Origin: Pseudothermotoga thermarum DSM 5069
GTDB taxonomy: Bacteria; Thermotogota; Thermotogae; Thermotogales; DSM-5069
Reading direction: 5' to 3'
NCBI RefSeq assembly: GCF_000217815.1
Contig: NC_015707.1
Coordinates: 930,001 to 994,000 of the forward strand
DNA: 64,000 bases
In this document: piece after piece, positions 1-64,000 of the stretch
How the letters are laid out: every line of letters starts with the position of its first letter
How positions within the stretch are numbered: the first letter of the stretch is position 1
Notes under the pieces: generated by a model
Told to the model about the DNA's origin: nothing
What the model saw: only the letters and a program-made list of their open reading frames with translations
The model's database searches: none
Made by a program: the position numbers and the translations under genes

Positions 1-908
1 ATTGGGCTGGAGAGCCTCCAATTAAGAAAATTATCATTAAAGATGTACCTGAAGAAACAACCAGATTCTTGCTTGTCCAAAAAGGCGATGTTGATGTCGC
101 ATGGGGTGTGACGACAGAACAAGCAGCACAACTTCGCGAAAGTAAGCCAAAAGGTATTAGGCTTGTAACAACACCAAGCCAATCGAACGAATATGTTGCT
201 ATGAACGTAGGTTGGGGTCCATTCAAAGATCCACGGGTTAGATTGGCGATAAAGTACGCCATCGACTATGATGCCATTATCAATTCAGTTAGAAGAGGCT
301 TTGCTGTATTGAATCAGAACTTTATGCCGATAGGATACTTTGGTTACATTGAATTAAATCCGTTCAAACGGGATGTTCAAAAAGCCAAGCAACTTCTTGC
401 CGAAGCTGGATATCCAGATGGGTTTGAAGTTGAGTTGCTGACGAATCCTACAGAAATAAGACAAAACGAAGCGGTAATTATTCAAGCAAATCTTGCTGAG
501 ATTGGTATAAAAGTAAACATCACTTTGATGCCGGCATCTGAAATGTATGCGAAATATAGGCAGCAAGGGCATCAAATGATCCTTGCAGGATGGGGTATCG
601 ATTATCCAGATCCAGACGCTCTTGCCAAACCATTTGCAAACTATAGGGTAAAACAGCTTGCTTGGCGCAACATGTGGTATGACGATTATGCAGCAGATTT
701 GGCAGAAAAAGCTGGTGCAGAATTTGATGATCAACGACGTTTAGAGCTTTACAAAGAACTTCAAGAATACTGGATATACAACAGTCCATTCGCTATGCTT
801 TACCAACCGATTGACTTCTGGGTTGTCAGCGATGATGTTGTTGGATTTGAGAAAGCTTGTAAAGGTTATACTTTGGTGTTTGATTTCACCAAAATATCCA
901 AAAAATGA
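1..908 (+). CDS. ABC transporter substrate-binding protein, family 5 (3' part)
   Basis: Carboxy-terminal part of a periplasmic solute-binding protein of the peptide/nickel/oligosaccharide family (SBP_bac_5); the 5' end lies before the window. The reading frame is open from base 3. The visible portion has family landmarks: FKDPRVRLAIKYAIDYDAII (the 'vR.Ai.yAID' helix), then AKQLLAEAGYPDGFEVEL, and a GWGIDYPDPDA segment typical of the second lobe. It ends just before a strong hairpin and the two permease genes, so it is the receptor of the transporter that follows. The substrate cannot be read from sequence; Thermotogales members of this family bind peptides or, often, beta-linked oligosaccharides. 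Confidence 0.93.
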   Translation, partial: WAGEPPIKKIIIKDVPEETTRFLLVQKGDVDVAWGVTTEQAAQLRESKPKGIRLVTTPSQSNEYVAMNVGWGPFKDPRVRLAIKYAIDYDAIINSVRRGFAVLNQNFMPIGYFGYIELNPFKRDVQKAKQLLAEAGYPDGFEVELLTNPTEIRQNEAVIIQANLAEIGIKVNITLMPASEMYAKYRQQGHQMILAGWGIDYPDPDALAKPFANYRVKQLAWRNMWYDDYAADLAEKAGAEFDDQRRLELYKELQEYWIYNSPFAMLYQPIDFWVVSDDVVGFEKACKGYTLVFDFTKISKK

Positions 909-937
909 AGCATTGATGGTTAAATCCATAATTCGAA

Positions 938-961
938 GGGAGGCCAAAGGCCTCCCGTTTT
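938..961 (+). terminator. Intercistronic hairpin after the binding-protein gene
   Basis: An uninterrupted 8-bp stem, GGGAGGCC (938-945) with GGCCTCCC (949-956), loop AAA, followed by GTTTT. It lies between the binding protein and the first permease of the same operon. It most likely acts as a partial terminator or 3' stabiliser, so that receptor mRNA exceeds permease mRNA. Similar hairpins follow the binding-protein genes at 43951 and 54805. Confidence 0.8.
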
Positions 962-991
962 ACAAAAAGTAGATGGAGGAGTCTGTACAAA

Positions 992-2002
992 ATGAGATTG
1001 TATGCATTCATCGCTAGACGTTTGCTGTTAATGTTGTTTGTGTTATTTGGTGTTTCTGTACTTGTTTTTATAATAGCCAAAGTCATCCCAGCTGATCCAG
1101 TTGGAGCCATACTTGGAGGAAATGCACCCGTGGATTTGGTAGAGGATTTAAAAAGAAGATTAGGACTCGATAAACCCTTGATGTTACAGTTTCTTGACTA
1201 TATGTCCGGTTTATTGAAAGGCAATCTTGGTATTTCTTTGAAATCTAGTAGGCCAGTTGCTAAAGACATAGCTGAATTTTTCCCCGCCACCCTTGAACTT
1301 GCAATTTCTGCCACCATTTTGGCTGTAGTGCTGGGTATAACGCTTGGTATATTTTCAGCGGTTCACAGAAACAAATTCATTGATCATTTTGCCAGAATTT
1401 TTTCCATCTTAGGTGTTTCTATGCCCGTTTTTTGGACGGGGCTTATTTTGCTTTTGATTTTTTATTTCAGACTTGGTTGGTTACCAGGTGGGGGTCGACT
1501 TGGACTGTTCACGACTCCTCCAACCCGTTACACAGGATTGCTTGTCCTTGATTCAATTTTAAGTGGAAATCTTGAAGCTTTGAAAGACGCTGTTGCTCAC
1601 CTGATTTTGCCGTCAATTGTTTTAGGATATTCAGCGACAGCTTCAATAGCAAGGATAACCCGTTCAAGTATGTTGGAAGTTCTACGGCAAGATTTCATAA
1701 GGACTGCCAAAGCGAAGGGAATTGGCAAAAGGCTTGTCATATATAGGCATGCTCTGAGGAATGCTTTAATACCGGTTGTGACTATCGTTGGATTGACCTT
1801 CGGCGGATTACTCGAAGGTGCAATTTTAACTGAAACAATTTTTGGTTGGCCTGGACTTGGTAGATATCTTGTCAACGCCATGCTTTACTTAGACTATCCC
1901 GCGGTGATGGGAGGAACACTTTTTGTTGCTGTGATTTATTCGTTAGTCAACTTAGTGGTTGATATTGTATATGCCGTTTTAGACCCAAGGATGCGTGTAT
2001 AG
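992..2002 (+). CDS. Peptide/oligosaccharide ABC transporter permease, DppB type
   Basis: Inner-membrane permease of the DppB/OppB family, 336 residues, the usual length. The first membrane segment is near residues 10-32, after a short basic start. The family's conserved region (IPADPVGAILG near residue 35) and the ATPase-coupling EAA loop (VLRQDFIRTAKAKGIGKR, about residues 233-250) are intact. The ATG start has GGAGGAG about 10 bases upstream. It follows the binding protein and its hairpin, and is followed 6-12 bases later by the partner permease, so the two form the heterodimeric channel. Confidence 0.95.
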   Translation: MRLYAFIARRLLLMLFVLFGVSVLVFIIAKVIPADPVGAILGGNAPVDLVEDLKRRLGLDKPLMLQFLDYMSGLLKGNLGISLKSSRPVAKDIAEFFPATLELAISATILAVVLGITLGIFSAVHRNKFIDHFARIFSILGVSMPVFWTGLILLLIFYFRLGWLPGGGRLGLFTTPPTRYTGLLVLDSILSGNLEALKDAVAHLILPSIVLGYSATASIARITRSSMLEVLRQDFIRTAKAKGIGKRLVIYRHALRNALIPVVTIVGLTFGGLLEGAILTETIFGWPGLGRYLVNAMLYLDYPAVMGGTLFVAVIYSLVNLVVDIVYAVLDPRMRV

Positions 2003-2014
2003 GGGTGATTGGCT

Positions 2015-2899
2015 GTGGAAAATATAGAACAAGTCAAGACCTCAAGATGGAAACCTTTAATCGAAGATTTGAAATACACACTTTATTTGTGGAAAAGAAC
2101 AAAACTTGCCATGGTTGGTACATTCATCGTTATAGGTTTTCTTTTTATGGCTATTTTTGCCCCTATTCTGGCCCCATATGACCCTATAAAGGTCGATTTG
2201 ACTAATCGTCTTAAACCTCCGAGTTTAAAACATCCTTTTGGAACGGATCAATTCGGTCGTGATATTTTGAGCAGGGTAATTTATGGAGCAAGAATTGAGG
2301 TTTGGATAATTTTTCTGGTAACGGTGATCAGTGGAACCATAGGTTTGGCAGTCGGGATTACCGCTGGTTACTTTGGTGGAATAGTTGATGAAATATTGAT
2401 GAGAATAACTGATATTTTTCTAGCATTTCCACGGTTAATTCTAGCTATGGCATTGGCTGCAATGCTGGGAAGAGGTTTAACAAACGCAATTATTGCTATT
2501 TCTCTAGTTGAATGGACAGTTATAGCAAGGTTAGCAAGAGCAGAAGCCCTAAGGGTAAAATCTCAACCTTATATAGAAGCAATCAAAGCCCTTGGAGCTG
2601 GTAATTTGAGAATACTTTTACTCCATGTTCTTCCTATGTGCCTTTCCCCAGTTTTGGTTCAATTGACTTTGAGAATGGGAACAATCATTCTTACGGCAGC
2701 TGGTCTTGGCTTTTTAGGTTTGGGTGCGCAACCTCCAACACCAGAGTGGGGTGCAATTGTCAGCGATGGAAGAAACTATTTGGTGCATCAATGGTGGATC
2801 TCAACTTTTCCCGGTTTGTTTATCGCGTTGGTTGTTCTTGGTTTTAACCTGCTTGGCGATGGTATTAGAGATATACTTGATCCACGTCTAAGGAGGTAA
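2015..2899 (+). CDS. Peptide/oligosaccharide ABC transporter permease, DppC type
   Basis: Second membrane subunit of the transporter, DppC/OppC family, about 294 residues. The amino-terminal domain shows the family signature HPFGTDQFGRDILSRVIYGA. The carboxy half holds the EAA loop (YIEAIKALGAGNLRILLLHV). Two starts are possible: TTG at 2009 and GTG at 2015. The AGGGGTGA ribosome site ends at 2008, so only the GTG has useful spacing (6 bases) and it is chosen here. It is followed within 8 bases by the first ATPase gene. Confidence 0.93.
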   Translation: MENIEQVKTSRWKPLIEDLKYTLYLWKRTKLAMVGTFIVIGFLFMAIFAPILAPYDPIKVDLTNRLKPPSLKHPFGTDQFGRDILSRVIYGARIEVWIIFLVTVISGTIGLAVGITAGYFGGIVDEILMRITDIFLAFPRLILAMALAAMLGRGLTNAIIAISLVEWTVIARLARAEALRVKSQPYIEAIKALGAGNLRILLLHVLPMCLSPVLVQLTLRMGTIILTAAGLGFLGLGAQPPTPEWGAIVSDGRNYLVHQWWISTFPGLFIALVVLGFNLLGDGIRDILDPRLRR

Positions 2900-2906
2900 T
2901 CAATCT

Positions 2907-3869
2907 GTGAAGGGCAATTTGTTGAACATAGAGAACTTGAAAGTTGTTTTTTACACTTATCGTGGGGTTGTAAAAGCTTTAAATGGAGTGAAACTTTGGT
3001 TGAATGAATCTGAACGGTTGGCTGTTGTTGGAGAAACTGGATGCGGAAAGTCTGTCACTGCGTTATCTATAATGAGGTTGATCGAGCAACCTGGAGGGAT
3101 TGTAGAAGGAGAAATATGGTTCAACGGGGTTGATTTAACTAAATTAAGCGATGAAGAAATGGATGAATATAGGGGAAAGCAAATCACAATGATTTTCCAA
3201 GAACCACTTGCCGCATTGAACCCTGTTTTCAAAGTAGGCTTTCAAGTGGCAGAATCTATAGCTCATGCAAAAGGTATATCTATAAAGGATGCATACGAAG
3301 AAGTTCCAAGAGTGCTTGAGATGGTGGGGTTGGATTGGAAAAGAACCATAGATTTATATCCTCATGAGCTCAGCGGTGGAATGGCCCAAAGAATTATGAT
3401 AGCAATGGCATTAGCCGTTAGACCAAAGCTTTTGATGGCCGATGAACCAACTTCCGCGTTGGATGTGACGATACAAGCTCAGATATTAAAACTTTTAGAC
3501 GAGTTGATAGCAGCCGAAAGAAATGCCCTAATATTGATAACTCACGATCTAGGCATTGCATCTGAATTTTGTGATAGGGTTGCTGTGATGTATGCAGGAA
3601 ATGTTATTGAGGTCGCAAAAAGTGAAGATATATTTGCCAATCCATTACATCCTTACACAAAAGGATTGATAGGATCGGTACCAATCATCGGCCTGACTAA
3701 AGATTTAAAGGGAATACCAGGTGTAGTACCAGATTTGGTTGATCCACCACCTGGTTGCAGATTTCATCCGAGATGTGAGTATGCCTTCAAGAGATGCTTT
3801 GTTGAACTTCCACAATTGTTGAAAATAAATGAGACTCATTACGTGGCGTGTCACTTGTACGAGCAGTAG
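2907..3869 (+). CDS. Peptide/oligosaccharide ABC transporter ATPase, DppD type
   Basis: ATP-hydrolysing subunit, 320 residues, with Walker A GETGCGKS (about residues 42-49), Q-loop IFQEP, signature LSGGMAQR and Walker B LLMADEP. It carries the carboxy-terminal oligopeptide-type extension with a cysteine cluster (GCRFHPRCEYAFKRC and a later ACH), a feature of DppD/OppD proteins. GTG start with AGGAGG upstream. It pairs with the next gene as a heterodimeric ATPase. LSGGM instead of LSGGQ is common in the D-type subunit. Confidence 0.95.
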   Translation: MKGNLLNIENLKVVFYTYRGVVKALNGVKLWLNESERLAVVGETGCGKSVTALSIMRLIEQPGGIVEGEIWFNGVDLTKLSDEEMDEYRGKQITMIFQEPLAALNPVFKVGFQVAESIAHAKGISIKDAYEEVPRVLEMVGLDWKRTIDLYPHELSGGMAQRIMIAMALAVRPKLLMADEPTSALDVTIQAQILKLLDELIAAERNALILITHDLGIASEFCDRVAVMYAGNVIEVAKSEDIFANPLHPYTKGLIGSVPIIGLTKDLKGIPGVVPDLVDPPPGCRFHPRCEYAFKRCFVELPQLLKINETHYVACHLYEQ

Positions 3870-3881
3870 GAGGTTTCAGTT

Positions 3882-4841
3882 ATGGAGCCGTTGATAAGAG
3901 TTGAGAACTTGAAAAAGTATTTTGAAATAAGAAAATCTATTTTTTCAAAACCTTTGTACGTAAGAGCAGTGGATGATGTATCTTTTGACATACCAAAAGG
4001 TTCAATTTTTGCCGTGGTTGGTGAGTCTGGTTCTGGTAAAAGTACCCTGGGCAGGCTTATCCTTAGGTTGATAGAACCAACCAGTGGGAATTTGTATTTC
4101 AAAGGTGTTAACATCTTAAAACTAGATGGTAAGGAAATGCTTGAATATAGACGTAAAATGCAGATAGTTCAGCAGGATCCATATAATTCCTTGCATCCAA
4201 GGAAGCTTGTGAAAGATATAATTGGTGAAGGTTTGAAAATACACTTCAAAATGAAAAGAAATGAAATATACTCCAAAGTTAAGGGAATCTTAGAATTGGT
4301 TGGACTTCGGGAAGAGCACATGTTCAGATATCCTCACGAATTTTCAGGAGGGCAAAGACAACGCATTGCCATTGCCAGAGTTCTTGTTCTCAAGCCAGAA
4401 TTTATAGTTTTGGATGAGCCAACTTCTGCTCTTGACGTTTCTGTTCAAGCTAGAGTTCTTGCTATGTTGAAGGAATTAAAAGAAAATTTCTCTTTAACGT
4501 ACATGTTTATAACTCATAACTTAGCAGTCGTTGATTACATGGCAACACACGTTGCAGTTATGTATCTGGGGAAAATAATGGAAATAGGAAGCAAAGATGA
4601 TATCTTTAATCACCCCTCGCATCCGTATACAAAAATTTTGCTGGATTGTGTTCCAAGTGTTGGAACTGGAAGAAGAATTCGGACAGTTCCAAAAGGAGAA
4701 ATCCCCAGCCCAATTAATCCTCCTAGTGGATGTGTATTTCACACACGCTGTCCAAAAGCAGAAAAAATCTGCCAAATTGAGGAACCAAATTTGTTAGAAG
4801 TTTCACCAGGACATTTTTGCAGGTGCCATTTTTATGGGTAA
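3882..4841 (+). CDS. Peptide/oligosaccharide ABC transporter ATPase, DppF type
   Basis: Second ATPase subunit, 319 residues. Walker A GESGSGKST, signature FSGGQRQR and Walker B IVLDEPTSALD are canonical. The carboxy-terminal extension again has the family's proline/cysteine segment (PPSGCVFHTRCPKAEKIC). It has AGGAGG before ATG and is separated by 12 bases from the DppD gene. It ends the operon. The following bases contain only the relic of a chemoreceptor on the other strand. Confidence 0.95.
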   Translation: MEPLIRVENLKKYFEIRKSIFSKPLYVRAVDDVSFDIPKGSIFAVVGESGSGKSTLGRLILRLIEPTSGNLYFKGVNILKLDGKEMLEYRRKMQIVQQDPYNSLHPRKLVKDIIGEGLKIHFKMKRNEIYSKVKGILELVGLREEHMFRYPHEFSGGQRQRIAIARVLVLKPEFIVLDEPTSALDVSVQARVLAMLKELKENFSLTYMFITHNLAVVDYMATHVAVMYLGKIMEIGSKDDIFNHPSHPYTKILLDCVPSVGTGRRIRTVPKGEIPSPINPPSGCVFHTRCPKAEKICQIEEPNLLEVSPGHFCRCHFYG

Positions 4842-5240
4842 CCTAAATATTTTTCAATAAAACCAAGTAACTCAAAGAGATTTTTGAAAATTATTGTTAG
4901 CAGTTGATTTTTTGTGAATAAGACTTGATTTTGAACGGATTCTCCGCTCTCTTTTATTATCTGTTTGAAATCACGTATGTCGTTTTTGTTTTTTGAAAGC
5001 TGATCAACAAAGTACTCAAGCAAAACCTTTTCCACTTTCTCTCGTTTTTACAGCTTCTATGGCAACATTAAGAGCTAGCAAATAGGTTTGCTCGACAATT
5101 TGTTCCATCACTTGTATCATTTGACTTATGGTCTTGGATGATTCACTCAACTGTTTCATCGAACGTTCAAGTTCCGACTGACTAGGAAGATAACAATCAT
5201 CGCGCTAGACAATGATGCTGCTATCGTTAACTCCGCCGCT
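4834..5240 (-). pseudogene. Relic of a methyl-accepting chemotaxis protein (signalling domain)
   Basis: No intact gene is present. Reading the minus strand from about 5190 gives a heptad-rich segment, then QIVEQTYLLALNVAIEAVKT and RESGKGFA, matching the MCP hairpin-tip consensus (IA.QTNLLALNAAIEAARAGE..GKGFA). The frame hits TGA at 5016-5018. The continuation (VDQLSKNKNDIRDFKQIIKE, like 'VADEIRKLAEES...') lies in another frame that ends near 4834. Upstream, a third frame (5200-5300) may hold more remnants (EGLAAELTIAASLSSAMIV). The relic therefore has at least two frame breaks and no plausible start. It fills the gap between the Dpp operon and the MFS gene. Confidence 0.75.
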
Positions 5241-5331
5241 AGACCTTCTTTTATAACTACGATTTTTTGATTATCTGTTGTTACCAATTCAACAACTTTA
5301 TTTTAACAATCCTGTTGTATAAAAAGTTCGT

Positions 5332-6558
5332 ATGGCGAAGTATTCGAATCCTTTCAGAGCTCTCAGAAACAAAAATTACCTTTTGTTCTGGTCGACGCAG
5401 AGTATTTCGCTGATAGGAACGTGGATAGACACCACGTTGAGAGGCTGGGTTGGTGTAAACGTTTTGCCTGAAAACAAGGCAGCTGGTTTCATTGGATTGA
5501 TCGCTTTTTTGAAAGGTTTTCCCACGGTGTTTCTTTCACCAGTCAGTGGGGTTTTGATAGATTGGTTTGGACCGAGGGAAGTATTGTTTCTAACGCAAGT
5601 TGCAGATACCATCAACGCTTGTGTCATGGCTTTTTTGGTTTACAAAAATATTCTTACTCCAGCTCAACTTTTGATTTTAAGCGTTTTAATGGGCATATCC
5701 GGTGCTTTCTATCTTCCGTCGAGGAACACTTTTATATCAAGTGTTGTTCCGAAAGATTACCTTCCTAACGCACTAGCACTTCATGCTCTTATCTTTAATT
5801 TAGCAAGGATGATCGGTCCTTCAATAGCAGGATTCGTTGTTAAATACTATGGTTTATCGTTTGGTTTTATTTTGAACGCCATTTCTTTTGTCCCACTTTT
5901 GATCGTTTTACCCACTATACCGACGAATTATCAACGTAACTTAAGCAAAGAACGAGCCTTTTTCAAGGACCTATCAGAGGGTTTAAAAATAGTTGTCAAA
6001 GACAAAAGAATACTGTCAACTTTTATATCCCTGACTGTTTACGCTGTGTTCGGCATGCCGTACAGTATGCTTATGCAAGCTTTCGCGAAATCGGCCATGC
6101 GCACAGGGCTTGTTGGCTATGGCTTGGTGATGGGTTCAATGGGGCTTGGTGCTTTTGTTGGAGCCATTTTAGCCGGTGGTATGGATTCAAAAAAGGTAAT
6201 ACAGATCAACGAAGAGTTCCTTATACTTGCAATAGGTACAAGTACATTTGTTACTTCCGTTTATCCAAATGCGGCAATTTTCACGTCTTTTGTCAACGGC
6301 TTGTGTCAAACTGTATTTTTCAACGTTACCAACAGCAGAACTCAACTTCTTTCTCCGATGCATGCAAAAGGGCGCGTTATGTCTTTGTACGCCCTCATAA
6401 ACAACGGTGGATCACCCGTTGGTACTTTTGTTTTCGGACTTCTTGGCAACGTAATAGGAATTAGAGCGTCCTACCAAATCCTTGCCCTTGCACTGATTGC
6501 CTACTTTGTCATCCACAAATTTTTGATAAAACAACCTGAGACCGAGTCTACTTATTAA
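5332..6558 (+). CDS. MFS transporter (EntS/MFS_3-like exporter)
   Basis: Integral membrane protein of 408 residues with about 12 hydrophobic segments. The start (FRALRNKNYLLFWSTQSISLIG) and the motif GPREVLFLTQVADTINA in the first half resemble MFS_3/enterobactin-exporter-like permeases, many of which export small molecules. Substrate unknown. The ATG start has only a weak ribosome site. The stop overlaps the stop codon of the convergent aminopeptidase gene by 4 bases (6555-6558), leaving no room for a terminator between them. Confidence 0.85.
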   Translation: MAKYSNPFRALRNKNYLLFWSTQSISLIGTWIDTTLRGWVGVNVLPENKAAGFIGLIAFLKGFPTVFLSPVSGVLIDWFGPREVLFLTQVADTINACVMAFLVYKNILTPAQLLILSVLMGISGAFYLPSRNTFISSVVPKDYLPNALALHALIFNLARMIGPSIAGFVVKYYGLSFGFILNAISFVPLLIVLPTIPTNYQRNLSKERAFFKDLSEGLKIVVKDKRILSTFISLTVYAVFGMPYSMLMQAFAKSAMRTGLVGYGLVMGSMGLGAFVGAILAGGMDSKKVIQINEEFLILAIGTSTFVTSVYPNAAIFTSFVNGLCQTVFFNVTNSRTQLLSPMHAKGRVMSLYALINNGGSPVGTFVFGLLGNVIGIRASYQILALALIAYFVIHKFLIKQPETESTY

Positions 6559-7550
6559 CTTTTTTCAATCAGAAGCACAGTCAGCAATTCGACTAATTTT
6601 TCAAAATCATCCAATGAAATGTATTCTGCATTTGAATGAAGATATTTCACTGCCAAACTTATTGGAACCATTCTTGCGTTGGAATCAACTGCAACCGAGC
6701 TATCCGTTCCACCGCCGGTTACGCCAACTTGAATAGGTATGTGGTTTCTCTCGGCTTTTTGAAGAATTTCCATCATTAGGCTGTAGCTACCGATGGCGCT
6801 GTTGTCAGCCATTCTCAGAACTGGTCCATTACCCGGAGCCACATCTCCCGTAAGTTGTGAACAACATGCAAAAGAGTCTATGGCATAACATATGTCTACT
6901 TTGTGGCATGAAAGAAAAGCTTTTGCGCCTTTTAGGCCTATTTCTTCTTGAACAGTCCAAACGAAGAAGACTTTTTTATCAAGGTTTTCATTCTTAACTT
7001 TGTGAAGCACCTTCACAAGGCTAAGGCAACCAAATCTGTCGTCCAAAGATCTTACAGAAATGTATTTTCCGTTCAAAACACTAACGTGCTTTTTGAAAAC
7101 AGCGTAGTCTAAAACTTTCACACCCATTTTTATGGCTTCTTCTTTGCTTTTAGCTCCAATATCGATGGTCAAATTGTCAATTGGCTGATTCCCACCGAGG
7201 TGAGGAGGAATAGCTCCAATTACTCCATCCAACGAGCCGTTTTGAGTTATTATTTGAAGATGAGATCCCAAAAGCAACCTATCGTCAAAACCACCGATCT
7301 TTTTAAAAGTCAAAGTTCCATCTTGTTTGATTCCTGTTATCAGCAAACCGATTTCGTCCATATGAGCCATCAAAGCCACAAACTCTTTTCCGCTGCCTAT
7401 TTCAACTATCAGATTTCCAACGTTGTCAACTTTGTACGGCATATCTTTTGGCAACATGTTTATGATTTTTTGCCTTATCATTTCTTCCCTTCCAGAGATT
7501 CCAGCAGTTAAACACAAATCAACAAGCTCGTTTATCCAATCTTTTTGCAT
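6555..7550 (-). CDS. M42 family metallo-aminopeptidase
   Basis: Cytoplasmic aminopeptidase of the M42 (FrvX/deblocking aminopeptidase, formerly 'cellulase M') family, about 331 residues. Metal and catalytic residues are all visible: MAHMDEIG (His, Asp), RSLDDRFGC (bridging Asp), VQEEIGLKG (two Glu), YAIDS (Asp) and KYLHSNAEY (His). M42 enzymes form dodecameric tetrahedra and trim peptides, which would suit a cell with peptide importers. An in-frame TTG exists at 7568, but GGGGTGA is correctly spaced for the ATG at 7550. Confidence 0.92.
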   Translation of the reverse strand: MQKDWINELVDLCLTAGISGREEMIRQKIINMLPKDMPYKVDNVGNLIVEIGSGKEFVALMAHMDEIGLLITGIKQDGTLTFKKIGGFDDRLLLGSHLQIITQNGSLDGVIGAIPPHLGGNQPIDNLTIDIGAKSKEEAIKMGVKVLDYAVFKKHVSVLNGKYISVRSLDDRFGCLSLVKVLHKVKNENLDKKVFFVWTVQEEIGLKGAKAFLSCHKVDICYAIDSFACCSQLTGDVAPGNGPVLRMADNSAIGSYSLMMEILQKAERNHIPIQVGVTGGGTDSSVAVDSNARMVPISLAVKYLHSNAEYISLDDFEKLVELLTVLLIEKS

Positions 7551-7599
7551 ACTTTCATCACCCCACAAAATTATACCAAAACGTTAGCATAACAAACTA

Positions 7600-9138
7600 T
7601 TATTCCATCTCGCAAAATTTCTTGGACATTGATTTGATCTTTTCTATACAAAAAAGTATTAGAAAAACGGAGAAAACCAAAGGTACTCCAAAACTTGTCA
7701 AATCAACAAGTAAATCGTTTTTCAAAAATAGCTTGAGAAATTCTAGGCGCTCAATTCGAAGAGTTATCGGGAAAACCAAACCAAAAGATGCTGCAATTGT
7801 AAAAACTTGTATCCGCAAAATATGTTCCATCGATAAAATTTTTGAAGGATTCATTATTTCTGTTGCTTTTTTATGCTTTAACGTAACATCAACTCCCATC
7901 ACCGCAGCAAATAAATACAAAACAAAAACGGCAGGATAAAGCAAATAAAAGATACCGCTAACTTTTAAAAACAATTGAATCAAAATTGATGAAGCCATGA
8001 ATACACCGCAAAATAGCAGTGGGGGAAGAACGATCTTTGGAATTAACAAAACTTTTGCTTCAACCGGCATAGTTTTTGGTATTGGCCATACGTAAAGTTC
8101 TTGACCGACAAGCAAAGCCGAACATACAGAGACGTACAAAGAACTCATGAAAATAACAAAAATAACAGAAGTTGCAACCGATTTGGTGGTATAACCAAGG
8201 ATCAACCAAAGGATGATAGGATAAAAGAACATCATAACCGTTTGACTTTGCCTTAAAAGAGTCTTGAGTTCTTTTTTCATCAAGCCAAAATTGTTGGTGA
8301 TTAAAAGCGTTCTCTTTGAAACACTTTTTTGATTTTCTTCGAAAGTCAGTCTATCTGCCATTTTAAGGCTCAAAAACCATGTCAACATGCCCAAGAGAAA
8401 TAAACTAGCGAGGTGCGCATAACTTCCTTGGATTATGTAAACTGGCCAAATAAAAATATTCAGATGGCTCAACAATTTTTCACCGATTTGGACAAAGCTT
8501 TCAAGTTTGCCTTCCAAAAACTTGCTGAAAAGTTCAGGAAGCATTTGAGTAGAAACTAAGAAGATCACAACGCTCAACAAGAGTGTGACGACGTTTACTG
8601 TTCTGGCGGTTGATTTTCTCATCAATAAACCAACCGATGACGCCAGAATGAGTGAGAGAGAAAAAACAAAGAAAAACATCAAAAGCCCAGAGATTGTTGC
8701 AAGGAAAACATTTCTTCCGGTGGCAATCGAATAAGCTATGAAAACAGAAAAATACATAACAGCAGCGAAGGCTTGATTTACAAAGGTTAATATCATTTGA
8801 TAAAGTGCTATGCTTGATCTTTTCAGAGGATAGCTTAATAACATCGTTATTTCTTCGTTCTTTACAAAAGAACTCACCAAATTTGTAAAAAGGGATGTAA
8901 AAAATATCGCAGTGATCATCGTCAACCAATAGGAAACGATTATAGTTGGAAAGTCAAGGCCGTCAATCACAACGTGAAAGGTTTGTTTGAAAAGTTCAAA
9001 GAAAATCACCGACAGCGGTATACCGTAGACAAATGCAAAAGCCAACGCTAGCAAAACGTTTCTTGGAAGCTTTCTTTCGCTTTTTCTCGGGAAGGAACCC
9101 TTAAGACCGTATTTGAGTATTATCAAAAGCTCGCGCAT
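7600..9138 (-). CDS. ABC-2 type transporter permease
   Basis: Large membrane protein, 512 residues, with about 10-12 hydrophobic segments and a short basic cytoplasmic start. It lies two bases after the ATPase gene and forms an ABC-2 type exporter with it. The sequence looks like the 'putative ABC exporter' permeases of Firmicutes and Thermotogae with fused halves. No substrate can be assigned: lipid, antibiotic and peptide export are all possible. Confidence 0.8.
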   Translation of the reverse strand: MRELLIILKYGLKGSFPRKSERKLPRNVLLALAFAFVYGIPLSVIFFELFKQTFHVVIDGLDFPTIIVSYWLTMITAIFFTSLFTNLVSSFVKNEEITMLLSYPLKRSSIALYQMILTFVNQAFAAVMYFSVFIAYSIATGRNVFLATISGLLMFFFVFSLSLILASSVGLLMRKSTARTVNVVTLLLSVVIFLVSTQMLPELFSKFLEGKLESFVQIGEKLLSHLNIFIWPVYIIQGSYAHLASLFLLGMLTWFLSLKMADRLTFEENQKSVSKRTLLITNNFGLMKKELKTLLRQSQTVMMFFYPIILWLILGYTTKSVATSVIFVIFMSSLYVSVCSALLVGQELYVWPIPKTMPVEAKVLLIPKIVLPPLLFCGVFMASSILIQLFLKVSGIFYLLYPAVFVLYLFAAVMGVDVTLKHKKATEIMNPSKILSMEHILRIQVFTIAASFGLVFPITLRIERLEFLKLFLKNDLLVDLTSFGVPLVFSVFLILFCIEKIKSMSKKFCEME

Positions 9139-9140
9139 TT

Positions 9141-9899
9141 TTACAGCTCCTTCACGATTTGCAGTATGTTGTCTTCGCTGCTTGTCAACTTTAAGAAGAT
9201 ATCTTCAAGACTGCCCTGGGTAGTTTTGGAAAGAAGCCTTAACTGTTCCATGGTGCCTTCGGCAATCAACCTACCTGAGTTGATTATCCCAATTCTTTGA
9301 CACATTTTTTCCGCTATTTCCATGATATGAGTTGTCATGAAAATTGTGCAACCTTCTTGAGAATATTTTAGAAGAAGCATTTTTAAGATTCTTGCAGATT
9401 TCGCATCCAAACCAACCGTCGGTTCATCGAGAAATATAACTTTTGGTTTTCTCATCAAAACACTTATAAGGATAAGTTTTTGTTTCATCCCATGCGACAT
9501 TTCCAAGATCAGCTTATCAAGGTAGTCCACGGAAAATGCTTCACATAACTCCCTTATTCTAGAGTTTGCTTGATTTTTGTCGAGTCCATAGATTTCGCAC
9601 ACAAAGGAAAGAAATTCATGCCCTTTAAGGTACGGATAAATCTTTGGTTCCTCTGGTGCTACACCTATCATTTTCTTTATTTCAAGCTCACTTTTTTTCA
9701 TATCCAAACCAAGTATTCTTATTTCACCAAAAGTCGGTCGCATGGTGCCGGTTAGCATTCGTATTGTTGTCGTTTTTCCAGCTCCGTTGGGACCGAGAAA
9801 ACCGTATATTTCCCCTTCTTCCACTTTAAGATTCAATCCGTCAACGGCTCTAAATTTGCCAAAATCCTTTGTCAAATTGAAAGTCTCAATCGCGACCAC
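9141..9899 (-). CDS. ABC-2 type transporter ATP-binding protein
   Basis: ATPase of 252 residues with Walker A GPNGAGKTTTIRML, Q-loop APEEP, signature MSHGMKQK (the LSxGMxQ variant usual for ABC-2 exporters), Walker B VIFLDEPTVGLD and H-loop TTHIME. Partner of the permease downstream. The GTG-ATG region around 9899 is preceded by AGGAGGACAATCC. PhoH lies upstream with a 17-base gap, so these genes may be cotranscribed. Confidence 0.93.
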   Translation of the reverse strand: MVAIETFNLTKDFGKFRAVDGLNLKVEEGEIYGFLGPNGAGKTTTIRMLTGTMRPTFGEIRILGLDMKKSELEIKKMIGVAPEEPKIYPYLKGHEFLSFVCEIYGLDKNQANSRIRELCEAFSVDYLDKLILEMSHGMKQKLILISVLMRKPKVIFLDEPTVGLDAKSARILKMLLLKYSQEGCTIFMTTHIMEIAEKMCQRIGIINSGRLIAEGTMEQLRLLSKTTQGSLEDIFLKLTSSEDNILQIVKEL

Positions 9900-9916
9900 G
9901 GATTGTCCTCCTTTTT

Positions 9917-11158
9917 CTAAAGTTTTTCTGCCGCAAGAGATGCAAGCTGAGATCTTTCTCCTTTCACCAAAGTTATGTGTGCCACTAGCTTGTTTCCCAA
10001 AAGCTTTGAAGCGGCGTAAACCAATCCGTTGCTATCCTTATCCAAATAAGGTGTATCGATTTGATAAGGATCTCCTGCAAGAACGATTTTTGTGTTTTCT
10101 CCGGCACGCGTCAAAATCGTTTTTACTTCGTGTGGTGTCAAATTTTGCGCTTCATCTATGATCATGTACTGGTTTGGAAGGCTTCTTCCCCTCATGAAAG
10201 TAAGAGCACTTATTTCCAAGATGTCTTTCTTCATGAATTCTTTAAGGCTCATTCCAACTCGATCGAATAGAAATTCCAAGTTGTCCATTATTGGTTCCAT
10301 CCAAGGTTCTAACTTTTCCAGCAAGGAACCAGGTAAATACCCCACATCTTTCCCAACAGGAATCAACGGTCGGCTCACTATGATCCTTTTATACCTTTTT
10401 TGGTTGTAAGTTTTTTCAAGAGCGCAAGCCAAGGCTATCAAAGTTTTGCCTGTACCAGCCATACCAACCAGTGTAACCAGTTTTACATCGTCATCCAAAA
10501 GTGCATCCATGGCAAAAAGCTGCTCATCGTTCAACGGCGAAATTCCCCATATTTTATCGGAACTTTTGATAGCAAGTTGTGTTACCGTCCCATTTTTGAC
10601 TTTGAAAAAACCGTTTGGACATTTAAGATAGTGATTTTCTGGAAAACCTTCAATTTTTTGCCCAGGTTCAACATCTTTGTCTAAAACGGAATATCCAGAA
10701 GAAAGCGTTGAAAGGTTGGATCTGTCCGTTAAATAATCTTGCGCTGGTATTCCAAGAGCAGAGGCTTTTACCCTCAAACTTATATCTTTGCTCACCAGAA
10801 TTGTTGGAATATTCGAGGATTTCGAAAGGAGAACTACATAACCGAGAATCCAGTTATCAAGGTATTTTTCGTAAAGAAAACTTGGTGTTTCTTTTTTTCC
10901 ATCCCCTACAACCATGATTATCAAATTTCCTCCGTTTTCCAACTTTACTCCTTTGGATAAATCGCCTTTGCTTCGAAGCAAATCAAGTTCTCTTATAACC
11001 TGCCTTGCCGATTTTCCAACTGAGTCAGACCTGCGTTTTAGTTTGTCCAACTCTTCCAGAACTGGAAGGGGAATTACAACATTGTTGTCTTGAAAACTGT
11101 AAATTGCGTTTGGATCGTGTATCAAAACGTTTGTGTCAAGAACGTAATTTTTCACCAT
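9917..11158 (-). CDS. PIN domain-PhoH ATPase fusion (PhoH2-like)
   Basis: About 413 residues. The amino-terminal PIN nuclease domain has the acidic residues of the fold (YVLDTNVLIHD, VLEELDKLKR, LVSKDISLR). The carboxy-terminal PhoH ATPase has Walker A VGMAGTGKT and Walker B YMIIDEAQN. PIN-PhoH fusions in other bacteria have RNA unwinding and cleaving activity, so a role in RNA metabolism is likely. An in-frame TTG exists at 11173, but GGAGGGG fits the ATG at 11158. The gene overlaps the stop of the upstream exonuclease gene. Confidence 0.9.
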   Translation of the reverse strand: MVKNYVLDTNVLIHDPNAIYSFQDNNVVIPLPVLEELDKLKRRSDSVGKSARQVIRELDLLRSKGDLSKGVKLENGGNLIIMVVGDGKKETPSFLYEKYLDNWILGYVVLLSKSSNIPTILVSKDISLRVKASALGIPAQDYLTDRSNLSTLSSGYSVLDKDVEPGQKIEGFPENHYLKCPNGFFKVKNGTVTQLAIKSSDKIWGISPLNDEQLFAMDALLDDDVKLVTLVGMAGTGKTLIALACALEKTYNQKRYKRIIVSRPLIPVGKDVGYLPGSLLEKLEPWMEPIMDNLEFLFDRVGMSLKEFMKKDILEISALTFMRGRSLPNQYMIIDEAQNLTPHEVKTILTRAGENTKIVLAGDPYQIDTPYLDKDSNGLVYAASKLLGNKLVAHITLVKGERSQLASLAAEKL

Positions 11159-11724
11159 TCCGATCCCCTCCAAACGCGGATTAAATCTTCAAACTGAGCT
11201 TTGGAAAGAAATTTTGCAAGATTTAGGAAAACTTTTGCGGTTATCATTGCGTCGTCCAAAGCTCTATGCGTTGGCTTTGGGAGCTTAAACTTTTCGGCAA
11301 GCCATGCTAAGCTCTTCTTTTCTCCAAACACCATCTTTGCCATTTCTTGGGTATCGATATAAGTTACTGTGGGAGGTAGCATTCCTATCTCCTTTGCGGA
11401 GATGTCAAGGAAGGATAAATCAAAATACGCTCTGTGAAAAACTATTATCGAACGATTCAGAAAAATCCTCAGTTGTTCAAAAACGTGGTCAATTTCCGGT
11501 GCATCTTGTATATCTTCATTGCTTATTTTATGAATTTTTTGAATAGTGGCAGGTATCTTCACATTTGGGTTGACCAACGAGTGATAAATGGAACGCCTTA
11601 AGATTTTCCCTTTGAAAATTGGAACCACTGCAACTTCAATGATTCGATCGCCTCCAAGCGGATCTGTCCCTGTGGTTTCCGTATCCATGGCGCAGAAGAG
11701 GTTTTTTTCCAAAAAATCGTTCAT
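11152..11724 (-). CDS. DEDDh 3'-5' exonuclease (DnaQ family)
   Basis: 190 residues, a single exonuclease domain. ExoI motif MDTETTG (Asp14, Glu16), ExoII FHRAYFDLSFLD and ExoIII HRALDDA with the DEDDh histidine are visible. It could proofread for a polymerase or act in repair or RNA trimming. Thermotogales PolC usually carries its own exonuclease, so a stand-alone role is likely. It overlaps the MscS gene upstream by 4 bases and the PhoH gene downstream by a few bases. Confidence 0.88.
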   Translation of the reverse strand: MNDFLEKNLFCAMDTETTGTDPLGGDRIIEVAVVPIFKGKILRRSIYHSLVNPNVKIPATIQKIHKISNEDIQDAPEIDHVFEQLRIFLNRSIIVFHRAYFDLSFLDISAKEIGMLPPTVTYIDTQEMAKMVFGEKKSLAWLAEKFKLPKPTHRALDDAMITAKVFLNLAKFLSKAQFEDLIRVWRGSEW

Positions 11725-12506
11725 GCCCCATCTTCCTTTTTTATGTGTACATCCAGCTGTGGATATGGTATCTTGATACCTTCTTTTTCAAGTTCTTGTT
11801 TAATACGATTTGCAAGGGATATTTTTGCTTCGAAAAAGCTTTCTCTTCTAACCCAGAAAAACACCTCAAAATCAATTGAAGAGCTTGAAAATGCACTAAA
11901 ATCAACAAAGTTTGTGACGTTTTCTTTCACAACCAACGGCTCTTCCTCTATGCATTTTTTGAGTATTTGCACAACCTTTTCTATGTTCGAATCGTATGGG
12001 ACGCCAACTTTTATACTAACTCTTCGCACTGAATCTGGCCAGAAATCTATCACTTTAGAATTCCAAACTTGTCTGTTTGGGATGATAACCTTTCTTCCGT
12101 CGAATGTTCTGAGAATTGTGTAGTTGAAATGTATTACCTCTACCGTTCCGGTTGTTCCTTCGATGTCAACCACTTTGCCTTCGGACAACTTTCCAGTCAC
12201 AAGCACAAGTAGACCACTGAAAAAGTTCACCAAAGGTTCTTGCAAAGCCAAACCAATTACAACTCCCGCTACACCGTACGCAGTCAGATATGGAATCAAG
12301 TTGACTTGCCATATGTTAAGAATAACCATCAAAGCAATCAAACCCACCAACAAGCCAAGAATGAGTCTTATGGTGTTCTTAAGCTTGAGTTCTTTACGAA
12401 ATTTGTAACTCAGTTCGTAAAAAAGTCTCAAAAGCATTTTGTAAATCGCATAAGAAATAACACAAGTTAAAAGTGTCTTGACTAGATTTACCAAAATCGA
12501 GCCCAT
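11721..12506 (-). CDS. Small-conductance mechanosensitive channel (MscS family)
   Basis: 261 residues, close to E. coli MscS (286). Three amino-terminal membrane segments; the pore helix is represented by AYGVAGVVIGLALQEPLVNF (about residues 77-96). The soluble beta domain follows (GTTGTVEVIHFNYTILRTFD, VIIPNRQVWNS). It should release solutes on hypo-osmotic shock. AAGGAGTGA precedes the ATG. It is the first gene of the PhoH-exporter series transcribed leftward. Confidence 0.92.
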   Translation of the reverse strand: MGSILVNLVKTLLTCVISYAIYKMLLRLFYELSYKFRKELKLKNTIRLILGLLVGLIALMVILNIWQVNLIPYLTAYGVAGVVIGLALQEPLVNFFSGLLVLVTGKLSEGKVVDIEGTTGTVEVIHFNYTILRTFDGRKVIIPNRQVWNSKVIDFWPDSVRRVSIKVGVPYDSNIEKVVQILKKCIEEEPLVVKENVTNFVDFSAFSSSSIDFEVFFWVRRESFFEAKISLANRIKQELEKEGIKIPYPQLDVHIKKEDGA

Positions 12507-12826
12507 TCGAGTATCACTCCTTTTTGAATTTTACCATGGGCTTTACACTAAGAATGACGGATGCGATGATTAAGAAAGGAATAATTGTATCAAGATGCCG
12601 CAAATTTATACCAATACTTTTTCATCGAGCATATAATGCGTAATACATCCATTTAAGCATGGGATATGTTGTGCTCGATCAAGAAATTAATCAGATGTGA
12701 GAGTTCGTGAGCTTTGTGAGTCAGCAATGACAAACGTACTATTATAGCTTCTTATCCTCTTAATTTTCGCTGAACATAGTATAATATATTAAGCGTTAAA
12801 ATTCACAAAAAACAGGAAGGAGTTTT
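12507..12826. other. Divergent intergenic region between mscS and the histidine kinase gene
   Basis: 320 bases without a gene. A TATAAT at 12780-12785 is a plausible -10 for the rightward kinase gene (no clear -35), followed by GGAAGGAG before its ATG. On the minus strand a TAAAAT near 12528-12533 could serve mscS. No terminator, repeat or RNA structure was seen. Confidence 0.5.
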
Positions 12827-14293
12827 ATGCCGTCGGAAACAAGCTCGATAAAATTGTATTCTTTTATCTCTAGTTTCATCAGGGAAGTGAGCAACGTTAG
12901 AGAGCCTGAAAAACTTCTGAGTTCACTTGTTAGAACGATCCAAAGGATAGTTGGATCTGAAGAAGTACTGATAACAGATGAGAAGATGCATGCCGTATAC
13001 GCATCGAAAAATAACGTAACACTTGGTGAGGAAGAAAAAAACATGATACTTTGGAGCGTACAAAAAATGACGGTAAGTGCTATACCAATCCAAGACAAGA
13101 TTTTTTTGGTTGCACCGCTCTCTAAATCCGATAGAACACTTGGAGCTCTTGTGATCGCGCTAAGTCAAGAACCTTCCTTTGAAATTTTTGAACTGGTTAA
13201 GCTTTTTGCCTTTTTATCAACTGTTATTCTTGAAAACTTAAAACTTTACGAAAGTTTGGAAAGGCAGCATCAAGTTGTAGAGGAAACAATGAAGTACATG
13301 CAGCAAATTTTCAATTCTTTCCCACAAATGATCGTTGTTTTGGATGAGGTTTTAAACCCGGTTTTTGCCAACATTCGATATGTTGAGAACGAGAACAACG
13401 AAGAGTTGATCAACCAAATAAAGCAAGTTGCCGTAAGAACTTTTACTTTGAATGAAAAGCAATCTCAAGAAGTGGAGATAAAAGGAATATTTTATTCGAT
13501 AATTGCCGAACCTATTGAATATGAAGGACAAAGACAAGTGCTTGTGACGATCACCGATGTTACAAACACAAAAGAACTCGAGAGATTGAAACAGATTGAT
13601 GCGCTTAAGACCGAATTTATTGCCAACGTTTCTCATGAACTTAGAACACCTCTGGCTGCGATAAGAGCATACGTTGAAACGATCTTGAATTCTTTGGATG
13701 AGTTAAACAAAACAATGCTTAAAGATTTCATGAAGACGGTTTTCGACGAAACTTTGCATCTAGAAAATCTTGTAAATCAAATCTTGGATTTTGCAAAAAT
13801 TGAACAAAAAACGCTCAAGTTGGAAAAAACTTGGTTCGATTTGGTTGAGCTGTGCCAAGAGGTTATCCAATCTATGGGAGAATTTGCCAAATCAAAGCAA
13901 GTTAGCCTTGAATACGAAGGACCAGATCAGCTTATCGTATTTGCAGATCGTATGCGGTTAAGGCAAGTCTTGATGAATTTGGTCAGCAACGGAATAAAGT
14001 ATTCCAACCCTGAGAATCGCTACAAGTACGTCAAAATTAAATTGGAACGCCTGAACGACTCTGTAATCATTGCTGTGAGCGACAACGGTATAGGCATACC
14101 AAAAGAATACCAAAGCAGAATCTTTGAAAAATTCTTCCGAGTGCAATCTTTCAAAGACTACAAAGTGGAAGGGACAGGATTAGGTTTGACAATCTGCAAA
14201 GAAATTGTAGAATTGCACGGAGGAAAAATTTGGTTCGAAAGTGAACCCGGAAAAGGCAGCATATTCTACGTAAAGCTAAACATAGGGGAATAA
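12827..14293 (+). CDS. Soluble sensor histidine kinase
   Basis: 488 residues without membrane segments. The amino-terminal 150 residues look like a GAF-type sensor, followed by a short helix and a PAS-like segment (residues about 155-255). The kinase core is complete: phosphoacceptor VSHELRTP with His270, N box LMNLVSNGIKYS, G1 DNGIGIP, F box EKFFRV and G2 GTGLGL. The signal must be cytoplasmic. No response-regulator gene lies near, so it is an orphan kinase. The HDOD gene begins 4 bases after the stop, implying translational coupling and related function. Confidence 0.92.
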   Translation: MPSETSSIKLYSFISSFIREVSNVREPEKLLSSLVRTIQRIVGSEEVLITDEKMHAVYASKNNVTLGEEEKNMILWSVQKMTVSAIPIQDKIFLVAPLSKSDRTLGALVIALSQEPSFEIFELVKLFAFLSTVILENLKLYESLERQHQVVEETMKYMQQIFNSFPQMIVVLDEVLNPVFANIRYVENENNEELINQIKQVAVRTFTLNEKQSQEVEIKGIFYSIIAEPIEYEGQRQVLVTITDVTNTKELERLKQIDALKTEFIANVSHELRTPLAAIRAYVETILNSLDELNKTMLKDFMKTVFDETLHLENLVNQILDFAKIEQKTLKLEKTWFDLVELCQEVIQSMGEFAKSKQVSLEYEGPDQLIVFADRMRLRQVLMNLVSNGIKYSNPENRYKYVKIKLERLNDSVIIAVSDNGIGIPKEYQSRIFEKFFRVQSFKDYKVEGTGLGLTICKEIVELHGGKIWFESEPGKGSIFYVKLNIGE

Positions 14294-14296
14294 ACA

Positions 14297-15160
14297 ATGC
14301 AGTTGAAAGACTTTATCGATAAAATCGAACAATTACCGACACCTGATCCCGTGGTGCAGAGAATAATATCGATAGCTTCAGATCCAAATGCCTCAGCGAA
14401 GGATCTGGCTGATGCTATGAGGTTGGATCCAAGTTTGACGGCGAAGGTTTTAAGGCTTGTCAATTCAGCGTATTATGGTTTACCAAGAAAAATAGCGAAG
14501 CTCAACGAAGCAATAATGATTCTTGGGTTTAAAACGGTCAGAAATTTGGCATTAAGTGTTTTCACCTATAAATCTTTAACTGGTTCTCGAAATTCAAAAA
14601 TCGATCAACTTGCACTTTGGAAACATTTTGTAGGAGTTGCTGTAGCTGGAGAATTACTTGCGCATATGTTGAATTATCCAAATAGAGAGGAAGTGTTTGT
14701 TGCAGGATTACTTCACGACCTGGGAAAACTTGCTTTAGATTATATATCTCCTGAAAGCTTTGCAGCAGTTGCAAAAGTTACCAAAACGCTACAGATATCT
14801 TTTTTTGAAGCTGAAGCAAAGCTTAATATACCGCAGCACACGGCAACGGGTTCATTGCTCGCTGAACGGTGGAATTTGCCCGAAATCGTTACACAGCCAA
14901 TCAGCGGGCATCACGATGTGAAAAGCTTTTCAGACTCGGTTTACGCAGATGTAGTGAGCATGGTACACATAGCGGATTTTGTGGTCAACACGTTTAAATT
15001 TGGAGATTCCTATACTTACGGTGGTTTAAAACTATCTCCGGACGCGTTGAATGTGTTGGCTATAAAACCAAAAATGCTAACAAATTACGTTGATAAGCTC
15101 AAGGAAAGACTTGCAACTGCTGAGGAATTTTTGAGCATCGACAAAGCGGTGGAAGTTTAA
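14297..15160 (+). CDS. HDOD domain protein
   Basis: 287 residues, essentially one HDOD domain: LPTPDPVVQRIISIASDPNA at the start, LRLVNSAYYGLPRKI, and a central GLLHDLGKLAL. HDOD proteins are common in bacterial signalling and are usually catalytically inactive. Here an HD pair is present (LLHDLGK) and a later GHHD, so residual hydrolase activity cannot be excluded. It sits directly behind the orphan kinase and before rbfA. Confidence 0.9.
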   Translation: MQLKDFIDKIEQLPTPDPVVQRIISIASDPNASAKDLADAMRLDPSLTAKVLRLVNSAYYGLPRKIAKLNEAIMILGFKTVRNLALSVFTYKSLTGSRNSKIDQLALWKHFVGVAVAGELLAHMLNYPNREEVFVAGLLHDLGKLALDYISPESFAAVAKVTKTLQISFFEAEAKLNIPQHTATGSLLAERWNLPEIVTQPISGHHDVKSFSDSVYADVVSMVHIADFVVNTFKFGDSYTYGGLKLSPDALNVLAIKPKMLTNYVDKLKERLATAEEFLSIDKAVEV

Positions 15161-15178
15161 GGTAAGGAGGTGAACAAC

Positions 15179-15556
15179 ATGAAGCCGGATTACAGAAAAG
15201 CAATGATTGAATCTGAAATCGTGAAACTTGTCATGGAAGCCATAAGGCAGGCAAAGGACCCAAAAATCGCGGGTAAGCTCATAACAGTGTCCAGAGCGGA
15301 ACTTTCCAAAGACAAAAGGTATGTGGACGTTTATATCAGCGTAGTTGGTGATGAAAATGAGAGAAAAAACCTTGTGGAACATATGAACAAGATCAAGGGA
15401 TATTTTCGAAGTTATATAGCCCAAAATCTCGATATTTATGCCGTTCCCGATATTAGATTCAAAGAGGACAAAGGTATAGAAGCCAGCGTGAGGGTTCACA
15501 GTCTTCTTGAAAAACTCAAGGAGGACAAGAAGGGTGAACGGAATTCTGCTGGTTGA
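15179..15556 (+). CDS. rbfA: Ribosome-binding factor A
   Basis: 125 residues, the usual size. RbfA is a KH-fold factor that matures the 5' end of 16S rRNA and the 30S subunit. Typical stretches: EIVKLVMEAIRQAKDPKIAG, TVSRAELSKDKRYVDVYISV, and PDIRFKEDKGIEASVRVHSL. AAGGAGGTG at 15163-15171 directs the ATG at 15179 rather than the GTG at 15170. The 3' end overlaps truB by 23 bases, and the rbfA-truB-ribF order is a classic one. Confidence 0.96.
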   Translation: MKPDYRKAMIESEIVKLVMEAIRQAKDPKIAGKLITVSRAELSKDKRYVDVYISVVGDENERKNLVEHMNKIKGYFRSYIAQNLDIYAVPDIRFKEDKGIEASVRVHSLLEKLKEDKKGERNSAG

Positions 15557-16451
15557 CAAACCAAAGGGACCAACTTCGCACGATGTAGTTGAACATCTTA
15601 GAAAGAAACTTGGGATAAGGAAAATTGGGCATGCAGGTACCCTCGATCCTTTTGCAACTGGTTTGTTGATAGTAGGCATTGGTTGGGCTACAAGAATTCT
15701 TGAATACCTGATGAAGTGGGAGAAAACTTATTATGTAAAAATGGTGCTTGGTTTGATCACCGATACCTTTGACATAACTGGTCAAATAGTGGAACAACAC
15801 GATGTGAACGTCGATCAAGAGAGAATACTTCAGGTCATAAACTCCTTTGTGGGAACGTACAAACAAGTTCCTCCAGCTTATTCGGCACGCAAATACAAGG
15901 GTAAAAAGCTTTACGAATTGGCGCGCCAAGGCAAGATAATAAGGCTTCCACCGAGGGAAGTAACGATATACGAAATCAGAGACGTTAAAATCAATGGAAA
16001 AGAAGTGTCGTTTGTTGCTAGAGTCTCTTCTGGAACCTACATAAGATCTCTATGCATGGACATAGGGTATGCCCTTGGGTGCGGTGCAACCGCCGTTGAA
16101 CTGAGAAGACTAAAGGTTGGAAATTTATCGGTTGAAGATGCCATAGACGTTTTTAACTTGGAAAGGGAAGAAATATTATCCAAATTGATCGATCCTGTGA
16201 ACATTTTGACATTTCCAAAGGTTTATCTGTCTGAAGTTGGTTTTAAAAAGGCAGTGGAAGGCAACGCAGTAAGGGTTGATGGGGTAGTTTCATTTGAGGA
16301 TTTTTCGAAAAACGACATAGTGCAGGTAATTTACAATGGAAAAATTGTTTGTCTTGCAAAAGCTGAAAGAAATTCATCGTTCGTTGAAACTTTGAAAAGA
16401 TTATCTCGCAACGAGGTGATTTTAAGACCGTTCAAAGTTTTCAAGGAGTAG
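15534..16451 (+). CDS. truB: tRNA pseudouridine-55 synthase
   Basis: Converts U55 of the tRNA T-arm to pseudouridine. About 305 residues. The start region NGILLVDKPKGPTSHDVV is the family hallmark and the catalytic aspartate is in HAGTLDPFATG (Asp38). The SSGTYIRSLCMDIG segment and a carboxy-terminal PUA-like region follow. The chosen GTG at 15534 lies inside rbfA, with AGGAGG 9 bases upstream; a longer reading from 15507 would add nine residues that no TruB has. Confidence 0.96.
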   Translation: MNGILLVDKPKGPTSHDVVEHLRKKLGIRKIGHAGTLDPFATGLLIVGIGWATRILEYLMKWEKTYYVKMVLGLITDTFDITGQIVEQHDVNVDQERILQVINSFVGTYKQVPPAYSARKYKGKKLYELARQGKIIRLPPREVTIYEIRDVKINGKEVSFVARVSSGTYIRSLCMDIGYALGCGATAVELRRLKVGNLSVEDAIDVFNLEREEILSKLIDPVNILTFPKVYLSEVGFKKAVEGNAVRVDGVVSFEDFSKNDIVQVIYNGKIVCLAKAERNSSFVETLKRLSRNEVILRPFKVFKE

Positions 16452-16454
16452 GTT

Positions 16455-17198
16455 TTGATGAAAAAATACGTTACAACAATAGGTGTTTTCGACGGTGTTC
16501 ACATAGGTCACCAAGCGTTGTTTAAGTTCATGAAAAAAATTGGTTGTGAAAAATCATTACCATTGAAGGTTTTTGTTGTTTCTTATCCATATGAGTATCT
16601 GCAAGGAAGATTCGATGGTTTTATAATTCCTTTGAAAATTAGAATAGGAGAGATTTTAAAATACGTTGATGAAGTAGAAATTCTGGATCTCAGCCGAATA
16701 AAGGATTTGGATCCTGATGAATTCTTTTACAAGTACATATCAGATCAAACAGCAGTTTTAGTTGTTGGAAAAGATTTTAGATTTGGAAAAAACGCGGCTG
16801 GAACGGTGGAAACTTTGAAAAACCTTTCGAGTGAGGCTGGAATAGAATTTTTCTCGTTTGATCTTGTTATGAACGGTTCTTTTCAAAAAGTCAGCAGTTC
16901 TGAAATTAGACAATTTATAAAATCTGGCCAGATTGATAAAGTTACGCAACTTTTAGGAAGACCGTTGATCTTGGAGTTACTTGTAATTGGAACAACGACG
17001 CAAGAAAATGTTTTTTTGGTGAAACAAAAAGATGAGCTTGTAAAACTTGGAAATGGCGTTTACAACGTTGAGGAGTACTATACGGGAAAGAAAGGCTTGT
17101 TGAAAGTCAAGGATATGGTCGAATTAGTTTTCAATGAGAAATTGCTGCCATCAAGCCTTCTAACTTTCAAAGTTACTTCAAAAGTTGATCAGAATTAA
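16455..17198 (+). CDS. ribF: FAD synthetase (RibF family) with degenerate riboflavin-kinase domain
   Basis: 247 residues, against about 300 for bifunctional RibF. The FMN adenylyltransferase domain is intact: GVFDGVHIGHQ near the start, VGKDFRFGKNAAG and VSSSEIRQFIKSG. After LLGRP (about residue 170) the kinase domain should show the GRxLGFPTAN nucleotide motif, but the sequence reads ELLVIGTTTQENVFLVKQ. Only a GVY strand and a trailing segment remain. It probably makes FAD from FMN and may not phosphorylate riboflavin. The position after truB supports the family assignment. Confidence 0.85.
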   Translation: MMKKYVTTIGVFDGVHIGHQALFKFMKKIGCEKSLPLKVFVVSYPYEYLQGRFDGFIIPLKIRIGEILKYVDEVEILDLSRIKDLDPDEFFYKYISDQTAVLVVGKDFRFGKNAAGTVETLKNLSSEAGIEFFSFDLVMNGSFQKVSSSEIRQFIKSGQIDKVTQLLGRPLILELLVIGTTTQENVFLVKQKDELVKLGNGVYNVEEYYTGKKGLLKVKDMVELVFNEKLLPSSLLTFKVTSKVDQN

Positions 17199-17223
17199 AC
17201 GCCAAAGCAAAGGAGGATGTCTT

Positions 17224-18108
17224 ATGAAGACACTTAAAGAGTTTTTTGAGAAAGCCAGCAAATCCTCTTATCGTAGGGCTGTTGTAGCTGGAGCAGAGGA
17301 TGCAGAAGCTGTTAAAGCTGCATTTGAGGCAGTTAAAATGGGGATTTTAGATGATGTAACTTTGGTTGGTAACAAGGAGATAGTGTCTTGTGAAGATAAA
17401 AACTTTTCCATTATCCACGCCTCAACGGAAGCTGAATGCGCTGAAACAAGTGTGAAACTCATATCATCGGGAAAAGCCGACATACTCATCAAAGGACTTG
17501 TGAAAACATCGACGCTTTTAAAGGCTGTTTTGAACAAAGAGTGGGGATTAAGAGGGTCAGGTTTGCTCAGCCACATAGCTGCTGTTGAGGTTCCGTATTT
17601 ACCCAAGGTTGTCTTCATCACCGACGGAGGAATAGTTATTCGCCCAACGCTTGAGCAAAAAATCACCATAATAAAGAACGCAGTGAAGTTTCTACACAGC
17701 ATAGGTTATGAATCACCGAAAGTTGCAATTGTATGCGCGGTAGAAACAGTTAATCCAGATATGCCCGAAACCGTTGAAGCGGCTGTTTTGGCTAAAATGG
17801 GGCAAAGGGGAGAATTTGGTCGCTGCTTGGTTGACGGTCCATTGGGACTTGACAACGCTTTGAATCTCAACGCTGCCAAAGTTAAGGGTGTCAAAAGCGA
17901 TGTGGCTGGAGATGCAGATTTGTTGGTTGTTCCAGATATACATGCAGGTAATCTGTTGGGTAAGTCAGCTGTTTACTTCGCGGGTGGAAAAATTGCCGGA
18001 ATAGTGATTGGTGCAAAAGCTCCGGTGGTGCTTGTTTCTAGAGCTGACACTTTTGAATCAAAGCTTTTTTCCATAGCCATGGCGGTATCCTATAATCAGG
18101 AGATGTGA
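17224..18108 (+). CDS. Phosphate butyryl/acetyltransferase-like enzyme (Ptb family)
   Basis: 294 residues, the Ptb/Pta fold (PTA_PTB). Members exchange CoA and phosphate on short acyl groups. Characteristic segments: KADILIKGLVKTSTLLKAVL, GLLSHIAAVEVP, FITDGGIVIRPT and the carboxy-terminal AKAPVVLVSRADT. No butyrate kinase is adjacent, so the acyl chain is uncertain. AGGAGG precedes the ATG at 17224; the ORF can be extended to 17185 only by non-homologous residues overlapping ribF. The degenerate NtrC-like gene follows within 4 bases and may regulate or be regulated with it. Confidence 0.88.
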   Translation: MKTLKEFFEKASKSSYRRAVVAGAEDAEAVKAAFEAVKMGILDDVTLVGNKEIVSCEDKNFSIIHASTEAECAETSVKLISSGKADILIKGLVKTSTLLKAVLNKEWGLRGSGLLSHIAAVEVPYLPKVVFITDGGIVIRPTLEQKITIIKNAVKFLHSIGYESPKVAIVCAVETVNPDMPETVEAAVLAKMGQRGEFGRCLVDGPLGLDNALNLNAAKVKGVKSDVAGDADLLVVPDIHAGNLLGKSAVYFAGGKIAGIVIGAKAPVVLVSRADTFESKLFSIAMAVSYNQEM

Positions 18109-18112
18109 GTGA

Positions 18113-19051
18113 ATGATAAGAGTTCTTTTGCCATGGCAGTTGTCTTCTTTAACTCTCCCAACGACGTTGGAAAAAATTCACGTTGAATTTTATGTTGATC
18201 AAAAAGAGTATGAAAGAAAACTTATGGAAGATTTTTGGGACATAATTTATGGTCCTTTTGACGAAAGGCAGCGATCCGCCGTTTTTGTAAGCAATGTTGA
18301 ATCGTTTTTGATTGCTATAAAATATGTCGAGATCCGAAGCAAATTTGATGAATGCAAGAGGACTAGCGATATACTTGATAAGCATATAGAGCTTCAAGGA
18401 GTAAAGATCGTTGAAACGTTGAAGACCTTAAAAAAGCTTCAAATTCAAAAACCGGATTGTTTTGTGATAGTGGCGGAGAACGGCATCCAAGTAGAAGCCT
18501 ATGTAGATTATTTTTCCAATTCGTGCTATCAACAAGTCGCCGAAAAGCTCTACAAGGTGATTTTAGATGGTAAGAAGGTCGATATAATCACATCTTCGTC
18601 GCCTATTGAAAATTTAATCAACGTTTCTATTCCTCCGTTACGGGAGAGAAAAGAGGATATTCCATACATGGTGGATAAGGCTCTTTCTTGGATTCATCAA
18701 AAGCACAAGAACATAACTGTGGTTTTTCCAGATCAACATGTGATGAGGCTACTTACAAGTTACAACTGGCCCGGCAACACGGAAGAACTTGTTCGTGTAA
18801 TCTACAGATACGCCTCGGGTGAAGACATAATATCTTGTTTAAAAGACTCCATTACAGTCGATGATATAAAATCCATGAGTATGCGAGAGTACGTAAGTGA
18901 AATAGTGGCGCAAGTCGAAAAACAGTTGATTCAAGATGCTCTTCAAAAAACTTCTTGGAATCGAAAGAAAGCCGCAGCCATGCTTGGATTAAACTATAAA
19001 ACACTTTCTTACAAGATAAAAAAGTATGGAATCAAAAGGACAAAGCCTTGA
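18113..19051 (+). CDS. Degenerate NtrC-like regulator with Fis-type helix-turn-helix
   Basis: 312 residues. The carboxy half is recognisable as a sigma-54 enhancer-binding protein: VSIPPLRERKEDIP, then NWPGNTEELVRVIYRYA, and a Fis helix-turn-helix ending in WNRKKAAAMLGLNYKTLSYK. The Walker A motif, the Walker B DEIGE and the GAFTGA sigma-54 loop are absent. The amino-terminal 150 residues are not recognised. ATP-driven activation of sigma-54 is therefore impossible; it is more likely a simple DNA-binding regulator derived from such a protein. It begins 4 bases after the Ptb gene. Confidence 0.82.
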   Translation: MIRVLLPWQLSSLTLPTTLEKIHVEFYVDQKEYERKLMEDFWDIIYGPFDERQRSAVFVSNVESFLIAIKYVEIRSKFDECKRTSDILDKHIELQGVKIVETLKTLKKLQIQKPDCFVIVAENGIQVEAYVDYFSNSCYQQVAEKLYKVILDGKKVDIITSSSPIENLINVSIPPLRERKEDIPYMVDKALSWIHQKHKNITVVFPDQHVMRLLTSYNWPGNTEELVRVIYRYASGEDIISCLKDSITVDDIKSMSMREYVSEIVAQVEKQLIQDALQKTSWNRKKAAAMLGLNYKTLSYKIKKYGIKRTKP

Positions 19052-19068
19052 TATCTTGAAAGAAGCAT

Positions 19069-19653
19069 ATGAAAGTCCAAAAAACTTATTTGAATAAACT
19101 TTACGAAAAAGCCGAACAAGTTATGGATTTGTACAAAAAATTTGATAAACGAATTGAACTGATTAGACCGAGTTTGCCGGCTTGCCCGTACGGTTGCAGG
19201 GATTGTTGTTTGACAGATGTTGAAAATATAGAGGCAAGCATTTTGGAATTTTTCCCATTGGTTATAAAGTGGCATAAAGAGAACGTTTTAGTTCAAAAAT
19301 ACGAAGAATATAAAGCAGCAACTGAAAGTTCTTTATGTGTCTTTTTACAACCTGACCATACGTTGCTTCCACAGGGTGGTTGCACGATCTACGAGTTTCG
19401 TCCGTTGGTTTGTAGATTGTTTGGATCAAGTGCCTTATTGAAAAAAAGACAATTAGATTATCTAGCGTGCAAAAAGTTGAAATCACAAAGCTTTGACACA
19501 GCTATGTTGCCGATTGCTAACGATTTTAACGATAAATTGATAACTATAGATCCTTACCTTGCCGTTAAAAAGTACCCGATAAATGAGGCTTTGAAAAAAG
19601 CTTTGGAGTATGTCTTAAGCTACGATTATTTCTTCAGAGCAACTGCTTCGTGA
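19069..19653 (+). CDS. YkgJ-type cysteine-cluster protein
   Basis: 194 residues. Cysteines cluster as CPYGCRDCCLTD (residues about 39-50) and later CTIYEFRPLVCRLFG and ACKKL, the pattern of the YkgJ (CxxxCxxCC) family, which is thought to bind zinc or an iron-sulfur cluster. Function unknown. The ATG at 19069 has no obvious strong ribosome site, and the gene follows the NtrC-like gene by 17 bases, so coupling is likely. Confidence 0.85.
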   Translation: MKVQKTYLNKLYEKAEQVMDLYKKFDKRIELIRPSLPACPYGCRDCCLTDVENIEASILEFFPLVIKWHKENVLVQKYEEYKAATESSLCVFLQPDHTLLPQGGCTIYEFRPLVCRLFGSSALLKKRQLDYLACKKLKSQSFDTAMLPIANDFNDKLITIDPYLAVKKYPINEALKKALEYVLSYDYFFRATAS

Positions 19654-19683
19654 TGAATTATCAAGTTCGTTGGGGGTGGAAGG

Positions 19684-20247
19684 ATGGTGCTATTCAAAGA
19701 AGCAGGAGAACATAATACCGAAGAAACCTTGAAATTAGCCATAGAAGAGGCAAGGAAATTTGGTAAAAAGCTTTTGATTGCCTCAACAACGGGAAAGAGT
19801 GCCAAGAAAGCTTTGGAAATGATTCCAGACGACTTTCAGCTAATTGTCGTAACGCATCATACAGGGTTCAAGCAGGTGGATGAACAAGAGTTCCCCGAAG
19901 AAGTAAGAAATTTGCTTTTACAAAAAGGCCACAAAGTCTTGACGGCCACGCACGTTTTATCTGGTATTGAAAGAGCCTTTAGAAGAGAATATCAAGGTAT
20001 TCATCTGGCTGAGATTGTGGCAAATACATTGAGGTTGTTCTCGCAAGGTATGAAAGTTTGTGTGGAAATTGCTCTGATGGCCGCAGATGCTGGTTTGGTG
20101 AAATGCTCTGAATGGATTGTAACGTGTGGAGGCACTTCAAGAGGACTTGATACATGCGTTGTTCTAAAACCAGCAAATACATCAAGAATGCTTGAACTCA
20201 GGATAGGTAAGATTATCTGCATGCCTTCTGATTGTCCAAACATTTGA
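19684..20247 (+). CDS. Pyruvate kinase carboxy-terminal-domain-like protein
   Basis: 187 residues resembling the stand-alone 'pyruvate kinase alpha/beta domain' family: an amino-terminal helix-strand unit (EETLKLAIEEARKFGKKLLI, ASTTGKSAKKAL), a HHTGF segment, and a carboxy-terminal CGGTSRGLDTCVVLKPA. No catalytic TIM barrel is present. In pyruvate kinase this domain binds effectors, so a ligand-binding or phosphate-sensing role is an inference only. GGGGGTGGAAGG precedes the ATG. Confidence 0.82.
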   Translation: MVLFKEAGEHNTEETLKLAIEEARKFGKKLLIASTTGKSAKKALEMIPDDFQLIVVTHHTGFKQVDEQEFPEEVRNLLLQKGHKVLTATHVLSGIERAFRREYQGIHLAEIVANTLRLFSQGMKVCVEIALMAADAGLVKCSEWIVTCGGTSRGLDTCVVLKPANTSRMLELRIGKIICMPSDCPNI

Positions 20248-20271
20248 AACAAGTTCGCTGGTTGTTTTTTT
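20248..20271 (+). terminator. Weak terminator candidate
   Basis: AACAA (20248-20252) can pair with TTGTT (20262-20266), followed by a run of seven T. The stem is only 5 bp and AT-rich, so it is a weak candidate for the end of the 12.8-20.2 kb series. Confidence 0.35.
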
Positions 20272-20592
20272 GTCGTGGCGTCGCTCAGAGTAAGTTAGGT
20301 TTTGCCATGGGGAGAATACTGGTGAAATGCAAGCAACCATGTTAGCATCTTTTGGCTAAGTTTTAATTGAGTTTTAGGTGAAAAGATACTAGAATGAAGT
20401 TGTTGTTACGATCTTTAAAATTTTGCTTGCAGGTTCGATTTTTAGCTTTTAGGGTGATTTTTCGACTTGAAGACGCTTAAAAATACGGTGATTATGGGTT
20501 TGTTTGAGGATGTTAGATTTTTTCTGGTGTATATTGTATTAATGGACTAGTCCAAAAGAGAACCAAAGGAGAAAACCTTTGGAGGTTTTGAC
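20272..20592. other. Non-coding stretch, possible leader of a small peptide gene
   Basis: No gene of normal size was found. Near its right end an inverted repeat, CCAAAGG (20563-20569) and CCTTTGG (20576-20582), overlaps a GGAGG ribosome site (20581-20585), and an AT-rich TATATT lies at 20530-20535. The remainder (20272-20520) shows nothing that could be identified. Confidence 0.4.
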
Positions 20593-20655
20593 GTGTTTTT
20601 TTGGTTTAACTTGAAGGATGTTGGTATGAAAGAAATATACAAATTTAAGATGTAG
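20593..20655 (+). CDS. Possible 20-residue peptide gene
   Basis: GTG at 20593, seven bases after a perfect GGAGG, opens a short frame ending TAG at 20653-20655. The product, MFFWFNLKDVGMKEIYKFKM, is hydrophobic and aromatic at the start and basic at the end, with net positive charge. Evidence is limited to the ribosome site, its spacing, the overlapping hairpin and the following terminator at 20731. No homologue is recognised. It may be a real microprotein, a leader peptide or chance. Confidence 0.35.
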   Translation: MFFWFNLKDVGMKEIYKFKM

Positions 20656-20730
20656 TAAGTTTTTCAACAGGGAAAAAGTTGAGGATCGAGAGCAGATACT
20701 CAAAAGGAAAAAAATAGAATATCGAATTAA

Positions 20731-20760
20731 AAAAAGCGGGCTTTTATGCCCGCTTTTTGT
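20731..20760. terminator. Bidirectional rho-independent terminator
   Basis: AAAAAGCGGGC (20731-20741), loop TTTTAT, then GCCCGC (20748-20753) and TTTTTGT. A-runs and T-runs on both sides make it work on either strand. It would end any rightward transcript over 20593-20655 and the long leftward operon that finishes at 20790. Confidence 0.88.
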
Positions 20761-20789
20761 TTTTATACCTAAGTCAATTTTGAAAATTT

Positions 20790-20957
20790 CTACTTGTTTT
20801 TCTTTTGCTTTGACAGCTTGATCGCTATGTAATTTTCGTTTTTATGCATTATCGCGTACCTGTCTCCCTTTTCCTTCACCAGGATTTCCAAAAGTTCATA
20901 ACCTTCTTTGACCTTTTTTTCTATCTTTTTTCGATCGGATTCATTCAGTTCTTCCAT
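20790..20957 (-). CDS. Small hypothetical protein (55 residues)
   Basis: Charged 55-residue protein, amino end MEELNESDRKKIEKKVKEGY, ending in a lysine-rich tail. It has no membrane segment and no recognised domain. GGGAGGTGA sits 5 bases before the ATG at 20957, strong enough to choose this start over the longer reading to 21110 inside uxaC. Four bases separate it from the uxaC stop, so it is the last gene of the long leftward run. Confidence 0.75.
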   Translation of the reverse strand: MEELNESDRKKIEKKVKEGYELLEILVKEKGDRYAIMHKNENYIAIKLSKQKKNK

Positions 20958-20961
20958 AATT

Positions 20962-22329
20962 TCACCTCCCGAAGAAAAATTCTTTTGGCCGCAAGTAAGA
21001 GAGATTTTTGCACAATTCAAAAGCTTCAGGTTCTGGAATTTGACCTTTCTCAACCATATTAGCAACAACATCGCACAAAACGCGTCTGAACATTTCGGTG
21101 CGTGATCCATAAGACATCAATTTTCTAGAATCTGTAACCATTCCCACAAAGTTGCTCAAAAGATCAACAGTTGCAATGTATTCAAGCTGGCTTCTCATAC
21201 CGTAAGGACTGTCGTTGAACCACCAAGGAGCTCCGATGAAGACATTCTCAAATGCTCGAGCAATTGTTGCAATCATTGGTAAACATCCTGGATCCAAACA
21301 GTAGAGAACCATTTTAAGTCTTCCATCAAAATAATTGAAAAATTGCCTCATGCCTTTTGCGATGTTCACATATCCAGCAACTATGTCTCCTCCACTGTCT
21401 GGTCCAAGGGCTTTGTAAAGCTTGTCACGGTAATCTCTCAACGCACCTATGTGTAGTTGCATAACCCAATTCTTTTCAACATTCATCTCACCAAATTGGT
21501 ACATCATGTAAGCCAGGAACTTTTCGGCATCTTTTTCAGTTGCAACACCTGTGAGAGCTTTTGAAAAGATTTTGCTTGCTTCCTCTTTTGAAACGTATTC
21601 AAAGTTTGGTTCAAGTATTGCATGATCGGTGCATCTGCATCCAAGTTGTGCAAAGTAATCATGAGTTTTCTTAAGTGCTTCTATGAAATCATCAAGGTTG
21701 ACAATGGATATGTTTGTTCTTTGTTCTAGTTTTTTTATGTAATCTTTCCAATCGGGTTTATCAATTCTGCAAGCTCTATCAGGTCTCCATGTTGGTAATA
21801 TCCGCACAGCAGGAAATTCTTCTTGTAGCTTTTTATGGTAAATCAAATCATCGGCTGGATCATCCGTTGTGCACATGATCTCAACGTTCATATCGACCAA
21901 AAGTTGTCTTGGTTTCATGTGATCTTTTTTCAACAATTCTTTCGTTTTGTTCCATATTAAATCAGCTGTTTCTTTTCGAATGATTTCTTGTATACCAAAA
22001 CGTCTTCTCAAATCGAGGTGTATCCACTCGTAGGTGGGATTACCAACAAACCTTGGAAAAACGGTTGCAAGAGCAACCCATTTTTCGTAATTTGAAGCTT
22101 TACCTGTAATTCTTTCCTCGTCTATCCCACTTCTTCGCATCAGTTCCCAAACGTAGTGATCGGTTGCAGCCTCAACTTGCCAAATGTCTTCCCAGCCCTT
22201 GTTCTCATAGATTTCTCTCACATCGCAGTGGTTGTGTGCATCCACAATTGGAAGATCTTTTACAGATTCGTACAAAACCAATGCAAAGTCGCTGGAAAGT
22301 AAGTACTTTTCCCCAAGAAACTTCATCAC
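20962..22329 (-). CDS. uxaC: Uronate isomerase
   Basis: Interconverts glucuronate/galacturonate and fructuronate/tagaturonate, the first step of hexuronate breakdown (pectin and xylan side chains). 455 residues, the family length. VDAHNHCDVREI near residue 30 supplies the metal-binding HxH of the amidohydrolase barrel. It lies at the end of a mostly housekeeping run, without the other uronate genes nearby, so it is probably expressed constitutively with its neighbours. Confidence 0.93.
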   Translation of the reverse strand: MMKFLGEKYLLSSDFALVLYESVKDLPIVDAHNHCDVREIYENKGWEDIWQVEAATDHYVWELMRRSGIDEERITGKASNYEKWVALATVFPRFVGNPTYEWIHLDLRRRFGIQEIIRKETADLIWNKTKELLKKDHMKPRQLLVDMNVEIMCTTDDPADDLIYHKKLQEEFPAVRILPTWRPDRACRIDKPDWKDYIKKLEQRTNISIVNLDDFIEALKKTHDYFAQLGCRCTDHAILEPNFEYVSKEEASKIFSKALTGVATEKDAEKFLAYMMYQFGEMNVEKNWVMQLHIGALRDYRDKLYKALGPDSGGDIVAGYVNIAKGMRQFFNYFDGRLKMVLYCLDPGCLPMIATIARAFENVFIGAPWWFNDSPYGMRSQLEYIATVDLLSNFVGMVTDSRKLMSYGSRTEMFRRVLCDVVANMVEKGQIPEPEAFELCKNLSYLRPKEFFFGR

Positions 22330-23400
22330 TCATTCCTCCTTCATGTAAATTTTTTCAACGTGTGGACATGTCATGGCTCTTAAAAGAGCTGCATAAGATA
22401 AACGAAAAGAAATAAAATCGCCAAGTTTCAAATCAATTTTGCATTCGGTTATATCCACCAAAGTGTGATCACTTGAGGCGTGTATGACCTGCGCACCGTC
22501 CAGGAGAGGGATGAGTTGCTTTGGTACGGTGTCCTGTTCGCCTAAAGCAAGTATTGCCCTTTTTCTTGGACCTTTGTCAATGAACTGAGGTTTGCGACCA
22601 AAGGCGTCAAAACCTATTTCTCCTTCAGGCACAGATGGCTTGGTTTTTATCTCTATGATTTCAGCTTTCAAAATGAAGGTGTCTTGGTTCAACCATTTGA
22701 TCACTCTATCATTTGTCACATCGGTACCAAGGAATATTGCCTCTCCAATCCTCAGTTGATTTATTTGGGGTGGTAATTTTCCTTCCTCAACCAATCTCAG
22801 AGTCGCGGTTGCACCACCTGAAACTATCTGAACGTCAAGCCCTTTTTCGGTCAGTTTCTCTTTAACCGAAATTAGTTTTGCCAAAGTTTCTGGTGTTGGA
22901 ATTACCCCTCCATAACATCCAAGGTTTGTTCCGATACCAACGATTCTTGCCTTTTTACATAGCTTAAAACTTGCAAAGATTTCTTCAACGGCTTCTTTGT
23001 ACCAAACACCTTCGCGTAGATCCCCTACGTCGACCATGTAAATTAACTTTGGGCTTTTTGAAAGCTGTTGTGCAAGTTCTTCGATCCATTCAACAGTTTG
23101 TGGTTCAGAAACAAGGATATAGTCGCAATACTGAACCACTTTTTCCAACTCGCTTTTTGGTGGCACTCGAATCATCATGAATGGACCTTCTATTCCATTT
23201 TTCAAAAGTCTCTCGATGTTTTGTATTCTCGATTCCGCTATGATTTTTATTCCAGCTTGCCTTAAAATTTCTGCCAACGTTGGATCTCCGAGGCTAACTT
23301 TTGTAACTCCTACAACTTCTATTCCAAAGCTTTTACACAGCGATAGTACTTTTTCGGCGTTTTCACGTACCTTGGGTAAGTGTATTTCAAGGAAAGGCAC
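22330..23400 (-). CDS. PLP-dependent amino-acid racemase (ornithine/lysine racemase type)
   Basis: 356 residues, alanine-racemase amino-terminal barrel fold. The PLP lysine is in EVVGVTKVSLGD (about residue 34). Later segments (VDVGDLREG, GIGTNLGCYGG, LRIGEAIFLGTD) match the ornithine-racemase-like group rather than biosynthetic Alr, which usually has a longer beta domain. Thermotoga proteins of this group have been linked to lysine/ornithine racemisation; the exact substrate here is inferred. GTG start with AGGAGG upstream. It is directly adjacent to uxaC. Confidence 0.85.
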   Translation of the reverse strand: MPFLEIHLPKVRENAEKVLSLCKSFGIEVVGVTKVSLGDPTLAEILRQAGIKIIAESRIQNIERLLKNGIEGPFMMIRVPPKSELEKVVQYCDYILVSEPQTVEWIEELAQQLSKSPKLIYMVDVGDLREGVWYKEAVEEIFASFKLCKKARIVGIGTNLGCYGGVIPTPETLAKLISVKEKLTEKGLDVQIVSGGATATLRLVEEGKLPPQINQLRIGEAIFLGTDVTNDRVIKWLNQDTFILKAEIIEIKTKPSVPEGEIGFDAFGRKPQFIDKGPRKRAILALGEQDTVPKQLIPLLDGAQVIHASSDHTLVDITECKIDLKLGDFISFRLSYAALLRAMTCPHVEKIYMKEE

Positions 23401-23429
23401 CGGACTTGTTCCTCCTTGGAAAATGAATT

Positions 23430-24317
23430 TTATTCAATCTCAGCTTTCATCCCTATTTCGTTGAGGATTATGAAGTCTTTGTTTCTCCAATCTTTTTTGA
23501 CCTTGACATGCAGATCAAGGTACACCTTTTTTCCGACGAGTTGTTCTATTTCCAAGCGTGCCAACGTGCCAATTTGTTTTATCATGGAACCGTTCTTTCC
23601 TATCAAAATTCCCTTTTGTGAGTCTCTTTCGACGTATACAGTGGCAGCAACGTACAGAACCCCATTGCTTCTTTCGGCAATTTCATCAACTATCACCGCA
23701 ACGCAATGTGGAACTTCTTCTCGAGTGAGTAGCAATATTTTTTCACGTATTATTTCCGATATCTGGAAGGATAAAGGCCTGTCGGTGACCATATCGGTTG
23801 GGAAGTACTGTGGACCTTCAGGAAGCGCTTCTTTCACAGCATTAAGAAGCTCGCTTATTCCAATACCTTTGACAACACTTGTGAAGAAGACCTTTTCAAT
23901 TTCAAGTTTTTGCTTTATCAATTCAGGTATCTTCTCATAATCGTCTGCTATGTCAATTTTGTTTACAACCAAAAAGACTCTATTCTTGGCTTGGTTGAGA
24001 ATGTTGCATATGCGATCTTCTGGATCTCCAACCCCTCTTGAGGCATCAACCACAAAGAGTATTAAATCAACGTGCTTCAAAGCTTGAATTGCAGATCTCA
24101 CCATGAACTCTCCTAGTCTGTGAAGTGGCTCATGAATTCCAGGTGTGTCTACAAAGATTATCTGACTCTCTGAATCGTTGTATATACACCTGATGGTGTT
24201 TCTTGTAGTTTGAGGTTTTTCAGTAACTATGACGGCTTTGCGGCCAAGGAAAGAGTTTATCAAACTCGATTTTCCAACGTTTGGCCGCCCAACGAGTGTT
24301 ACAAAACCTGATTTCAA
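23430..24317 (-). CDS. era: GTPase Era
   Basis: Essential GTPase that binds 16S rRNA and assists 30S assembly. 295 residues. G1 [10 protein letters not shown]3 [10 protein letters not shown]4 NKIDIA, and a carboxy-terminal KH domain ([19 protein letters not shown]). It begins with TTG at 24317, after AAGGGGTGA, and overlaps the cdd stop by 4 bases. Confidence 0.96.
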
Positions 24318-24718
24318 GTTTGCTCACCCCTTAAATTGAAAGCGTATGGTAATAATTCCTCAACGCAAGTTATTCGATACTTTCCATCTTTTCCAACAAG
24401 GATCACCTCAAAATTTCCAAACTCTGCCATCACCTGTCTGCACGCACCGCATGGACTAACTGGTAGTGGTGTATTTGCCACTACAACTAATTTTTCAAAT
24501 TCTCTTTCTCCATCAGCCACCGCAGAGAAGATGGCAACGCGTTCGGCACATATTGTCAAACCATACGATGCGTTTTCAACGTTGCAGCCCAAGTAAACTT
24601 TTCCGCTTTTTGTGAGCAAGGCTGCGCCAACCTTGAAATTCGAATACGGAGCATAAGCTTTTTGCATGGCTTTTAAAGCAAGCTCTATTAATTCCTCATT
24701 TTTTGGCTTTATTTTCAT
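24314..24718 (-). CDS. cdd: Cytidine deaminase
   Basis: Pyrimidine salvage enzyme that deaminates cytidine and deoxycytidine. 134 residues, the tetrameric small type. Zinc site: [10 protein letters not shown] (Cys and catalytic Glu) and PCGACRQVM (two Cys). [14 protein letters not shown] is the family amino-terminal motif. The ATG lies inside the upstream corC-like gene (23-base overlap). The cdd-era pairing is common in Firmicutes and Thermotogae. Confidence 0.96.
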
Positions 24719-25991
24719 CCACCCCTTTAACAGTTATCAAAACTCTTTCAATTCGATTTTTTGTAGCCGCAACTATTTTGAAGTGAAATTTACCAACTGT
24801 TATTTCCTCTCCAACAGACGGTATGCGTTGGAAAAATTCTAGCAAAAATCCGGCGAGCGTTTCATGCTCAGTTTCAGGGAGTTCAACGTCAAGTTCTCTC
24901 TCTAAGTCGTTTATAGGAATGGTTGCTTTGACCAAATAAGTATTTTCGGAGATTTTCTTTATTTCGTTTACCTCATCGTAATCGTACTCATCCATGATTT
25001 CTCCAACAAGTTCTTCCAATATGTCCTCCAATGTCACGATTCCTGCGGTACCACCAAATTCATCCACAACTATTGCAAGATGTACCTTTTTTTCCTTGAA
25101 TATTTTTAGCAGCGTGCTTACTTTCATTGTTTCTGGAACGAAAATTGGCTCTCGCATTATTTCTTTGACTTTCTTGTTCAGCAAGTTTTCTTCGCTTGGT
25201 TTGGCAAGGAGTGTCACGACATCTTTGACATAACAAACACCCACTATGTTGTCTATATCTCCCCTGTAAACGGGTATCCTGGAATAACCTTCTTTTTCAA
25301 CAAGTTCCATTAACTCTTGAAGCGAAGCATTTTCTTCTATGGCCACAACATCCACTCTTGGAGTCATGATTTCCTTTATAGTTGTCTCACTCATTTCAAA
25401 GGTTCTTTCTACGATCAATCCTTCTTGATGACCTATTGTGCCATCTCCTTTCCCTATATTCACAGCCGCAACAATGTCATCGCTTGTTATGAAAGGCGTG
25501 CTTTCCATGGCTTGACCGCCAAAGAGTTGTACCAGTTTGTTGCTGATAAAAAGCAATACCATTATCAGCGGCGATAGCAATCTTTCTATAAGAGATATAA
25601 ACTTTACAGATTTTTCGTAAACCTTTTCGGCGTATTCTCTGGCGTATATCTTTGGAGTTATCTCTCCGAATATCAAAAGTACGATGGTTACAAACAAGGT
25701 ACTCAAGAGTACTACGATTCCTTCCTTTAAGCCCGAAAGCAATTTGATGAACAAAACCGTGGTTATCGATGAAAGCATCAGGTTTACAAAGTTGTTGGAA
25801 ACCAAAATTGCCGTGAGCAGTCTGTTAACCTTTAGAATTTTGTCCTTCTCTTCTTTTCTCAGAAGCTTTAATTTGCTAATAGAAGTTAGAGCCGTTTCAG
25901 AAGCAGAAATAAAAGCAGAAAGAATCAACAGCACAACCATTGCTAGAAATCTCAGCAGCAAATCATAACTGCTACTCAACGGATCTTCCAC
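24696..25991 (-). CDS. CNNM/CorC-type membrane protein with CBS pair
   Basis: 431 residues: an amino-terminal DUF21 membrane domain of 3-4 segments (to about residue 170), a CBS pair (IMTPRVDVVAIEENASLQEL and IMREPIFVPETMKVSTLLKI) and a carboxy-terminal CorC_HlyC domain. Members are tied to magnesium or cobalt efflux; 'hemolysin' names are historical. GTG start with AGGAGGGGAGAAG upstream. It is part of the long leftward run between rlmH and cdd. Confidence 0.9.
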   Translation of the reverse strand: MEDPLSSSYDLLLRFLAMVVLLILSAFISASETALTSISKLKLLRKEEKDKILKVNRLLTAILVSNNFVNLMLSSITTVLFIKLLSGLKEGIVVLLSTLFVTIVLLIFGEITPKIYAREYAEKVYEKSVKFISLIERLLSPLIMVLLFISNKLVQLFGGQAMESTPFITSDDIVAAVNIGKGDGTIGHQEGLIVERTFEMSETTIKEIMTPRVDVVAIEENASLQELMELVEKEGYSRIPVYRGDIDNIVGVCYVKDVVTLLAKPSEENLLNKKVKEIMREPIFVPETMKVSTLLKIFKEKKVHLAIVVDEFGGTAGIVTLEDILEELVGEIMDEYDYDEVNEIKKISENTYLVKATIPINDLERELDVELPETEHETLAGFLLEFFQRIPSVGEEITVGKFHFKIVAATKNRIERVLITVKGVDENKAKK

Positions 25992-26005
25992 TTCTTCTCC
26001 CCTCC

Positions 26006-26467
26006 TTAATAATGGTATTTTTCGTTGTTGATTATTTTAAAAGCCCTAAGCAATTGTTCTAAAAGTACAACAACAGCAAGTTGATGTGTGAAGGTCAACT
26101 TTGAAAGAGAAATCATTTCATCGGCTCTTTTTCTCAAAGTTTCACTAACGCCAAACGGTCCACCAATGACGAAAACCAAACTTTTTGGTAACGCCAGCAA
26201 ACCTTCGAAATGTTTTGCAAAACCAATGGAATCGTATTCTTTTCCTCTCTCATCAAGCAAAATTACATAGTCATCCTTTAAATGTTTCATGACTTGTTCT
26301 GCCTCTTGGTTCAACAAGTGTTCATCGCAACTTGAATCAAGATAAGTTGATCCCTTTACTTGAACAATTTGGATTCTGGAATATCCTTGCAGCATTTTCA
26401 AGTATTCTTGAACTGCAACAGTGGCAAAACCTTTCAGCTTTCCAACAACGATTATTTTAATTTTCAA
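26006..26467 (-). CDS. rlmH: 23S rRNA pseudouridine-1915 N3-methyltransferase
   Basis: SPOUT methyltransferase, 153 residues (family about 155). Knot region: YVILLDERGKEYDSIGFAKH, FVIGGPFGVSE and SLSKLTFTHQLAVVVLLEQL with the catalytic carboxy-terminal tail KIINNEKYHY. TTG start at 26467, overlapping hutI by 11 bases, with GGGGA upstream. Confidence 0.95.
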   Translation of the reverse strand: MKIKIIVVGKLKGFATVAVQEYLKMLQGYSRIQIVQVKGSTYLDSSCDEHLLNQEAEQVMKHLKDDYVILLDERGKEYDSIGFAKHFEGLLALPKSLVFVIGGPFGVSETLRKRADEMISLSKLTFTHQLAVVVLLEQLLRAFKIINNEKYHY

Positions 26468-27653
26468 AGATTTGTCCCCTCTTTATTATCACATCGGGAG
26501 TAATGCCTATAAGGTACATCACTGTCTCCAAGTCTGCGTCGTTGTAAAGCAAAAGATCTGCATCTTTACCAGGTTCTATTGTTCCAATTTTGTCCGCAAG
26601 ACCAAGTACTGCAGCTGAGTTCAAAGTAAAAGCCGTTAAAACTTCATAGGGATTCATTTTCAAATATCTTACAGCAAGATTCATGACGAAAGAAGGTTCA
26701 ACAACTGGACTTGAGCCTGGGTTGAAATCACTTGCAAGCGCAACAAGAGCATTTTTGTCGATCAATTCTCTTGCAGGAGCGTATTTTTCATTCAAATAGT
26801 AACTTGTGGCCGGCATGAGTACAGCAAAAGTGTTGCTTCGCGCAAGAATGTCTATATCTTCTTCGCTGATTTTAAGGACATGTTCAACCGAGGTTGCACC
26901 GTATTTAACGGCAAGCTGAGTTGCACCTGTTCTTTCAATTTCGTCTGCGTGAACTCGTATTTTGAAGTTCATATTTTTTGCAGCAATCAAAAGCTTTTCC
27001 GTTTGCTTAAGATCAAATGCCCCAACATCGCAAAATACATCCACAAATTGACAATCGTTTTGGACTTTTTGTAGCATTTCGATGACTTTGTCCATGTATT
27101 CACTTGGACTGGTTCCCTTTGGTACGGCATGCGCAGCCATAAACGTTGGAACCACGTCCATATGGGAAATTTTACCAAGAATTTTCAACGCTTGAAGCTG
27201 TTTTAATTCATCTAGTTCGTTCAATCCATAGCCAGTTTTTCCTTCCAAACAAGTGACACCTTTTTTAAAGTACTTTGCGAGCAGCTTTAAGTTAAATCTG
27301 ACAAGTTCTGAAAGTTCCGCATTTTTAACTTTTTCTACAGTTTCGTAAATTCCCCCACCTGAGGCGTGGATATCGAGATAGCTTAATCCCCCCACCCTCC
27401 TGAGAAAGTCCATTTCACGGTAACCATAAAATGGAATATGGGTATGGCAGTCGACAAAACCTGGGATAACAAGATCGGCAAATATGCATTTTGCATCAAC
27501 GGGTTTTTCTTTTGTCAAATCTTTTATTTTGCCATTTTCTATAACTACATAGACGTTTTCGTATTTTTCTATCTTACCAAGTTCCAATCCTCTTTTAGGT
27601 TTATTTCCAAGTGCGGTGTACAGCTTCTTTGCAAAAACGGTAAAATAGTTCAT
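26457..27653 (-). CDS. hutI: Imidazolonepropionase
   Basis: Hydrolyses imidazolone-5-propionate to N-formimino-glutamate in histidine breakdown. 398 residues. Metal-dependent amidohydrolase: VDCHTHIPF (HxH), later MAAHAVPKG and KIRVHADEIERTGA, and ASDFNPGSSP with the catalytic Asp. ATG directly follows the ftcD stop. The next pathway enzyme (ftcD) is upstream in the operon; hutH and hutU are not in the window. Confidence 0.94.
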   Translation of the reverse strand: MNYFTVFAKKLYTALGNKPKRGLELGKIEKYENVYVVIENGKIKDLTKEKPVDAKCIFADLVIPGFVDCHTHIPFYGYREMDFLRRVGGLSYLDIHASGGGIYETVEKVKNAELSELVRFNLKLLAKYFKKGVTCLEGKTGYGLNELDELKQLQALKILGKISHMDVVPTFMAAHAVPKGTSPSEYMDKVIEMLQKVQNDCQFVDVFCDVGAFDLKQTEKLLIAAKNMNFKIRVHADEIERTGATQLAVKYGATSVEHVLKISEEDIDILARSNTFAVLMPATSYYLNEKYAPARELIDKNALVALASDFNPGSSPVVEPSFVMNLAVRYLKMNPYEVLTAFTLNSAAVLGLADKIGTIEPGKDADLLLYNDADLETVMYLIGITPDVIIKRGQIFEN

Positions 27654-28574
27654 TCAATCTTTTGCCCCCTCTTTTGCAAGAATCTGAAGCAATCGGTTTT
27701 CTATCACTCTATCTACTCCAAAATCGTCCAGTTGGAGGTAAAATTGTGCAACGTCTATCATGGCTTGAAGTGGTACCATGCCGATTATCTCGGTGCTCAC
27801 AACAGGTACACCGTATCTTTGAGCTTCCCGCCTGATCGTTTCAAGAACTCTGAAAAGCGGGCTTTTTTTGTAGTTTGTCATGTTCATCGACACTTGTACC
27901 ATACCTTTATCCTTCAATTCCACTGCTATTGCCTTTACATACCTGTATCCCCCGCTTATGTGTCTTACGGCTTTGGCTATCTTTTCAGCCACTTCTAGCC
28001 TGTTTGTGCCAAGGTTCACGTTGAAAGCTATCAAATATTCTCTGGCTCCAACGGCAACCACACCAGCAGTTGGATGCACCTCATCTGGTCCAAAATCTGG
28101 TTTCCACATGGGATCTTTTATTTTTTCAAAGAAACCTTCAAATTCACCTTTGCGAATGTCTGCAAGATTTTCCCTGTGCGGCGCGGTTGCAGATCGCTCA
28201 TAAAGGTACACAGGTATTTTCAGCTCTTCACCGATTCTTTTTCCAAGCCTTTTAGAAAGTTCAACGCATTCTTCCATTGTAACTCCTAAAACTGGCACAA
28301 ATGGGATGACATCCGTTGCTCCCATTCTTGGATGTTCTCCTTTGTGGTAGCGAAGATCTATCAATTCCATCGCTTTTTTCGTCATATCGAACAATGCATC
28401 AACCATGACATCTGGATCTCCTATCAAAGTGACAACCGATCTGTTATGATCTGGATCCATCGACCAATCCAAAACCCAAATCCCTTTTCTTTTTTCAGCC
28501 TCAGCTATTATTTCCCTTACAACTTCTTCCCTTCTTCCTTCACTGAAATTAGGTACCGATTCAACGATCTTCAT
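27654..28574 (-). CDS. ftcD: Glutamate formimidoyltransferase
   Basis: 306 residues, the formimidoyltransferase part only, with no cyclodeaminase domain. It moves the formimino group from formiminoglutamate to tetrahydrofolate. The amino end VESVPNFSEGR and the HKGEHPRMGATDVIPF and ATAPHREN segments are typical. It is the first gene of the leftward run. A TATAAT on the minus strand at 28609-28614 is the likely -10, though no convincing -35 was found; AGGAGGTG precedes the ATG. Confidence 0.94.
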   Translation of the reverse strand: MKIVESVPNFSEGRREEVVREIIAEAEKRKGIWVLDWSMDPDHNRSVVTLIGDPDVMVDALFDMTKKAMELIDLRYHKGEHPRMGATDVIPFVPVLGVTMEECVELSKRLGKRIGEELKIPVYLYERSATAPHRENLADIRKGEFEGFFEKIKDPMWKPDFGPDEVHPTAGVVAVGAREYLIAFNVNLGTNRLEVAEKIAKAVRHISGGYRYVKAIAVELKDKGMVQVSMNMTNYKKSPLFRVLETIRREAQRYGVPVVSTEIIGMVPLQAMIDVAQFYLQLDDFGVDRVIENRLLQILAKEGAKD

Positions 28575-28659
28575 CGCTTACACCTCCTGTTTTTACTTCT
28601 CAAAAAACATTATACTACAGCGTTAATTGGTCGAATCGCTGGGTTGTTGAACAAAGTAC

Positions 28660-28688
28660 TTGATTTTGGTCAACTCAACGATTATAAT
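28660..28688 (+). promoter_or_regulatory. Promoter of the phd-like/msmK operon
   Basis: TTGATT (28660-28665), 17-base spacer, TATAAT (28683-28688). Transcription would start about 28695, inside the palindrome that begins at 28693. A repressor bound there would block initiation. Confidence 0.85.
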
Positions 28689-28692
28689 AAAT

Positions 28693-28714
28693 CATGACCA
28701 TAATTATGGTCATG
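28693..28714 (+). promoter_or_regulatory. Perfect 22-bp palindrome, likely operator
   Basis: Half site CATGACCATAA followed directly by its exact complement. It covers the transcription start and ends one base before the ribosome site. Phd/YefM antitoxins bind such palindromes at their own promoters, so autoregulation is likely. Confidence 0.8.
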
Positions 28715-28725
28715 GAGGATTAAAA

Positions 28726-28992
28726 ATGCCAAAAAGAGAGATCGAGTTTTACAGCGTTGCAGAAGCAAAAGCAAAATTGTCACAGCTGGTGAACCTTACA
28801 AAAAACAAAGACGTTGTGATAACTAAGAATGGGCATCCAGCAGCTGTTTTGATGGATTATGAAAGGTTCAAAAAAATAAGCAAGTTTATAGACGATCTTT
28901 ACGAGTTGTACTTGTTGGAGATTGGGGATCCATCTTGTTTTGGTAAGGTAAGCCAAGATCAAATGCTTGAAGAGGATATCGAGGAGGTGTAA
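28726..28992 (+). CDS. Phd/YefM-family antitoxin-like regulator (no adjacent toxin)
   Basis: 88 residues. The amino-terminal DNA-binding fold reads FYSVAEAKAKLSQLVNL and VVITKNGHPAAVLMDYERF, standard for Phd/YefM; the carboxy tail (residues about 55-88) would normally embrace a toxin. No Doc-, RelE- or PIN-type toxin gene follows; the next gene, 2 bases later, is an ABC ATPase. The ATG at 28726 has GGAGG upstream; the longer reading from 28660 runs through the promoter. It either regulates msmK or pairs with a toxin elsewhere. Confidence 0.85.
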   Translation: MPKREIEFYSVAEAKAKLSQLVNLTKNKDVVITKNGHPAAVLMDYERFKKISKFIDDLYELYLLEIGDPSCFGKVSQDQMLEEDIEEV

Positions 28993-28994
28993 GA

Positions 28995-30098
28995 ATGGCA
29001 CAGGTTGAACTTGAAAAGGTTACGAAAATTTACGACAACAAAGTCGTTGCTGTTAAAGAAGCGACATTCACAGTCAACGATAAGGAATTTTGCGTTTTGC
29101 TTGGACCATCCGGTTGTGGAAAGACAACAACGCTTCGCATGATTGCAGGGCTGGAAGAGGTTACTTCTGGAATCATAAAAATCGACGGTAAAATTGTGAA
29201 CGACGTAGAACCAAAAGATCGCGATATAGCAATGGTTTTCCAGAACTATGCATTGTATCCTCACATGACCGTTTATGAAAACATGGCTTTCGGGCTCAAA
29301 CTTAGAAAATTTCCAAAGGACGAAATTGACAGAAGGGTAAGGGAAGCTGCAAGAATTTTGGGAATAGAAGATCTTCTCGACAGAAAACCTAGACAGTTGT
29401 CCGGTGGTCAAAGACAACGCGTTGCCGTTGGACGCGCTATTGTGAGAAATCCAAAGGTGTTCCTTTTCGATGAACCGTTGTCTAACTTAGACGCAAAGCT
29501 GAGAGTTCAAATGAGAAGTGAGCTGAAAAAGTTACATCACAGATTGGGTGCCACAATAATATACGTTACACACGACCAGGTTGAGGCAATGACGATGGCT
29601 GACAAAATCGTTGTGATGAAAGACGGCGTTATTCAACAAATAGGTACACCATTTGAAGTCTACAACAAACCAAAGAACTTGTTTGTTGCTGGTTTCATTG
29701 GCAGTCCTGCAATGAACTTTGTAAACGCAACAGTTATCGCAAAAGGTGGAGGTATTTGGATAAAAACAAGCGGTTTTGAGGTGAAAGTCGTCAAAGAGCA
29801 TGAACCAATTTTGGAAAAATGGATTGACAAAGAGGTTATATTCGGTATTCGACCTGAAAATATATTCGACAAACTCTTTGCCGTAGCGCCTCAACCTGAA
29901 AATACCGTGACGGGTGTTGTTGATGTAGTTGAACCGCTTGGAAGCGAAACACTTTTGCATGTTAAATGTGGTGAAGACGTTTTGGTTGCACGAGTGGATC
30001 CAAGAACTCAGGCGCAGGAAGGAGCAAGAATCGATTTGGTGTTTGACATGAATAGAATCCACGTGTTTGATAAAGATACACAAGAGGCAATCATATGA
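28995..30098 (+). CDS. Sugar ABC transporter ATPase (MsmK/UgpC family)
   Basis: 367 residues: Walker A GPSGCGKTT, Q-loop VFQNYALYPHM, signature LSGGQRQR, Walker B FLFDEPLSNLD and a carboxy-terminal TOBE-type regulatory domain (GIRPENI region and after). This type energises CUT1 carbohydrate importers. No permease or binding protein is nearby, and a terminator follows immediately, so it may serve several sugar transporters, as MsmK does in streptococci. It is cotranscribed with the Phd-like gene. Confidence 0.93.
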   Translation: MAQVELEKVTKIYDNKVVAVKEATFTVNDKEFCVLLGPSGCGKTTTLRMIAGLEEVTSGIIKIDGKIVNDVEPKDRDIAMVFQNYALYPHMTVYENMAFGLKLRKFPKDEIDRRVREAARILGIEDLLDRKPRQLSGGQRQRVAVGRAIVRNPKVFLFDEPLSNLDAKLRVQMRSELKKLHHRLGATIIYVTHDQVEAMTMADKIVVMKDGVIQQIGTPFEVYNKPKNLFVAGFIGSPAMNFVNATVIAKGGGIWIKTSGFEVKVVKEHEPILEKWIDKEVIFGIRPENIFDKLFAVAPQPENTVTGVVDVVEPLGSETLLHVKCGEDVLVARVDPRTQAQEGARIDLVFDMNRIHVFDKDTQEAII

Positions 30099-30113
30099 AA
30101 GATTTTCATAATT

Positions 30114-30141
30114 AAGGGGAGGCCGAAAGCCTCCCCTTTTG
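30114..30141 (+). terminator. Terminator of the msmK operon
   Basis: AAGGGGAGGC (30114-30123), loop CGAAA, GCCTCCCCTT (30129-30138) and a T-run. It isolates msmK from the cobalamin riboswitch that follows. Confidence 0.92.
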
Positions 30142-30166
30142 TTATATAATTATGTTGAAAGTTAAT

Positions 30167-30328
30167 ATTCGAGCGCCAGAGGGTACCCGCAAGGGTTTAA
30201 AGGGGAAGCCGGTGAAAATCCGGCGCGGGTCCGCCACCGTAACCGGGGACGAAATCCACGTGATGCCACTGGCTTTTAAGCCGGGAAGGCGTGGAGAGTA
30301 GGATGATCCGGGAGCCGGGAGACCTGCC
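30167..30328 (+). ncRNA. Cobalamin riboswitch
   Basis: Recognisable by conserved pieces: GCCGGTGAAAATCCGGC hairpin, then CCGCCACCGTAA, a GGGAAGGCG segment and the B12 box AGCCGGGAGACCTGCC (30313-30328). The downstream expression platform is a terminator at 30341-30379 that would form when cobalamin binds. A TATAAT at 30145-30150 is the likely -10. It precedes btuFCD, so it lowers B12 uptake when B12 is abundant. Confidence 0.95.
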
Positions 30329-30330
30329 CC

Positions 30331-30379
30331 TGGTCAATTGACCATCCTCTTCGAGACCAAGAGGATGGTGAAATTTTTT
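30331..30379 (+). terminator. Riboswitch-controlled terminator
   Basis: ACCATCCTCTT (30341-30351), loop CGAGACC, AAGAGGATGGT (30359-30369), then GAAATTTTTT. The palindrome TGGTCAATTGACCA (30331-30344) overlaps the 5' arm and can form an alternative hairpin, giving the switch. Confidence 0.9.
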
Positions 30380-30397
30380 GCCGGGAGGTGTTGAGTT

Positions 30398-31294
30398 GTG
30401 AGAAGGTTTTCGGTTTGGTTGGTTCTATTGGTGGCTGTAAGTGTTCTTCTAGCTTATCCGATAACCGTTGTAGACGATGCTGGAAGAGTTGTCACCATCG
30501 AGAAGATGCCAATGCGAATTATCTGCGCTGCGCCATCGGCAACTATGTTTTTGCAATATCTAGGTTTAGAAGATAGGATAGTTGGAGTAACCAATTGGGA
30601 TGAGTACCAAAACGCTGAAAAAATAGGCAATATGGTACCTTTGAACGTTGAAAAAATTCTGAGTTTAAATCCTGATTTGGTAATAACGTATGGGGGATTT
30701 CAACTTCCAGAAGTTGCAAAACTTGAGCAGCATAACCTTACAACGATAGTTTTAAACGCAACGACGGTCAAAGGCATACTTCAAAACCTTGTGCTTGTCG
30801 GAACCGTATGTGGGGTTAGGGAAAAAGCAAAACAACTTGCCTTAGAGCTTGAAAAATTCTACACGGACATAGCAAAGAAAGCTTATGCAATTACTCTTGA
30901 AAAACGTGTCAAGGTTGTATACCTTTTGGATGTCCCTGGACCAGATATCAAGGAAATCTGGACATGTGGTACAGGATCTTTCTTGCACGAGATCATAACT
31001 TTAGCTGGAGGAATAAACATAGCGGCTGGTTATACTGGACCTAATGGATGGCTGCCGATTTCGATCGAATTCATCGTTTCACAGGATCCCGACGTAATTG
31101 TCGTGGCCGGATACATACCGGGTGCTGAAGAAGAAATAAAACAAAAAATTCTCAATTTTGCTCCGTTCAAATCGATAAAAGCTGTTAAAAATCGCAGAGT
31201 TTACGTGTACGATGGAAATCTCCTGAGCCGAGCTGTACCACAGTTGATCCAAATGATAGAAGTCATGTACAAAGATTTCTACGGAGGAAAATAA
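30398..31294 (+). CDS. btuF: Cobalamin ABC transporter, binding protein
   Basis: 298 residues. Signal peptide of about 19 residues (RRFSVWLVLLVAVSVLLA). Two-lobed Fe/B12-binding fold without lipobox: RIICAAPSATMFLQYLGLED, NVEKILSLNPDLVITYG and QDPDVIVVAG. GTG start with GGGAGGTG upstream. The riboswitch identifies the ligand as cobalamin or a precursor. Confidence 0.92.
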   Translation: MRRFSVWLVLLVAVSVLLAYPITVVDDAGRVVTIEKMPMRIICAAPSATMFLQYLGLEDRIVGVTNWDEYQNAEKIGNMVPLNVEKILSLNPDLVITYGGFQLPEVAKLEQHNLTTIVLNATTVKGILQNLVLVGTVCGVREKAKQLALELEKFYTDIAKKAYAITLEKRVKVVYLLDVPGPDIKEIWTCGTGSFLHEIITLAGGINIAAGYTGPNGWLPISIEFIVSQDPDVIVVAGYIPGAEEEIKQKILNFAPFKSIKAVKNRRVYVYDGNLLSRAVPQLIQMIEVMYKDFYGGK

Positions 31295-31295
31295 G

Positions 31296-32279
31296 ATGAA
31301 ATGGCGCATCCTGGCTGCGGCAGTTTTGCTGTTTGCAACAATTGTGCTTTGCTCGATGTTTGGTACTGTGAAAATGAGTTTTAAAGATTTCTCTGAAGCT
31401 TTTTTCTTTAGGCAGGGAAGATGGGTAAAAATTCTTTGGGACGTGAGGTTGCCAAGAGTAGTCCTATCAGTTGTGGCCGGTGCAGGTCTTGCCGCAGTCG
31501 GGGGCGTCCTTCAAGGGCTTTTGAGAAATCCATTGGTCGATCCTTACCTTTTAGGGGTATCCTCTGGCGCTTCCTTTGGGGCCGTTTTATCTTTGCTTTT
31601 GGCAAGTTATTACGGTTATTCAATCGTTTTAAGGCTTCCAATAATAAGCTTTTCTTTTGCCGTTTTGGCTTCCTCTTTGGCTTTGATACTTGCAAGACGA
31701 AATGGAACCACTCCCACCACCGATTTGATATTGAGCGGTGTGTTGATGAGTATTTTATTCAGCTCCGGAACAATAGTTGCAATTTTACTTGTTAGAAAAA
31801 CTTTCACCAATGCTCATATTTGGTTGTACGGAACATTCTCAGGAGTTGGGTGGAAGGATATTCCGATTCCTTTGATATCAACAGCAGCTTTTGTTCTGCT
31901 TTCAGTTGGATTTTCAGAAAGTTTGAACGCCATTGCACTTGGTGAAACGCAAGCGAAAATATCAGGTGTAAACGTCGAATTCGTTAAACTTTTAATTTAC
32001 ATAATAGGAAGTTTCACCACCGCTTCAATTGTCTCTGTAACTGGAACAATAGGTTTTGTCGGTTTGATAACACCCCATGTCGTTAGGCGTTTGTTTGGAA
32101 GCAACCACAAAATTTTGATACCTTTGTCTTCAATAATCGGAGGAATTTTTCTTTGCATCTGCGATACCTTTGCGAGAACTATTCTCAGCCCATCGGAACT
32201 TCCAATAGGAGTTGTCACAGCTTTTGTTGGGACACCTGTGATGCTTTTCATAATGAAAAGAGGTGCTTCCCGTGAGTGA
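31296..32279 (+). CDS. btuC: Cobalamin ABC transporter, permease
   Basis: FecCD/BtuC-family permease, 327 residues, about 10 membrane segments. Family markers: RLPRVVLSVVAGAGLAAVGG, LRNPLVDPYLLGVSSGASFG and GFVGLITPHVVRRLFGSNHK. It starts one base after btuF and overlaps btuD by 8 bases. Confidence 0.94.
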   Translation: MKWRILAAAVLLFATIVLCSMFGTVKMSFKDFSEAFFFRQGRWVKILWDVRLPRVVLSVVAGAGLAAVGGVLQGLLRNPLVDPYLLGVSSGASFGAVLSLLLASYYGYSIVLRLPIISFSFAVLASSLALILARRNGTTPTTDLILSGVLMSILFSSGTIVAILLVRKTFTNAHIWLYGTFSGVGWKDIPIPLISTAAFVLLSVGFSESLNAIALGETQAKISGVNVEFVKLLIYIIGSFTTASIVSVTGTIGFVGLITPHVVRRLFGSNHKILIPLSSIIGGIFLCICDTFARTILSPSELPIGVVTAFVGTPVMLFIMKRGASRE

Positions 32280-33063
32280 CATCGCTCTTCAAAAAGTGTG
32301 GTTCAGCTATTCGCAGAAAAATGATTTGAAAGAAAACCAATACGTTTTGAAAGGAATTGATCTTGAAGTCAACCGCGGAGAATTTGTTGGTTTGCTTGGA
32401 CCAAACGGTTGTGGCAAAACAACCTTGCTCAAGGTGATGGCAGGAATATTAAAACCACAAAAAGGTCATGTTGAAATTTGTGGATTGGATCCCTTCAAAA
32501 CAAGCCGTCGTAAAATTGCCAAATTGGTTGGCTTAGTAACGCAGGATTTTATGCCTGTTTACAAGTTCACGGTTAAAGAAATCGTCATGAGCGGAAGACT
32601 ACCTTACGTGAAAAGTTTCTTTCCAAGTTGGACTGTGGATGATGAAAAAGCTGTCTTAGATGCTTTGGAAAAAGTTGATGCGAAAAATCTTTTAAATCGT
32701 CCATTTCAAAATTTAAGTACAGGTGAGCAAAAACGAGTGGCAATTGCTCGAATTATTGCTCAGCAAACGACAATCGTTCTTTTTGACGAACCAACAGCGC
32801 ATCTTGATCCAAAACATGTTCGGGAAATAAAGATGCTTTTGAAAAAATTACACAGCGAAGGTAAAACAATCGTTGCCGCTCTTCACGATATAAACACTGC
32901 GGCAGAAATTTGTGAAAAAATTGTTCTTATGAAAGAGGGAAGAATTTGCTTTTTTGGAACTCCCGAGGATGTTTTAACACCTGAGAGGTTAAAACAAATC
33001 TATGAAACAGATTTCTTCACATACAGAGATTTAGGCGCGAAAAAACTCATCGTTATGTTTTGA
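32272..33063 (+). CDS. btuD: Cobalamin ABC transporter, ATPase
   Basis: ATPase of about 263 residues. Walker A GPNGCGKTT, Q-loop VTQDF, signature LSTGEQKR and Walker B VLFDEPTAHLD. Two GTG codons compete; the second (32272) is 8 bases after AGAGG, the first (32263) is inside that site, so 32272 is chosen. Its stop lies 6 bases before that of the convergent zinc-ribbon gene. Confidence 0.92.
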   Translation: MSDIALQKVWFSYSQKNDLKENQYVLKGIDLEVNRGEFVGLLGPNGCGKTTLLKVMAGILKPQKGHVEICGLDPFKTSRRKIAKLVGLVTQDFMPVYKFTVKEIVMSGRLPYVKSFFPSWTVDDEKAVLDALEKVDAKNLLNRPFQNLSTGEQKRVAIARIIAQQTTIVLFDEPTAHLDPKHVREIKMLLKKLHSEGKTIVAALHDINTAAEICEKIVLMKEGRICFFGTPEDVLTPERLKQIYETDFFTYRDLGAKKLIVMF

Positions 33064-33069
33064 TTTTTG

Positions 33070-33372
33070 CTATTCTAACTGTTGTAACTTCAAAGCCTTT
33101 TCCAGTTCTGATTGATTTATATACCCCAAACGAAGGAGTATCTTTCCCAAAGCCACATGCGTCATAATGCGTTGTTGAATTGCAAGTGCTTGTTCAAGTT
33201 GATCTTTGGTTATCGATTCAAGTTCTAAAAGTATTTCTCCTAGTTTCAATGGAGGAAAAATTTGAATAATCTTACCACCACACTTTTCACAATTTTTCGA
33301 TTTTTGATATTTCAAAGCGGAAGCGGAAAAAGTCACATCTCCACAGTTGATACATTTGAATTTGTAAGCCAC
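33070..33372 (-). CDS. Zinc-ribbon protein with MshEN/GspE-N-like repeat
   Basis: About 100 residues. The amino end has four cysteines as CINCGDVTF and CEKCGGKI (a zinc ribbon). The rest is LGEILLELESITKDQLEQAL and LGKILLRLGYINQSELEKAL, two helical repeats like the amino-terminal MshEN domain of type II/IV pilus ATPases, which in some proteins binds c-di-GMP. GTG at 33372 has GGGGGA before it; the longer reading to 33468 adds unrelated residues. It follows the SARP gene on the same strand. Confidence 0.7.
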   Translation of the reverse strand: MAYKFKCINCGDVTFSASALKYQKSKNCEKCGGKIIQIFPPLKLGEILLELESITKDQLEQALAIQQRIMTHVALGKILLRLGYINQSELEKALKLQQLE

Positions 33373-33464
33373 ACCAATCCCCCACTGTAAGACAAAATTC
33401 AAAGTTATTATTGCACAGCATACTTGATCTTTGGTTAACAATTTCTGAAAAAAGACTGAATATG

Positions 33465-34433
33465 TCATCTTGCATTTCTTATGTACACATTGAGTTGAGA
33501 TGATGTAATTAAACTTTGGACTCTGAGCAGAACACTTGTTATACCTTTTTCATTCATACCATCCAACCAAATTGCTATTTTGTCTACCGATAGCTTTTCC
33601 ACTTTATCGGTTGGTCTAAGTATCTTTTTCAGCTGGCTTAAAACTTCGTCGAGATCAATTTCCTTAGATAACCGTTCAACAACAATTATTTTCTTTTCTG
33701 GCAAATTGGATATTATCATTTGATGAAGATTTATCAGATCACTCGAAGGATTCACATTTAATTCTCTTTGCAAACGCTGGGAAAACTCTTTGAAAAGTTT
33801 CATAGAAGCTGTTCTATTTCCTTTTTTCCAATAAGCCACCATGAGCAGATAACAGGCTCGTTCGTTGAAAATATCCTCTTCTAGCGCTCGCTGTGCAAAC
33901 TTAATAGCGTCGTCGTACATACTTTCTTCAATCTTTAATTTTGCACATTCAAGCAAGGCTGTAATGAAAACTTCTTTGTAATATTCTCTCTGGCGCAGCA
34001 CCCAATCTTCATATAAAATTTCTTGCATATAATCTCCCTTGTACATTTCTAAAGCGGTAAACAACAATCGTTTTTTCAAATCGCGTTCTGGTGTTATCAA
34101 AGCTTCTTTGATCAATTTGTCAAATATTTCGGCGTCAATTTCGATTTCAAAATCTGGATCAAATACATATCCATCCTCTTTGTGAATAATGACTTTGCTT
34201 TCAAGAAGCTTTCTTATAGCATGAACGGCACATTGCAGACTCATTTTTGCGTATTGTTCATTCATGCTGGGCCAGTAATATTCACAAAGCATGGTTGTTG
34301 ATATCCATTTTCCCCGATTTGCAATGAAAAACCGTAGTAAACTACGTGCTTTTTTGGATTTCATATCGCATAATTGTACCATTTTGTTGTCATCATCAAT
34401 AATGGTAAAATCCCCAAAGCAATTGATTTTCAT
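33465..34433 (-). CDS. SARP-type transcriptional regulator (winged helix and BTAD)
   Basis: 322 residues. The amino-terminal 90 residues resemble an OmpR-type winged helix (MKSKKARSLLRFFIANRGKW, SLQCAVHAIRKLLES), followed by a helical BTAD domain (residues about 95-240). The last 80 residues are not recognised. No target is evident; the glp operon is divergent from it and 309 bases away, so regulation of that operon is possible but unproven. Confidence 0.85.
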   Translation of the reverse strand: MKINCFGDFTIIDDDNKMVQLCDMKSKKARSLLRFFIANRGKWISTTMLCEYYWPSMNEQYAKMSLQCAVHAIRKLLESKVIIHKEDGYVFDPDFEIEIDAEIFDKLIKEALITPERDLKKRLLFTALEMYKGDYMQEILYEDWVLRQREYYKEVFITALLECAKLKIEESMYDDAIKFAQRALEEDIFNERACYLLMVAYWKKGNRTASMKLFKEFSQRLQRELNVNPSSDLINLHQMIISNLPEKKIIVVERLSKEIDLDEVLSQLKKILRPTDKVEKLSVDKIAIWLDGMNEKGITSVLLRVQSLITSSQLNVYIRNAR

Positions 34434-34640
34434 AAACTGTCACTCCCATTCTAAGAATCTTTCGACAATTAAAATTGTTAGTCTCGAACGAAAAGTGATT
34501 GACTGTTTAATCAATTTTAACACAACTTCACTTATGTCAATAATTTCGAAAATATTTCTTTTTACTGTTAAGAACACCAATAAATTCATAAGATTAGTTG
34601 TGGTCTAATTTTGGTTAATTGGTTGTACCAAAGCATTGGC
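34434..34640. other. Divergent region between the SARP and glp genes
   Basis: About 200 bases of AT-rich sequence. No gene or clear signal was seen apart from the GGGAGTGA ribosome site of the SARP gene at its left edge. The glp promoter and leader occupy the bases that follow. Confidence 0.5.
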
Positions 34641-34669
34641 TTGATTTTCAAAAACAAATCTGATAAAAT
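34641..34669 (+). promoter_or_regulatory. Promoter of the glpA-like operon
   Basis: TTGATT (34641-34646), 17-base spacer, TAAAAT (34664-34669). The predicted start (about 34675) coincides with the beginning of the antiterminator stem. Confidence 0.85.
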
Positions 34670-34674
34670 TAAAA

Positions 34675-34725
34675 TGTGGTTGAGATTTGGAGAAAGCCAC
34701 ATCCCGTTTGGGGTGTGGCTTTTTT
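34675..34725 (+). promoter_or_regulatory. GlpP-type antiterminator/terminator leader, copy 1
   Basis: Two alternative hairpins share bases. Terminator: 11-bp stem AGCCACATCCC (34695-34705), loop GTTT, GGGGTGTGGCT (34710-34720), then T-run. Antiterminator: TGTGG (34675-34679) with CCACA (34697-34701), enclosing GAGATTTGGAGAAAG. The block GAGATTTGGAGAAAGCCA differs by one base from copy 2 at 41655-41672. The genes behind it (glycerol-3-phosphate oxidation) and the nearby glpP gene point to GlpP control. Confidence 0.85.
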
Positions 34726-34742
34726 CTTTGGAGGTTGATTCA

Positions 34743-36182
34743 ATGAAAGTTGTTGTCATAGGTGCTGGCGTTGTGGGCAGCTTAATAGCAAGGGAATTTT
34801 GCAAATACGACGTTGAAGTTACTTTGATTGAGAAAAATCTCGACGTTGGCTGGGGTGTAACAAAGGCGAACTCAGCCATATTACATGCTGGATATGATGA
34901 TCCCCCTGGAACAACTCGCGCAAGGTTTTGTTCAAAAGGAAATGCGATGTACGATCAGCTTGCCAAAGAGCTCGATATAGAAGTTAAGAGAATAGGCTCG
35001 TATGTTGTGGCATTCGATGAACAAGAATTCAAAGTGCTTGAAAAGCTTTTAAATCAAGGTAAAACAAACAATGTACCAGGATTAGAAATTCATGATCGAA
35101 ATGAGGTTCTCAAAAGGGAACCAAATTTAAATCCCCAGGTGTTAGCTGGTCTATGGGCACCAACTGCAGGTATCACAGAGCCATGGAATGTTGCCGTCGC
35201 AGCAGTTGAAAATGCCATCTCCAATGGTTTGAAATTGATACTTGGAGAAAAAGTTGTTGGCTTTGAATTCCATGGAACACGGATAAAAAAAGTTATAACC
35301 GACAAGAACTCTTACGATGCTGATCTTGTTGTAAACGCGGCTGGTCTATTTGCAGATGAGATTGCAAAACTCGCAGGAGCTGAATATGTGCCGCTTTACC
35401 CACGCCGTGGTGAGTACATATTGATGGACAAAAAACTCGGTAAAATTGTTAATTCAGTTATCTTTCCAACTCCCTCATCAATTTCAAAGGGCATACTGAT
35501 CTTACCAACCGTGGACGGAGGATTACTTCTAGGACCAACTGCTGAAGATTTGCCGGAGGATATGAAACAAAATCTTGGAACTACCTCCTCAGGTTTGCGA
35601 CAAATAAAGGATTTCGTCAAGAAGTTAGTGCCGAATATAGATTATTCATTCGTTGTCAAAACTTTTGCTGGTTTAAGACCTGAAAGTCCCCAAAAAGATT
35701 TCTTCCTAGGTCCAAGTAAAGTCGTTGCAAATTTTATAAATGCCATGGCGATGAGATCTCCCGGATTAACAGCCGCACCAGCAATAGCAAAATACATAGT
35801 CGAAGACGTTACTCAAGGGCAACTTGCGTTTAAGTTGGAGAGGAAGAAAGACTTCAATCCATACAGAAAAGCAATAAAGAAAATGGTCGAGTTGCCGCTA
35901 GAGGAATGGCAACGGATTGTCCAAGAAAATCCGGCGGCTGGAAGGCTAGTGTGTTTTTGCAACGAAGTCACGGAAGCAGAAATCATTGAAGCTATAAGGC
36001 GAGGAGCAAGAACTTTGGATGGGATCAAATTTAGAACAAGAGCAATGTTTGGAAGATGTCAAGGTGGATTTTGTAGCATCAGGATAATGAAAATCCTCCA
36101 ACGTGAACTTGGTGTGGATATGTCACAAATCGTTTTAAAATCTCCTGGCAGTTGGATCGTTGATGGGAGGGTTAGAGAATGA
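34743..36182 (+). CDS. FAD-dependent glycerol-3-phosphate dehydrogenase-like (GlpA type)
   Basis: 479 residues. FAD fold at the start (VVVIGAGVVGSLIAREF), a DAO-type oxidase core, and a carboxy-terminal BFD-like [2Fe-2S] domain (LVCFCNEVTEAEI and FGRCQGGFC, residues about 400-445). It should oxidise glycerol-3-phosphate to dihydroxyacetone phosphate, together with the next two genes as partners. GGAGG precedes the ATG at 34743; a longer reading would translate the leader. It overlaps the next gene by 4 bases. Confidence 0.9.
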   Translation: MKVVVIGAGVVGSLIAREFCKYDVEVTLIEKNLDVGWGVTKANSAILHAGYDDPPGTTRARFCSKGNAMYDQLAKELDIEVKRIGSYVVAFDEQEFKVLEKLLNQGKTNNVPGLEIHDRNEVLKREPNLNPQVLAGLWAPTAGITEPWNVAVAAVENAISNGLKLILGEKVVGFEFHGTRIKKVITDKNSYDADLVVNAAGLFADEIAKLAGAEYVPLYPRRGEYILMDKKLGKIVNSVIFPTPSSISKGILILPTVDGGLLLGPTAEDLPEDMKQNLGTTSSGLRQIKDFVKKLVPNIDYSFVVKTFAGLRPESPQKDFFLGPSKVVANFINAMAMRSPGLTAAPAIAKYIVEDVTQGQLAFKLERKKDFNPYRKAIKKMVELPLEEWQRIVQENPAAGRLVCFCNEVTEAEIIEAIRRGARTLDGIKFRTRAMFGRCQGGFCSIRIMKILQRELGVDMSQIVLKSPGSWIVDGRVRE

Positions 36183-37390
36183 AAACCGATGTTCTTGTTG
36201 TAGGTGCAGGTGCTGCTGGAATGGCTGCTGCTTTAAGTGCGGCAAAATCTGGAATGAAAGTAATGTTGGTCGACAGAGATGAAAGAACTGGCGGGATACT
36301 TAACCAATGTATTCACAACGGTTTTGGTTTACATTATTTCAAGGAAGAGCTTACAGGTCCAGAATACGCCGAAAGATTTGCCAAGCTTCTTGAAGATTAT
36401 GATATAGATGTTCTCGTTGATTGTCATGTTCACAAAATTTTTCCAGATAAACGAGCGATTTTGGTTTCGCCAAAAGGGGTCTTTGAAATTGAAACAAAAG
36501 CATTGATCTATACAGCAGGAGCAAGGGAAAGGCCGTTCGGTTCGCTGATGATTCCAGGTGATAGACCCTCTGGAATTTTCACGGCGGGAGTTGCTCAAAG
36601 GTACATGAACATTGAAAATCGTTTGATAGGTAAGCGCGCCTTAATTCTTGGCTCTGGAGACATAGGCATGATTATGGCAAGACGCCTAACACTTGAGGGA
36701 ATCGAAGTAGTTGGAGTTGTGGAAAGATTACCTTATCCAGGGGGACTTTTGAGAAACGTCATCCAATGCCTTGAAGATTTCAACATCCCGCTTTATCTTT
36801 CAAGTACTGTTGTTGAAGTAAAAGGCAAAGAAAGGCTCGAAGAGGTTGTGGTTGCAAAAGTTGATCAAAACTTCAATCCAATACCGGGTACTGAGACGAT
36901 TTTCAAAGTGGACACACTTGTTTTGTCTGTAGGATTAATACCTCAAGTTGAACTTTTGAATGGTTTAGTCGAATTGGACCCCATATCAAAAGGTGTTGCG
37001 TGTTCAAACCTTGGACAAAGTAGTAATGAATGGATTTTTGCCGCCGGAAATTGCACAGTCATATACGATCTTGTTGATTACGTTACCCTTGAGGGCGAAA
37101 AAGCAGGTAAGTACGCTGCTCGGTACATCAAAGGTGAAAAGTTCGAAAAGTCAATTCCAATCAAAGCTGGGGAAAACGTGGGAATAATCTTTCCGAGTCG
37201 TTATGTCCCTGTTGAAGACTTAGTTCTTTATGTGAGAAGTAAAAGACCACTTGAAAAAGCGATCCTAGCAATTGGAAACTTTGAGAAAGTATTCGAAGAT
37301 CTTGTTCCAAGTGAGATGCTCAGAGTAAGAATACCAAGGAATAAACTTGAAAATTTTGAGCAACTTGAAGTATCGCTAAAGGAGGTTTAG
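36179..37390 (+). CDS. NAD(P)/FAD-dependent oxidoreductase (glp operon)
   Basis: 403 residues with an amino-terminal FAD Rossmann fold (DVLVVGAGAAGMAAALSAAK) and a second nucleotide fold (KRALILGSGDIGMIMARRLT, about residue 155). The ILNQCIHNGFGLHYF segment lies where disulfide-reductase-like enzymes have redox residues. In Thermotogae and clostridia it forms a conserved trio with the GlpA-like and DUF1667 proteins, and probably passes electrons between glycerol-3-phosphate dehydrogenase and NAD(P). Confidence 0.9.
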   Translation: MKTDVLVVGAGAAGMAAALSAAKSGMKVMLVDRDERTGGILNQCIHNGFGLHYFKEELTGPEYAERFAKLLEDYDIDVLVDCHVHKIFPDKRAILVSPKGVFEIETKALIYTAGARERPFGSLMIPGDRPSGIFTAGVAQRYMNIENRLIGKRALILGSGDIGMIMARRLTLEGIEVVGVVERLPYPGGLLRNVIQCLEDFNIPLYLSSTVVEVKGKERLEEVVVAKVDQNFNPIPGTETIFKVDTLVLSVGLIPQVELLNGLVELDPISKGVACSNLGQSSNEWIFAAGNCTVIYDLVDYVTLEGEKAGKYAARYIKGEKFEKSIPIKAGENVGIIFPSRYVPVEDLVLYVRSKRPLEKAILAIGNFEKVFEDLVPSEMLRVRIPRNKLENFEQLEVSLKEV

Positions 37391-37394
37391 AAAG

Positions 37395-37742
37395 ATGAAT
37401 AGAATTGTTTGTGTTCAATGTCCAGTTGGTTGCAAAATAAAGTTTGAACTTGTCGATGGTAAGTTAACAAAAATAGAGGGTAACAAATGTCCCAGAGGAC
37501 TGGATTACTTGAAAGATGAACTTGCGGATCCCAAGAGAATCATTCCAACGAGCGTAAGAGTTATCGATGGAGAATATGAACTTGTTTCGGTAAAAACATC
37601 CAAACCTATTTCAAAAAAATATATTCCACAACTTATGGAAATTTTAAAGAAGATAAAAATAAACGCCCCCGTGAAGGTCGGGGATGTTGTGTTGAAGAAT
37701 TTCATGAACACTAACGTTGATATAATCGCAACCAGAAGCGTT

Positions 37743-37766
<24 letters not shown>
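37395..37766 (+). CDS. DUF1667 protein, third component of the glp trio
   Basis: 123 residues. Cysteines CVQCPVGCKI near the start and KCPRGLDY (about residue 33) form a likely metal or iron-sulfur site resembling the amino end of molybdopterin oxidoreductases. The rest is the DUF1667 fold. AGGAGG region before the ATG. The 3' end overlaps the convergent glpP gene by 24 bases. Confidence 0.9.
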
Positions 37767-39805
<2,039 letters not shown>

Positions 39806-39812
39806 TCACCTC

Positions 39813-41597
39813 TTATGCAGCAAATTGGATGGCTTGGCCAGCAACAATGTACCAAGTCACAAACAGTGCATTTGTAAAGGCTCCAACGTATATACTACCA
39901 GTTCTTCGATAGAAGAAAGCAGATATTGCTCCTGCTACAGCTGTTAGGAAGACAAATTGGTATGCAACAATACCAAGAAGAGATTCCGTTGGGAAGAACA
40001 AAGTCTGAGTTGTGTACAGTTTTCCCACCTGCAGGGCAACCAATATTGCAATACCTAAACAATTTGCGGCTGCTGAGCTAACCATCCAAAGAGCAGTTGT
40101 AGATACTTCGGATCTTAAGATCTTTGCTTTCAACTGTCCATTTAGCACCAACGCATTTACAAATGTAAACAACGCAAATGGTGGCAAGAATTTTATAAAG
40201 ATCCAGAACCTTGCAAAATCCATCGGCTTAAGTGCAATAACCCACCATCTGAAATCCACTTTGAGTGCCCATTGAACGATCGACAAAACTATGTGTGTAG
40301 CAAAAACTGTGCAAACGGCAAGTGCAAAGGCTTTCCACAATTGCTTAAGGCTGAAAGACTTTTTCTCAGTGCTTGTTGAAAGACCATAACTGATCATGTT
40401 TGCTCCCATTCTACGATGGTAGGCAAAGTGCCAAACTATGAACAAGCCAACGGCAATCAAAGCGTTGAGCGTTGCCCACTTAGCGAATCCAACTGTTAGA
40501 CTTTGGGGCCAGAATGCACTTGCTTTGACGTTCTTTTGGAATCTAAAGAATATCAAAGCTGGTATTCCAGTAACCAGCGCAAATCCTATCCACCAAACAA
40601 TTGTTGCAATAGCTTTGTTCTTGGGCTCTAAAACAAATGCTTTTCCGTGAAGAGATTTAAAGTAATTTGTATCAAGCAAAGCTGCACCATAACTTATAAG
40701 AAACATAATACCACCAATCAAACCGAGTAATGTTCCAAATTCTTTCCATGGCCATATTTGGTTTTTGGGATCAATGAACTTAGGTGGTTTTATAGAATCT
40801 TGCAGAAATTCTATCGCATATCCTATGGCCTCCGTTGACAAATGGTCTCCGGGATGTGTGCAGTTTGGAATGTACAACTTTCTTGCTGTCTCGTTCTCAA
40901 AGGAGCCATAAAGTTTACCAGGTACCACATCCTCTGTCGTTCCAAATGCAGTCTTCAACTTTGCAGTTTTGACTATGTCAGATGGTATATCCACGCCCCA
41001 CATCAGTTTGCTAAACTCATCATATTTGCTGAAAATCACAGCAAAGTTAAACCCAGAATCAATAGTTACTTTTGGTGCGCCAAATGTTTCAGACGATGAA
41101 CCCATAAGAATAACTGTCTTTACCAAATCTGGGTGTCTGCCTGCAGCCGTTAATACCGACCAACCACCCATTGAGTGGCCTTCCACTGCTATGTTTTGCT
41201 TATCCACAAATGGTAGACTTGCTAAATACAAAAGGCCATCTTCTGCGCCACGGGTGGGGTTGGCTATTCCACCCTTGATTTGTTCTGAATAACCATGTCC
41301 AGCCATATCCATCGCAAGAACTACATATCCACGGCGTGCAAATTCAATGTTGAATCCACTTTGAGTCTCTCGAGAATTAATATAACCGTGCATTGTCAAA
41401 ACAGCTGGAGCAGGTTTTTCAGCAGATACACCCTTGGGCAAGAACAAATACGCCGACAGAACCTTACCATCTGAACTGATGAACCTAACCTCTTTGACCT
41501 GTACTTTTCCAAAATCTGTTTGGACTAAGAAAGCGATCAATGAACCAATGAAAACAACTACCACAGAGAAGAGAACCCACGCTACTGACTTTTTCAC
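39813..41597 (-). CDS. Membrane-anchored alpha/beta hydrolase, first gene of the glpK operon
   Basis: About 594 residues. One amino-terminal membrane segment (WVLFSVVVVFIGSLIAFLV), then an alpha/beta-hydrolase domain (residues about 40-270): MHGYINSRE, nucleophile VEGHSMGGWS and a CTHPGDHLS histidine. The carboxy half (about 290-594) has 8-9 membrane segments. The hydrolase domain is probably outside the membrane. A longer reading exists from 41693, but it would translate the leader; GTG at 41597 has GGGGGG-type pairing. Position before glpK suggests it releases glycerol from a lipid or ester. That is an inference. Confidence 0.8.
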   Translation of the reverse strand: MKKSVAWVLFSVVVVFIGSLIAFLVQTDFGKVQVKEVRFISSDGKVLSAYLFLPKGVSAEKPAPAVLTMHGYINSRETQSGFNIEFARRGYVVLAMDMAGHGYSEQIKGGIANPTRGAEDGLLYLASLPFVDKQNIAVEGHSMGGWSVLTAAGRHPDLVKTVILMGSSSETFGAPKVTIDSGFNFAVIFSKYDEFSKLMWGVDIPSDIVKTAKLKTAFGTTEDVVPGKLYGSFENETARKLYIPNCTHPGDHLSTEAIGYAIEFLQDSIKPPKFIDPKNQIWPWKEFGTLLGLIGGIMFLISYGAALLDTNYFKSLHGKAFVLEPKNKAIATIVWWIGFALVTGIPALIFFRFQKNVKASAFWPQSLTVGFAKWATLNALIAVGLFIVWHFAYHRRMGANMISYGLSTSTEKKSFSLKQLWKAFALAVCTVFATHIVLSIVQWALKVDFRWWVIALKPMDFARFWIFIKFLPPFALFTFVNALVLNGQLKAKILRSEVSTTALWMVSSAAANCLGIAILVALQVGKLYTTQTLFFPTESLLGIVAYQFVFLTAVAGAISAFFYRRTGSIYVGAFTNALFVTWYIVAGQAIQFAA

Positions 41598-41624
41598 ACT
41601 AAACACCCCCCACTGATATTTTTC

Positions 41625-41679
41625 AAAAATAAAAGCCATACCTAATTTTAGGTATGGCTTTCTCCAATTCTCCGCCATA
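41625..41679 (-). promoter_or_regulatory. GlpP-type antiterminator/terminator leader, copy 2
   Basis: On the minus strand, the terminator is AGCCATACCT with AGGTATGGCT (41634-41659) plus T-rich tail. The antiterminator pairs TATGGC (41674-41679) with GCCATA (41653-41658) and encloses GGAGAATTGGAGAAA. Compared with copy 1, the shared block is 17 of 18 identical, and both arms of the antiterminator change together (TGTGG/CCACA to TATGGC/GCCATA). Confidence 0.87.
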
Positions 41680-41706
41680 CAAATGAACTTCACTTTTGCT
41701 AGTTAA

Positions 41707-41734
41707 ATTTTATCACATTTTATGCCTCTGTCAA
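41707..41734 (-). promoter_or_regulatory. Promoter of the hydrolase-glpK-glpP operon
   Basis: Minus strand TTGACA (41729-41734), 16-base spacer, TAAAAT (41707-41712). The start would be about 41700, some 20 bases before the antiterminator. Confidence 0.85.
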
Positions 41735-41942
41735 ACGATATTACAAGCTAGTTAAGTACTTTATTTGATTAAAGTGGCATTAACCCACGTTTGGGTTTAT
41801 AAATTCTTATTTAGTTGAATGTTACTCGTTCGTAACTTTGTTATGCACCAAAGTCATGATATCTTCATGATAAAATTTTTTTAGAAACATAGCTCATAAA
41901 AGTTAATATATAAAAAACTCTTTTGAAAAGGAGTGCTTGAAT
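41735..41942. other. Divergent intergenic region
   Basis: AT-rich, with short inverted repeats (AACCCACGTTTGGGTT near 41780; GTTAC-TCGTTC-GTAAC at 41821-41836) and a TAAAAT at 41871-41876 that may be a -10 for the rightward locus. Nothing else was identified. Confidence 0.4.
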
Positions 41943-42909
41943 TTGTTAAGCAAAAGAGTTTTCGTAGCTGCTTTGTCTTTCTCAAAATACAGCAAAGAGC
42001 CCAAAGGAATATCTTGAAAAAAATGGCATTGAGTTGATTTGGAATCCAGTTGGCAGACCTTTGAAGGAAGAAGAATTAATTGCTGAACTTTCCAAGGTTC
42101 TTCCAGTTCATGGCATAATAGTAGGAGTTGATCCAATAACGAGAAAAGTTATAGAATCATTACCAGATCTCAAAATTATTGCAAAACACGGCGTTGGTGT
42201 TGACAACATAGATTTAGTTGCAGTAAAGGAGCGTGGGGTGATCGTTACCAACGCTCCTGGGTCCAACAGCGAATCTGTAGCTGATTTGACTTGGGCACTT
42301 ATACTGGCAGCCGCAAGACAAATTCCCAAAGCAGACCGGGTGACAAGACAAGGAAGATGGGATAGACTTGTAGGATACGAGATTTATGGAAAAACAATTG
42401 GAATAATTGGAACAGGTCAAATTGGTTTGGCTGTAGCAAGAAGAGCGAGAGGTTTTAACATGAAAATACTTGCCTATGATAAATTTCCAAACGAAAAGGC
42501 GGCCAAGGAAATTGGAATAACATATGTTTCATTGGAACAACTTCTTAAAGAAGCAGATATTATAACAGTTCATGTTCCTTTGACTGATGAAACAAGAGGA
42601 TTAATTGGGAGGAATGAATTCGAATTTATGAAAAGGACAGCCATTTTTATAAATACTTCCCGTGGAGAAATAGTAGATGAAGAAGCGCTTTATGAAGCGC
42701 TTAAGAGTAATCGAATTTGGGCTGCAGGGCTCGATGTTTATTCCAAGGAACCACCTATTGGTAATCCTTTGTTAGAACTTGAAAATGTTGTTTTGACACC
42801 GCATCTTGGCGCTTACACTGTTGAGGCAAATTTAAAAATGGGTATGGCAGCTGCAAAGAGCATTGTTCAGACTTTCAAAGGTGAGGACCCTGAAAACAGG
42901 GTTGTTTAA
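41943..42909 (+). pseudogene. D-2-hydroxyacid dehydrogenase, frameshifted near the start
   Basis: From TTG at 41943 (AAGGAG 9 bases upstream) the frame gives LSKRVFVAALSFSKYSKEPK, then meets TGA. From about 42004 the next frame continues KEYLEKNGIELIWNP and the rest of a normal dehydrogenase: TIGIIGTGQIGLAVARRARG, NTSRGEIVDEEAL, LDVYSKEPP and LTPHLGAYT. One extra base near CCAAAGGAAT explains the break. The catalytic domain is complete; translation from an internal start (42034) would lack only about 30 residues, so activity may persist. Likely role: reduction or oxidation of a sugar-acid product. Confidence 0.8.
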
Positions 42910-42943
42910 GTTTTACAATATCTTATTAAGGAGGTGTGGAGCG

Positions 42944-43951
42944 ATGAAAGTTCGCGGGTTTGTAGTTCTTGGGTTAATTTTGTTGATCACCTCAATTCTT
43001 CTTGGAGCGCCAAGATACGTGCTCAAGTTCAACCATGTTTTGTCGCCGACATCGCCTTATCATGAAGGGTTTTTGAAGTGGGCAAAAGCTGTTGAGGAGA
43101 GAACAAACGGGGACTTGAAGATTGAAGTTTATCACAGTGCTCAGCTTGGTGTGGAGGAGGACATTCTTGAGCAAATTCGTGCTGGTGCCAACATTGGTCA
43201 GAACACCGACTCTGCGCGAATGGGGATGTATGTCAGAGAAATTGCAGTCATGAACGCTGCTTACTTCATTGATTTCATGGGTGCAAAAACCCCAGAAGAA
43301 GTTATGGAAGTCTTGCAGAAGATCAAGAATTCCCCAACGATGCAAAAATGGTTAACTGAACTTGAACAAAAGTATGGTTTCAAAGTACTTTCTTTCATGT
43401 GGGTTCAAGGTTACAGACACTTCTTCACCAACAAACCAATTAGAAGACCTGAAGATTTGAAAGGCTTGAGAGTGAGAACCCCACCAGCGCCGGTTTGGCA
43501 GGAATCTATAAGAGCTCTTGGAGCACAACCAGTGGCTATGGCGTTTGGAGAGATTTACACTGGTATTCAAACGAAAGCCGTTGACGGTGCTGAACTAGTT
43601 TACGAAAACATATATAGTGGAAAACTTTACGAAGTGCTCAAATATGGTTCGGAAACTGGTCACATTCTCTTGATAAACTTCGAAGTTGTCAGCGCAAAAT
43701 GGTTCAACAGTCTGCCGCCCGAATATCAAAAGATACTCGTGGAAGAATGCGACAAAGCTGGAATTGAGACCTCTTTGAAAATCATGAAAGAACTTGATGC
43801 TTATTACAAGCAACAGGTAATTTCAAAGGGAATGCAAATAATCACAGATGTTGATAAACAAGCTTTCATGCAAGCCGCCGAACAGTGTTACAAAGTACTT
43901 GGCCTTTTGGATGCTAGAAATCAACTGATGAAGGAAGTCAAAGGGCAATAA
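42944..43951 (+). CDS. dctP: TRAP transporter solute-binding protein (DctP)
   Basis: 335 residues. Signal peptide (VRGFVVLGLILLITSILLGA), then the DctP fold: HVLSPTSPYHEGFLKWAKAV, FTNKPIRRPEDLKGLRVRTP (the carboxylate-binding arginine region) and GAQPVAMAFGEIYTGIQTKA. TRAP receptors bind sugar acids or other carboxylates. ATG at 42944 has AAGGAGGTG upstream. It is intact, although the two membrane genes behind it are frameshifted. Confidence 0.93.
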   Translation: MKVRGFVVLGLILLITSILLGAPRYVLKFNHVLSPTSPYHEGFLKWAKAVEERTNGDLKIEVYHSAQLGVEEDILEQIRAGANIGQNTDSARMGMYVREIAVMNAAYFIDFMGAKTPEEVMEVLQKIKNSPTMQKWLTELEQKYGFKVLSFMWVQGYRHFFTNKPIRRPEDLKGLRVRTPPAPVWQESIRALGAQPVAMAFGEIYTGIQTKAVDGAELVYENIYSGKLYEVLKYGSETGHILLINFEVVSAKWFNSLPPEYQKILVEECDKAGIETSLKIMKELDAYYKQQVISKGMQIITDVDKQAFMQAAEQCYKVLGLLDARNQLMKEVKGQ

Positions 43952-43980
43952 ATATGAAAATACCGTACTAATTATCTTTC

Positions 43981-44014
43981 GGGGCCCGATCAAATAGGTC
44001 GGGTCCCTTTAAAT
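43981..44014 (+). terminator. Intercistronic hairpin between dctP and dctQ
   Basis: GGGCCCGA pairs with TCGGGTCCC, with one mismatch, followed by TTTAAA. It is a weak terminator or mRNA stabiliser after the receptor gene. Confidence 0.6.
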
Positions 44015-44031
44015 TCAAAAGGGGTGAGTCA

Positions 44032-44518
44032 ATGAAAAGAAAGGATTATCTCTTATTGTTTGAGAAATATGCTGCAAAAATCTTAATTCTTTCAATGGTC
44101 ATTTTGGTTTTCGCATCAGGTGTTGCAAGATTTCTGAAATATCCTATAAATTGGGCGGTTGATATGAGTACTTTTATGTTTGCTTGGGCATGTTTTTTCG
44201 CCTTTGATGTGGCTTGGAGAGAATAAGATGATGTCTGTTGATCTTTTTGTTAAACGCTTGCCAAAAAAAGCGCAAAAAGTTATAAAAGCAATAAACTATC
44301 TCATAATCTCAGCTTTCTTGGTTTATCTAATAATCTGGGGATCTCAGCTCACATATGCCTCTAGGTTTAGAAGATTTCTTGGAATGCCAGCTGTAAGCTA
44401 TGCATGGGTGAATTTGAGTGTTCCAATTGGTGCGGCTTTGCTTTTAAGAACAACTATTACCAAAATGATTGCCGAATTGAAAAATACTGAAGACAAGGGA
44501 GCTGAAAAGTCATGTTGA
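44032..44518 (+). pseudogene. dctQ: TRAP transporter small membrane subunit (DctQ), frameshifted
   Basis: The first frame gives two membrane segments and ends FAFDVAWRE-stop (44224-44226). The next frame resumes NKMMSVDLFVKRLPKKAQKV with the other two segments. Joined, the protein is about 161 residues, normal for DctQ, and RENKMMSVDLF matches the conserved RE-x5-VDL site. Loss of one GA from a GAGAGA tract (AGAGAATAAG) would explain it. GGGGTGA precedes the ATG. Confidence 0.8.
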
Positions 44519-45802
44519 TTGTTCTTATAGCATTTGCCGCTTTTTTATTGATGGGAATGCCTGTTGCGTTTTCGATAGGAATATCGGGTTTTTTGTGGTT
44601 TTTGCAGCATCCAAATCTTCCTATTACCATACCAATTCAAAGGGCTCTTTCTCAAACCCAAAATTTTACTCTCTTGGCCATTCCTATGTTTATTCTTGCA
44701 GGAAATGTGATGAACTACGCTGGTGTTACGAAAAGACTTCTTGATTTTGCTTCATCTTTGACTGGTCACATGAGAGGAGGACTTGGTCAAGTTTCGGCAG
44801 TCCTTTCAACTTTAATGGGAGGAGTTTCTGGTTCAAGTATTGCTGACGCAGCTATGGAAACAAGAATGCTCGGGCCAGAAATGCTCAAAAGGGGATATCC
44901 AAAAGGTTTTGCCGTAGCTGTTAATGTTTGGACATCGCTTATCACGCCAATAATACCTCCAGGAATTGCATATATACTCTATGGCACCATAGGTGGAGTT
45001 TCCATAGGTAGATTGTTTGCAGCTGGTATTTTACCTGGGTTGCTTTTGATGGTTTCGTATATGATTGCTATTTCAATATCCGCAAGACGATTAGGATTGA
45101 AACCCGAAAGGCCAAAGAGAGCTTCGTTTTCGGAAGTTAGCTCAGCTTTCATAAAAAGCGTGTGGTCACTTGTCTTCCCTGTTCTTTTGATTTTTGGACT
45201 TAGGATGGGGATGGGGATATTTACTCCTTCGGAAGTAGGATCATTTGCGGTACTTTATGGTTTGCTAGTGGGCTTTTTGATCCACAGAGAGCTTGATTTG
45301 AAAACCTTTTTAACAAAGACAATGAGTGATACCATTGGTGATATTGGGAGTGTGATGGCGATAATAGCACTTTCAGCAATTTTTGACTACGGAATGGTTT
45401 GGGAAAGGATACCTGAAAAGCTTGCAAATATTCATGCTTGGTATAAGCTCAAATCCCACGATCTTAATGCTTATAATCGTAATGTTCTTAATCTTTGCGG
45501 GCTTGTTTATTGATGCCACGGCACTAATCCTTATGACGACTTCTGTTTTCCTTCCAGTAGCCCGTCGAATAGGCATCGATCCAGTTCACTTTGGGCTTGT
45601 TTTCATTCTTGCTGCCGCCATGGGCAATCAAACACCACCCGTTGGTGCATCGATGTACGCCGGTTGTTCGATTCTGGGAGCAAGTGTTGAGGAGTACACA
45701 AAGGCTTCTGGTCCTTTCTTTGTGGCAGCAATACTTGTTATTCTTGCTGTAATTTTCTTCCCGCAGATTTCCTTGATCATACCAAATCTACTCTTTAAAT
45801 AA
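44512..45802 (+). pseudogene. dctM: TRAP transporter large membrane subunit (DctM), frameshifted
   Basis: The first frame covers about 310 residues (FLLMGMPVAFSIGISGFLWF, MGGVSGSSIADAAMETRML) and ends in non-homologous residues after ERIPEKLAN. The next frame resumes FMLGISSNPTILMLIIVMFL and runs to the normal end (TPPVGASMYAGCSILGAS). One extra base near GCAAATATTC (about 45424) accounts for it. The joined length, about 430 residues, is standard. It overlaps dctQ by 7 bases. Confidence 0.82.
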
Positions 45803-45820
45803 TAAAGGAGGTTATAGAAT

Positions 45821-46582
45821 ATGAATTTCACAGGAAAAGTAGTTTTGATAACAGGTGCTGGAAGTGGTATAGGAAGAAAAGCAGCGATTATGTTTGCAGA
45901 AAGAGGTGCGAAAGTTGCAGTTAATGACATATCAGAAGAAAGAGGGAATGAAACTGTTGAAATGATAAAACAAAATGGAGGAAATGCTGTTTTCATCTTT
46001 GGAGATGTATCAAATTCGGCTGACGCAAAAAGAATAGTAGAAGAAACTGTGAGACATTTTGGACGTCTAGATATCCTTGTCAACAACGCAGGAATTGTTC
46101 CAGCTGGAAAAGTTGAGGATGTAACTGACGAAATTTTTGAGAAAACTATGGCAATAAACGTGAAAGGTCCTATTATGCTTTCTAAGTATGCAGTTCAGGA
46201 GATGAAAAAGCAAGGCGGTGGAGTAATCGTAAATGTATCATCAGTTGCAGCGCTTAAAGGCATTGCTGATAGATGTGTTTATAGCGTTTCAAAAGCGGCC
46301 TTGCTTGGTTTAACAAAATCAATGGCACTTGACTACGTCAAGTACAACATCAGAGTGAACGCAGTTTGCCCAGGAACAACTTATTCTCAAGGTCTTGCTG
46401 AAAGAATTAAAGCTTCACCTGATCCGGAAGCCACTTTGAGAGAAATGATAGCTCGCCAACCTGTCGGACGGTTGGCAAAAGAAGAAGAAATAGCTTTTGC
46501 AATCCTTTTTGCTGCATGCGACGAAGCTGCTTTCATGACAGGCAGTTATATTGTGATTGATGGTGGTGCAACAACTGCTTAA
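45821..46582 (+). CDS. Short-chain dehydrogenase/reductase
   Basis: 253 residues, classical SDR: TGAGSGIGRKAA (cofactor loop), NNAGIV, catalytic Ser in VSSVAAL and YSVSK (Tyr, Lys). GDVSNSAD after the second strand and NDISEERG at the acidic position suggest NAD preference. Its place between the TRAP genes and a sugar kinase suggests oxidation or reduction of an imported sugar acid. AGGAGG precedes the ATG. Confidence 0.92.
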   Translation: MNFTGKVVLITGAGSGIGRKAAIMFAERGAKVAVNDISEERGNETVEMIKQNGGNAVFIFGDVSNSADAKRIVEETVRHFGRLDILVNNAGIVPAGKVEDVTDEIFEKTMAINVKGPIMLSKYAVQEMKKQGGGVIVNVSSVAALKGIADRCVYSVSKAALLGLTKSMALDYVKYNIRVNAVCPGTTYSQGLAERIKASPDPEATLREMIARQPVGRLAKEEEIAFAILFAACDEAAFMTGSYIVIDGGATTA

Positions 46583-46647
46583 TTTGAAGCATGTTTTGAA
46601 AGGTTATAAAAATCTAGTAGATTTAGGTTGTCGTAGAGGTGAATGAG

Positions 46648-48168
46648 GTGAATTCTGTATTCTTGGGACTTGACATAGGAACAACCGGCGCGAAATGTTG
46701 TGCTTTCGACGAAGAAGGCAACTTGATTTCTCTAGGAAGACAAAACTACGGGGTCATTCAACCCAAAGCTGGTTGGGTTGAACAGGACCCCGATGAGATA
46801 ATCAACGCAGTTTTTGATTCCATCAAGCAATGCTTGCATGGGCTAAATCAAACTCACCAAGTTGAAGCCATTGGTCTAAGCAGCATGTTTCACAGCACAC
46901 TCTTGGTTGACGCACAGACGCAAAAACTCACAAATCTGATAATTTGGGCAGATACAAGGGCAGCTCATATTTTGAAGAACTATCAGGAAACTTTCTGGCA
47001 TCTTTACCCTCTTACAGGTTGTGTTTACCATGAGATGTATCCACTGGCAAAACTCATTTGGTTAAAACTGGAAAGACCAGATCTGCTTGAAAAATCAAAC
47101 AAAATAATTAGTATTAAAGAATACGTACTTTGGCACTTGGCAAATACGATGGCTGTTGATATTTCAATTGCCTCTGGAACTGGTTTGTTTAACATTCACA
47201 CAAAAAACTGGGAAAAATCAATCTTTGATGAATTGAAAATTGATATATCCAAGGTGAACCAAACGGTTGCTCCTTCAACAATCGTTGGGTATATCACAAA
47301 AGAATGCAGCAACGAAACAGGCTTAAAACAAGGAATTCCAGTTATCATCGGAGCAGGTGACGGAGCTCTTTCCACTCTCGGTTCAAATTGCTTAGATGAA
47401 AGCAAAATGACCTTCATGGTTGCTACAAGTGGTGCTGTTAGAAAAATCTCGAAGAAACCAATAATCGATTCTCAAAGAAGAACCTGGTGTTACATCCTTG
47501 ACGAAGAAAATTGGTTGCCTGGTTCTGCGATCAACAACGCTGGAATAGTCATGAGTTGGTATGTGAAGAATTTCTATGCCAATATGATAGATGAAAAGAT
47601 TGATCCGTACAAACTCATGGAAAAATGGGCTTTAGAGATTGCAGCAGGTTCGGAAGGTTTGATCTTTCTTCCTTTCTTGACAGGTGAAAGAGGGCCTTAC
47701 TGGAACTCAAACGCAAGAGGTATAATTTTTGGAATGGCGCTTCATCATGACAGAAGACATCTTGCAAGAGCCATTGTTGAGGGTGTTGCTTTCAGAATGA
47801 AAAGTATATACGAAGCTCTTTGCGATGTGGCAGGTAAGCCAGAAAAAATCATAGCAACCGGCGGATTGATGAAATCAAACCTTTGGGCACAGATTTGTGC
47901 TGATGTGTTAGGAACAAGTATTCATCGTACAAACGTTGAGGAAGCTTCCTCTTTTGGAGCAGCAATAATGGCTATGAAAGGAGTAGGTGTCATAAAAAAT
48001 TACGATGAAATTCTTTCGAAAACGGTTAACATCGTTGAAAGTTTTAAGCCAATCGAAGAGAACCAAAAGATTTATTCCAAGCTTTATGAAATCTACAAGG
48101 ATATATACACTAAACTGCAAGAAGATTTTATTTTCATAAGTCACTTTCAGCAGGGAATCCTTCCCTAA
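46648..48168 (+). CDS. FGGY-family sugar or sugar-acid kinase
   Basis: About 506 residues. Phosphate motif LGLDIGTTGAKCCAFDEEGN, then QPKAGWVEQDPDEI, and a carboxy-terminal ATP-binding domain (GGLMKSNLWAQICADVLG, EEASSFGAA). It resembles gluconokinase/xylulokinase-type members; the SDR beside it and TRAP import would fit gluconate-like acids. GTG at 46648 is 5 bases after GAGGTGA; GTG at 46639 lies inside that site. Confidence 0.88.
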   Translation: MNSVFLGLDIGTTGAKCCAFDEEGNLISLGRQNYGVIQPKAGWVEQDPDEIINAVFDSIKQCLHGLNQTHQVEAIGLSSMFHSTLLVDAQTQKLTNLIIWADTRAAHILKNYQETFWHLYPLTGCVYHEMYPLAKLIWLKLERPDLLEKSNKIISIKEYVLWHLANTMAVDISIASGTGLFNIHTKNWEKSIFDELKIDISKVNQTVAPSTIVGYITKECSNETGLKQGIPVIIGAGDGALSTLGSNCLDESKMTFMVATSGAVRKISKKPIIDSQRRTWCYILDEENWLPGSAINNAGIVMSWYVKNFYANMIDEKIDPYKLMEKWALEIAAGSEGLIFLPFLTGERGPYWNSNARGIIFGMALHHDRRHLARAIVEGVAFRMKSIYEALCDVAGKPEKIIATGGLMKSNLWAQICADVLGTSIHRTNVEEASSFGAAIMAMKGVGVIKNYDEILSKTVNIVESFKPIEENQKIYSKLYEIYKDIYTKLQEDFIFISHFQQGILP

Positions 48169-48221
48169 ATGATTTTGCTCTTCTATTATAAACTTTACTG
48201 ATCATTAGTTTCATTCATCAT

Positions 48222-48258
48222 AATGTGTTTGACACATTGCATTTTCTGGAGTTATAAT
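48222..48258 (+). promoter_or_regulatory. Promoter with overlapping inverted repeat
   Basis: TTGACA (48229-48234), 18-base spacer, TATAAT (48253-48258). A perfect 7-3-7 repeat, AATGTGT-TTG-ACACATT (48222-48238), covers the -35 element and resembles a Crp/Fnr-type site. It drives the lipoprotein relic that follows. Confidence 0.75.
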
Positions 48259-48286
48259 AGGTTAACACCATCGGGGAGGGATACGG

Positions 48287-48848
48287 ATGAAGTGGGTCGC
48301 GTTCTTTCTCGGTGCGGTAACGATGCTGATTCTTGTTTCGTGTACTACACCGCCTGTTTCCAACGGTAAAACTCCCATGGAGCTTGCCCAAGATTTGATT
48401 GACAAAGTGATGGGAATTACTCCAATCTCCGCCTCAGACTGAGGATGAAGCTTTTGAGATGCTCAGGCAAATTGTTTATGTTCGAGATGAAGATGCAGAA
48501 AATGATGATGTTAAAGAAGCAGTTCTTGACATAAGTGGGATCTTCGCAATTAATTTTCTTTCCCCATCTACCGCAACCAACATTGAAGTGCTTTCTGTGA
48601 CGGAGTTTGAGAATCTGAAATTCCTTCCTTTGATCATATCTGGCAAACCAAATTTCGTTGACAGGGTTTTCATTGTAAACATGGTTTGCGAGTTTGATCA
48701 AGAATCAACTCAAACAAGCTGCAATTTACCTATGATTACAATCAACAATGTTAATGACAAAGCTTATTTCTTCACCGTCTTTGTCGAGGAAACCAATGGT
48801 TCAACGGAAGTTAAGATGTACCCGCAGTTGCCAGAATGGCTTCCTTAA
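48287..48848 (+). pseudogene. Lipoprotein of unknown function, frameshifted
   Basis: ATG at 48287 after GGGGAGGG opens a lipoprotein signal with lipobox LVSC (Cys19) and ends at TGA 48440-48442. The next frame is open from before 48423 (SPPQTEDEAFEMLRQIVYVR) to 48848 and reads as the continuation. The break lies near 48415-48425. The joined protein would be about 186 residues. Function is not recognised. It could also be two small genes, but the second has no ribosome site. Confidence 0.65.
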
Positions 48849-48926
48849 AACCTTAGGGCATCAATACTTCAACTTCGACACCGCAAGTTTTGTTTTTTGG
48901 ATTCTCAATGGCTTGCGGATCTTATG

Positions 48927-49358
48927 TCAGACAATTGTATAGATGGCTTTCAGAATAGCCAGTTGAACTATCCGAAAGGTCATGGCATCGGTTCGAATCT
49001 TGGTTTCTTTGGTATTTGTTCTGAGCACTACTGTTGACAGTTTCGCAAGACTTGATTTATCGTTGCCAGTTATCGTCACAACTGGAATCTTTAGTTGTTT
49101 TGTCTTTCTTGCAACCTCAACGATACCTTTTGACTCTCCAGTGTGAGATATCGCAGAGACCAGATCAGCCGGTTTGGATATGGCGAGTAAAGTAACCATA
49201 GCTTCACTTTTTGCACCTGTCATCTTTGTCAAATCACTTATGGAGGATTCAAGAATCCTCTGTGGATTTTGAAGGACTATATCGGCTATCCTTCTTTCAG
49301 TTTCGGTAAATGAGTTGTACTTGTTTCTTATGTTTTGTAGAACGTCCATTTTCGTCAC
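48927..49358 (-). pseudogene. RpiR-family regulator with its middle deleted
   Basis: The amino end is a good RpiR helix-turn-helix start (LQNIRNKYNSFTETERRIAD, ISDLTKMTGAKSEA), but it passes directly into the later part of the SIS sugar-phosphate domain (ISKPADLVSAISHTGESKGI, TDAMTFRIVQLAIL). About 110 residues present in normal members (about 285 in all) are missing, in frame, and the end is short. It probably no longer senses a sugar phosphate. It lies between the decaying TRAP locus and the Tct operon, as a former local regulator might. Confidence 0.75.
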
Positions 49359-49494
49359 GCCCACTATGACCATTATACATAATTTGTTTCTTTTTTCACA
49401 TGTTTGCTCTGATTTCGCGGGTTGTTTCAACGACAATCAAAGCAAACGTTTCACAAAGAAATTAAAGAGGCTGCCGTGGGCAGCCTCACTTTTG

Positions 49495-50463
49495 CTATTG
49501 TTTCAGCACCTCGTCCCACGTTGTAACTGGCCAAGCTGTTTTGAACAATTCTTCAACAGCAGGTTTTGCTTTCTCTCTTAACTGTTGTGCAACGGTTTCA
49601 TCAAGAGTTAATACTTTCATTCCTTTGGCTTTAAGTCTTTCGATTATATTGCTTTCGTTTTCTTTCAATCTTTGTGTAGCCCAGTTGCATGCCTCGGTCA
49701 TCAGATCAACCACCAATTTTTGATCATCTTTTGAAAGCTTATCAAAAGTCGGCTTGTACATCATAACCCAACCGACACCACAAAGGTGGTTTGTCAAAGT
49801 CAGATAAGATTGAACTTCGTAAAGCTTGAAAGACTCAATTTGTGTTAAATCACCTTCAGAAGCTTCTGCTCTTTTTTCCTTCAAGGCATTGTACAGGTCG
49901 GTCAACGGAACTGTCACAGGTGTGGTACCAAGAGCTTCCCAGATCTTCACCCATGTTGGTACAACTGGCAATCTCAGTTTCAGACCTTGTAGATCTTGCA
50001 ATGATGTTATTGGTTTGTTGGATGTGAATTGCCTATAACCGCGGTAAACTGTTCCAAGGCAAATCATATTGCCTTTCTCTGCAATCAAAGATTTTGCTTT
50101 TTCTCCTATGGGTCCGTTCCAAACCCTCAAGAAATGTTCATAGTCTTTTATGACGAAAGGCGCGTTTACAAAAAAGTACTCCGGGGCAAAGACCTCGACT
50201 GGACGACCACCAGTGAATTGCAGATCTGCAGCTCCTGAGGCACACAAATTGTTTGCTTCTTCTTCGGAAACTTGGCCTGCTGAGATCTCCACAGTGATCC
50301 TTCCAGAAGTTCTTGTTTCAATCAACTCTTTGAATTTTTCAGCGGCCTCAACCAAAATATGTCCTTTCTGAAACGGCGAGACAGCTTTAAGAACGATTTG
50401 TTGACCAATTACGGTAGCAACTATCAGGATATAGAGTGCCAAGATAACCAACAGTTTTCTCAC
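49495..50463 (-). CDS. TRAP transporter solute-binding protein, orphan
   Basis: 322 residues with a signal peptide (RKLLVILALYILIVATVIGQ). DctP fold: VSPFQKGHILVEAAEKFKEL, FTSNKPITSLQDLQGLKLRLP and TTPVTVPLTDLYNALKEKRAE. It is the last gene of the leftward Tct operon and has no DctQ or DctM partner beside it; the nearest DctQM pair (44.0-45.8 kb) is frameshifted. GTG start. Confidence 0.9.
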   Translation of the reverse strand: MRKLLVILALYILIVATVIGQQIVLKAVSPFQKGHILVEAAEKFKELIETRTSGRITVEISAGQVSEEEANNLCASGAADLQFTGGRPVEVFAPEYFFVNAPFVIKDYEHFLRVWNGPIGEKAKSLIAEKGNMICLGTVYRGYRQFTSNKPITSLQDLQGLKLRLPVVPTWVKIWEALGTTPVTVPLTDLYNALKEKRAEASEGDLTQIESFKLYEVQSYLTLTNHLCGVGWVMMYKPTFDKLSKDDQKLVVDLMTEACNWATQRLKENESNIIERLKAKGMKVLTLDETVAQQLREKAKPAVEELFKTAWPVTTWDEVLKQ

Positions 50464-50516
50464 AAATATCCCCCCTTGTATTAAAATAAGTTGCTCACAC
50501 TTTCATTTTGGATACT

Positions 50517-51698
50517 TCACAACAGTTTTATTTTTCTTCCTTCTTCTGCTGACAAATAAGCAGCGTACATTATCTTGGTGGTTTCTTTCGCAAGTTCAAA
50601 ACCACTCAGCGGTTCTCTATCTTGCAAAACAGCTAACGCGAAATCTTTCATCTCTTGAGGATAACCTCTTGTCCAAAATTCATCAGCAGATGGAAAGCTG
50701 TAGCCTGCCTTTGTTTCAAGCTTTTCGGATATGTATTCGTTACCCCAAACCTGATCGTTTGGTCCGTAAGCAATCATCGAGTTGTTTGGAGTGATATTTG
50801 CGATTACTATTCCCGTTGAACCATATATCTCTACTTTGTTCTTAACACCACCAAGGCTTACATCTGTAGAGAAAACCGTTGCTTTAGAACCATCTTCAAA
50901 CTCAATGACAACCAATGACCAATCTTCAACATCAAACCAATCTTTCACGACATAACAAGGTTTGTCTTTGAGAGAATCTGATTTGGTAAGAAAGGCAATC
51001 TCTCCATAAACTGATACAGGTTTTATCGGCTTTCCATTTTTCACAAGTCCTTCAAAAGCTTTCAAATCAATTACCGCTGCTATTGGATGTGAACCAAGCC
51101 GCATCAAACTACCTCCGCCCGAAGTTCTCCATCTACGAGAATATGCAGCTTGTGAGCCAGAATGACTGCATTCTGCTCTGATATCAAAAACGAACATTTG
51201 AGAAGATTCTATCAATCTTTTCATTTTCATTATTGCTGGTGCATACACCCAGTTTTCTGCGTACATGAACTTAACTTTTGACTTTTTTAGCATTTCTTCT
51301 ATTGATTCAACTTTTTCTAAGACTTTTTTATACATGTGTGCCTTTGAAATTTGTGTTCCGATAGATTCCACCTCAGGGAAATCTTCACCAAAATATCCTG
51401 TTAATGGTTTCTCACATATTATGTGCTTTTTATTTTCGCACGCGCATTTTATAACCACATCGTGAAGATCCGTTGGGGTACAAATATCCACAATATCTAT
51501 TTCGTCGCTTTGGCATAACTGCTCAAAATTGTCAAAAACTATTGGGATGTTATATTGTTTTGCAAAGCGCTCAGCGTTTTCTCTTCTTGAAGCACATACA
51601 CCTTTTACTTCAATCAAAGTATCGTTTTCTTTGAATGCTGCTACGTGAATCTTTGCTATAAAACCAGCCCCGACCAAACCTATTCTCACCTTCTTCAT
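50517..51698 (-). CDS. Gfo/Idh/MocA-family dehydrogenase
   Basis: 393 residues. Rossmann start VRIGLVGAGFIAKIHVAAF and the catalytic-lysine motif ICEKPLTG (about residue 100). The carboxy-terminal domain covers most of the rest. Members oxidise or reduce sugars, inositols and related polyols with NAD(P). ATG at 51698 has GAGGTGA upstream; the longer reading to 51758 overlaps the M24 gene. It belongs to the Tct operon. Confidence 0.9.
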   Translation of the reverse strand: MKKVRIGLVGAGFIAKIHVAAFKENDTLIEVKGVCASRRENAERFAKQYNIPIVFDNFEQLCQSDEIDIVDICTPTDLHDVVIKCACENKKHIICEKPLTGYFGEDFPEVESIGTQISKAHMYKKVLEKVESIEEMLKKSKVKFMYAENWVYAPAIMKMKRLIESSQMFVFDIRAECSHSGSQAAYSRRWRTSGGGSLMRLGSHPIAAVIDLKAFEGLVKNGKPIKPVSVYGEIAFLTKSDSLKDKPCYVVKDWFDVEDWSLVVIEFEDGSKATVFSTDVSLGGVKNKVEIYGSTGIVIANITPNNSMIAYGPNDQVWGNEYISEKLETKAGYSFPSADEFWTRGYPQEMKDFALAVLQDREPLSGFELAKETTKIMYAAYLSAEEGRKIKLL

Positions 51699-51708
51699 CA
51701 AGATCACC

Positions 51709-52809
51709 TCACAAAACAAGTAAGAACGGTCTAATAAATTCCATTCCATTGACTTCAATTTTTATAGTTGGAAAGATAAAAGGCTTTGTTATCATGATTG
51801 GTCCAGAATGCGTGGCTATAAACCCATCTTCAGATTTTGTTCCACTGATCGTTGGATTCCAGCAGAAAGCTTGATTGTTTCTTATTATTTCTTCAGTTTG
51901 AGGAGTTACTCGAATATCTCGAGCGTAATAACCCATTGCTCCTCCTTGATGATGAAGCCTCCATTCACCGTGGTATCCTCGCTTTTCGTATTCCTCTATC
52001 GCAGCAAGAACAGGTTCATTCATTTTCTTTCCTGGTTTAGTTTTTTCAATCATTATGCATTCAATTTCAATATTGTCTTTGTACTGCTTTATAAGATCTT
52101 CTGGTGGCTTTCCAAAATGAACCATCCGTGTTATGGTGGTTATCAATCCTTTATATCTGGCGTTTACGGAAACCATCAAAAGCTTTTTAACTTTTTTAGT
52201 TGTTGGAATAGGATGTCTGTACAGTTTTGCTCTTTCATCCGCAGCTACCATGAATCCAGTTGGATCTATTCTGTATTTCCAAAGTTCTTCACTTATTCTT
52301 CCTGCTATCTCACATTCCATATCGCCGGGCTTGGTGAAAAGCAAAACACTTTCCAATACTCTTGATAGTTTTTCACCAAGGTAAAGATAACGCTCAATTT
52401 CTGGTTCCAAGAGCTCATATCTGAGTTTGTTAATCTCTGGTTCCATATATTTCAAACCAGAAATGTTAACATCGCAGCCAATTTCACCGTTTTTTACAAT
52501 TTCTCTGACAATCTGCAACTCCTTGTTCTCATACCATTCGTATTCGATCAATTTGAAACCCAGTTCACCTACTTCTTCATCTCTCATTCGTGGTGCTTCT
52601 ATTTTGTTGGCTATTACGTAACAATCATCGTAAGTTATTAACACAGAACTAACCCCAATTTCTGTTGCTATACCTACCATGTTTAAACCTCCAGCAGTTA
52701 TCCAAGAGAAATTCGCTTGTTTTTTGAGCAAGATGGCCGAAAGTCTCTCCTGCTCCATCAAAGCTCTAACTTTTCTGAGTTTTTCGTTCACTTCTTGTAT
52801 TCGCTCCAC
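51709..52809 (-). CDS. M24-fold protein, creatinase-like, metal site degenerate
   Basis: About 366 residues: an amino-terminal creatinase-type domain (to about 150) and a pita-bread domain. Compared with prolidase, the five metal ligands D-D-H-E-E read S-T-H-N-E: LLMVSVNARYKGLITTITR lacks both Asp, HHQGGAMGYYARD keeps His, FCWNPTISG has Asn for Glu, SEDGFI keeps Glu. Metal-free creatinase shows similar losses. It may hydrolyse a guanidino or amide compound. GTG at 52809 is 7 bases after AAGGAGG; ATG at 52815 has almost no spacing. Confidence 0.82.
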   Translation of the reverse strand: MERIQEVNEKLRKVRALMEQERLSAILLKKQANFSWITAGGLNMVGIATEIGVSSVLITYDDCYVIANKIEAPRMRDEEVGELGFKLIEYEWYENKELQIVREIVKNGEIGCDVNISGLKYMEPEINKLRYELLEPEIERYLYLGEKLSRVLESVLLFTKPGDMECEIAGRISEELWKYRIDPTGFMVAADERAKLYRHPIPTTKKVKKLLMVSVNARYKGLITTITRMVHFGKPPEDLIKQYKDNIEIECIMIEKTKPGKKMNEPVLAAIEEYEKRGYHGEWRLHHQGGAMGYYARDIRVTPQTEEIIRNNQAFCWNPTISGTKSEDGFIATHSGPIMITKPFIFPTIKIEVNGMEFIRPFLLVL

Positions 52810-52811
52810 GG

Positions 52812-54296
52812 TCATGCCTCCTTTTTCTTAAAAACAAAGTAGTTAATCAATGGAATAGCAGCCGAGACAATTGCAAGCAGCAGTAAAGTCAAGGATATTG
52901 GACGTCTGAACAATACCGTCCAGTCGTTTCGAGCTGTGAGAAGTGCTCTGTTCAAATTCTGCTCTGCCATTGGTCCAAGGATCATCCCCAGAACAAGTGG
53001 TGGTAAAGGAAAACCGTACTTCTTCATGAAATAGCCAATAATTCCGAAAACCAGTGCCACACCAACATCGAAAAAGTTGTTGCGGAGTGAAAAAGAACCA
53101 ACAACCGCAAGAACAAGGACTATTGGCATCAGATACTCATCGGGAATCCTCAGAATACTTGGTGCGAACATTATGGCAAGAAAACCGCAGGCTAGCATCA
53201 TAAACTGAATAACAAACCAACCTGCAAAGAAGGAGTATATTACGTCAGGATGCTGGGAGAACAACAGCGGTCCTGGCTTAACACCTATCAGTATAAGTGC
53301 TCCCAACATGACTGCTGTTACGGCATCGCCGGGTATTCCAAGTGAAAGAGTAGGAACCATTGCGCCACCTGTTACAGCGTTGTTCGCCGTCTCACAAACA
53401 GCGACACCCTCTAAGGCACCGCTACCAAAGTTGCTTTTATTCTTCGACCACCGTCTCAACTCATTGTATGCAAGGAAGGTCGCAATGGTTCCCCCGGTTC
53501 CTGGTATGACACCGATAATGGTCCCTATTATCGATCCAAACAAGATGGGGATTAACAACGAACGAAACTCTGCGGCAGTGAGCCATAAACCACCTGTCTT
53601 CACTGCCATCTCAGGTTTCTGGCTTCTATCCAGCCTTTCCAAAACTTCTGAAATGGCAAAGACTCCAATCAAGACAGGCAGAAATTCTATGCCGTTTGCA
53701 AGTTGATCAATTCCCAAGGTCAAGCGTATCGTGCCTCTAATGTTGTCAATCCCTATCATCGCAAGCAAAAGTCCCAAAAGACCTGAAATAGCACCTTTGA
53801 GCAAACTCTTACCCGAAACACTTGCGATTATCGTAAGTCCAAAAACAGCCAGCGAAAAGTACTCGGCCGGTCCAAATTTCAAAGCCATCTTAGCAAGAAC
53901 AGGAGCCAAAAAGATCATGCATATTCCGCTTGCAAGTCCTCCGAAAACCGATCCTATAAGTGCTGCGCTAAGTGCTTTCCCTGCCTTGCCTTGTTGAGCC
54001 AAAGGGTATCCATCGATGGCTGTGGCAGCAGCTGAAGGAGTTCCAGGAGTTCTGATCAAGATAGCCGAAATCGAGCCGCCAAACATTGAAGCGCAGTACA
54101 TACCGGTGAGCATCAGCAAAGCGCTTTTCGGATCAAGATAATAAGTGAACGGTAGAAGCAAGATTATTCCCATTGAAGAGGTAACTCCCGGAAGTGCCCC
54201 TACGACAATCCCTCCTAATACTCCTAGGAGCATTAAGAAAAGATTTGAAGGCAAAACAGCGATTTTCAAACCTTCTATCCAATAACTTATCATCAT
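52812..54296 (-). CDS. tctA: Tripartite tricarboxylate transporter, large permease (TctA)
   Basis: 494 residues, about 12 membrane segments. Family signatures: ALPGVTSSMGIILLLPFTYY, GGSISAILIRTPGTPSAAAT (twice repeated in variant form near residue 255-340: GTGGTIATFLAYNE, SLGIPGDAVTAVMLGAL). It imports carboxylates with TctB and TctC. The 3' end meets the M24 gene. Confidence 0.95.
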   Translation of the reverse strand: MMISYWIEGLKIAVLPSNLFLMLLGVLGGIVVGALPGVTSSMGIILLLPFTYYLDPKSALLMLTGMYCASMFGGSISAILIRTPGTPSAAATAIDGYPLAQQGKAGKALSAALIGSVFGGLASGICMIFLAPVLAKMALKFGPAEYFSLAVFGLTIIASVSGKSLLKGAISGLLGLLLAMIGIDNIRGTIRLTLGIDQLANGIEFLPVLIGVFAISEVLERLDRSQKPEMAVKTGGLWLTAAEFRSLLIPILFGSIIGTIIGVIPGTGGTIATFLAYNELRRWSKNKSNFGSGALEGVAVCETANNAVTGGAMVPTLSLGIPGDAVTAVMLGALILIGVKPGPLLFSQHPDVIYSFFAGWFVIQFMMLACGFLAIMFAPSILRIPDEYLMPIVLVLAVVGSFSLRNNFFDVGVALVFGIIGYFMKKYGFPLPPLVLGMILGPMAEQNLNRALLTARNDWTVLFRRPISLTLLLLAIVSAAIPLINYFVFKKKEA

Positions 54297-54311
54297 TTGT
54301 CATCCCCTTGA

Positions 54312-54776
54312 TCAAAGAGAAAAAGATGGCAATAAAACCTTGAAAACTTGAGTGAATACGTAGTAGATGACGATAGTACTCAGTACACTAACCAGCACAT
54401 TCAATAGGAATTTCCGTCCACCGAATAAGTAAATTGTTCCAAATATCAGAAATGGTGTTACTATAAGAAAACCTAGTTTGTCAAGAAGAAAAACATAGAG
54501 AAAGAACATGACTCCCAGGAAGGCTATCTTTTTCAACACTGATAACTTAAAAGTTTGTCGCAACTGCGGCTTTACAAACAATCCTTTGATGGCTAATCCA
54601 ATTCCGCAAATCATTAGACAAATTGTTATAAGTTGCGGAAAACTAGCAGGACTTAGTCCAATTTTGGCAGGCTTGATACTAAGAGTATCCAAATAGAAAA
54701 CCAATCCAATTACAAAGATCACTAGGCCCGAAAGAAAATCGCTGTTTTTAAATCCCACCTTGATTGACACCCCCAC
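54312..54776 (-). CDS. tctB: Tripartite tricarboxylate transporter, small permease (TctB)
   Basis: About 154 residues with four membrane segments, the TctB size. The start is uncertain: GTG at 54776 lies in the flank of the hairpin that ends tctC, and GTG codons at 54770 and 54758 are alternatives. It stands between tctC and tctA. Confidence 0.88.
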   Translation of the reverse strand: MGVSIKVGFKNSDFLSGLVIFVIGLVFYLDTLSIKPAKIGLSPASFPQLITICLMICGIGLAIKGLFVKPQLRQTFKLSVLKKIAFLGVMFFLYVFLLDKLGFLIVTPFLIFGTIYLFGGRKFLLNVLVSVLSTIVIYYVFTQVFKVLLPSFSL

Positions 54777-54798
54777 CCCCCGCCATCAAAGGCGGGGG
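54777..54798 (-). terminator. Intercistronic hairpin between tctC and tctB
   Basis: Perfect 8-bp GC-rich stem CCCCCGCC with GGCGGGGG, 6-base loop, 7 bases after the tctC stop. There is no T-run, so it more likely protects or pauses than ends transcription. It raises tctC relative to the permeases. Confidence 0.65.
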
Positions 54799-54804
54799 AA
54801 AGAA

Positions 54805-55767
54805 TCATTTGCCATATTTATTACCAAGTTTTTTCTCTTTCATCAGCCTTTCCCAATAGTCGTTTTGTTGCTTAACAAATTGAGCAAAAGTGGCTGAATC
54901 CATGTAGGAAATTATATTTCCCATCTCTTTCGCTTTGGCCTGGAATTCAGGATCATTTATACATTTGTAGAAGATATCATGCAGTGCTTGAACAATTTCC
55001 GCTGGTGTACCTTTTGGTGCCGCAACTCCTCGCCACATACCTAACTTGAAATTGATTCCAAGTTCAACAGTTGTTGGTACATCTGGGAAAACATCGAGTC
55101 TTTTTTCGCCTAAAACTGCTAGGACTCTAAGTTGACCTGCTTGAACATTTGTCACACCTTCTGGGGCTGCAGCCATCACTGCATCGATATGCCCACCAAC
55201 AAGTGCTGTGACAGCTGGTCCGCCTCCTTCAAATGGTACATGCGTAAACTTAACTCCTACGAAATCTTCAAAGGCAACTGCCACTAAGTGGTTCCCTCCT
55301 CCTGCTCCACCATTTCCCATTGTTATTGCTCCTGGGTTTGCTTTAGCTGCTTGAATGAGATCATTTAAAGTTTTGTAAGGTGAGTTTGCGTTTACAAGAA
55401 TATAGCTTGGATCATGTACAATGTTTATAACGGGCACAAAATCATCGATTGTGAATTTTACTTCGTCCCAGTGCATTTTAACAAGTATTGGAAATGCAAA
55501 GGACAACAGTGTGTAACCATCTGGTTTTGCCTTCAAAAATTCCATTGTTCCAGTCACTGCGCCAGCACCAGGAATATTTCTGATCACAAGAGGTTGTCCA
55601 TTTGCATATTTTGGGAAAACAGCCGCAATGGCTCTGAAGATCAAATCTGTTGCGCCTCCAGCGGACCACGGAATGATGATCTCTACCGGTTTTGTAGGAA
55701 ACTGTGCGAAGAGCATCCCAACAGCTAAAATGCCAACAAGTACCATAAGAAGGCCATTTCTTCTCAT
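54805..55767 (-). CDS. tctC: Tripartite tricarboxylate transporter, binding protein (TctC)
   Basis: 320 residues. Signal peptide (RRNGLLMVLVGILAVGMLFA) then PTKPVEIIIPWSAGGATDLI, the Bug/TctC motif, plus PGAGAVTGTMEFLKAKPDGY and GNGGAGGGNHL. TctC-type receptors bind carboxylates such as citrate. It is first in the operon with a strong GGGGGGTGATG ribosome site. Confidence 0.94.
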   Translation of the reverse strand: MRRNGLLMVLVGILAVGMLFAQFPTKPVEIIIPWSAGGATDLIFRAIAAVFPKYANGQPLVIRNIPGAGAVTGTMEFLKAKPDGYTLLSFAFPILVKMHWDEVKFTIDDFVPVINIVHDPSYILVNANSPYKTLNDLIQAAKANPGAITMGNGGAGGGNHLVAVAFEDFVGVKFTHVPFEGGGPAVTALVGGHIDAVMAAAPEGVTNVQAGQLRVLAVLGEKRLDVFPDVPTTVELGINFKLGMWRGVAAPKGTPAEIVQALHDIFYKCINDPEFQAKAKEMGNIISYMDSATFAQFVKQQNDYWERLMKEKKLGNKYGK

Positions 55768-56163
55768 AACATCACCCCCCTTTGATTTTTTTCATAACTT
55801 CACAAAAATATTTTCTATGAATTATTGGTTTTTGTGGTCATCCATAAAAAAATTTTATCATTCTTGCTACCGCATTTTATTACAAAATGGTTTCTTATAT
55901 GTGGCAAAAACATAATATTCGTAAACAAGTTGCATAATAACTAATGTTGTGTTAAATAAATTTGATAACCAGAGAGGGGAAATAACATTAAATTCCCACC
56001 TATTCGTTTAGTACATTACTTTACATTGAACAATAAAATGCCAATTTAAGCGGAAAGATAAGATAAAATATCATGTGAAAAATATACAAAATGCGAAGCA
56101 AAAAGATTCTTACGACAGAATCGTTATAAGCATACTAGATGAAAAACTGCTGGGGGTTGAAGA
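55768..56163. other. Divergent intergenic region between tctC and the exonuclease gene
   Basis: About 400 bases, very AT-rich. On the minus strand a TAAAAT near 55850 may be the tctC -10. On the plus strand TAAAAT (56064-56069) may serve the exonuclease gene. No clear -35 was found for either, and no structured RNA was seen. Confidence 0.45.
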
Positions 56164-56904
56164 ATGCTCAAAAGGACCTTTCTTCATTTTCCAAACGTTG
56201 GTGAAAGACGAGAAAAACTGCTTTGGAAATATGGTTACCTTGACTGGGAAGATATTATCAATTTACCACCACCTTCAGGTTGGAGCCGCTTTTGGCTTGA
56301 GTGGCAAAAGGAGGCAGAAAGATCTTTGGTAGCATTGGATCAAAAAAATTCAGAATACTTTGCTCTTTCTTTGCCCACATCGCACTGGTGGAGAGCTATT
56401 CCGGAGTTTTTAAATGAAGCTGTATACTTGGACATTGAAACCGATGAGAAAATGGACGTTACAGTCATAGGTTTAGCGGATAGGACAACTTACTACGCAT
56501 TTTTGGAAGATGAGGAAATTGACAAAGTGTATGAAATAATTTTCAATGCCAAAATGCTTGTGACCTACAATGGTAAAAACTTTGATGTACCTATTTTGAA
56601 AAAGAAATTCAAGGATTTGAAATTTCCAATTCTTCATATAGACCTTTGCCCATTGTTTCGAAGGCTTGGTTATAAAGGTGGTTTAAAAGCCATAGAAACT
56701 CAACTTGGAATAGAGCGTTCCCATCAAACTCAAGGTTTAAACGGTTGGGATGCGGTTAAATTATGGCAAAAATGGAAGTATTTTAAAGACAAGCAGGCTT
56801 TTGAAACGCTTTTGATGTATAACTATGAAGATGTGGTTCATTTGAAAAGCCTCTTGAAAATTGCCTACGAAAAACTTTGGAAAGCCACAATTGAATTAGT
56901 TTGA
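56164..56904 (+). CDS. RNase H-like exonuclease, YprB/RNase_H_2 type
   Basis: 246 residues. The first 70 residues are a charged lead-in; the RNase H-like core starts at YLDIETDEKMDVTVIGL (Asp, Glu), continues LVTYNGKNFDVPIL, and ends with YNYEDVVHLKSLLK. These are the DEDD acidic positions. Role in nucleic-acid processing, details unknown. ATG follows GGGGG by 7 bases; an in-frame TGA just upstream fixes the start. Confidence 0.85.
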   Translation: MLKRTFLHFPNVGERREKLLWKYGYLDWEDIINLPPPSGWSRFWLEWQKEAERSLVALDQKNSEYFALSLPTSHWWRAIPEFLNEAVYLDIETDEKMDVTVIGLADRTTYYAFLEDEEIDKVYEIIFNAKMLVTYNGKNFDVPILKKKFKDLKFPILHIDLCPLFRRLGYKGGLKAIETQLGIERSHQTQGLNGWDAVKLWQKWKYFKDKQAFETLLMYNYEDVVHLKSLLKIAYEKLWKATIELV

Positions 56905-56931
56905 GATTTTTAGAATTCTCTAAACAGATTT

Positions 56932-56960
56932 TTGACAGAATAATTGAATAACTTTATAAT
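56932..56960 (+). promoter_or_regulatory. Consensus promoter of the metal-resistance operon
   Basis: TTGACA (56932-56937), 17-base spacer, TATAAT (56955-56960): a full sigma-70 consensus. The start (about 56967) falls inside the operator palindrome. Confidence 0.93.
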
Positions 56961-56962
56961 AT

Positions 56963-56982
56963 AGTTGAACAATTGTTCAACT
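56963..56982 (+). promoter_or_regulatory. Operator for the ArsR/CadC-type repressor
   Basis: Perfect 20-bp palindrome AGTTGAACAATTGTTCAACT, between the -10 and the ribosome site. SmtB/CadC-type repressors bind such imperfect or perfect 12-2-12 sites; loss of binding on metal would open the promoter. Confidence 0.88.
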
Positions 56983-56995
56983 GTAGGTGATAAAA

Positions 56996-57358
56996 ATGAA
57001 AGCCAAAAACATTTGTGACATAAACAAAATTCATACAAAAAAGATACAGAAAGCCTTGCAAAATCTTCCTTCTGAAACAGAGATAAACGAAATGTCGGTT
57101 CTGTTTTCAACCTTGTCAGATCAAACTCGATTGAAAATCCTTTATGCTTTGCTTTCACAGCAACTTTGTGGTTGTGATCTTGCGAAAATCACCTTGGTTT
57201 CGAAATCAGCCGTATCCCACCAAATGAGGATTTTAAAGATGACGAAGCTTGTTAAAGCCAAAAGAGTGGGTAAACAAGTTTTTTACTCGATAGCCGATGA
57301 GCATGTGAAGCAAATCTTGTTGATGGCTTTAAGCCATGTTAGGGAGGAAGAAAAGTGA
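56996..57358 (+). CDS. ArsR/SmtB (CadC-like) metal-sensing repressor
   Basis: 120 residues, winged helix: LSDQTRLKILYALLSQQLCG, then CDLAKITLVSKSAVSHQMR (recognition helix). The LCGCDLA site matches the ELCVCDL thiolate site of CadC/ArsR, with a further ICDIN cysteine near the start. A DEHVKQILLMALSH end resembles the alpha-5 site. Likely senses Cd, Pb or Zn. AGGTGA before ATG 56996. Its stop overlaps the ATPase start (GTGA). Confidence 0.92.
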   Translation: MKAKNICDINKIHTKKIQKALQNLPSETEINEMSVLFSTLSDQTRLKILYALLSQQLCGCDLAKITLVSKSAVSHQMRILKMTKLVKAKRVGKQVFYSIADEHVKQILLMALSHVREEEK

Positions 57359-59376
57359 GACGAATTTACAAGCTGAAAAACTTGTGTTGCCCCAATTGTG
57401 CCAGGAGAATAGAAGAAACTATCAAAAAAACGAAAGGTGTAAAAAGCGTAAAGTTGAATTTTTCACTTGGAATTCTGAAAGTGGAGAGTGAAAAGGAAAT
57501 AGATGTTCGCCGAATAGTAAAGTCTATCGAAAATGAGGTTGAAATACAAGAATTTCATCAAAAGAAAAATCATTTAGAACTTTTTGTATTGTTTTCATCG
57601 CTATTGTTGTTTGCTGCAAGCTTTGCTTTCAAATCTCCTTATGTGGCTATTTTTTCATACATCATATCCGGTTTTTCGGTGTTTAGAAAAACAGTGAAGA
57701 ATGTTTTTACAAGAAGTTTAAAAACCATTTTTGATGAGTATTTTTTGATGAGTATTGCAACCATTGGGGCGCTGATCCTAAAAGAATATCATGAAGCTGC
57801 AGCAGTGATGGTCTTCTATCGATTTGGTGAATATTTGCAAAGTTTGGCAGTCAACAAATCTAGAAAATCTATTGAGGATTTGATAAACGCTATGCCAAAG
57901 TATGCTTGGCTTTTAGAAAATGGGCAAATTCGCAAAATTTCACCAGATAAGCTTGAAGTAGGCCAAATTATTTTGGTAAAGCCTGGCGAGAAAATTCCAA
58001 TCGACGGTATAATCGTCGAAGGTAAAGCAATGGTTGATACTTCTCTTGTAACCGGTGAATCTTTTCCGCAATTTTTTGAATCACAGCAAGAAGTTAAAGC
58101 TGGTTTTATCGTAAAAGATTCGCCCTTAAAAATTAAAGTAACAAAACGCTATGAAGATTCAACTGCGACAAGACTTGTTCAACTTGTTGAAGCTGCTACA
58201 GAAAGGAAATCTAGAGTTGAAAAAGCTATAACAATTTTTGCAAGATACTATACTCCGATAGTCCTTGTTGTTGCATTTTTGACTTGGCTTTTCCCAGTTG
58301 TTTTTTTCAATCAACCATTTAAAGTCCGACTTTATCGAAGTTTAGTGCTTTTGGTTATATCCTGTCCATGTGCGTTGATGCTAGCTGTTCCACTTACATA
58401 TTTTGCTGGTTTGGGTAAGGCTTCGAAAAACAAGATACTCATAAAGGGAGCAGACCTCATAGACACTTTGGCCAAAGCAAAGGTGGTTTTGTTCGATAAA
58501 ACAGGTACTTTAACGGAAGAACAACATGAAATTGAAAAGATAGAGGTAACCGGCGAAATATCTTCCGAGCAACTATTGCGTTATTTAGCAAGTATTGAGA
58601 GATACTCAAATCATCCATTTGCAAAAAGCATAGTTGAAGCTGTTGGACAAGTAAATTATCCAGTCCAAAATTTGGTTGAGCTTCCTGGAATGGGAATAAA
58701 AGGGTTGGTTAACGGTGTAGAATTTCTTGCCGGAAATGATAGGCTTCTTCATCTTGAAAATGTTAAACATCCAAAATGGGTTTGCGATTCTGATCAAAAA
58801 AGCTCCATTCACACCGCCGTGAACAAGAAATTTTCTGGTAGTGTCTTTCTCAGGGAGAAGATCAAAAATTCTACAAAGGAAGCCATTCAAAAACTCAAAA
58901 ACTTAGGAATAACCGTAAAAATGCTGACAGGAGATAAAAAAAATTCCGCTGAAAAAGTGGCAAAGCAGCTTGGGATAGAATTCAATTCTGATTTGCTTCC
59001 AGAAGAAAAGTACAAGATCCTAGAAAACGAGAAAAAATCAGGGGTGATTATCTTTGTGGGCGATGGCTTGAACGATGTTCCAAGCCTTTCAAAAGCAGAC
59101 GTTGGAATTGCGATGAACACTGCTGACAACGAAGCGGCATTGGAAATTGCAGATGTTGTAATAGCCGATGGCGAACCTATAAAAGTTTACGAAGCCATTG
59201 AAATTTCAAGAAAAACGCGCAGAATAGTGGTTGAAAACATTGTGATAGCGATCGGTGTAAAAATCCTTTTCATACTTCTTGCAACAACAGGTACTGCCAC
59301 CATGTGGCAAGGAGTTTTTGCCGATGTAGGTGTGGCTTTACTTTGTGTTTTAAACTCTATGAGAATTTTGCATTAA
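57355..59376 (+). CDS. Heavy-metal P1B-type ATPase (Zn/Cd/Pb exporter type)
   Basis: 673 residues. Amino-terminal HMA domain with LCCPNCARRIEE, then membrane segments, transport motif ISCPCALMLAVP, phosphorylation site DKTGTLTE, SERYSNHPFAKSIV (HP motif) and GDGLNDVPSLSKADVGIAM. CPC-type with HP points to soft divalent or monovalent metals; the CadC-type repressor favours Zn/Cd/Pb. It completes a two-gene resistance operon. GTG start. Confidence 0.93.
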   Translation: MRRIYKLKNLCCPNCARRIEETIKKTKGVKSVKLNFSLGILKVESEKEIDVRRIVKSIENEVEIQEFHQKKNHLELFVLFSSLLLFAASFAFKSPYVAIFSYIISGFSVFRKTVKNVFTRSLKTIFDEYFLMSIATIGALILKEYHEAAAVMVFYRFGEYLQSLAVNKSRKSIEDLINAMPKYAWLLENGQIRKISPDKLEVGQIILVKPGEKIPIDGIIVEGKAMVDTSLVTGESFPQFFESQQEVKAGFIVKDSPLKIKVTKRYEDSTATRLVQLVEAATERKSRVEKAITIFARYYTPIVLVVAFLTWLFPVVFFNQPFKVRLYRSLVLLVISCPCALMLAVPLTYFAGLGKASKNKILIKGADLIDTLAKAKVVLFDKTGTLTEEQHEIEKIEVTGEISSEQLLRYLASIERYSNHPFAKSIVEAVGQVNYPVQNLVELPGMGIKGLVNGVEFLAGNDRLLHLENVKHPKWVCDSDQKSSIHTAVNKKFSGSVFLREKIKNSTKEAIQKLKNLGITVKMLTGDKKNSAEKVAKQLGIEFNSDLLPEEKYKILENEKKSGVIIFVGDGLNDVPSLSKADVGIAMNTADNEAALEIADVVIADGEPIKVYEAIEISRKTRRIVVENIVIAIGVKILFILLATTGTATMWQGVFADVGVALLCVLNSMRILH

Positions 59377-59386
59377 AAAACGATTT

Positions 59387-60856
59387 TCACATTCTCCAAA
59401 TCTCGTAAGGTGATTTGAGGTAGTTGTGAAACCTTGCCGTTGTCCCTTCTTTGACGATCTCTCTGAAAATGTACATCGAAGGTCTGGGAGTTAACTGTTT
59501 GGTTTCATAATCTGTTTCAGCCAAACCAAATCTCATGGTGTAACCTCTTGCCCATTCGTAGTTGTCAACGATTGACCAATGAAGGTATCCTCTGACGTCA
59601 ATTCCATCCTCGATAGCTTTTTCAACTGCGTACAGATGTCCAACAAGATGATACGGTCTTAACCAATCTCTGCAGTCAGCAACCCCGTTTTCCGTCACCA
59701 TCAAAGGCAGTTTGTACCTTTCGTAAAATGCTCTCAAAAGTTTCAACAAACCTTCTGGATACGTTTCCCAACCAAAGTCGCTGACTGGCCTAAAGTCTTT
59801 TGAAAAGCCGCCGGGAGGACACGCATAGCCATAACCTTCCAAAATTTTCCAATTCAAAGCGATTTGTCCAAAATTCATCGGTTCAATTCTCTCAATCACC
59901 GTTCTTGTATAATAATTGACACCGAGAAAATCGACCTTTTCTCTCATATCTGGCCTATCTTGGAACAGCAATGAACCGTTGATTATCGAGTCCAAAAACA
60001 TATAGTTCATCATGTACATCGCATTTTCTTCGATTTCTTTATCCCCGTTGAGAGTTTCATAGATTGAGGAAGCATAAATGATTCCAACAGGTTTTTCTGT
60101 GAGAAATTTGATTGCGTCGTAAGCCCTTGCGTGAGCTTGTGCTTGGTTGAAGAGGCTTTTCAAGTACATTTCTGGGCTGAAGTAAGAAGGTGGAAAGCCT
60201 CCTCTGGTCATGATGTAACCCATCTGGCTAACAACGTTAGGTTCATTCATAGTCGTGTACATGTCCACAAGATCGTCAAACTTCCAGGCAACGTATGCGG
60301 CAAACTTTGCAAATTCCACAACTGTTTTCTCGTTGACCCATCCGGTTTTCTCTGTTGGAATACCTCTGTGAACTGCCATTGGATCGTGGATCCAAATTGG
60401 AAGGGTGAAGTGAGCCAAGTTCAAAATCAACCTTAATCCTCTTGACTTCATATCCTTGAAGATTTCTCGATAATGCTCAACAGCGGATTTGTTGGCGATT
60501 TCGTCCAATTTTTCTAAAGAAGTTTTGTCGATCTTCACTTCTCTTATTCCGTTTTCGCTCACGACGTGAACTGGAACATCGAAGGTCGGTTTTGGAAATA
60601 TCCTTGACCATTCGACGTTAACCCTCAAACAGTTCATGCCAAAATCCACTGCAAGTTGGTGAAGGTTTGCGTAGTTTTTCCAGTAACCAACTCCGTATTC
60701 AGGAAGGTGTCCACTGACAGTCCCCGTGAAGAGATTTTCCGGTTCTCTTACCCAAACAAACCAATCGGTGTTTGGATCAACGTCATCTTTACCATATCCC
60801 ATTTCAACTTGAAAACCTGCCATCGACGCACCGAAAAGAAAATCCTTTGGAAACAT
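59387..60856 (-). CDS. GH1 beta-glycosidase, LacS-type
   Basis: 489 residues, cytoplasmic (no signal). Acid/base in TMNEPNVV and nucleophile in MVTENGVAD. The start FPKDFLFGASMAGFQVEMG and DPNTDWFVWVREPENLFTG match archaeal LacS/beta-galactosidase more than the ordinary Thermotoga BglA (446 residues, YQIEG at this point). Hydrolyses beta-linked gluco-, galacto- or fuco-oligosaccharides. It follows the MFS gene by 3 bases, so the substrate is probably imported by it. Confidence 0.93.
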   Translation of the reverse strand: MFPKDFLFGASMAGFQVEMGYGKDDVDPNTDWFVWVREPENLFTGTVSGHLPEYGVGYWKNYANLHQLAVDFGMNCLRVNVEWSRIFPKPTFDVPVHVVSENGIREVKIDKTSLEKLDEIANKSAVEHYREIFKDMKSRGLRLILNLAHFTLPIWIHDPMAVHRGIPTEKTGWVNEKTVVEFAKFAAYVAWKFDDLVDMYTTMNEPNVVSQMGYIMTRGGFPPSYFSPEMYLKSLFNQAQAHARAYDAIKFLTEKPVGIIYASSIYETLNGDKEIEENAMYMMNYMFLDSIINGSLLFQDRPDMREKVDFLGVNYYTRTVIERIEPMNFGQIALNWKILEGYGYACPPGGFSKDFRPVSDFGWETYPEGLLKLLRAFYERYKLPLMVTENGVADCRDWLRPYHLVGHLYAVEKAIEDGIDVRGYLHWSIVDNYEWARGYTMRFGLAETDYETKQLTPRPSMYIFREIVKEGTTARFHNYLKSPYEIWRM

Positions 60857-60859
60857 ACC

Positions 60860-62146
60860 TCACACCCCCACTTTTTCAACTTGTTCGGAAAGTTTTTGCA
60901 TCTTTTCCTCAAGAATTTGAACATCCTTGGCAAAGCAAAAAGCCAGAATGAACAGGATCGCTGAACAACCAAACCAAAAGTATGCGGATAATTTTAAAGC
61001 TGCACCAAGCGAACCAAGGACAATCGACATACCTCCGCCAAACCATCTACCAACACCTGTTCCAAGAGAATCTGTCAGGTTGAATATCGAGAAAATCCTT
61101 CCTCGATCCTGCGGTTCGTTGACATTCAGTAGCATGAATTTGACATTTGGTCCTGTTAGACTGTCCATCAAGGCTGCAGAGAAACCTATCAAAGAAAGAA
61201 CCAACAAACCGTTTCTGTAATCCATTGTCATCACAGTTAGCCAAACTCCAAGTGCTGTGGTTACCGCACAAAAGATTGGAACCAGCGATTTTGAGATCTT
61301 GTAAAGTCTTGCACCAATCCATCCTCCGACGACTATTCCAATGACATTTCCCAGCCCAAAGACCAGGAAAACCATTGTAGCCGCCTCAACTGTTAAACCT
61401 CGTTCTCGTCGGAAATATTCGATCAGGAAATAGGGAATGGCTCCCCAAGGTATGGTACCAGCAATGCCTTGAAGGAACAGATAAAGGTTCGTTTTAACCG
61501 AAACAAGTTTTGCATAATCTTTCAACTCTGGAAGCTTTGGGTATACATAACCTTTCTGGACCAATTCACCTATGCCTTTTTCAAACGCACCACGCTTTGG
61601 TTCTTTCAAAATAAATAAAGCAACGAAGGCAAGCACAACATTTGGAAGTGAGACCAAAATGAACGGAATTCGCCAGCCAAAAGTTGGTGCAACAAAACCT
61701 GCAACTGCCATTCCAAGGATGCCACCTATCGACATAGCTGATGATAGTAAAGCCACAACCTTTCCACGACTTATTTGATCATACATATCTCCAACCAAAG
61801 AGAAAACTATGGGAAACGATGCACCAACTCCTATACCAGTCAATGCTCTCCACATAAAGAATTGCCAATAGGTTGATGAAAAAGCCGTCATGAAGCAAGG
61901 AATCTCACCTACTAGAATCGAATAAATCAACAAATTTTTTCTGTTGTATTTGTCCGCAAGATAACCCCAAACAAGACTTATCAACGCTCCGACGATTGTA
62001 AAAACAGCTCCGATAAAACCTATCGCGGCATCGTCAACTTTGAATTCTGCTTGAATATCTCCAATGACAGGTGAAATCACCATTTGATCGGCGTTCAAAA
62101 GTACTAAAAGCACGAAAATAAAAAATGCCGAGATCCAATTTTTCAA
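60860..62146 (-). CDS. MFS transporter, partner of the GH1 glycosidase
   Basis: About 428 residues, 12 membrane segments. Typical signature in the loop after segment 2: WGYLADKYNRKNLLIYS. Second half carries GWIGARLYKIS. The start TTG at 62146 is 5 bases after AGGGGTGA; a longer reading to 62200 would overlap the EamA gene and add non-membrane residues. It is the only transporter next to the GH1 gene, so oligosaccharide or disaccharide uptake is an inference. The last residues are EKMQKLSEQVEKVGV, a short coiled tail. Confidence 0.85.
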   Translation of the reverse strand: MKNWISAFFIFVLLVLLNADQMVISPVIGDIQAEFKVDDAAIGFIGAVFTIVGALISLVWGYLADKYNRKNLLIYSILVGEIPCFMTAFSSTYWQFFMWRALTGIGVGASFPIVFSLVGDMYDQISRGKVVALLSSAMSIGGILGMAVAGFVAPTFGWRIPFILVSLPNVVLAFVALFILKEPKRGAFEKGIGELVQKGYVYPKLPELKDYAKLVSVKTNLYLFLQGIAGTIPWGAIPYFLIEYFRRERGLTVEAATMVFLVFGLGNVIGIVVGGWIGARLYKISKSLVPIFCAVTTALGVWLTVMTMDYRNGLLVLSLIGFSAALMDSLTGPNVKFMLLNVNEPQDRGRIFSIFNLTDSLGTGVGRWFGGGMSIVLGSLGAALKLSAYFWFGCSAILFILAFCFAKDVQILEEKMQKLSEQVEKVGV

Positions 62147-62178
62147 AAAATTCACCCCTGAAAAATTTTGCCATAAGT

Positions 62179-63000
62179 TTATCTTAAAAACAAAGCACAA
62201 ACAATTATGCCGGTTCCAACTATTTTAGCGATGCCAAACGGTTCGTGAAGAAAAACAAAGGCAAAAAAACTTGCAACTGCCGGTTTCAAGTAAACTGCAA
62301 AACTAGCTCTGGCTGGTCCAAGCTTTTCCATAGCCTTAAAATAGGTAACGTAGGCAAGTCCTGTCACAACAACAGAAGCGTACAACAGAACAAGCCATTT
62401 TGAAAAATCAATGCTTGGAAAGTTCATCTTTCCTGTGAAGATCAATATCATTCCATAGAGCAAGCCTGAAAAAAACATTGAATATGCGTTGGCTGTTAAA
62501 GAACCATGCTTTATGGTTAGATCTCTCATCAACACTGTATAAAGCGCAAATGTGATAGACGATAGCATTCCCAACACGATTCCGAGTGCGCTATCACCTG
62601 CCATCTTTCCGTAAGAAAGAATCAAAAGGCCTAACAAACCGATTATCAAACTTACGGTCTTTTTAAAGCTGTACTTTTCTTTTCCCATAGCGATGGCAAA
62701 AATTCCAACGAAAAGCGGATTTGTTGCAACCAAAGTCGCAGCCGTTGAAGCGTTTGAATGCTTTACAGTCAATTGCAGCAGTGTAAGTGAAACGATCACG
62801 TTGAGAGAACCAACGACGGTTAAGGCTAATAGGTCTTTGAATTTCACACGCTTTCTTGCAAGCATCAAAAGAAAAAGCCCACCGACAGTTGCCCTGAAAA
62901 AGGTGAGAAAAAATGGATCAACAACTCCCATGAGAGGCTTTGTCAAAACCTCAAAAGACGACCAAGCAAGCAGTGTTATAAGCAAAAACAAATAGCTCAA
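62179..63000 (-). CDS. EamA/DMT-family transporter
   Basis: 273 residues with ten membrane segments arranged as two EamA repeats (WSSFEVLTKPLMGVVDPFFL; GLLGLLILSYG; YFKAMEKLGPARASFAVYLK; FLHEPFG). Substrates of this family include amino acids and metabolites. TTG start with GGAGGGA 8 bases upstream. It follows the HD-GYP gene by 3 bases. Confidence 0.9.
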   Translation of the reverse strand: MSYLFLLITLLAWSSFEVLTKPLMGVVDPFFLTFFRATVGGLFLLMLARKRVKFKDLLALTVVGSLNVIVSLTLLQLTVKHSNASTAATLVATNPLFVGIFAIAMGKEKYSFKKTVSLIIGLLGLLILSYGKMAGDSALGIVLGMLSSITFALYTVLMRDLTIKHGSLTANAYSMFFSGLLYGMILIFTGKMNFPSIDFSKWLVLLYASVVVTGLAYVTYFKAMEKLGPARASFAVYLKPAVASFFAFVFLHEPFGIAKIVGTGIIVCALFLR

Positions 63001-63003
63001 AGG

Positions 63004-64000
63004 TTATCCCTCCGTTTCTTTGTTCATTTCCTCGATTGCTTCCAAGAAGATTTTAACCACTTTTGGGTCAAACTGCGTACCGCTGTTTTTCAAAAGCTCT
63101 TCTTTTGCCTGTTCAATCGTCATGGCTTTTCTGTAAGGTCTATCGGATATCATAGCATCGAAGGCGTCTATCACACATATTATTCGCGATTCTATCGGTA
63201 TTTGATCAGCTTTCAATCCCTCTGGGTATCCCTTTCCATCGTACCTTTCATGGTGGTACATAACGATTTTTGCTATTTCATCAAGTCCCCCAGCTTTTAA
63301 AAGTTGTGCACCTATCACTGGATGGGTTTTAACCTTTTCATATTCCTCTGGATCGAGTCTGGAAGGTTTATTCAAAATCTCTTTGTCCACAGCAAGTTTT
63401 CCTATATCGTGAACCAAAGCTGCCCAGCTAACAAGTTCTGCTCTTCTTTGATCTAACCCTAATTTGAGAGCCACTTCTTTGGAAAGCTTTGCCAACCTTT
63501 TTGCGTGATCTGCAGTGTGAGGTTCATAAAGTGATAGGGAAGAAATCAAAACGTTGATCACTTTTTCGGAGAGTGATTCTCTTTCTTTAAAATATTCTCG
63601 AATTTGCATAAATATGTTAAAAAGTTTGGCAATAGCATTTAAAAACTTGATCTCTGCTGAAAGTAAGGGGGATTTTCTAGTTATCAGCAAAGCTAGTTGT
63701 TCATTAATTGACAACATCGTTGTTGACTGTTGGCTGAAAACCATACCTTGTACGAATTCTAGTTTTATGCCTTTAGTGTTGAGAATACGAACATCAGCAT
63801 CTTCAAATACACTCAAGAGAGTGGCTTTTATTTCTTCTTCTACTTTCTCTTCATTACATATAGCTATATCTGCGAGTTTTTCTAAACAATTTGAAAATTT
63901 CTCTGTGGAGTTTTCCAATTCTTTTAGTAAACGCGAAAGTTCTTCGTTCATCGCATCAAGTTCTTGAATTTGAGCTTGTAGTTGTTCATTCATCGCAAGC
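63004..64000 (-). CDS. HD-GYP domain protein (5' part outside window)
   Basis: At least 331 residues; the frame is open to the window edge, so the true start is probably outside. A coiled coil occupies the visible amino end (about 50 residues, Glu/Leu-rich), followed by a GAF-like region and an HD-GYP domain: HTADHAKRL, WAALVHDIGKLAVDK, VMYHHERYDGKGYPEG and IDAFDAMISDRPYRKAM. HD-GYP enzymes hydrolyse cyclic di-GMP. All metal and GYP residues seen are present, so it is probably active. Confidence 0.92.
   Translation of the reverse strand, partial: LAMNEQLQAQIQELDAMNEELSRLLKELENSTEKFSNCLEKLADIAICNEEKVEEEIKATLLSVFEDADVRILNTKGIKLEFVQGMVFSQQSTTMLSINEQLALLITRKSPLLSAEIKFLNAIAKLFNIFMQIREYFKERESLSEKVINVLISSLSLYEPHTADHAKRLAKLSKEVALKLGLDQRRAELVSWAALVHDIGKLAVDKEILNKPSRLDPEEYEKVKTHPVIGAQLLKAGGLDEIAKIVMYHHERYDGKGYPEGLKADQIPIESRIICVIDAFDAMISDRPYRKAMTIEQAKEELLKNSGTQFDPKVVKIFLEAIEEMNKETEG

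Follow-up and report, generated by a model that had tools for sequence, protein, structure and literature searches.

A motorless NtrC-derived regulator beside a phosphotransbutyrylase-type gene in Pseudothermotoga thermarum and other Thermotogota

The regulator and its locus

We analysed a 64,000-nucleotide stretch of the Pseudothermotoga thermarum DSM 5069 genome (the window), in which a motorless NtrC-derived regulator of 312 aa is encoded at positions 18113 to 19051 on the forward strand. The gene is defined by its open reading frame and by orthologues in 42 Thermotogota genomes. Its frame is uninterrupted and begins with ATG, 4 nt beyond the stop codon of a gene at 17224 to 18108 on the same strand, suggesting that the two are probably co-transcribed. 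This upstream gene encodes a phosphate acyltransferase (PF01515, 156.7 bits), ptb paralogue 1 (ptb1), and by its adjacency is the conserved partner of the regulator. It is a homologue of phosphotransbutyrylase, with a match of 332.7 bits to NCBIfam PRK07742 that falls under the equivalog cut-off of 409. The original prediction had placed the regulator right behind a phosphotransbutyrylase gene, and to that degree of similarity its position is as described. Downstream, also on the forward strand, are genes for a CxxCxxCC zinc/iron-chelating-like protein (19069-19653) and for a PK_C protein, a pyruvate kinase C-terminal domain that stands alone (19684-20247). Near the ptb/regulator pair, the reverse strand encodes an ornithine racemase-like protein (22330-23400), whose 394 bits fall short of the 480 required for Orr. 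The window also holds a cobalamin riboswitch (30164-30345, forward strand, 118.7 bits).

Only two Pfam families matched the regulator above cut-off. The AAA+ lid (AAA_lid_14, PF25601; 41.9 bits, cut-off 27), with PPLRERKEDIP and WPGNTEEL, covers residues 177-254 (18641-18874, forward strand), and the Fis-type helix-turn-helix (HTH_8, PF02954; 60 bits, cut-off 22) covers residues 265-305 (18905-19027, forward strand). The NYKT..YK core of the helix-turn-helix (HTH) was invariant across 18 orthologues. NCBIfam activator models aligned to the protein from about residue 167 on only. PPLRERKEDIP, PGNTEEL and the Fis HTH had all been read from the sequence in the original prediction, and all are present. 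The absence of Walker A, Walker B and the GAFTGA loop was also noted there; none of the three is readable in this protein, while all can be read in the genome's intact activator.

Origin and decay of the AAA+ motor

The first 150 residues had been described as new. This proved incorrect: bridging relatives, profiles and folds identify them as a shrunken receiver-like domain followed by a collapsed AAA+ core. For profile comparisons of the N-terminal parts, the lid and HTH were removed first and shuffled columns served as score controls. The N-terminal profile of the short Thermotogales members matched that of longer members of 378-425 aa (E 2e-15, score 103 vs shuffled maximum 17), and the AAA+ part of the long members matched intact NtrC-type regulators from Thermotogota (E 8e-10, score 62 vs shuffled maximum 20). 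Compared directly with the intact regulators, the Thermotogales profile gave no significant match (E 0.1); the intermediates alone form the bridge, which explains why the region looked like new sequence. By sequence profile the receiver part was not significant (15.4 vs shuffled maximum 14.4). AlphaFold2 modelled the 312-aa regulator with a pLDDT of 89.7 and the long form with 84.5, the latter with an AAA+ core after five strand-helix repeats. The top Foldseek matches were NtrX, NtrC1 and NtrC4. Both models aligned to NtrX and NtrC1 over their full length, and the long-form model matched bEBP AAA+ domains with TM 0.66-0.70. Structure prediction, suggested earlier as a check on the N-terminal region, thus returned a full-length NtrC1/NtrX-like fold. 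Collectively, the bridging longer relatives and the predicted folds rule out a novel N-terminal domain.

In the P. thermarum protein, residues 1-61 (18113-18295, forward strand) are predicted to form a shrunken receiver-like fold (b1, b2, a2, b3, b4), as judged from the AlphaFold2 model, Foldseek matches to NtrX and NtrC1, and the alignment. The phospho-acceptor Asp is not conserved in this alignment. A receiver origin of these first ~61 residues is probable and rests on the predicted fold. A long linker helix, assigned by DSSP of the model, would occupy residues 62-90 (18296-18382, forward strand). Residues 91-172 (18383-18628, forward strand) are, as judged from sequence profiles through the longer relatives and from the fold, homologous to the NtrC-type AAA+ alpha/beta core; profile comparisons and the alignment show its GAFTGA loop and Walker B strand to be deleted. 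Within this core, AENGIQVE at residues 121-128 (18473-18496, forward strand) stands as a remnant of the Walker A loop, where intact relatives read GESGTGKE, and its E122 and G124 are invariant in 18 orthologues.

The loss of the motor can be followed through the family. The Walker A motif GxxGxGK was absent from all 16 aligned members, the closest sequence being GETGIDK in genome G051, and the GAFTGA loop was deleted in every one. Walker B (hhhhDE) is deleted in the P. thermarum protein and survives as FIDD, FFDN or FLEN in longer relatives. Orthologues from families f4, f5, f7 and f8 have the long form (378-425 aa). Those of f7 carry GETGIDK at the P-loop and FFDN in the Walker B strand, and those of f5 carry SEKGCRRE and FLEN. 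In Thermotoga orthologues just FIDD remains of the Walker B strand, which is deleted in Pseudothermotoga and Thermosipho. Domain length in the alignment decreases along the phylum. The series therefore runs from proteins with a near-complete AAA+ fold but no P-loop or GAFTGA, through loss of Walker B, to a stub. Forty columns are invariant among the aligned orthologues, and ELQG, E122-x-G124 and Y130 are invariant in the remnant.

The motorless family is present in 42 of 103 Thermotogota genomes. In a tree built on the lid and HTH, the motorless proteins form a single clade (27 rows, support 100/100), separate from the PAS activators and from intact receiver-type regulators; its exact sister group is unsure because of long branches. 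Looking for homologues beyond Thermotogota, a scan of genome contigs returned seven Thermotogota loci and short matches in ordinary activators. Across related-species pairs with estimable dS, dN/dS ranged from 0.04-0.18 in the N-terminal half of the protein to 0.01-0.11 in the C-terminal half. The low values in the N-terminal half indicate that the AAA+ remnant is under selection. Protein length is conserved within genera. An association with defence was rejected, since PADLOC matches on the regulator were restricted to the lid/HTH that it shares with RtcR-like proteins.

Sigma-54 and the gene neighbourhood

The original prediction held that Thermotogales lack sigma-54. The check for rpoN contradicts this: the gene is present in P. 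thermarum and in 61 of 103 Thermotogota genomes. P. thermarum, whose genome is one contig of 2,039,943 bp, encodes an RpoN of 333 aa (C1:1058187-1059188; L001:997-1998) with core-binding (46.7 bits) and DNA-binding (85.3 bits) domains and the RpoN box SRRTVNKYR. Sigma-54 was already reported in some Thermotogae (PMC3162934) and in Kosmotoga olearia (PMC5674127). Thermotogales RpoN proteins are short, with open frames of ~297-335 aa compared to ~355-460 aa in most other Thermotogota families; they carry RpoN box, CBD and DBD, but no N-terminal activator-interacting domain was recognised by Pfam. A single intact activator, of PAS-PAS-AAA+-Fis architecture, is also encoded in the P. thermarum genome and carries GESGTGKE, GAFTGA and FFDEIG. 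The motorless regulator is kept without rpoN in six genera (g7, g8, g12, g13, g18 and g19), indicating that it does not need sigma-54. Loss of sigma-54 as the cause of motor loss was rejected, as rpoN is present here and the motorless family is found both where the genome has it and where it does not. Of the proposal that a sigma-54 activator was re-used as an ordinary regulator, the re-use of an activator relative stands, with no ATP site in any homologue read, but the premise of an absent sigma-54 falls. The whole window contained a single -24/-12-like match, against 1.4 expected by chance; it lies at 40299, and none lay near ptb.

A comparable loss is seen in the PAS-PAS activator (loci L002, L107, L139-L141, L145-L154, L166 and L167), which belongs to a different clade from the motorless regulators. 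Of the genomes read, those with rpoN from f1, g5, g9 and f11 retain GAFTGA or GSFTGA. In the Thermosipho group (g7, g8) the motif is altered in all six genomes read, all without rpoN, to DAFMGT, GTFIGT, GAFLGA or GAFFGA, or by deletion in two. In f10 the loop is deleted in nine of nine genomes read, eight without rpoN and one with it; Walker B there is mostly FLEN or FIEN, and FIDN in the rpoN-bearing genome. Together with the motorless regulator, these losses mean that at least two activators of the phylum separately lost contact with sigma-54.

Conservation of the ptb neighbourhood, also raised as a check, extends far beyond the genus. The regulator adjoins the same ptb paralogue and/or arcC (carbamate kinase) in 33 of 42 genomes. 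Thermotogota have two ptb paralogues, and the neighbour is ptb1 both here and in all other adjacent cases; wherever the regulator and ptb1 lie on one contig, they are neighbours (28/28 genomes). The two are directly adjacent at 7-25 nt in Pseudothermotoga and at ~110 nt in two Thermosipho-group genomes, and other pairs are separated by arcC or by arcC plus one further gene. Another five genomes have arcC immediately upstream of the regulator. The remaining nine comprise eight (g12, g13) that lack ptb1, arcC and rpoN yet keep the regulator, and one in which the regulator lies on a 4.1-kb contig. The opposite pattern is found in g10, g11 and g14, of the same family as g12 and g13, where arcC (6/6) and ptb1 (5/6) are present and the regulator is absent. 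As read from their sequences, the operons of both Pseudothermotoga and Thermosipho further include a gene for a D-aminopeptidase, and those of f8 genes for methylmalonyl-CoA epimerase and for subunits of the decarboxylase. The ptb link of the regulator is thus old, and the company of ptb and arcC suggests that its original target was the fermentation of acyl-CoA and amino acids. In Thermotoga g13 (L108, G035), which lacks ptb1, arcC and rpoN, the regulator lies beside prfB and is the sole NtrC-type match in the genome. In the Pseudothermotoga genus g4 (L186-L189), a gene for a GAF/GGDEF-type protein, read as resembling a diguanylate cyclase, lies ahead of dppA-ptb1-regulator. An operator search upstream of the regulator in five Thermotoga-group genomes found none, only a conserved promoter-like stretch.

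Proposed mechanism and known systems

We propose, with a probability of roughly 70%, that this former NtrC-type response regulator now acts, together with the housekeeping sigma factor and independently of phosphorylation and ATP, as a DNA-binding regulator of acyl-CoA and amino-acid fermentation genes. Its ancestor would have had the order receiver, AAA+, Fis HTH. The receiver would no longer be phosphorylatable, and the AAA+ motor would have shrunk to a small folded remnant that has lost P-loop, Walker B and the loop contacting sigma-54. The linker helix is predicted to form, together with the lid and the Fis HTH, a constitutive or ligand-controlled dimer; this would bind DNA and control transcription by ordinary, sigma-A type polymerase with no need for ATP hydrolysis or sigma-54. 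Lacking P-loop, Walker B and GAFTGA, the regulator cannot remodel the sigma-54 polymerase. We infer the dimer, its DNA targets, the direction of regulation and the signal. The ancestral target would be the regulator's own operon, with ptb1, often arcC, and genes for D-aminopeptidase in Pseudothermotoga and Thermosipho or for methylmalonyl-CoA decarboxylase in f8, a set that would gain ATP by fermenting acyl-CoA and amino acids. Since g12 and g13 keep the regulator without ptb1 and arcC, it cannot be solely a local ptb regulator, and in g13, where it is the sole NtrC-type match, its present target must lie elsewhere.

As a tentative refinement, which we consider rather unlikely, the collapsed AAA+ fold could be a small-molecule sensor that switches DNA binding. 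Candidate ligands are acyl-phosphate, acyl-CoA and carbamoyl-phosphate, which the adjoining enzymes make or use. The invariant ELQG, E122-x-G124 and Y130 where the P-loop was, the purifying selection on the N-terminal half and the constant company of ptb1 and arcC, whose enzymes handle such metabolites, are consistent with this. However, the conserved residues may serve the fold only, and g12 and g13 lack both genes. That an AAA+ motor has turned, through visible intermediates, into an ATP-free metabolite-sensing domain, with ptb/arcC metabolites directly controlling DNA binding, is likewise a doubtful extension. It is improbable that the regulator, instead of acting on DNA itself, is a dominant-negative modulator that uses its lid to enter hetero-oligomers with the genome's intact sigma-54 activator, blocking or tuning its hexamer. 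Lids do take part in the packing of AAA+ proteins, and P. thermarum has both an intact PAS-PAS-AAA+-Fis activator and rpoN. In Thermotoga g13, however, the genome has neither another NtrC-type match nor rpoN, suggesting that such a partner is dispensable, and the Fis HTH is among the most conserved parts of the protein. A decaying pseudogene with its frame still open would fit the missing motifs and the shrinking domain but is contradicted by purifying selection on both halves (dN/dS well below 1), and its presence in 42 genomes, conserved length within genera and 40 invariant columns make that reading barely credible.

Transcription that depends on an ATP-driven machine has its textbook example in the sigma-54 activators. 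The Thermotogota show such a machine being taken apart without loss of the regulator, whether or not the genome has sigma-54, and thereby offer a natural test of which enhancer-binding protein parts are needed once sigma-54 is out. For an uncharacterised regulator of Thermotoga and its relatives, the proposed mechanism offers a likely role tied to energy-yielding fermentation genes.

The regulator shares domain order, AAA+ lid, Fis HTH and overall fold with the NtrC-type enhancer-binding proteins NtrC1, NtrX and ZraR. Unlike them, it lacks P-loop, Walker B and GAFTGA as well as the phospho-acceptor Asp, and it is kept in genomes without sigma-54. RegA/ActR/PrrA-type regulators combine a phosphorylatable receiver with a Fis HTH and have neither AAA+ domain nor lid. 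They too have an NtrC-like HTH without a motor, but with a live receiver and no lid; the regulator described here combines a dead receiver with a retained lid. Enhancer-binding protein relatives reported to act with the housekeeping sigma factor, independently of sigma-54, include VpsR, TyrR, DhaR, HupR and R. capsulatus NtrC; VpsR, TyrR, DhaR, HupR and Rhodobacter/Caulobacter NtrC have no proper GAFTGA (PMC3162934, PMC10274813). This group likewise represents re-use without sigma-54, but its members retain a full-sized AAA+ core, most of which is gone from the regulator. We found no described sigma-54-independent NtrC relative whose motor core has collapsed this far. In Bacillus, BkdR governs the ptb-bcd-buk-bkd operon as a SigL (sigma-54)-dependent activator (PMC2743287). 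The link to BkdR drawn in the original prediction is one of analogy, between NtrC-family proteins beside a ptb gene; BkdR has an intact AAA+ motor and depends on SigL, whereas the regulator has shed its motor.

Follow-up and report, generated by a model that had tools for sequence, protein, structure and literature searches.

A predicted membrane-anchored alpha/beta hydrolase heading the glycerol kinase operon of Pseudothermotoga thermarum and its place in a GlpP-type regulon

GlpQ is a secreted phosphodiesterase. The GlpP regulon of Bacillus subtilis comprises glpD, glpFK and glpTQ, and one report (PMC9604022) describes glpQ as also being switched by GlpP, so that there is precedent for GlpP control of an enzyme that releases glycerol. 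The locus considered here resembles this regulon in its GlpP-type protein, its conditional-terminator leader and its glycerol and glycerol-3-phosphate targets, the leaders being likened by their layout. It differs in that the recurrent target is a predicted fusion of a serine ester hydrolase with a membrane domain, and in that glpF is absent in P. thermarum. No paper on a link between this hydrolase and GlpP was found in open-licence PubMed Central.

The Thermoanaerobacter lipase TTL (PDB 7q4j, 7q4h and 9h0z) is a long-chain monoacylglycerol lipase, for which a structure with a monoacylglycerol intermediate and bound glycerol is described in PMC10682391. The alpha/beta hydrolase fold of TTL is shared by the model of the hydrolase domain (Z 21.1, 2.6 A, 204 residues), but identity is only about 19% and the aligned TTL chains, of 247-259 residues, have no membrane domain. 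For the membrane domain, the nearest described proteins are of the CPBP fold. PMC7387801 counts Rce1, APH-1 and SpdC among the proteins with this fold, and proposes that its degenerate members assist a partner enzyme and do not act as proteases. Like SpdC and LnsB, the membrane domain described here is without the protease residues. Unlike SpdC/SagB, LnsB/LnsA and APH-1/gamma-secretase, the CPBP-like domain (model pLDDT 65.7) and the hydrolase lie in one polypeptide, which is placed under GlpP control by its leader sequence.

The operon and its leader

The window is the whole stretch of DNA that was analysed, 64,000 nucleotides of P. thermarum DSM 5069; the genome is a single contig of 2,039,943 bases, and the whole-genome searches cover its 2.04 Mb. 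Features of the locus are collected in Table 1. The operon has the order hydrolase-glpK-glpP on the minus strand, with the hydrolase gene at its head, and the glpA-, glpB- and glpC-like genes are convergent to it on the plus strand. The start codon of the hydrolase gene lies 50 bases beyond the antiterminator. An alternative frame of 626 amino acids begins within the leader; the alignment of relatives starts at MKK or MRK, which favours the 594-residue frame. This frame is more than a chance reading, since a full-length homologue is present in 19 of 103 Thermotogota genomes. The encoded protein has one N-terminal helix, then an alpha/beta hydrolase with a GHSMG motif, and eight predicted helices that make up its C-terminal domain. 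The original prediction of a membrane-anchored hydrolase with a C-terminal polytopic domain at the operon head is thus borne out by a real frame, by Pfam matches and by nine predicted helices.

Table 1. Positions of the features of the hydrolase locus, counted within the window.
Feature	Position	Strand	Basis or remark
Membrane alpha/beta hydrolase gene	39813..41597	-	594 aa, GTG start at 41597, stop codon included
N-terminal transmembrane helix, residues 2-26	41520..41594	-	structure-model helix; hydropathy peak 2.78
Alpha/beta hydrolase domain, about residues 32-270	40788..41504	-	Pfam, alignment, fold search
Ser142	41172-41174	-	catalytic-residue position
Asp193	41019-41021	-	catalytic-residue position
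His248	40854-40856	-	candidate catalytic His, alternative to His252
His252	40842-40844	-	candidate catalytic His, alternative to His248
Eight-helix membrane domain, residues 282-587	39837..40754	-	structure models; CPBP-like fold without EExxxR
glpK, glycerol kinase	38300..39802	-	PRK00047 869 bits, TIGR01311 781 bits
glpP, glycerol-3-phosphate-responsive antiterminator	37743..38303	-	PF04309 E 1e-65 (1.1e-65)
glpA-like FAD glycerol-3-phosphate dehydrogenase	34743..36182	+	DAO and Fer2_BFD; under NCBIfam cut-offs
glpB-like FAD/NAD oxidoreductase	36179..37390	+	Pyr_redox_2
glpC-like DUF1667 protein	37395..37766	+	PF07892
Sigma-70-like promoter, TTGACA-16-TAAAAT	41707..41734	-	11/12 matches
GlpP-type antiterminator (arm - GGAGA NNN GGAGA - arm)	41648..41684	-	R1 48.4 bits, E 1.8e-11, whole genome
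Intrinsic terminator, 5' arm in common with antiterminator	41631..41662	-	14 pairs, then T-run
Second GlpP-type antiterminator, before glpA	34670..34706	+	R1 37.4 bits, E 5.7e-8, whole genome
Terminator-like hairpin of the glpA leader (AAGCCACATCCCGTTTGGGGTGTGGCTT, then T-run)	34694..34721	+	read by eye

The 301-base region contains four promoter-like sites, against 0.8 in shuffles, and the leader before the hydrolase gene folds with a z of -3.21. The segment GTATGGC-GGAGAATTGGAGAAA-GCCATAC is able to form the antiterminator, with a 3' arm that doubles as the 5' arm of the terminator. A covariance model of the eight-pair antiterminator, R1, finds exactly two significant sites in the whole P. 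thermarum genome, before the hydrolase gene and before glpABC, the next best having an E of 0.175. The hydrolase site is also matched (E 1e-9) by R2, a model trained without hydrolase leaders. At glpA, the promoter/terminator pattern scan did not list a terminator, though a hairpin is discernible by eye. Taken with the regulon described below, these leader sequences argue for the GlpP control of the operon that had been proposed. In the Rfam search of the window the leader was not covered by any family, and the sole match at the gathering threshold was a cobalamin riboswitch at 30164-30345 (118.7 bits).

Two further observations concern neighbouring genes. The glpA-like protein scores highest as a type 2 glycerol-3-phosphate oxidase (297 bits against a cut-off of 460); it carries a BFD-like [2Fe-2S] domain, and the third gene is of the DUF1667 family, so that the set is not of the enteric GlpABC type. 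On the plus strand at 42034-48168 lies a separate cluster for a 2-hydroxyacid dehydrogenase, a DctP-type TRAP transporter, a short-chain dehydrogenase and a second FGGY kinase, in which one transporter gene seems to be split across the overlapping frames 44512-45513 and 45383-45802.

The leader and gene neighbourhoods in the Thermotogota

Twenty-two leaders were aligned (A1), 18 of them in a reduced set (A2); three hydrolase leaders (L040, L046 and L044) and one glpK leader (L052) were left out of both A2 and R1. In A2 the pairs of the antiterminator stem are formed in 92.4% of cells, three pairs have changes on both sides, and the covariation score of the stem is reached by none of 500 shuffles. 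The full A1 set has 86.3% paired cells and a covariation score that is likewise reached in 0 of 500 shuffles, as is that of A5, the alignment of 24 leaders of other glp genes only. R2 was built from A5 because circularity was to be avoided, and was run on 32 loci; R1 was run on 57.

Across the 103 genomes of the phylum, R1 gave 62 sites at E <= 0.001, spread over 32 genomes, and 58 of these sites were mapped; outside the mapping are the two hits in P. thermarum itself, known already, and those of G012 and G013. The gene that follows is glpA at 29 mapped sites, the hydrolase at 11, glpK at seven and a UgpB-like transporter (assigned under the NCBI cut-off, 257 against 411 bits) at five, with single instances of a PiT-like permease then glpK, a MIP channel and DhaK; the other three sites are unassigned, unrelated or at a contig edge. 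From this list, the hydrolase is the only frequent leader target without an assigned role. R2 places the leader before the hydrolase gene in 12 of its 19 Thermotogota homologues at E <= 7e-6 (P. thermarum itself, G000, with G048, G050, G057, G058, G059, G062-G065, G071 and G073), including three genomes of g3 in which it is kept although glpK is far away. Directly before the hydrolase in six other genomes (G036, G037, G038, G060, G081 and G082) R1 and R2 are weak or silent, and variants of the leader are read only by eye. One of these, G037, has an R2 site 4.3 kb upstream (E 5e-5), before the UgpB-like gene heading a cluster that ends in the hydrolase. Since R1 and R2 sites precede it, and most of the remaining sites in the phylum lie before glpA, glpK, glpF, dhaK or the UgpB-like transporter, the hydrolase gene is, as judged from leader sequence, a member of the GlpP regulon. 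The glycerol link now extends from one operon to a regulon in several families of the phylum, and so is stronger than had been claimed. A GlpP match was found in 80 of the 103 genomes, among them all 19 with the hydrolase; this co-occurrence (P 0.005, relatedness ignored) is mild support only, because the P value is uncorrected for kinship.

Several other arrangements were seen with these leaders. A PiT/sulfate-permease-like gene lies between the leader and glpK at L122 (G035), and between a by-eye variant and glpK at L078 (G036), for which phosphate supply to glycerol kinase is a possible reason. DhaK-DhaL-DhaM-like genes lie under a GlpP-type leader at L126 (G047), and a UgpB-like ABC transporter operon has such a leader at L115-L118 (G062-G065) and L130 (G049). 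Several genomes of genus g13 (L069-L072) have two glpP genes, one in a glp operon and one nearby on the opposite strand.

The full-length homologues in 19 Thermotogota genomes were found by profile search, 18 being recovered with a single sequence. Thirteen are in or adjoining glp operons, and with the glp genes abbreviated to their last letters the orders are hydrolase-K-P (G000 and G062-G065), hydrolase-A-B-C (G038), hydrolase-K-A-B-C (G071 and G073), hydrolase-A-B-C-K-P (G082), hydrolase-K-A-B-C-P (G048 and G050) and ugp-glpQ-hydrolase-A-B-C-P (G036 and G037). The remaining six (G057-G060, G081 and G085) lie away from glp operons; three of these have a model-supported GlpP leader and two more a variant seen by eye, and G085 (L133, 7391-9436) alone has no glp neighbours and no leader that can be seen.

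Seven homologues, 38-44% identical, were counted outside the phylum (four in Syntrophaceae, two in Colwellia and one other); of the ten homologue loci, L005 and L006 coincide with G065 and G064, and L014, a match of 162 bases at the end of a contig, was set aside. None of the seven has glp neighbours in the fetched flanks, and no GlpP leader was found at them with R1 (best E 3.8). The expectation that relatives would keep the hydrolase with glp genes therefore holds within the phylum (13 of 19) and fails outside it (0 of 7), and glp linkage is a feature of the Thermotogota which does not define the protein family. In a midpoint-rooted tree the 594-residue type (f1 and G038) joins the proteobacterial proteins, apart from a 690-residue type (f2 and f10); independent recruitment of two subfamilies is not claimed, because of the midpoint root and the long branches that meet there. 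At the Syntrophaceae loci L007 and L013 the hydrolase homologue has, no more than 8 kb away, a gene that by eye looks patatin-like, which hints at lipid metabolism there.

Hydrolase and membrane domains

The Pfam family Hydrolase_4 (PF12146) matches with 52.3 bits against a cut-off of 27, and together with Abhydrolase_1 and related families it covers residues about 29-174. GHSMG occupies residues 140-144, and Ser142, Asp193, His248, His252 and Glu77 are unchanged in all 21 aligned homologues. By family and motif the protein is predicted to be a serine esterase/lipase of the Hydrolase_4 type, which includes monoacylglycerol lipases, with an intact GxSxG-Asp-His triad. The nearest folds are those of esterases and lipases; TTL leads, but its score is tied with those of feruloyl esterases and PET46, which lie with the hydrolase 7qjm within about one Z unit of it; the fold search leaves lipases, feruloyl esterases, PET hydrolases and dienelactone hydrolases unseparated. 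Glu77 is a candidate counterpart only of Glu43, which contacts glycerol in TTL: it aligns one residue away from the acid in the two chains that match best, TTL is not among the alignments listed, and the nearby loop 73-75 has a pLDDT under 50. The whole-protein model is of moderate confidence (pLDDT 69.5). With the hydrolase placed outside, the loops predicted to be cytoplasmic hold 16 Lys and Arg residues and those of the other side six, and on the strength of these loop charges the hydrolase domain is predicted to face the outside of the membrane. Anchoring to the membrane, as originally proposed, is likewise predicted, by the N-terminal helix and the eight C-terminal helices.

Those eight helices are predicted both in the whole-protein model and when the domain is modelled alone. 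Asp448, Arg450, Trp452 and Lys457, in one loop of this domain, are unchanged in 21 of 21 homologues, and the Asp-x-Arg-x-Trp loop is predicted on the outer side. Searches by sequence gave little: no Pfam family was matched by the membrane domain of the P. thermarum protein (CCB1 appeared at 0.0066 in two of ten members), the Pfam CPBP model gave no match at E <= 1 in any of the ten, and neither PHROGs nor PF00230 (MIP/GlpF) matched. Foldseek returned nothing significant (best SpdC, E 0.54), so that the CPBP reading depends on a second aligner, in which SpdC scores Z 11.8 (4.2 A, 212 residues), Rce1 Z 9.8 (4.8 A, 210 residues), two gamma-secretase chains (APH-1) Z 6.3 (5.0 A, 164 residues) and the rest 5.7 and below, all under the Z of about 13 beneath which the aligner itself warns of uncertainty for helical models. 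MIP channels are not among the matches listed by this aligner, which excludes nothing. The EExxxR motif is absent from all 21 aligned homologues, and the domain is therefore called CPBP-like and not a CPBP protease. What we take, by spacing, to be the last CPBP His position is Asn576 here and Asn in 20 of 21 homologues. In the models the domain looks like a degenerate CPBP fold, and it is probably a non-catalytic scaffold that anchors the hydrolase or presents lipid to it. The fusion to this CPBP-like domain is the most unusual part of the protein and also the least certain.

Proposed role and competing explanations

The reading preferred here, with a probability of about 0.6, is that the protein would be an extracytoplasmic, membrane-tethered serine ester hydrolase serving glycerol acquisition. 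Glycerol-3-phosphate made by GlpK would bind GlpP, which would steady the antiterminator at 41684-41648, so that the overlapping terminator would fail to form and the polymerase would transcribe through into hydrolase-glpK-glpP; the same switch would open glpABC. The substrate of the hydrolase would be an ester in the membrane or close to it, for which a monoacylglycerol or another acylglycerol is the likeliest candidate, and the glycerol released would pass the membrane without GlpF. GlpK would then phosphorylate it and GlpABC would oxidise the product to dihydroxyacetone phosphate, giving a positive loop. We infer the substrate, the passage of glycerol and the role of the membrane domain, as well as, by analogy, the action of GlpP as in Bacillus. 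The route from lipid to dihydroxyacetone phosphate that had been suggested is plausible. The literature search, including the accessible part of PMC7795431, found no mention of the host species feeding on lipids or glycerides.

Foremost among the rivals is phospholipid deacylation, which we consider rather improbable. On the outer side of the membrane the enzyme would remove the acyl chains of (lyso)glycerophospholipids, the resulting glycerophosphodiesters would enter by the UgpB-like transporter, and a GlpQ-like enzyme would cut them to glycerol-3-phosphate for oxidation by GlpABC. In its favour are the gene order in G036 and G037 (UgpB-like, two permease-like, GlpQ-like, hydrolase, glpA, glpB, glpC, glpP), the R2 site that precedes the UgpB-like gene in G037, the separate leader of the UgpB-like operon in four g4 genomes and G049, and the GDPD gene retained in the P. 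thermarum genome. That GDPD gene, however, has no leader by R1, and the UgpB-like transporter of P. thermarum looks damaged, since its best-matching place, outside the window (L134, G000:C1:254367-254801), keeps only residues 291-435, 86% identical to those of the G063 protein; an intact permease gene follows, and neither the 5' part nor any GlpP leader is left. Moreover, in nine of the 19 homologues (G000, G062-G065, G071, G073, G048 and G050) the hydrolase lies directly before glpK, which points to free glycerol. Both glycerol esters and phospholipids could be substrates.

Glycerol-3-phosphate also supplies the backbone of phospholipids, and the hydrolase might instead edit or recycle the cell's own lipids, or transfer acyl groups, when glycerol-3-phosphate is high, without a catabolic role. 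In keeping with such housekeeping, the hydrolase transcript is separate from glpK and glpA in some genomes, and PMC7387801 has the CPBP-fold LnsB working with the acyltransferase-like LnsA in lipoprotein acylation. The other frequent leader targets with an assignment, however, are all genes for uptake or breakdown of glycerol, glycerol-3-phosphate or dihydroxyacetone, and presence in only 19 of 103 genomes is a poor fit, which makes this an unlikely explanation. Less likely still, the enzyme may be a mere passenger of the operon, whose substrate is a peptide or an ester without glycerol: Pfam also gives matches to the peptidase families S9 and S15 and to acetyl xylan esterase, many prolyl-oligopeptidase-type chains are among the Foldseek matches listed first, and the proteobacterial homologues have no glp neighbours, but a passenger would not need the leader that is retained where the gene is away from glpK.

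As had been stated, the window holds no glycerol facilitator, and no MIP/GlpF family match was detected in the whole 2.04-Mb genome, in a search whose control was positive in eight of 14 genomes, including Thermotoga maritima. This absence says little, because GlpF exceeds the cut-off in only seven of the 103 genomes and a glycerol-kinase match is found in 98. It is scarcely credible that the eight-helix domain replaces GlpF as a pore for glycerol: GlpF is absent from all 19 hydrolase-bearing genomes, and in genus g34 a MIP/GlpF gene with its own leader precedes glpK in G047 where G048 and G050 have the hydrolase, but most GlpK-bearing genomes have neither, the domain model resembles CPBP-fold proteins, and the non-overlap is not significant (P 0.23), for which reason exclusion of GlpF was not used as evidence.

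A tentative and rather doubtful extension is that the polypeptide may be a single lipid-deacylating machine, in which the degenerate CPBP-fold domain would draw glycerolipids from the membrane and hand them to the outward serine hydrolase, the whole being RNA-switched by glycerol-3-phosphate, the product of its own pathway. It would then match, in fused form, the two-part systems SpdC-SagB and LnsA-LnsB, and would allow lipid glycerol to be used as food in hot, anaerobic habitats. The leader is now defined and covarying, with a short list of targets that includes one frequent gene lacking a role, and that gene encodes a hydrolase, predicted to face outward, joined to a domain that resembles the non-catalytic CPBP proteins, a group with little-understood roles. 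If glycerol is freed from lipids by this enzyme, these thermophiles would gain a lipid-fed route to dihydroxyacetone phosphate, and the protein would make it possible to test, within a single polypeptide, how a CPBP-fold domain serves a hydrolase.
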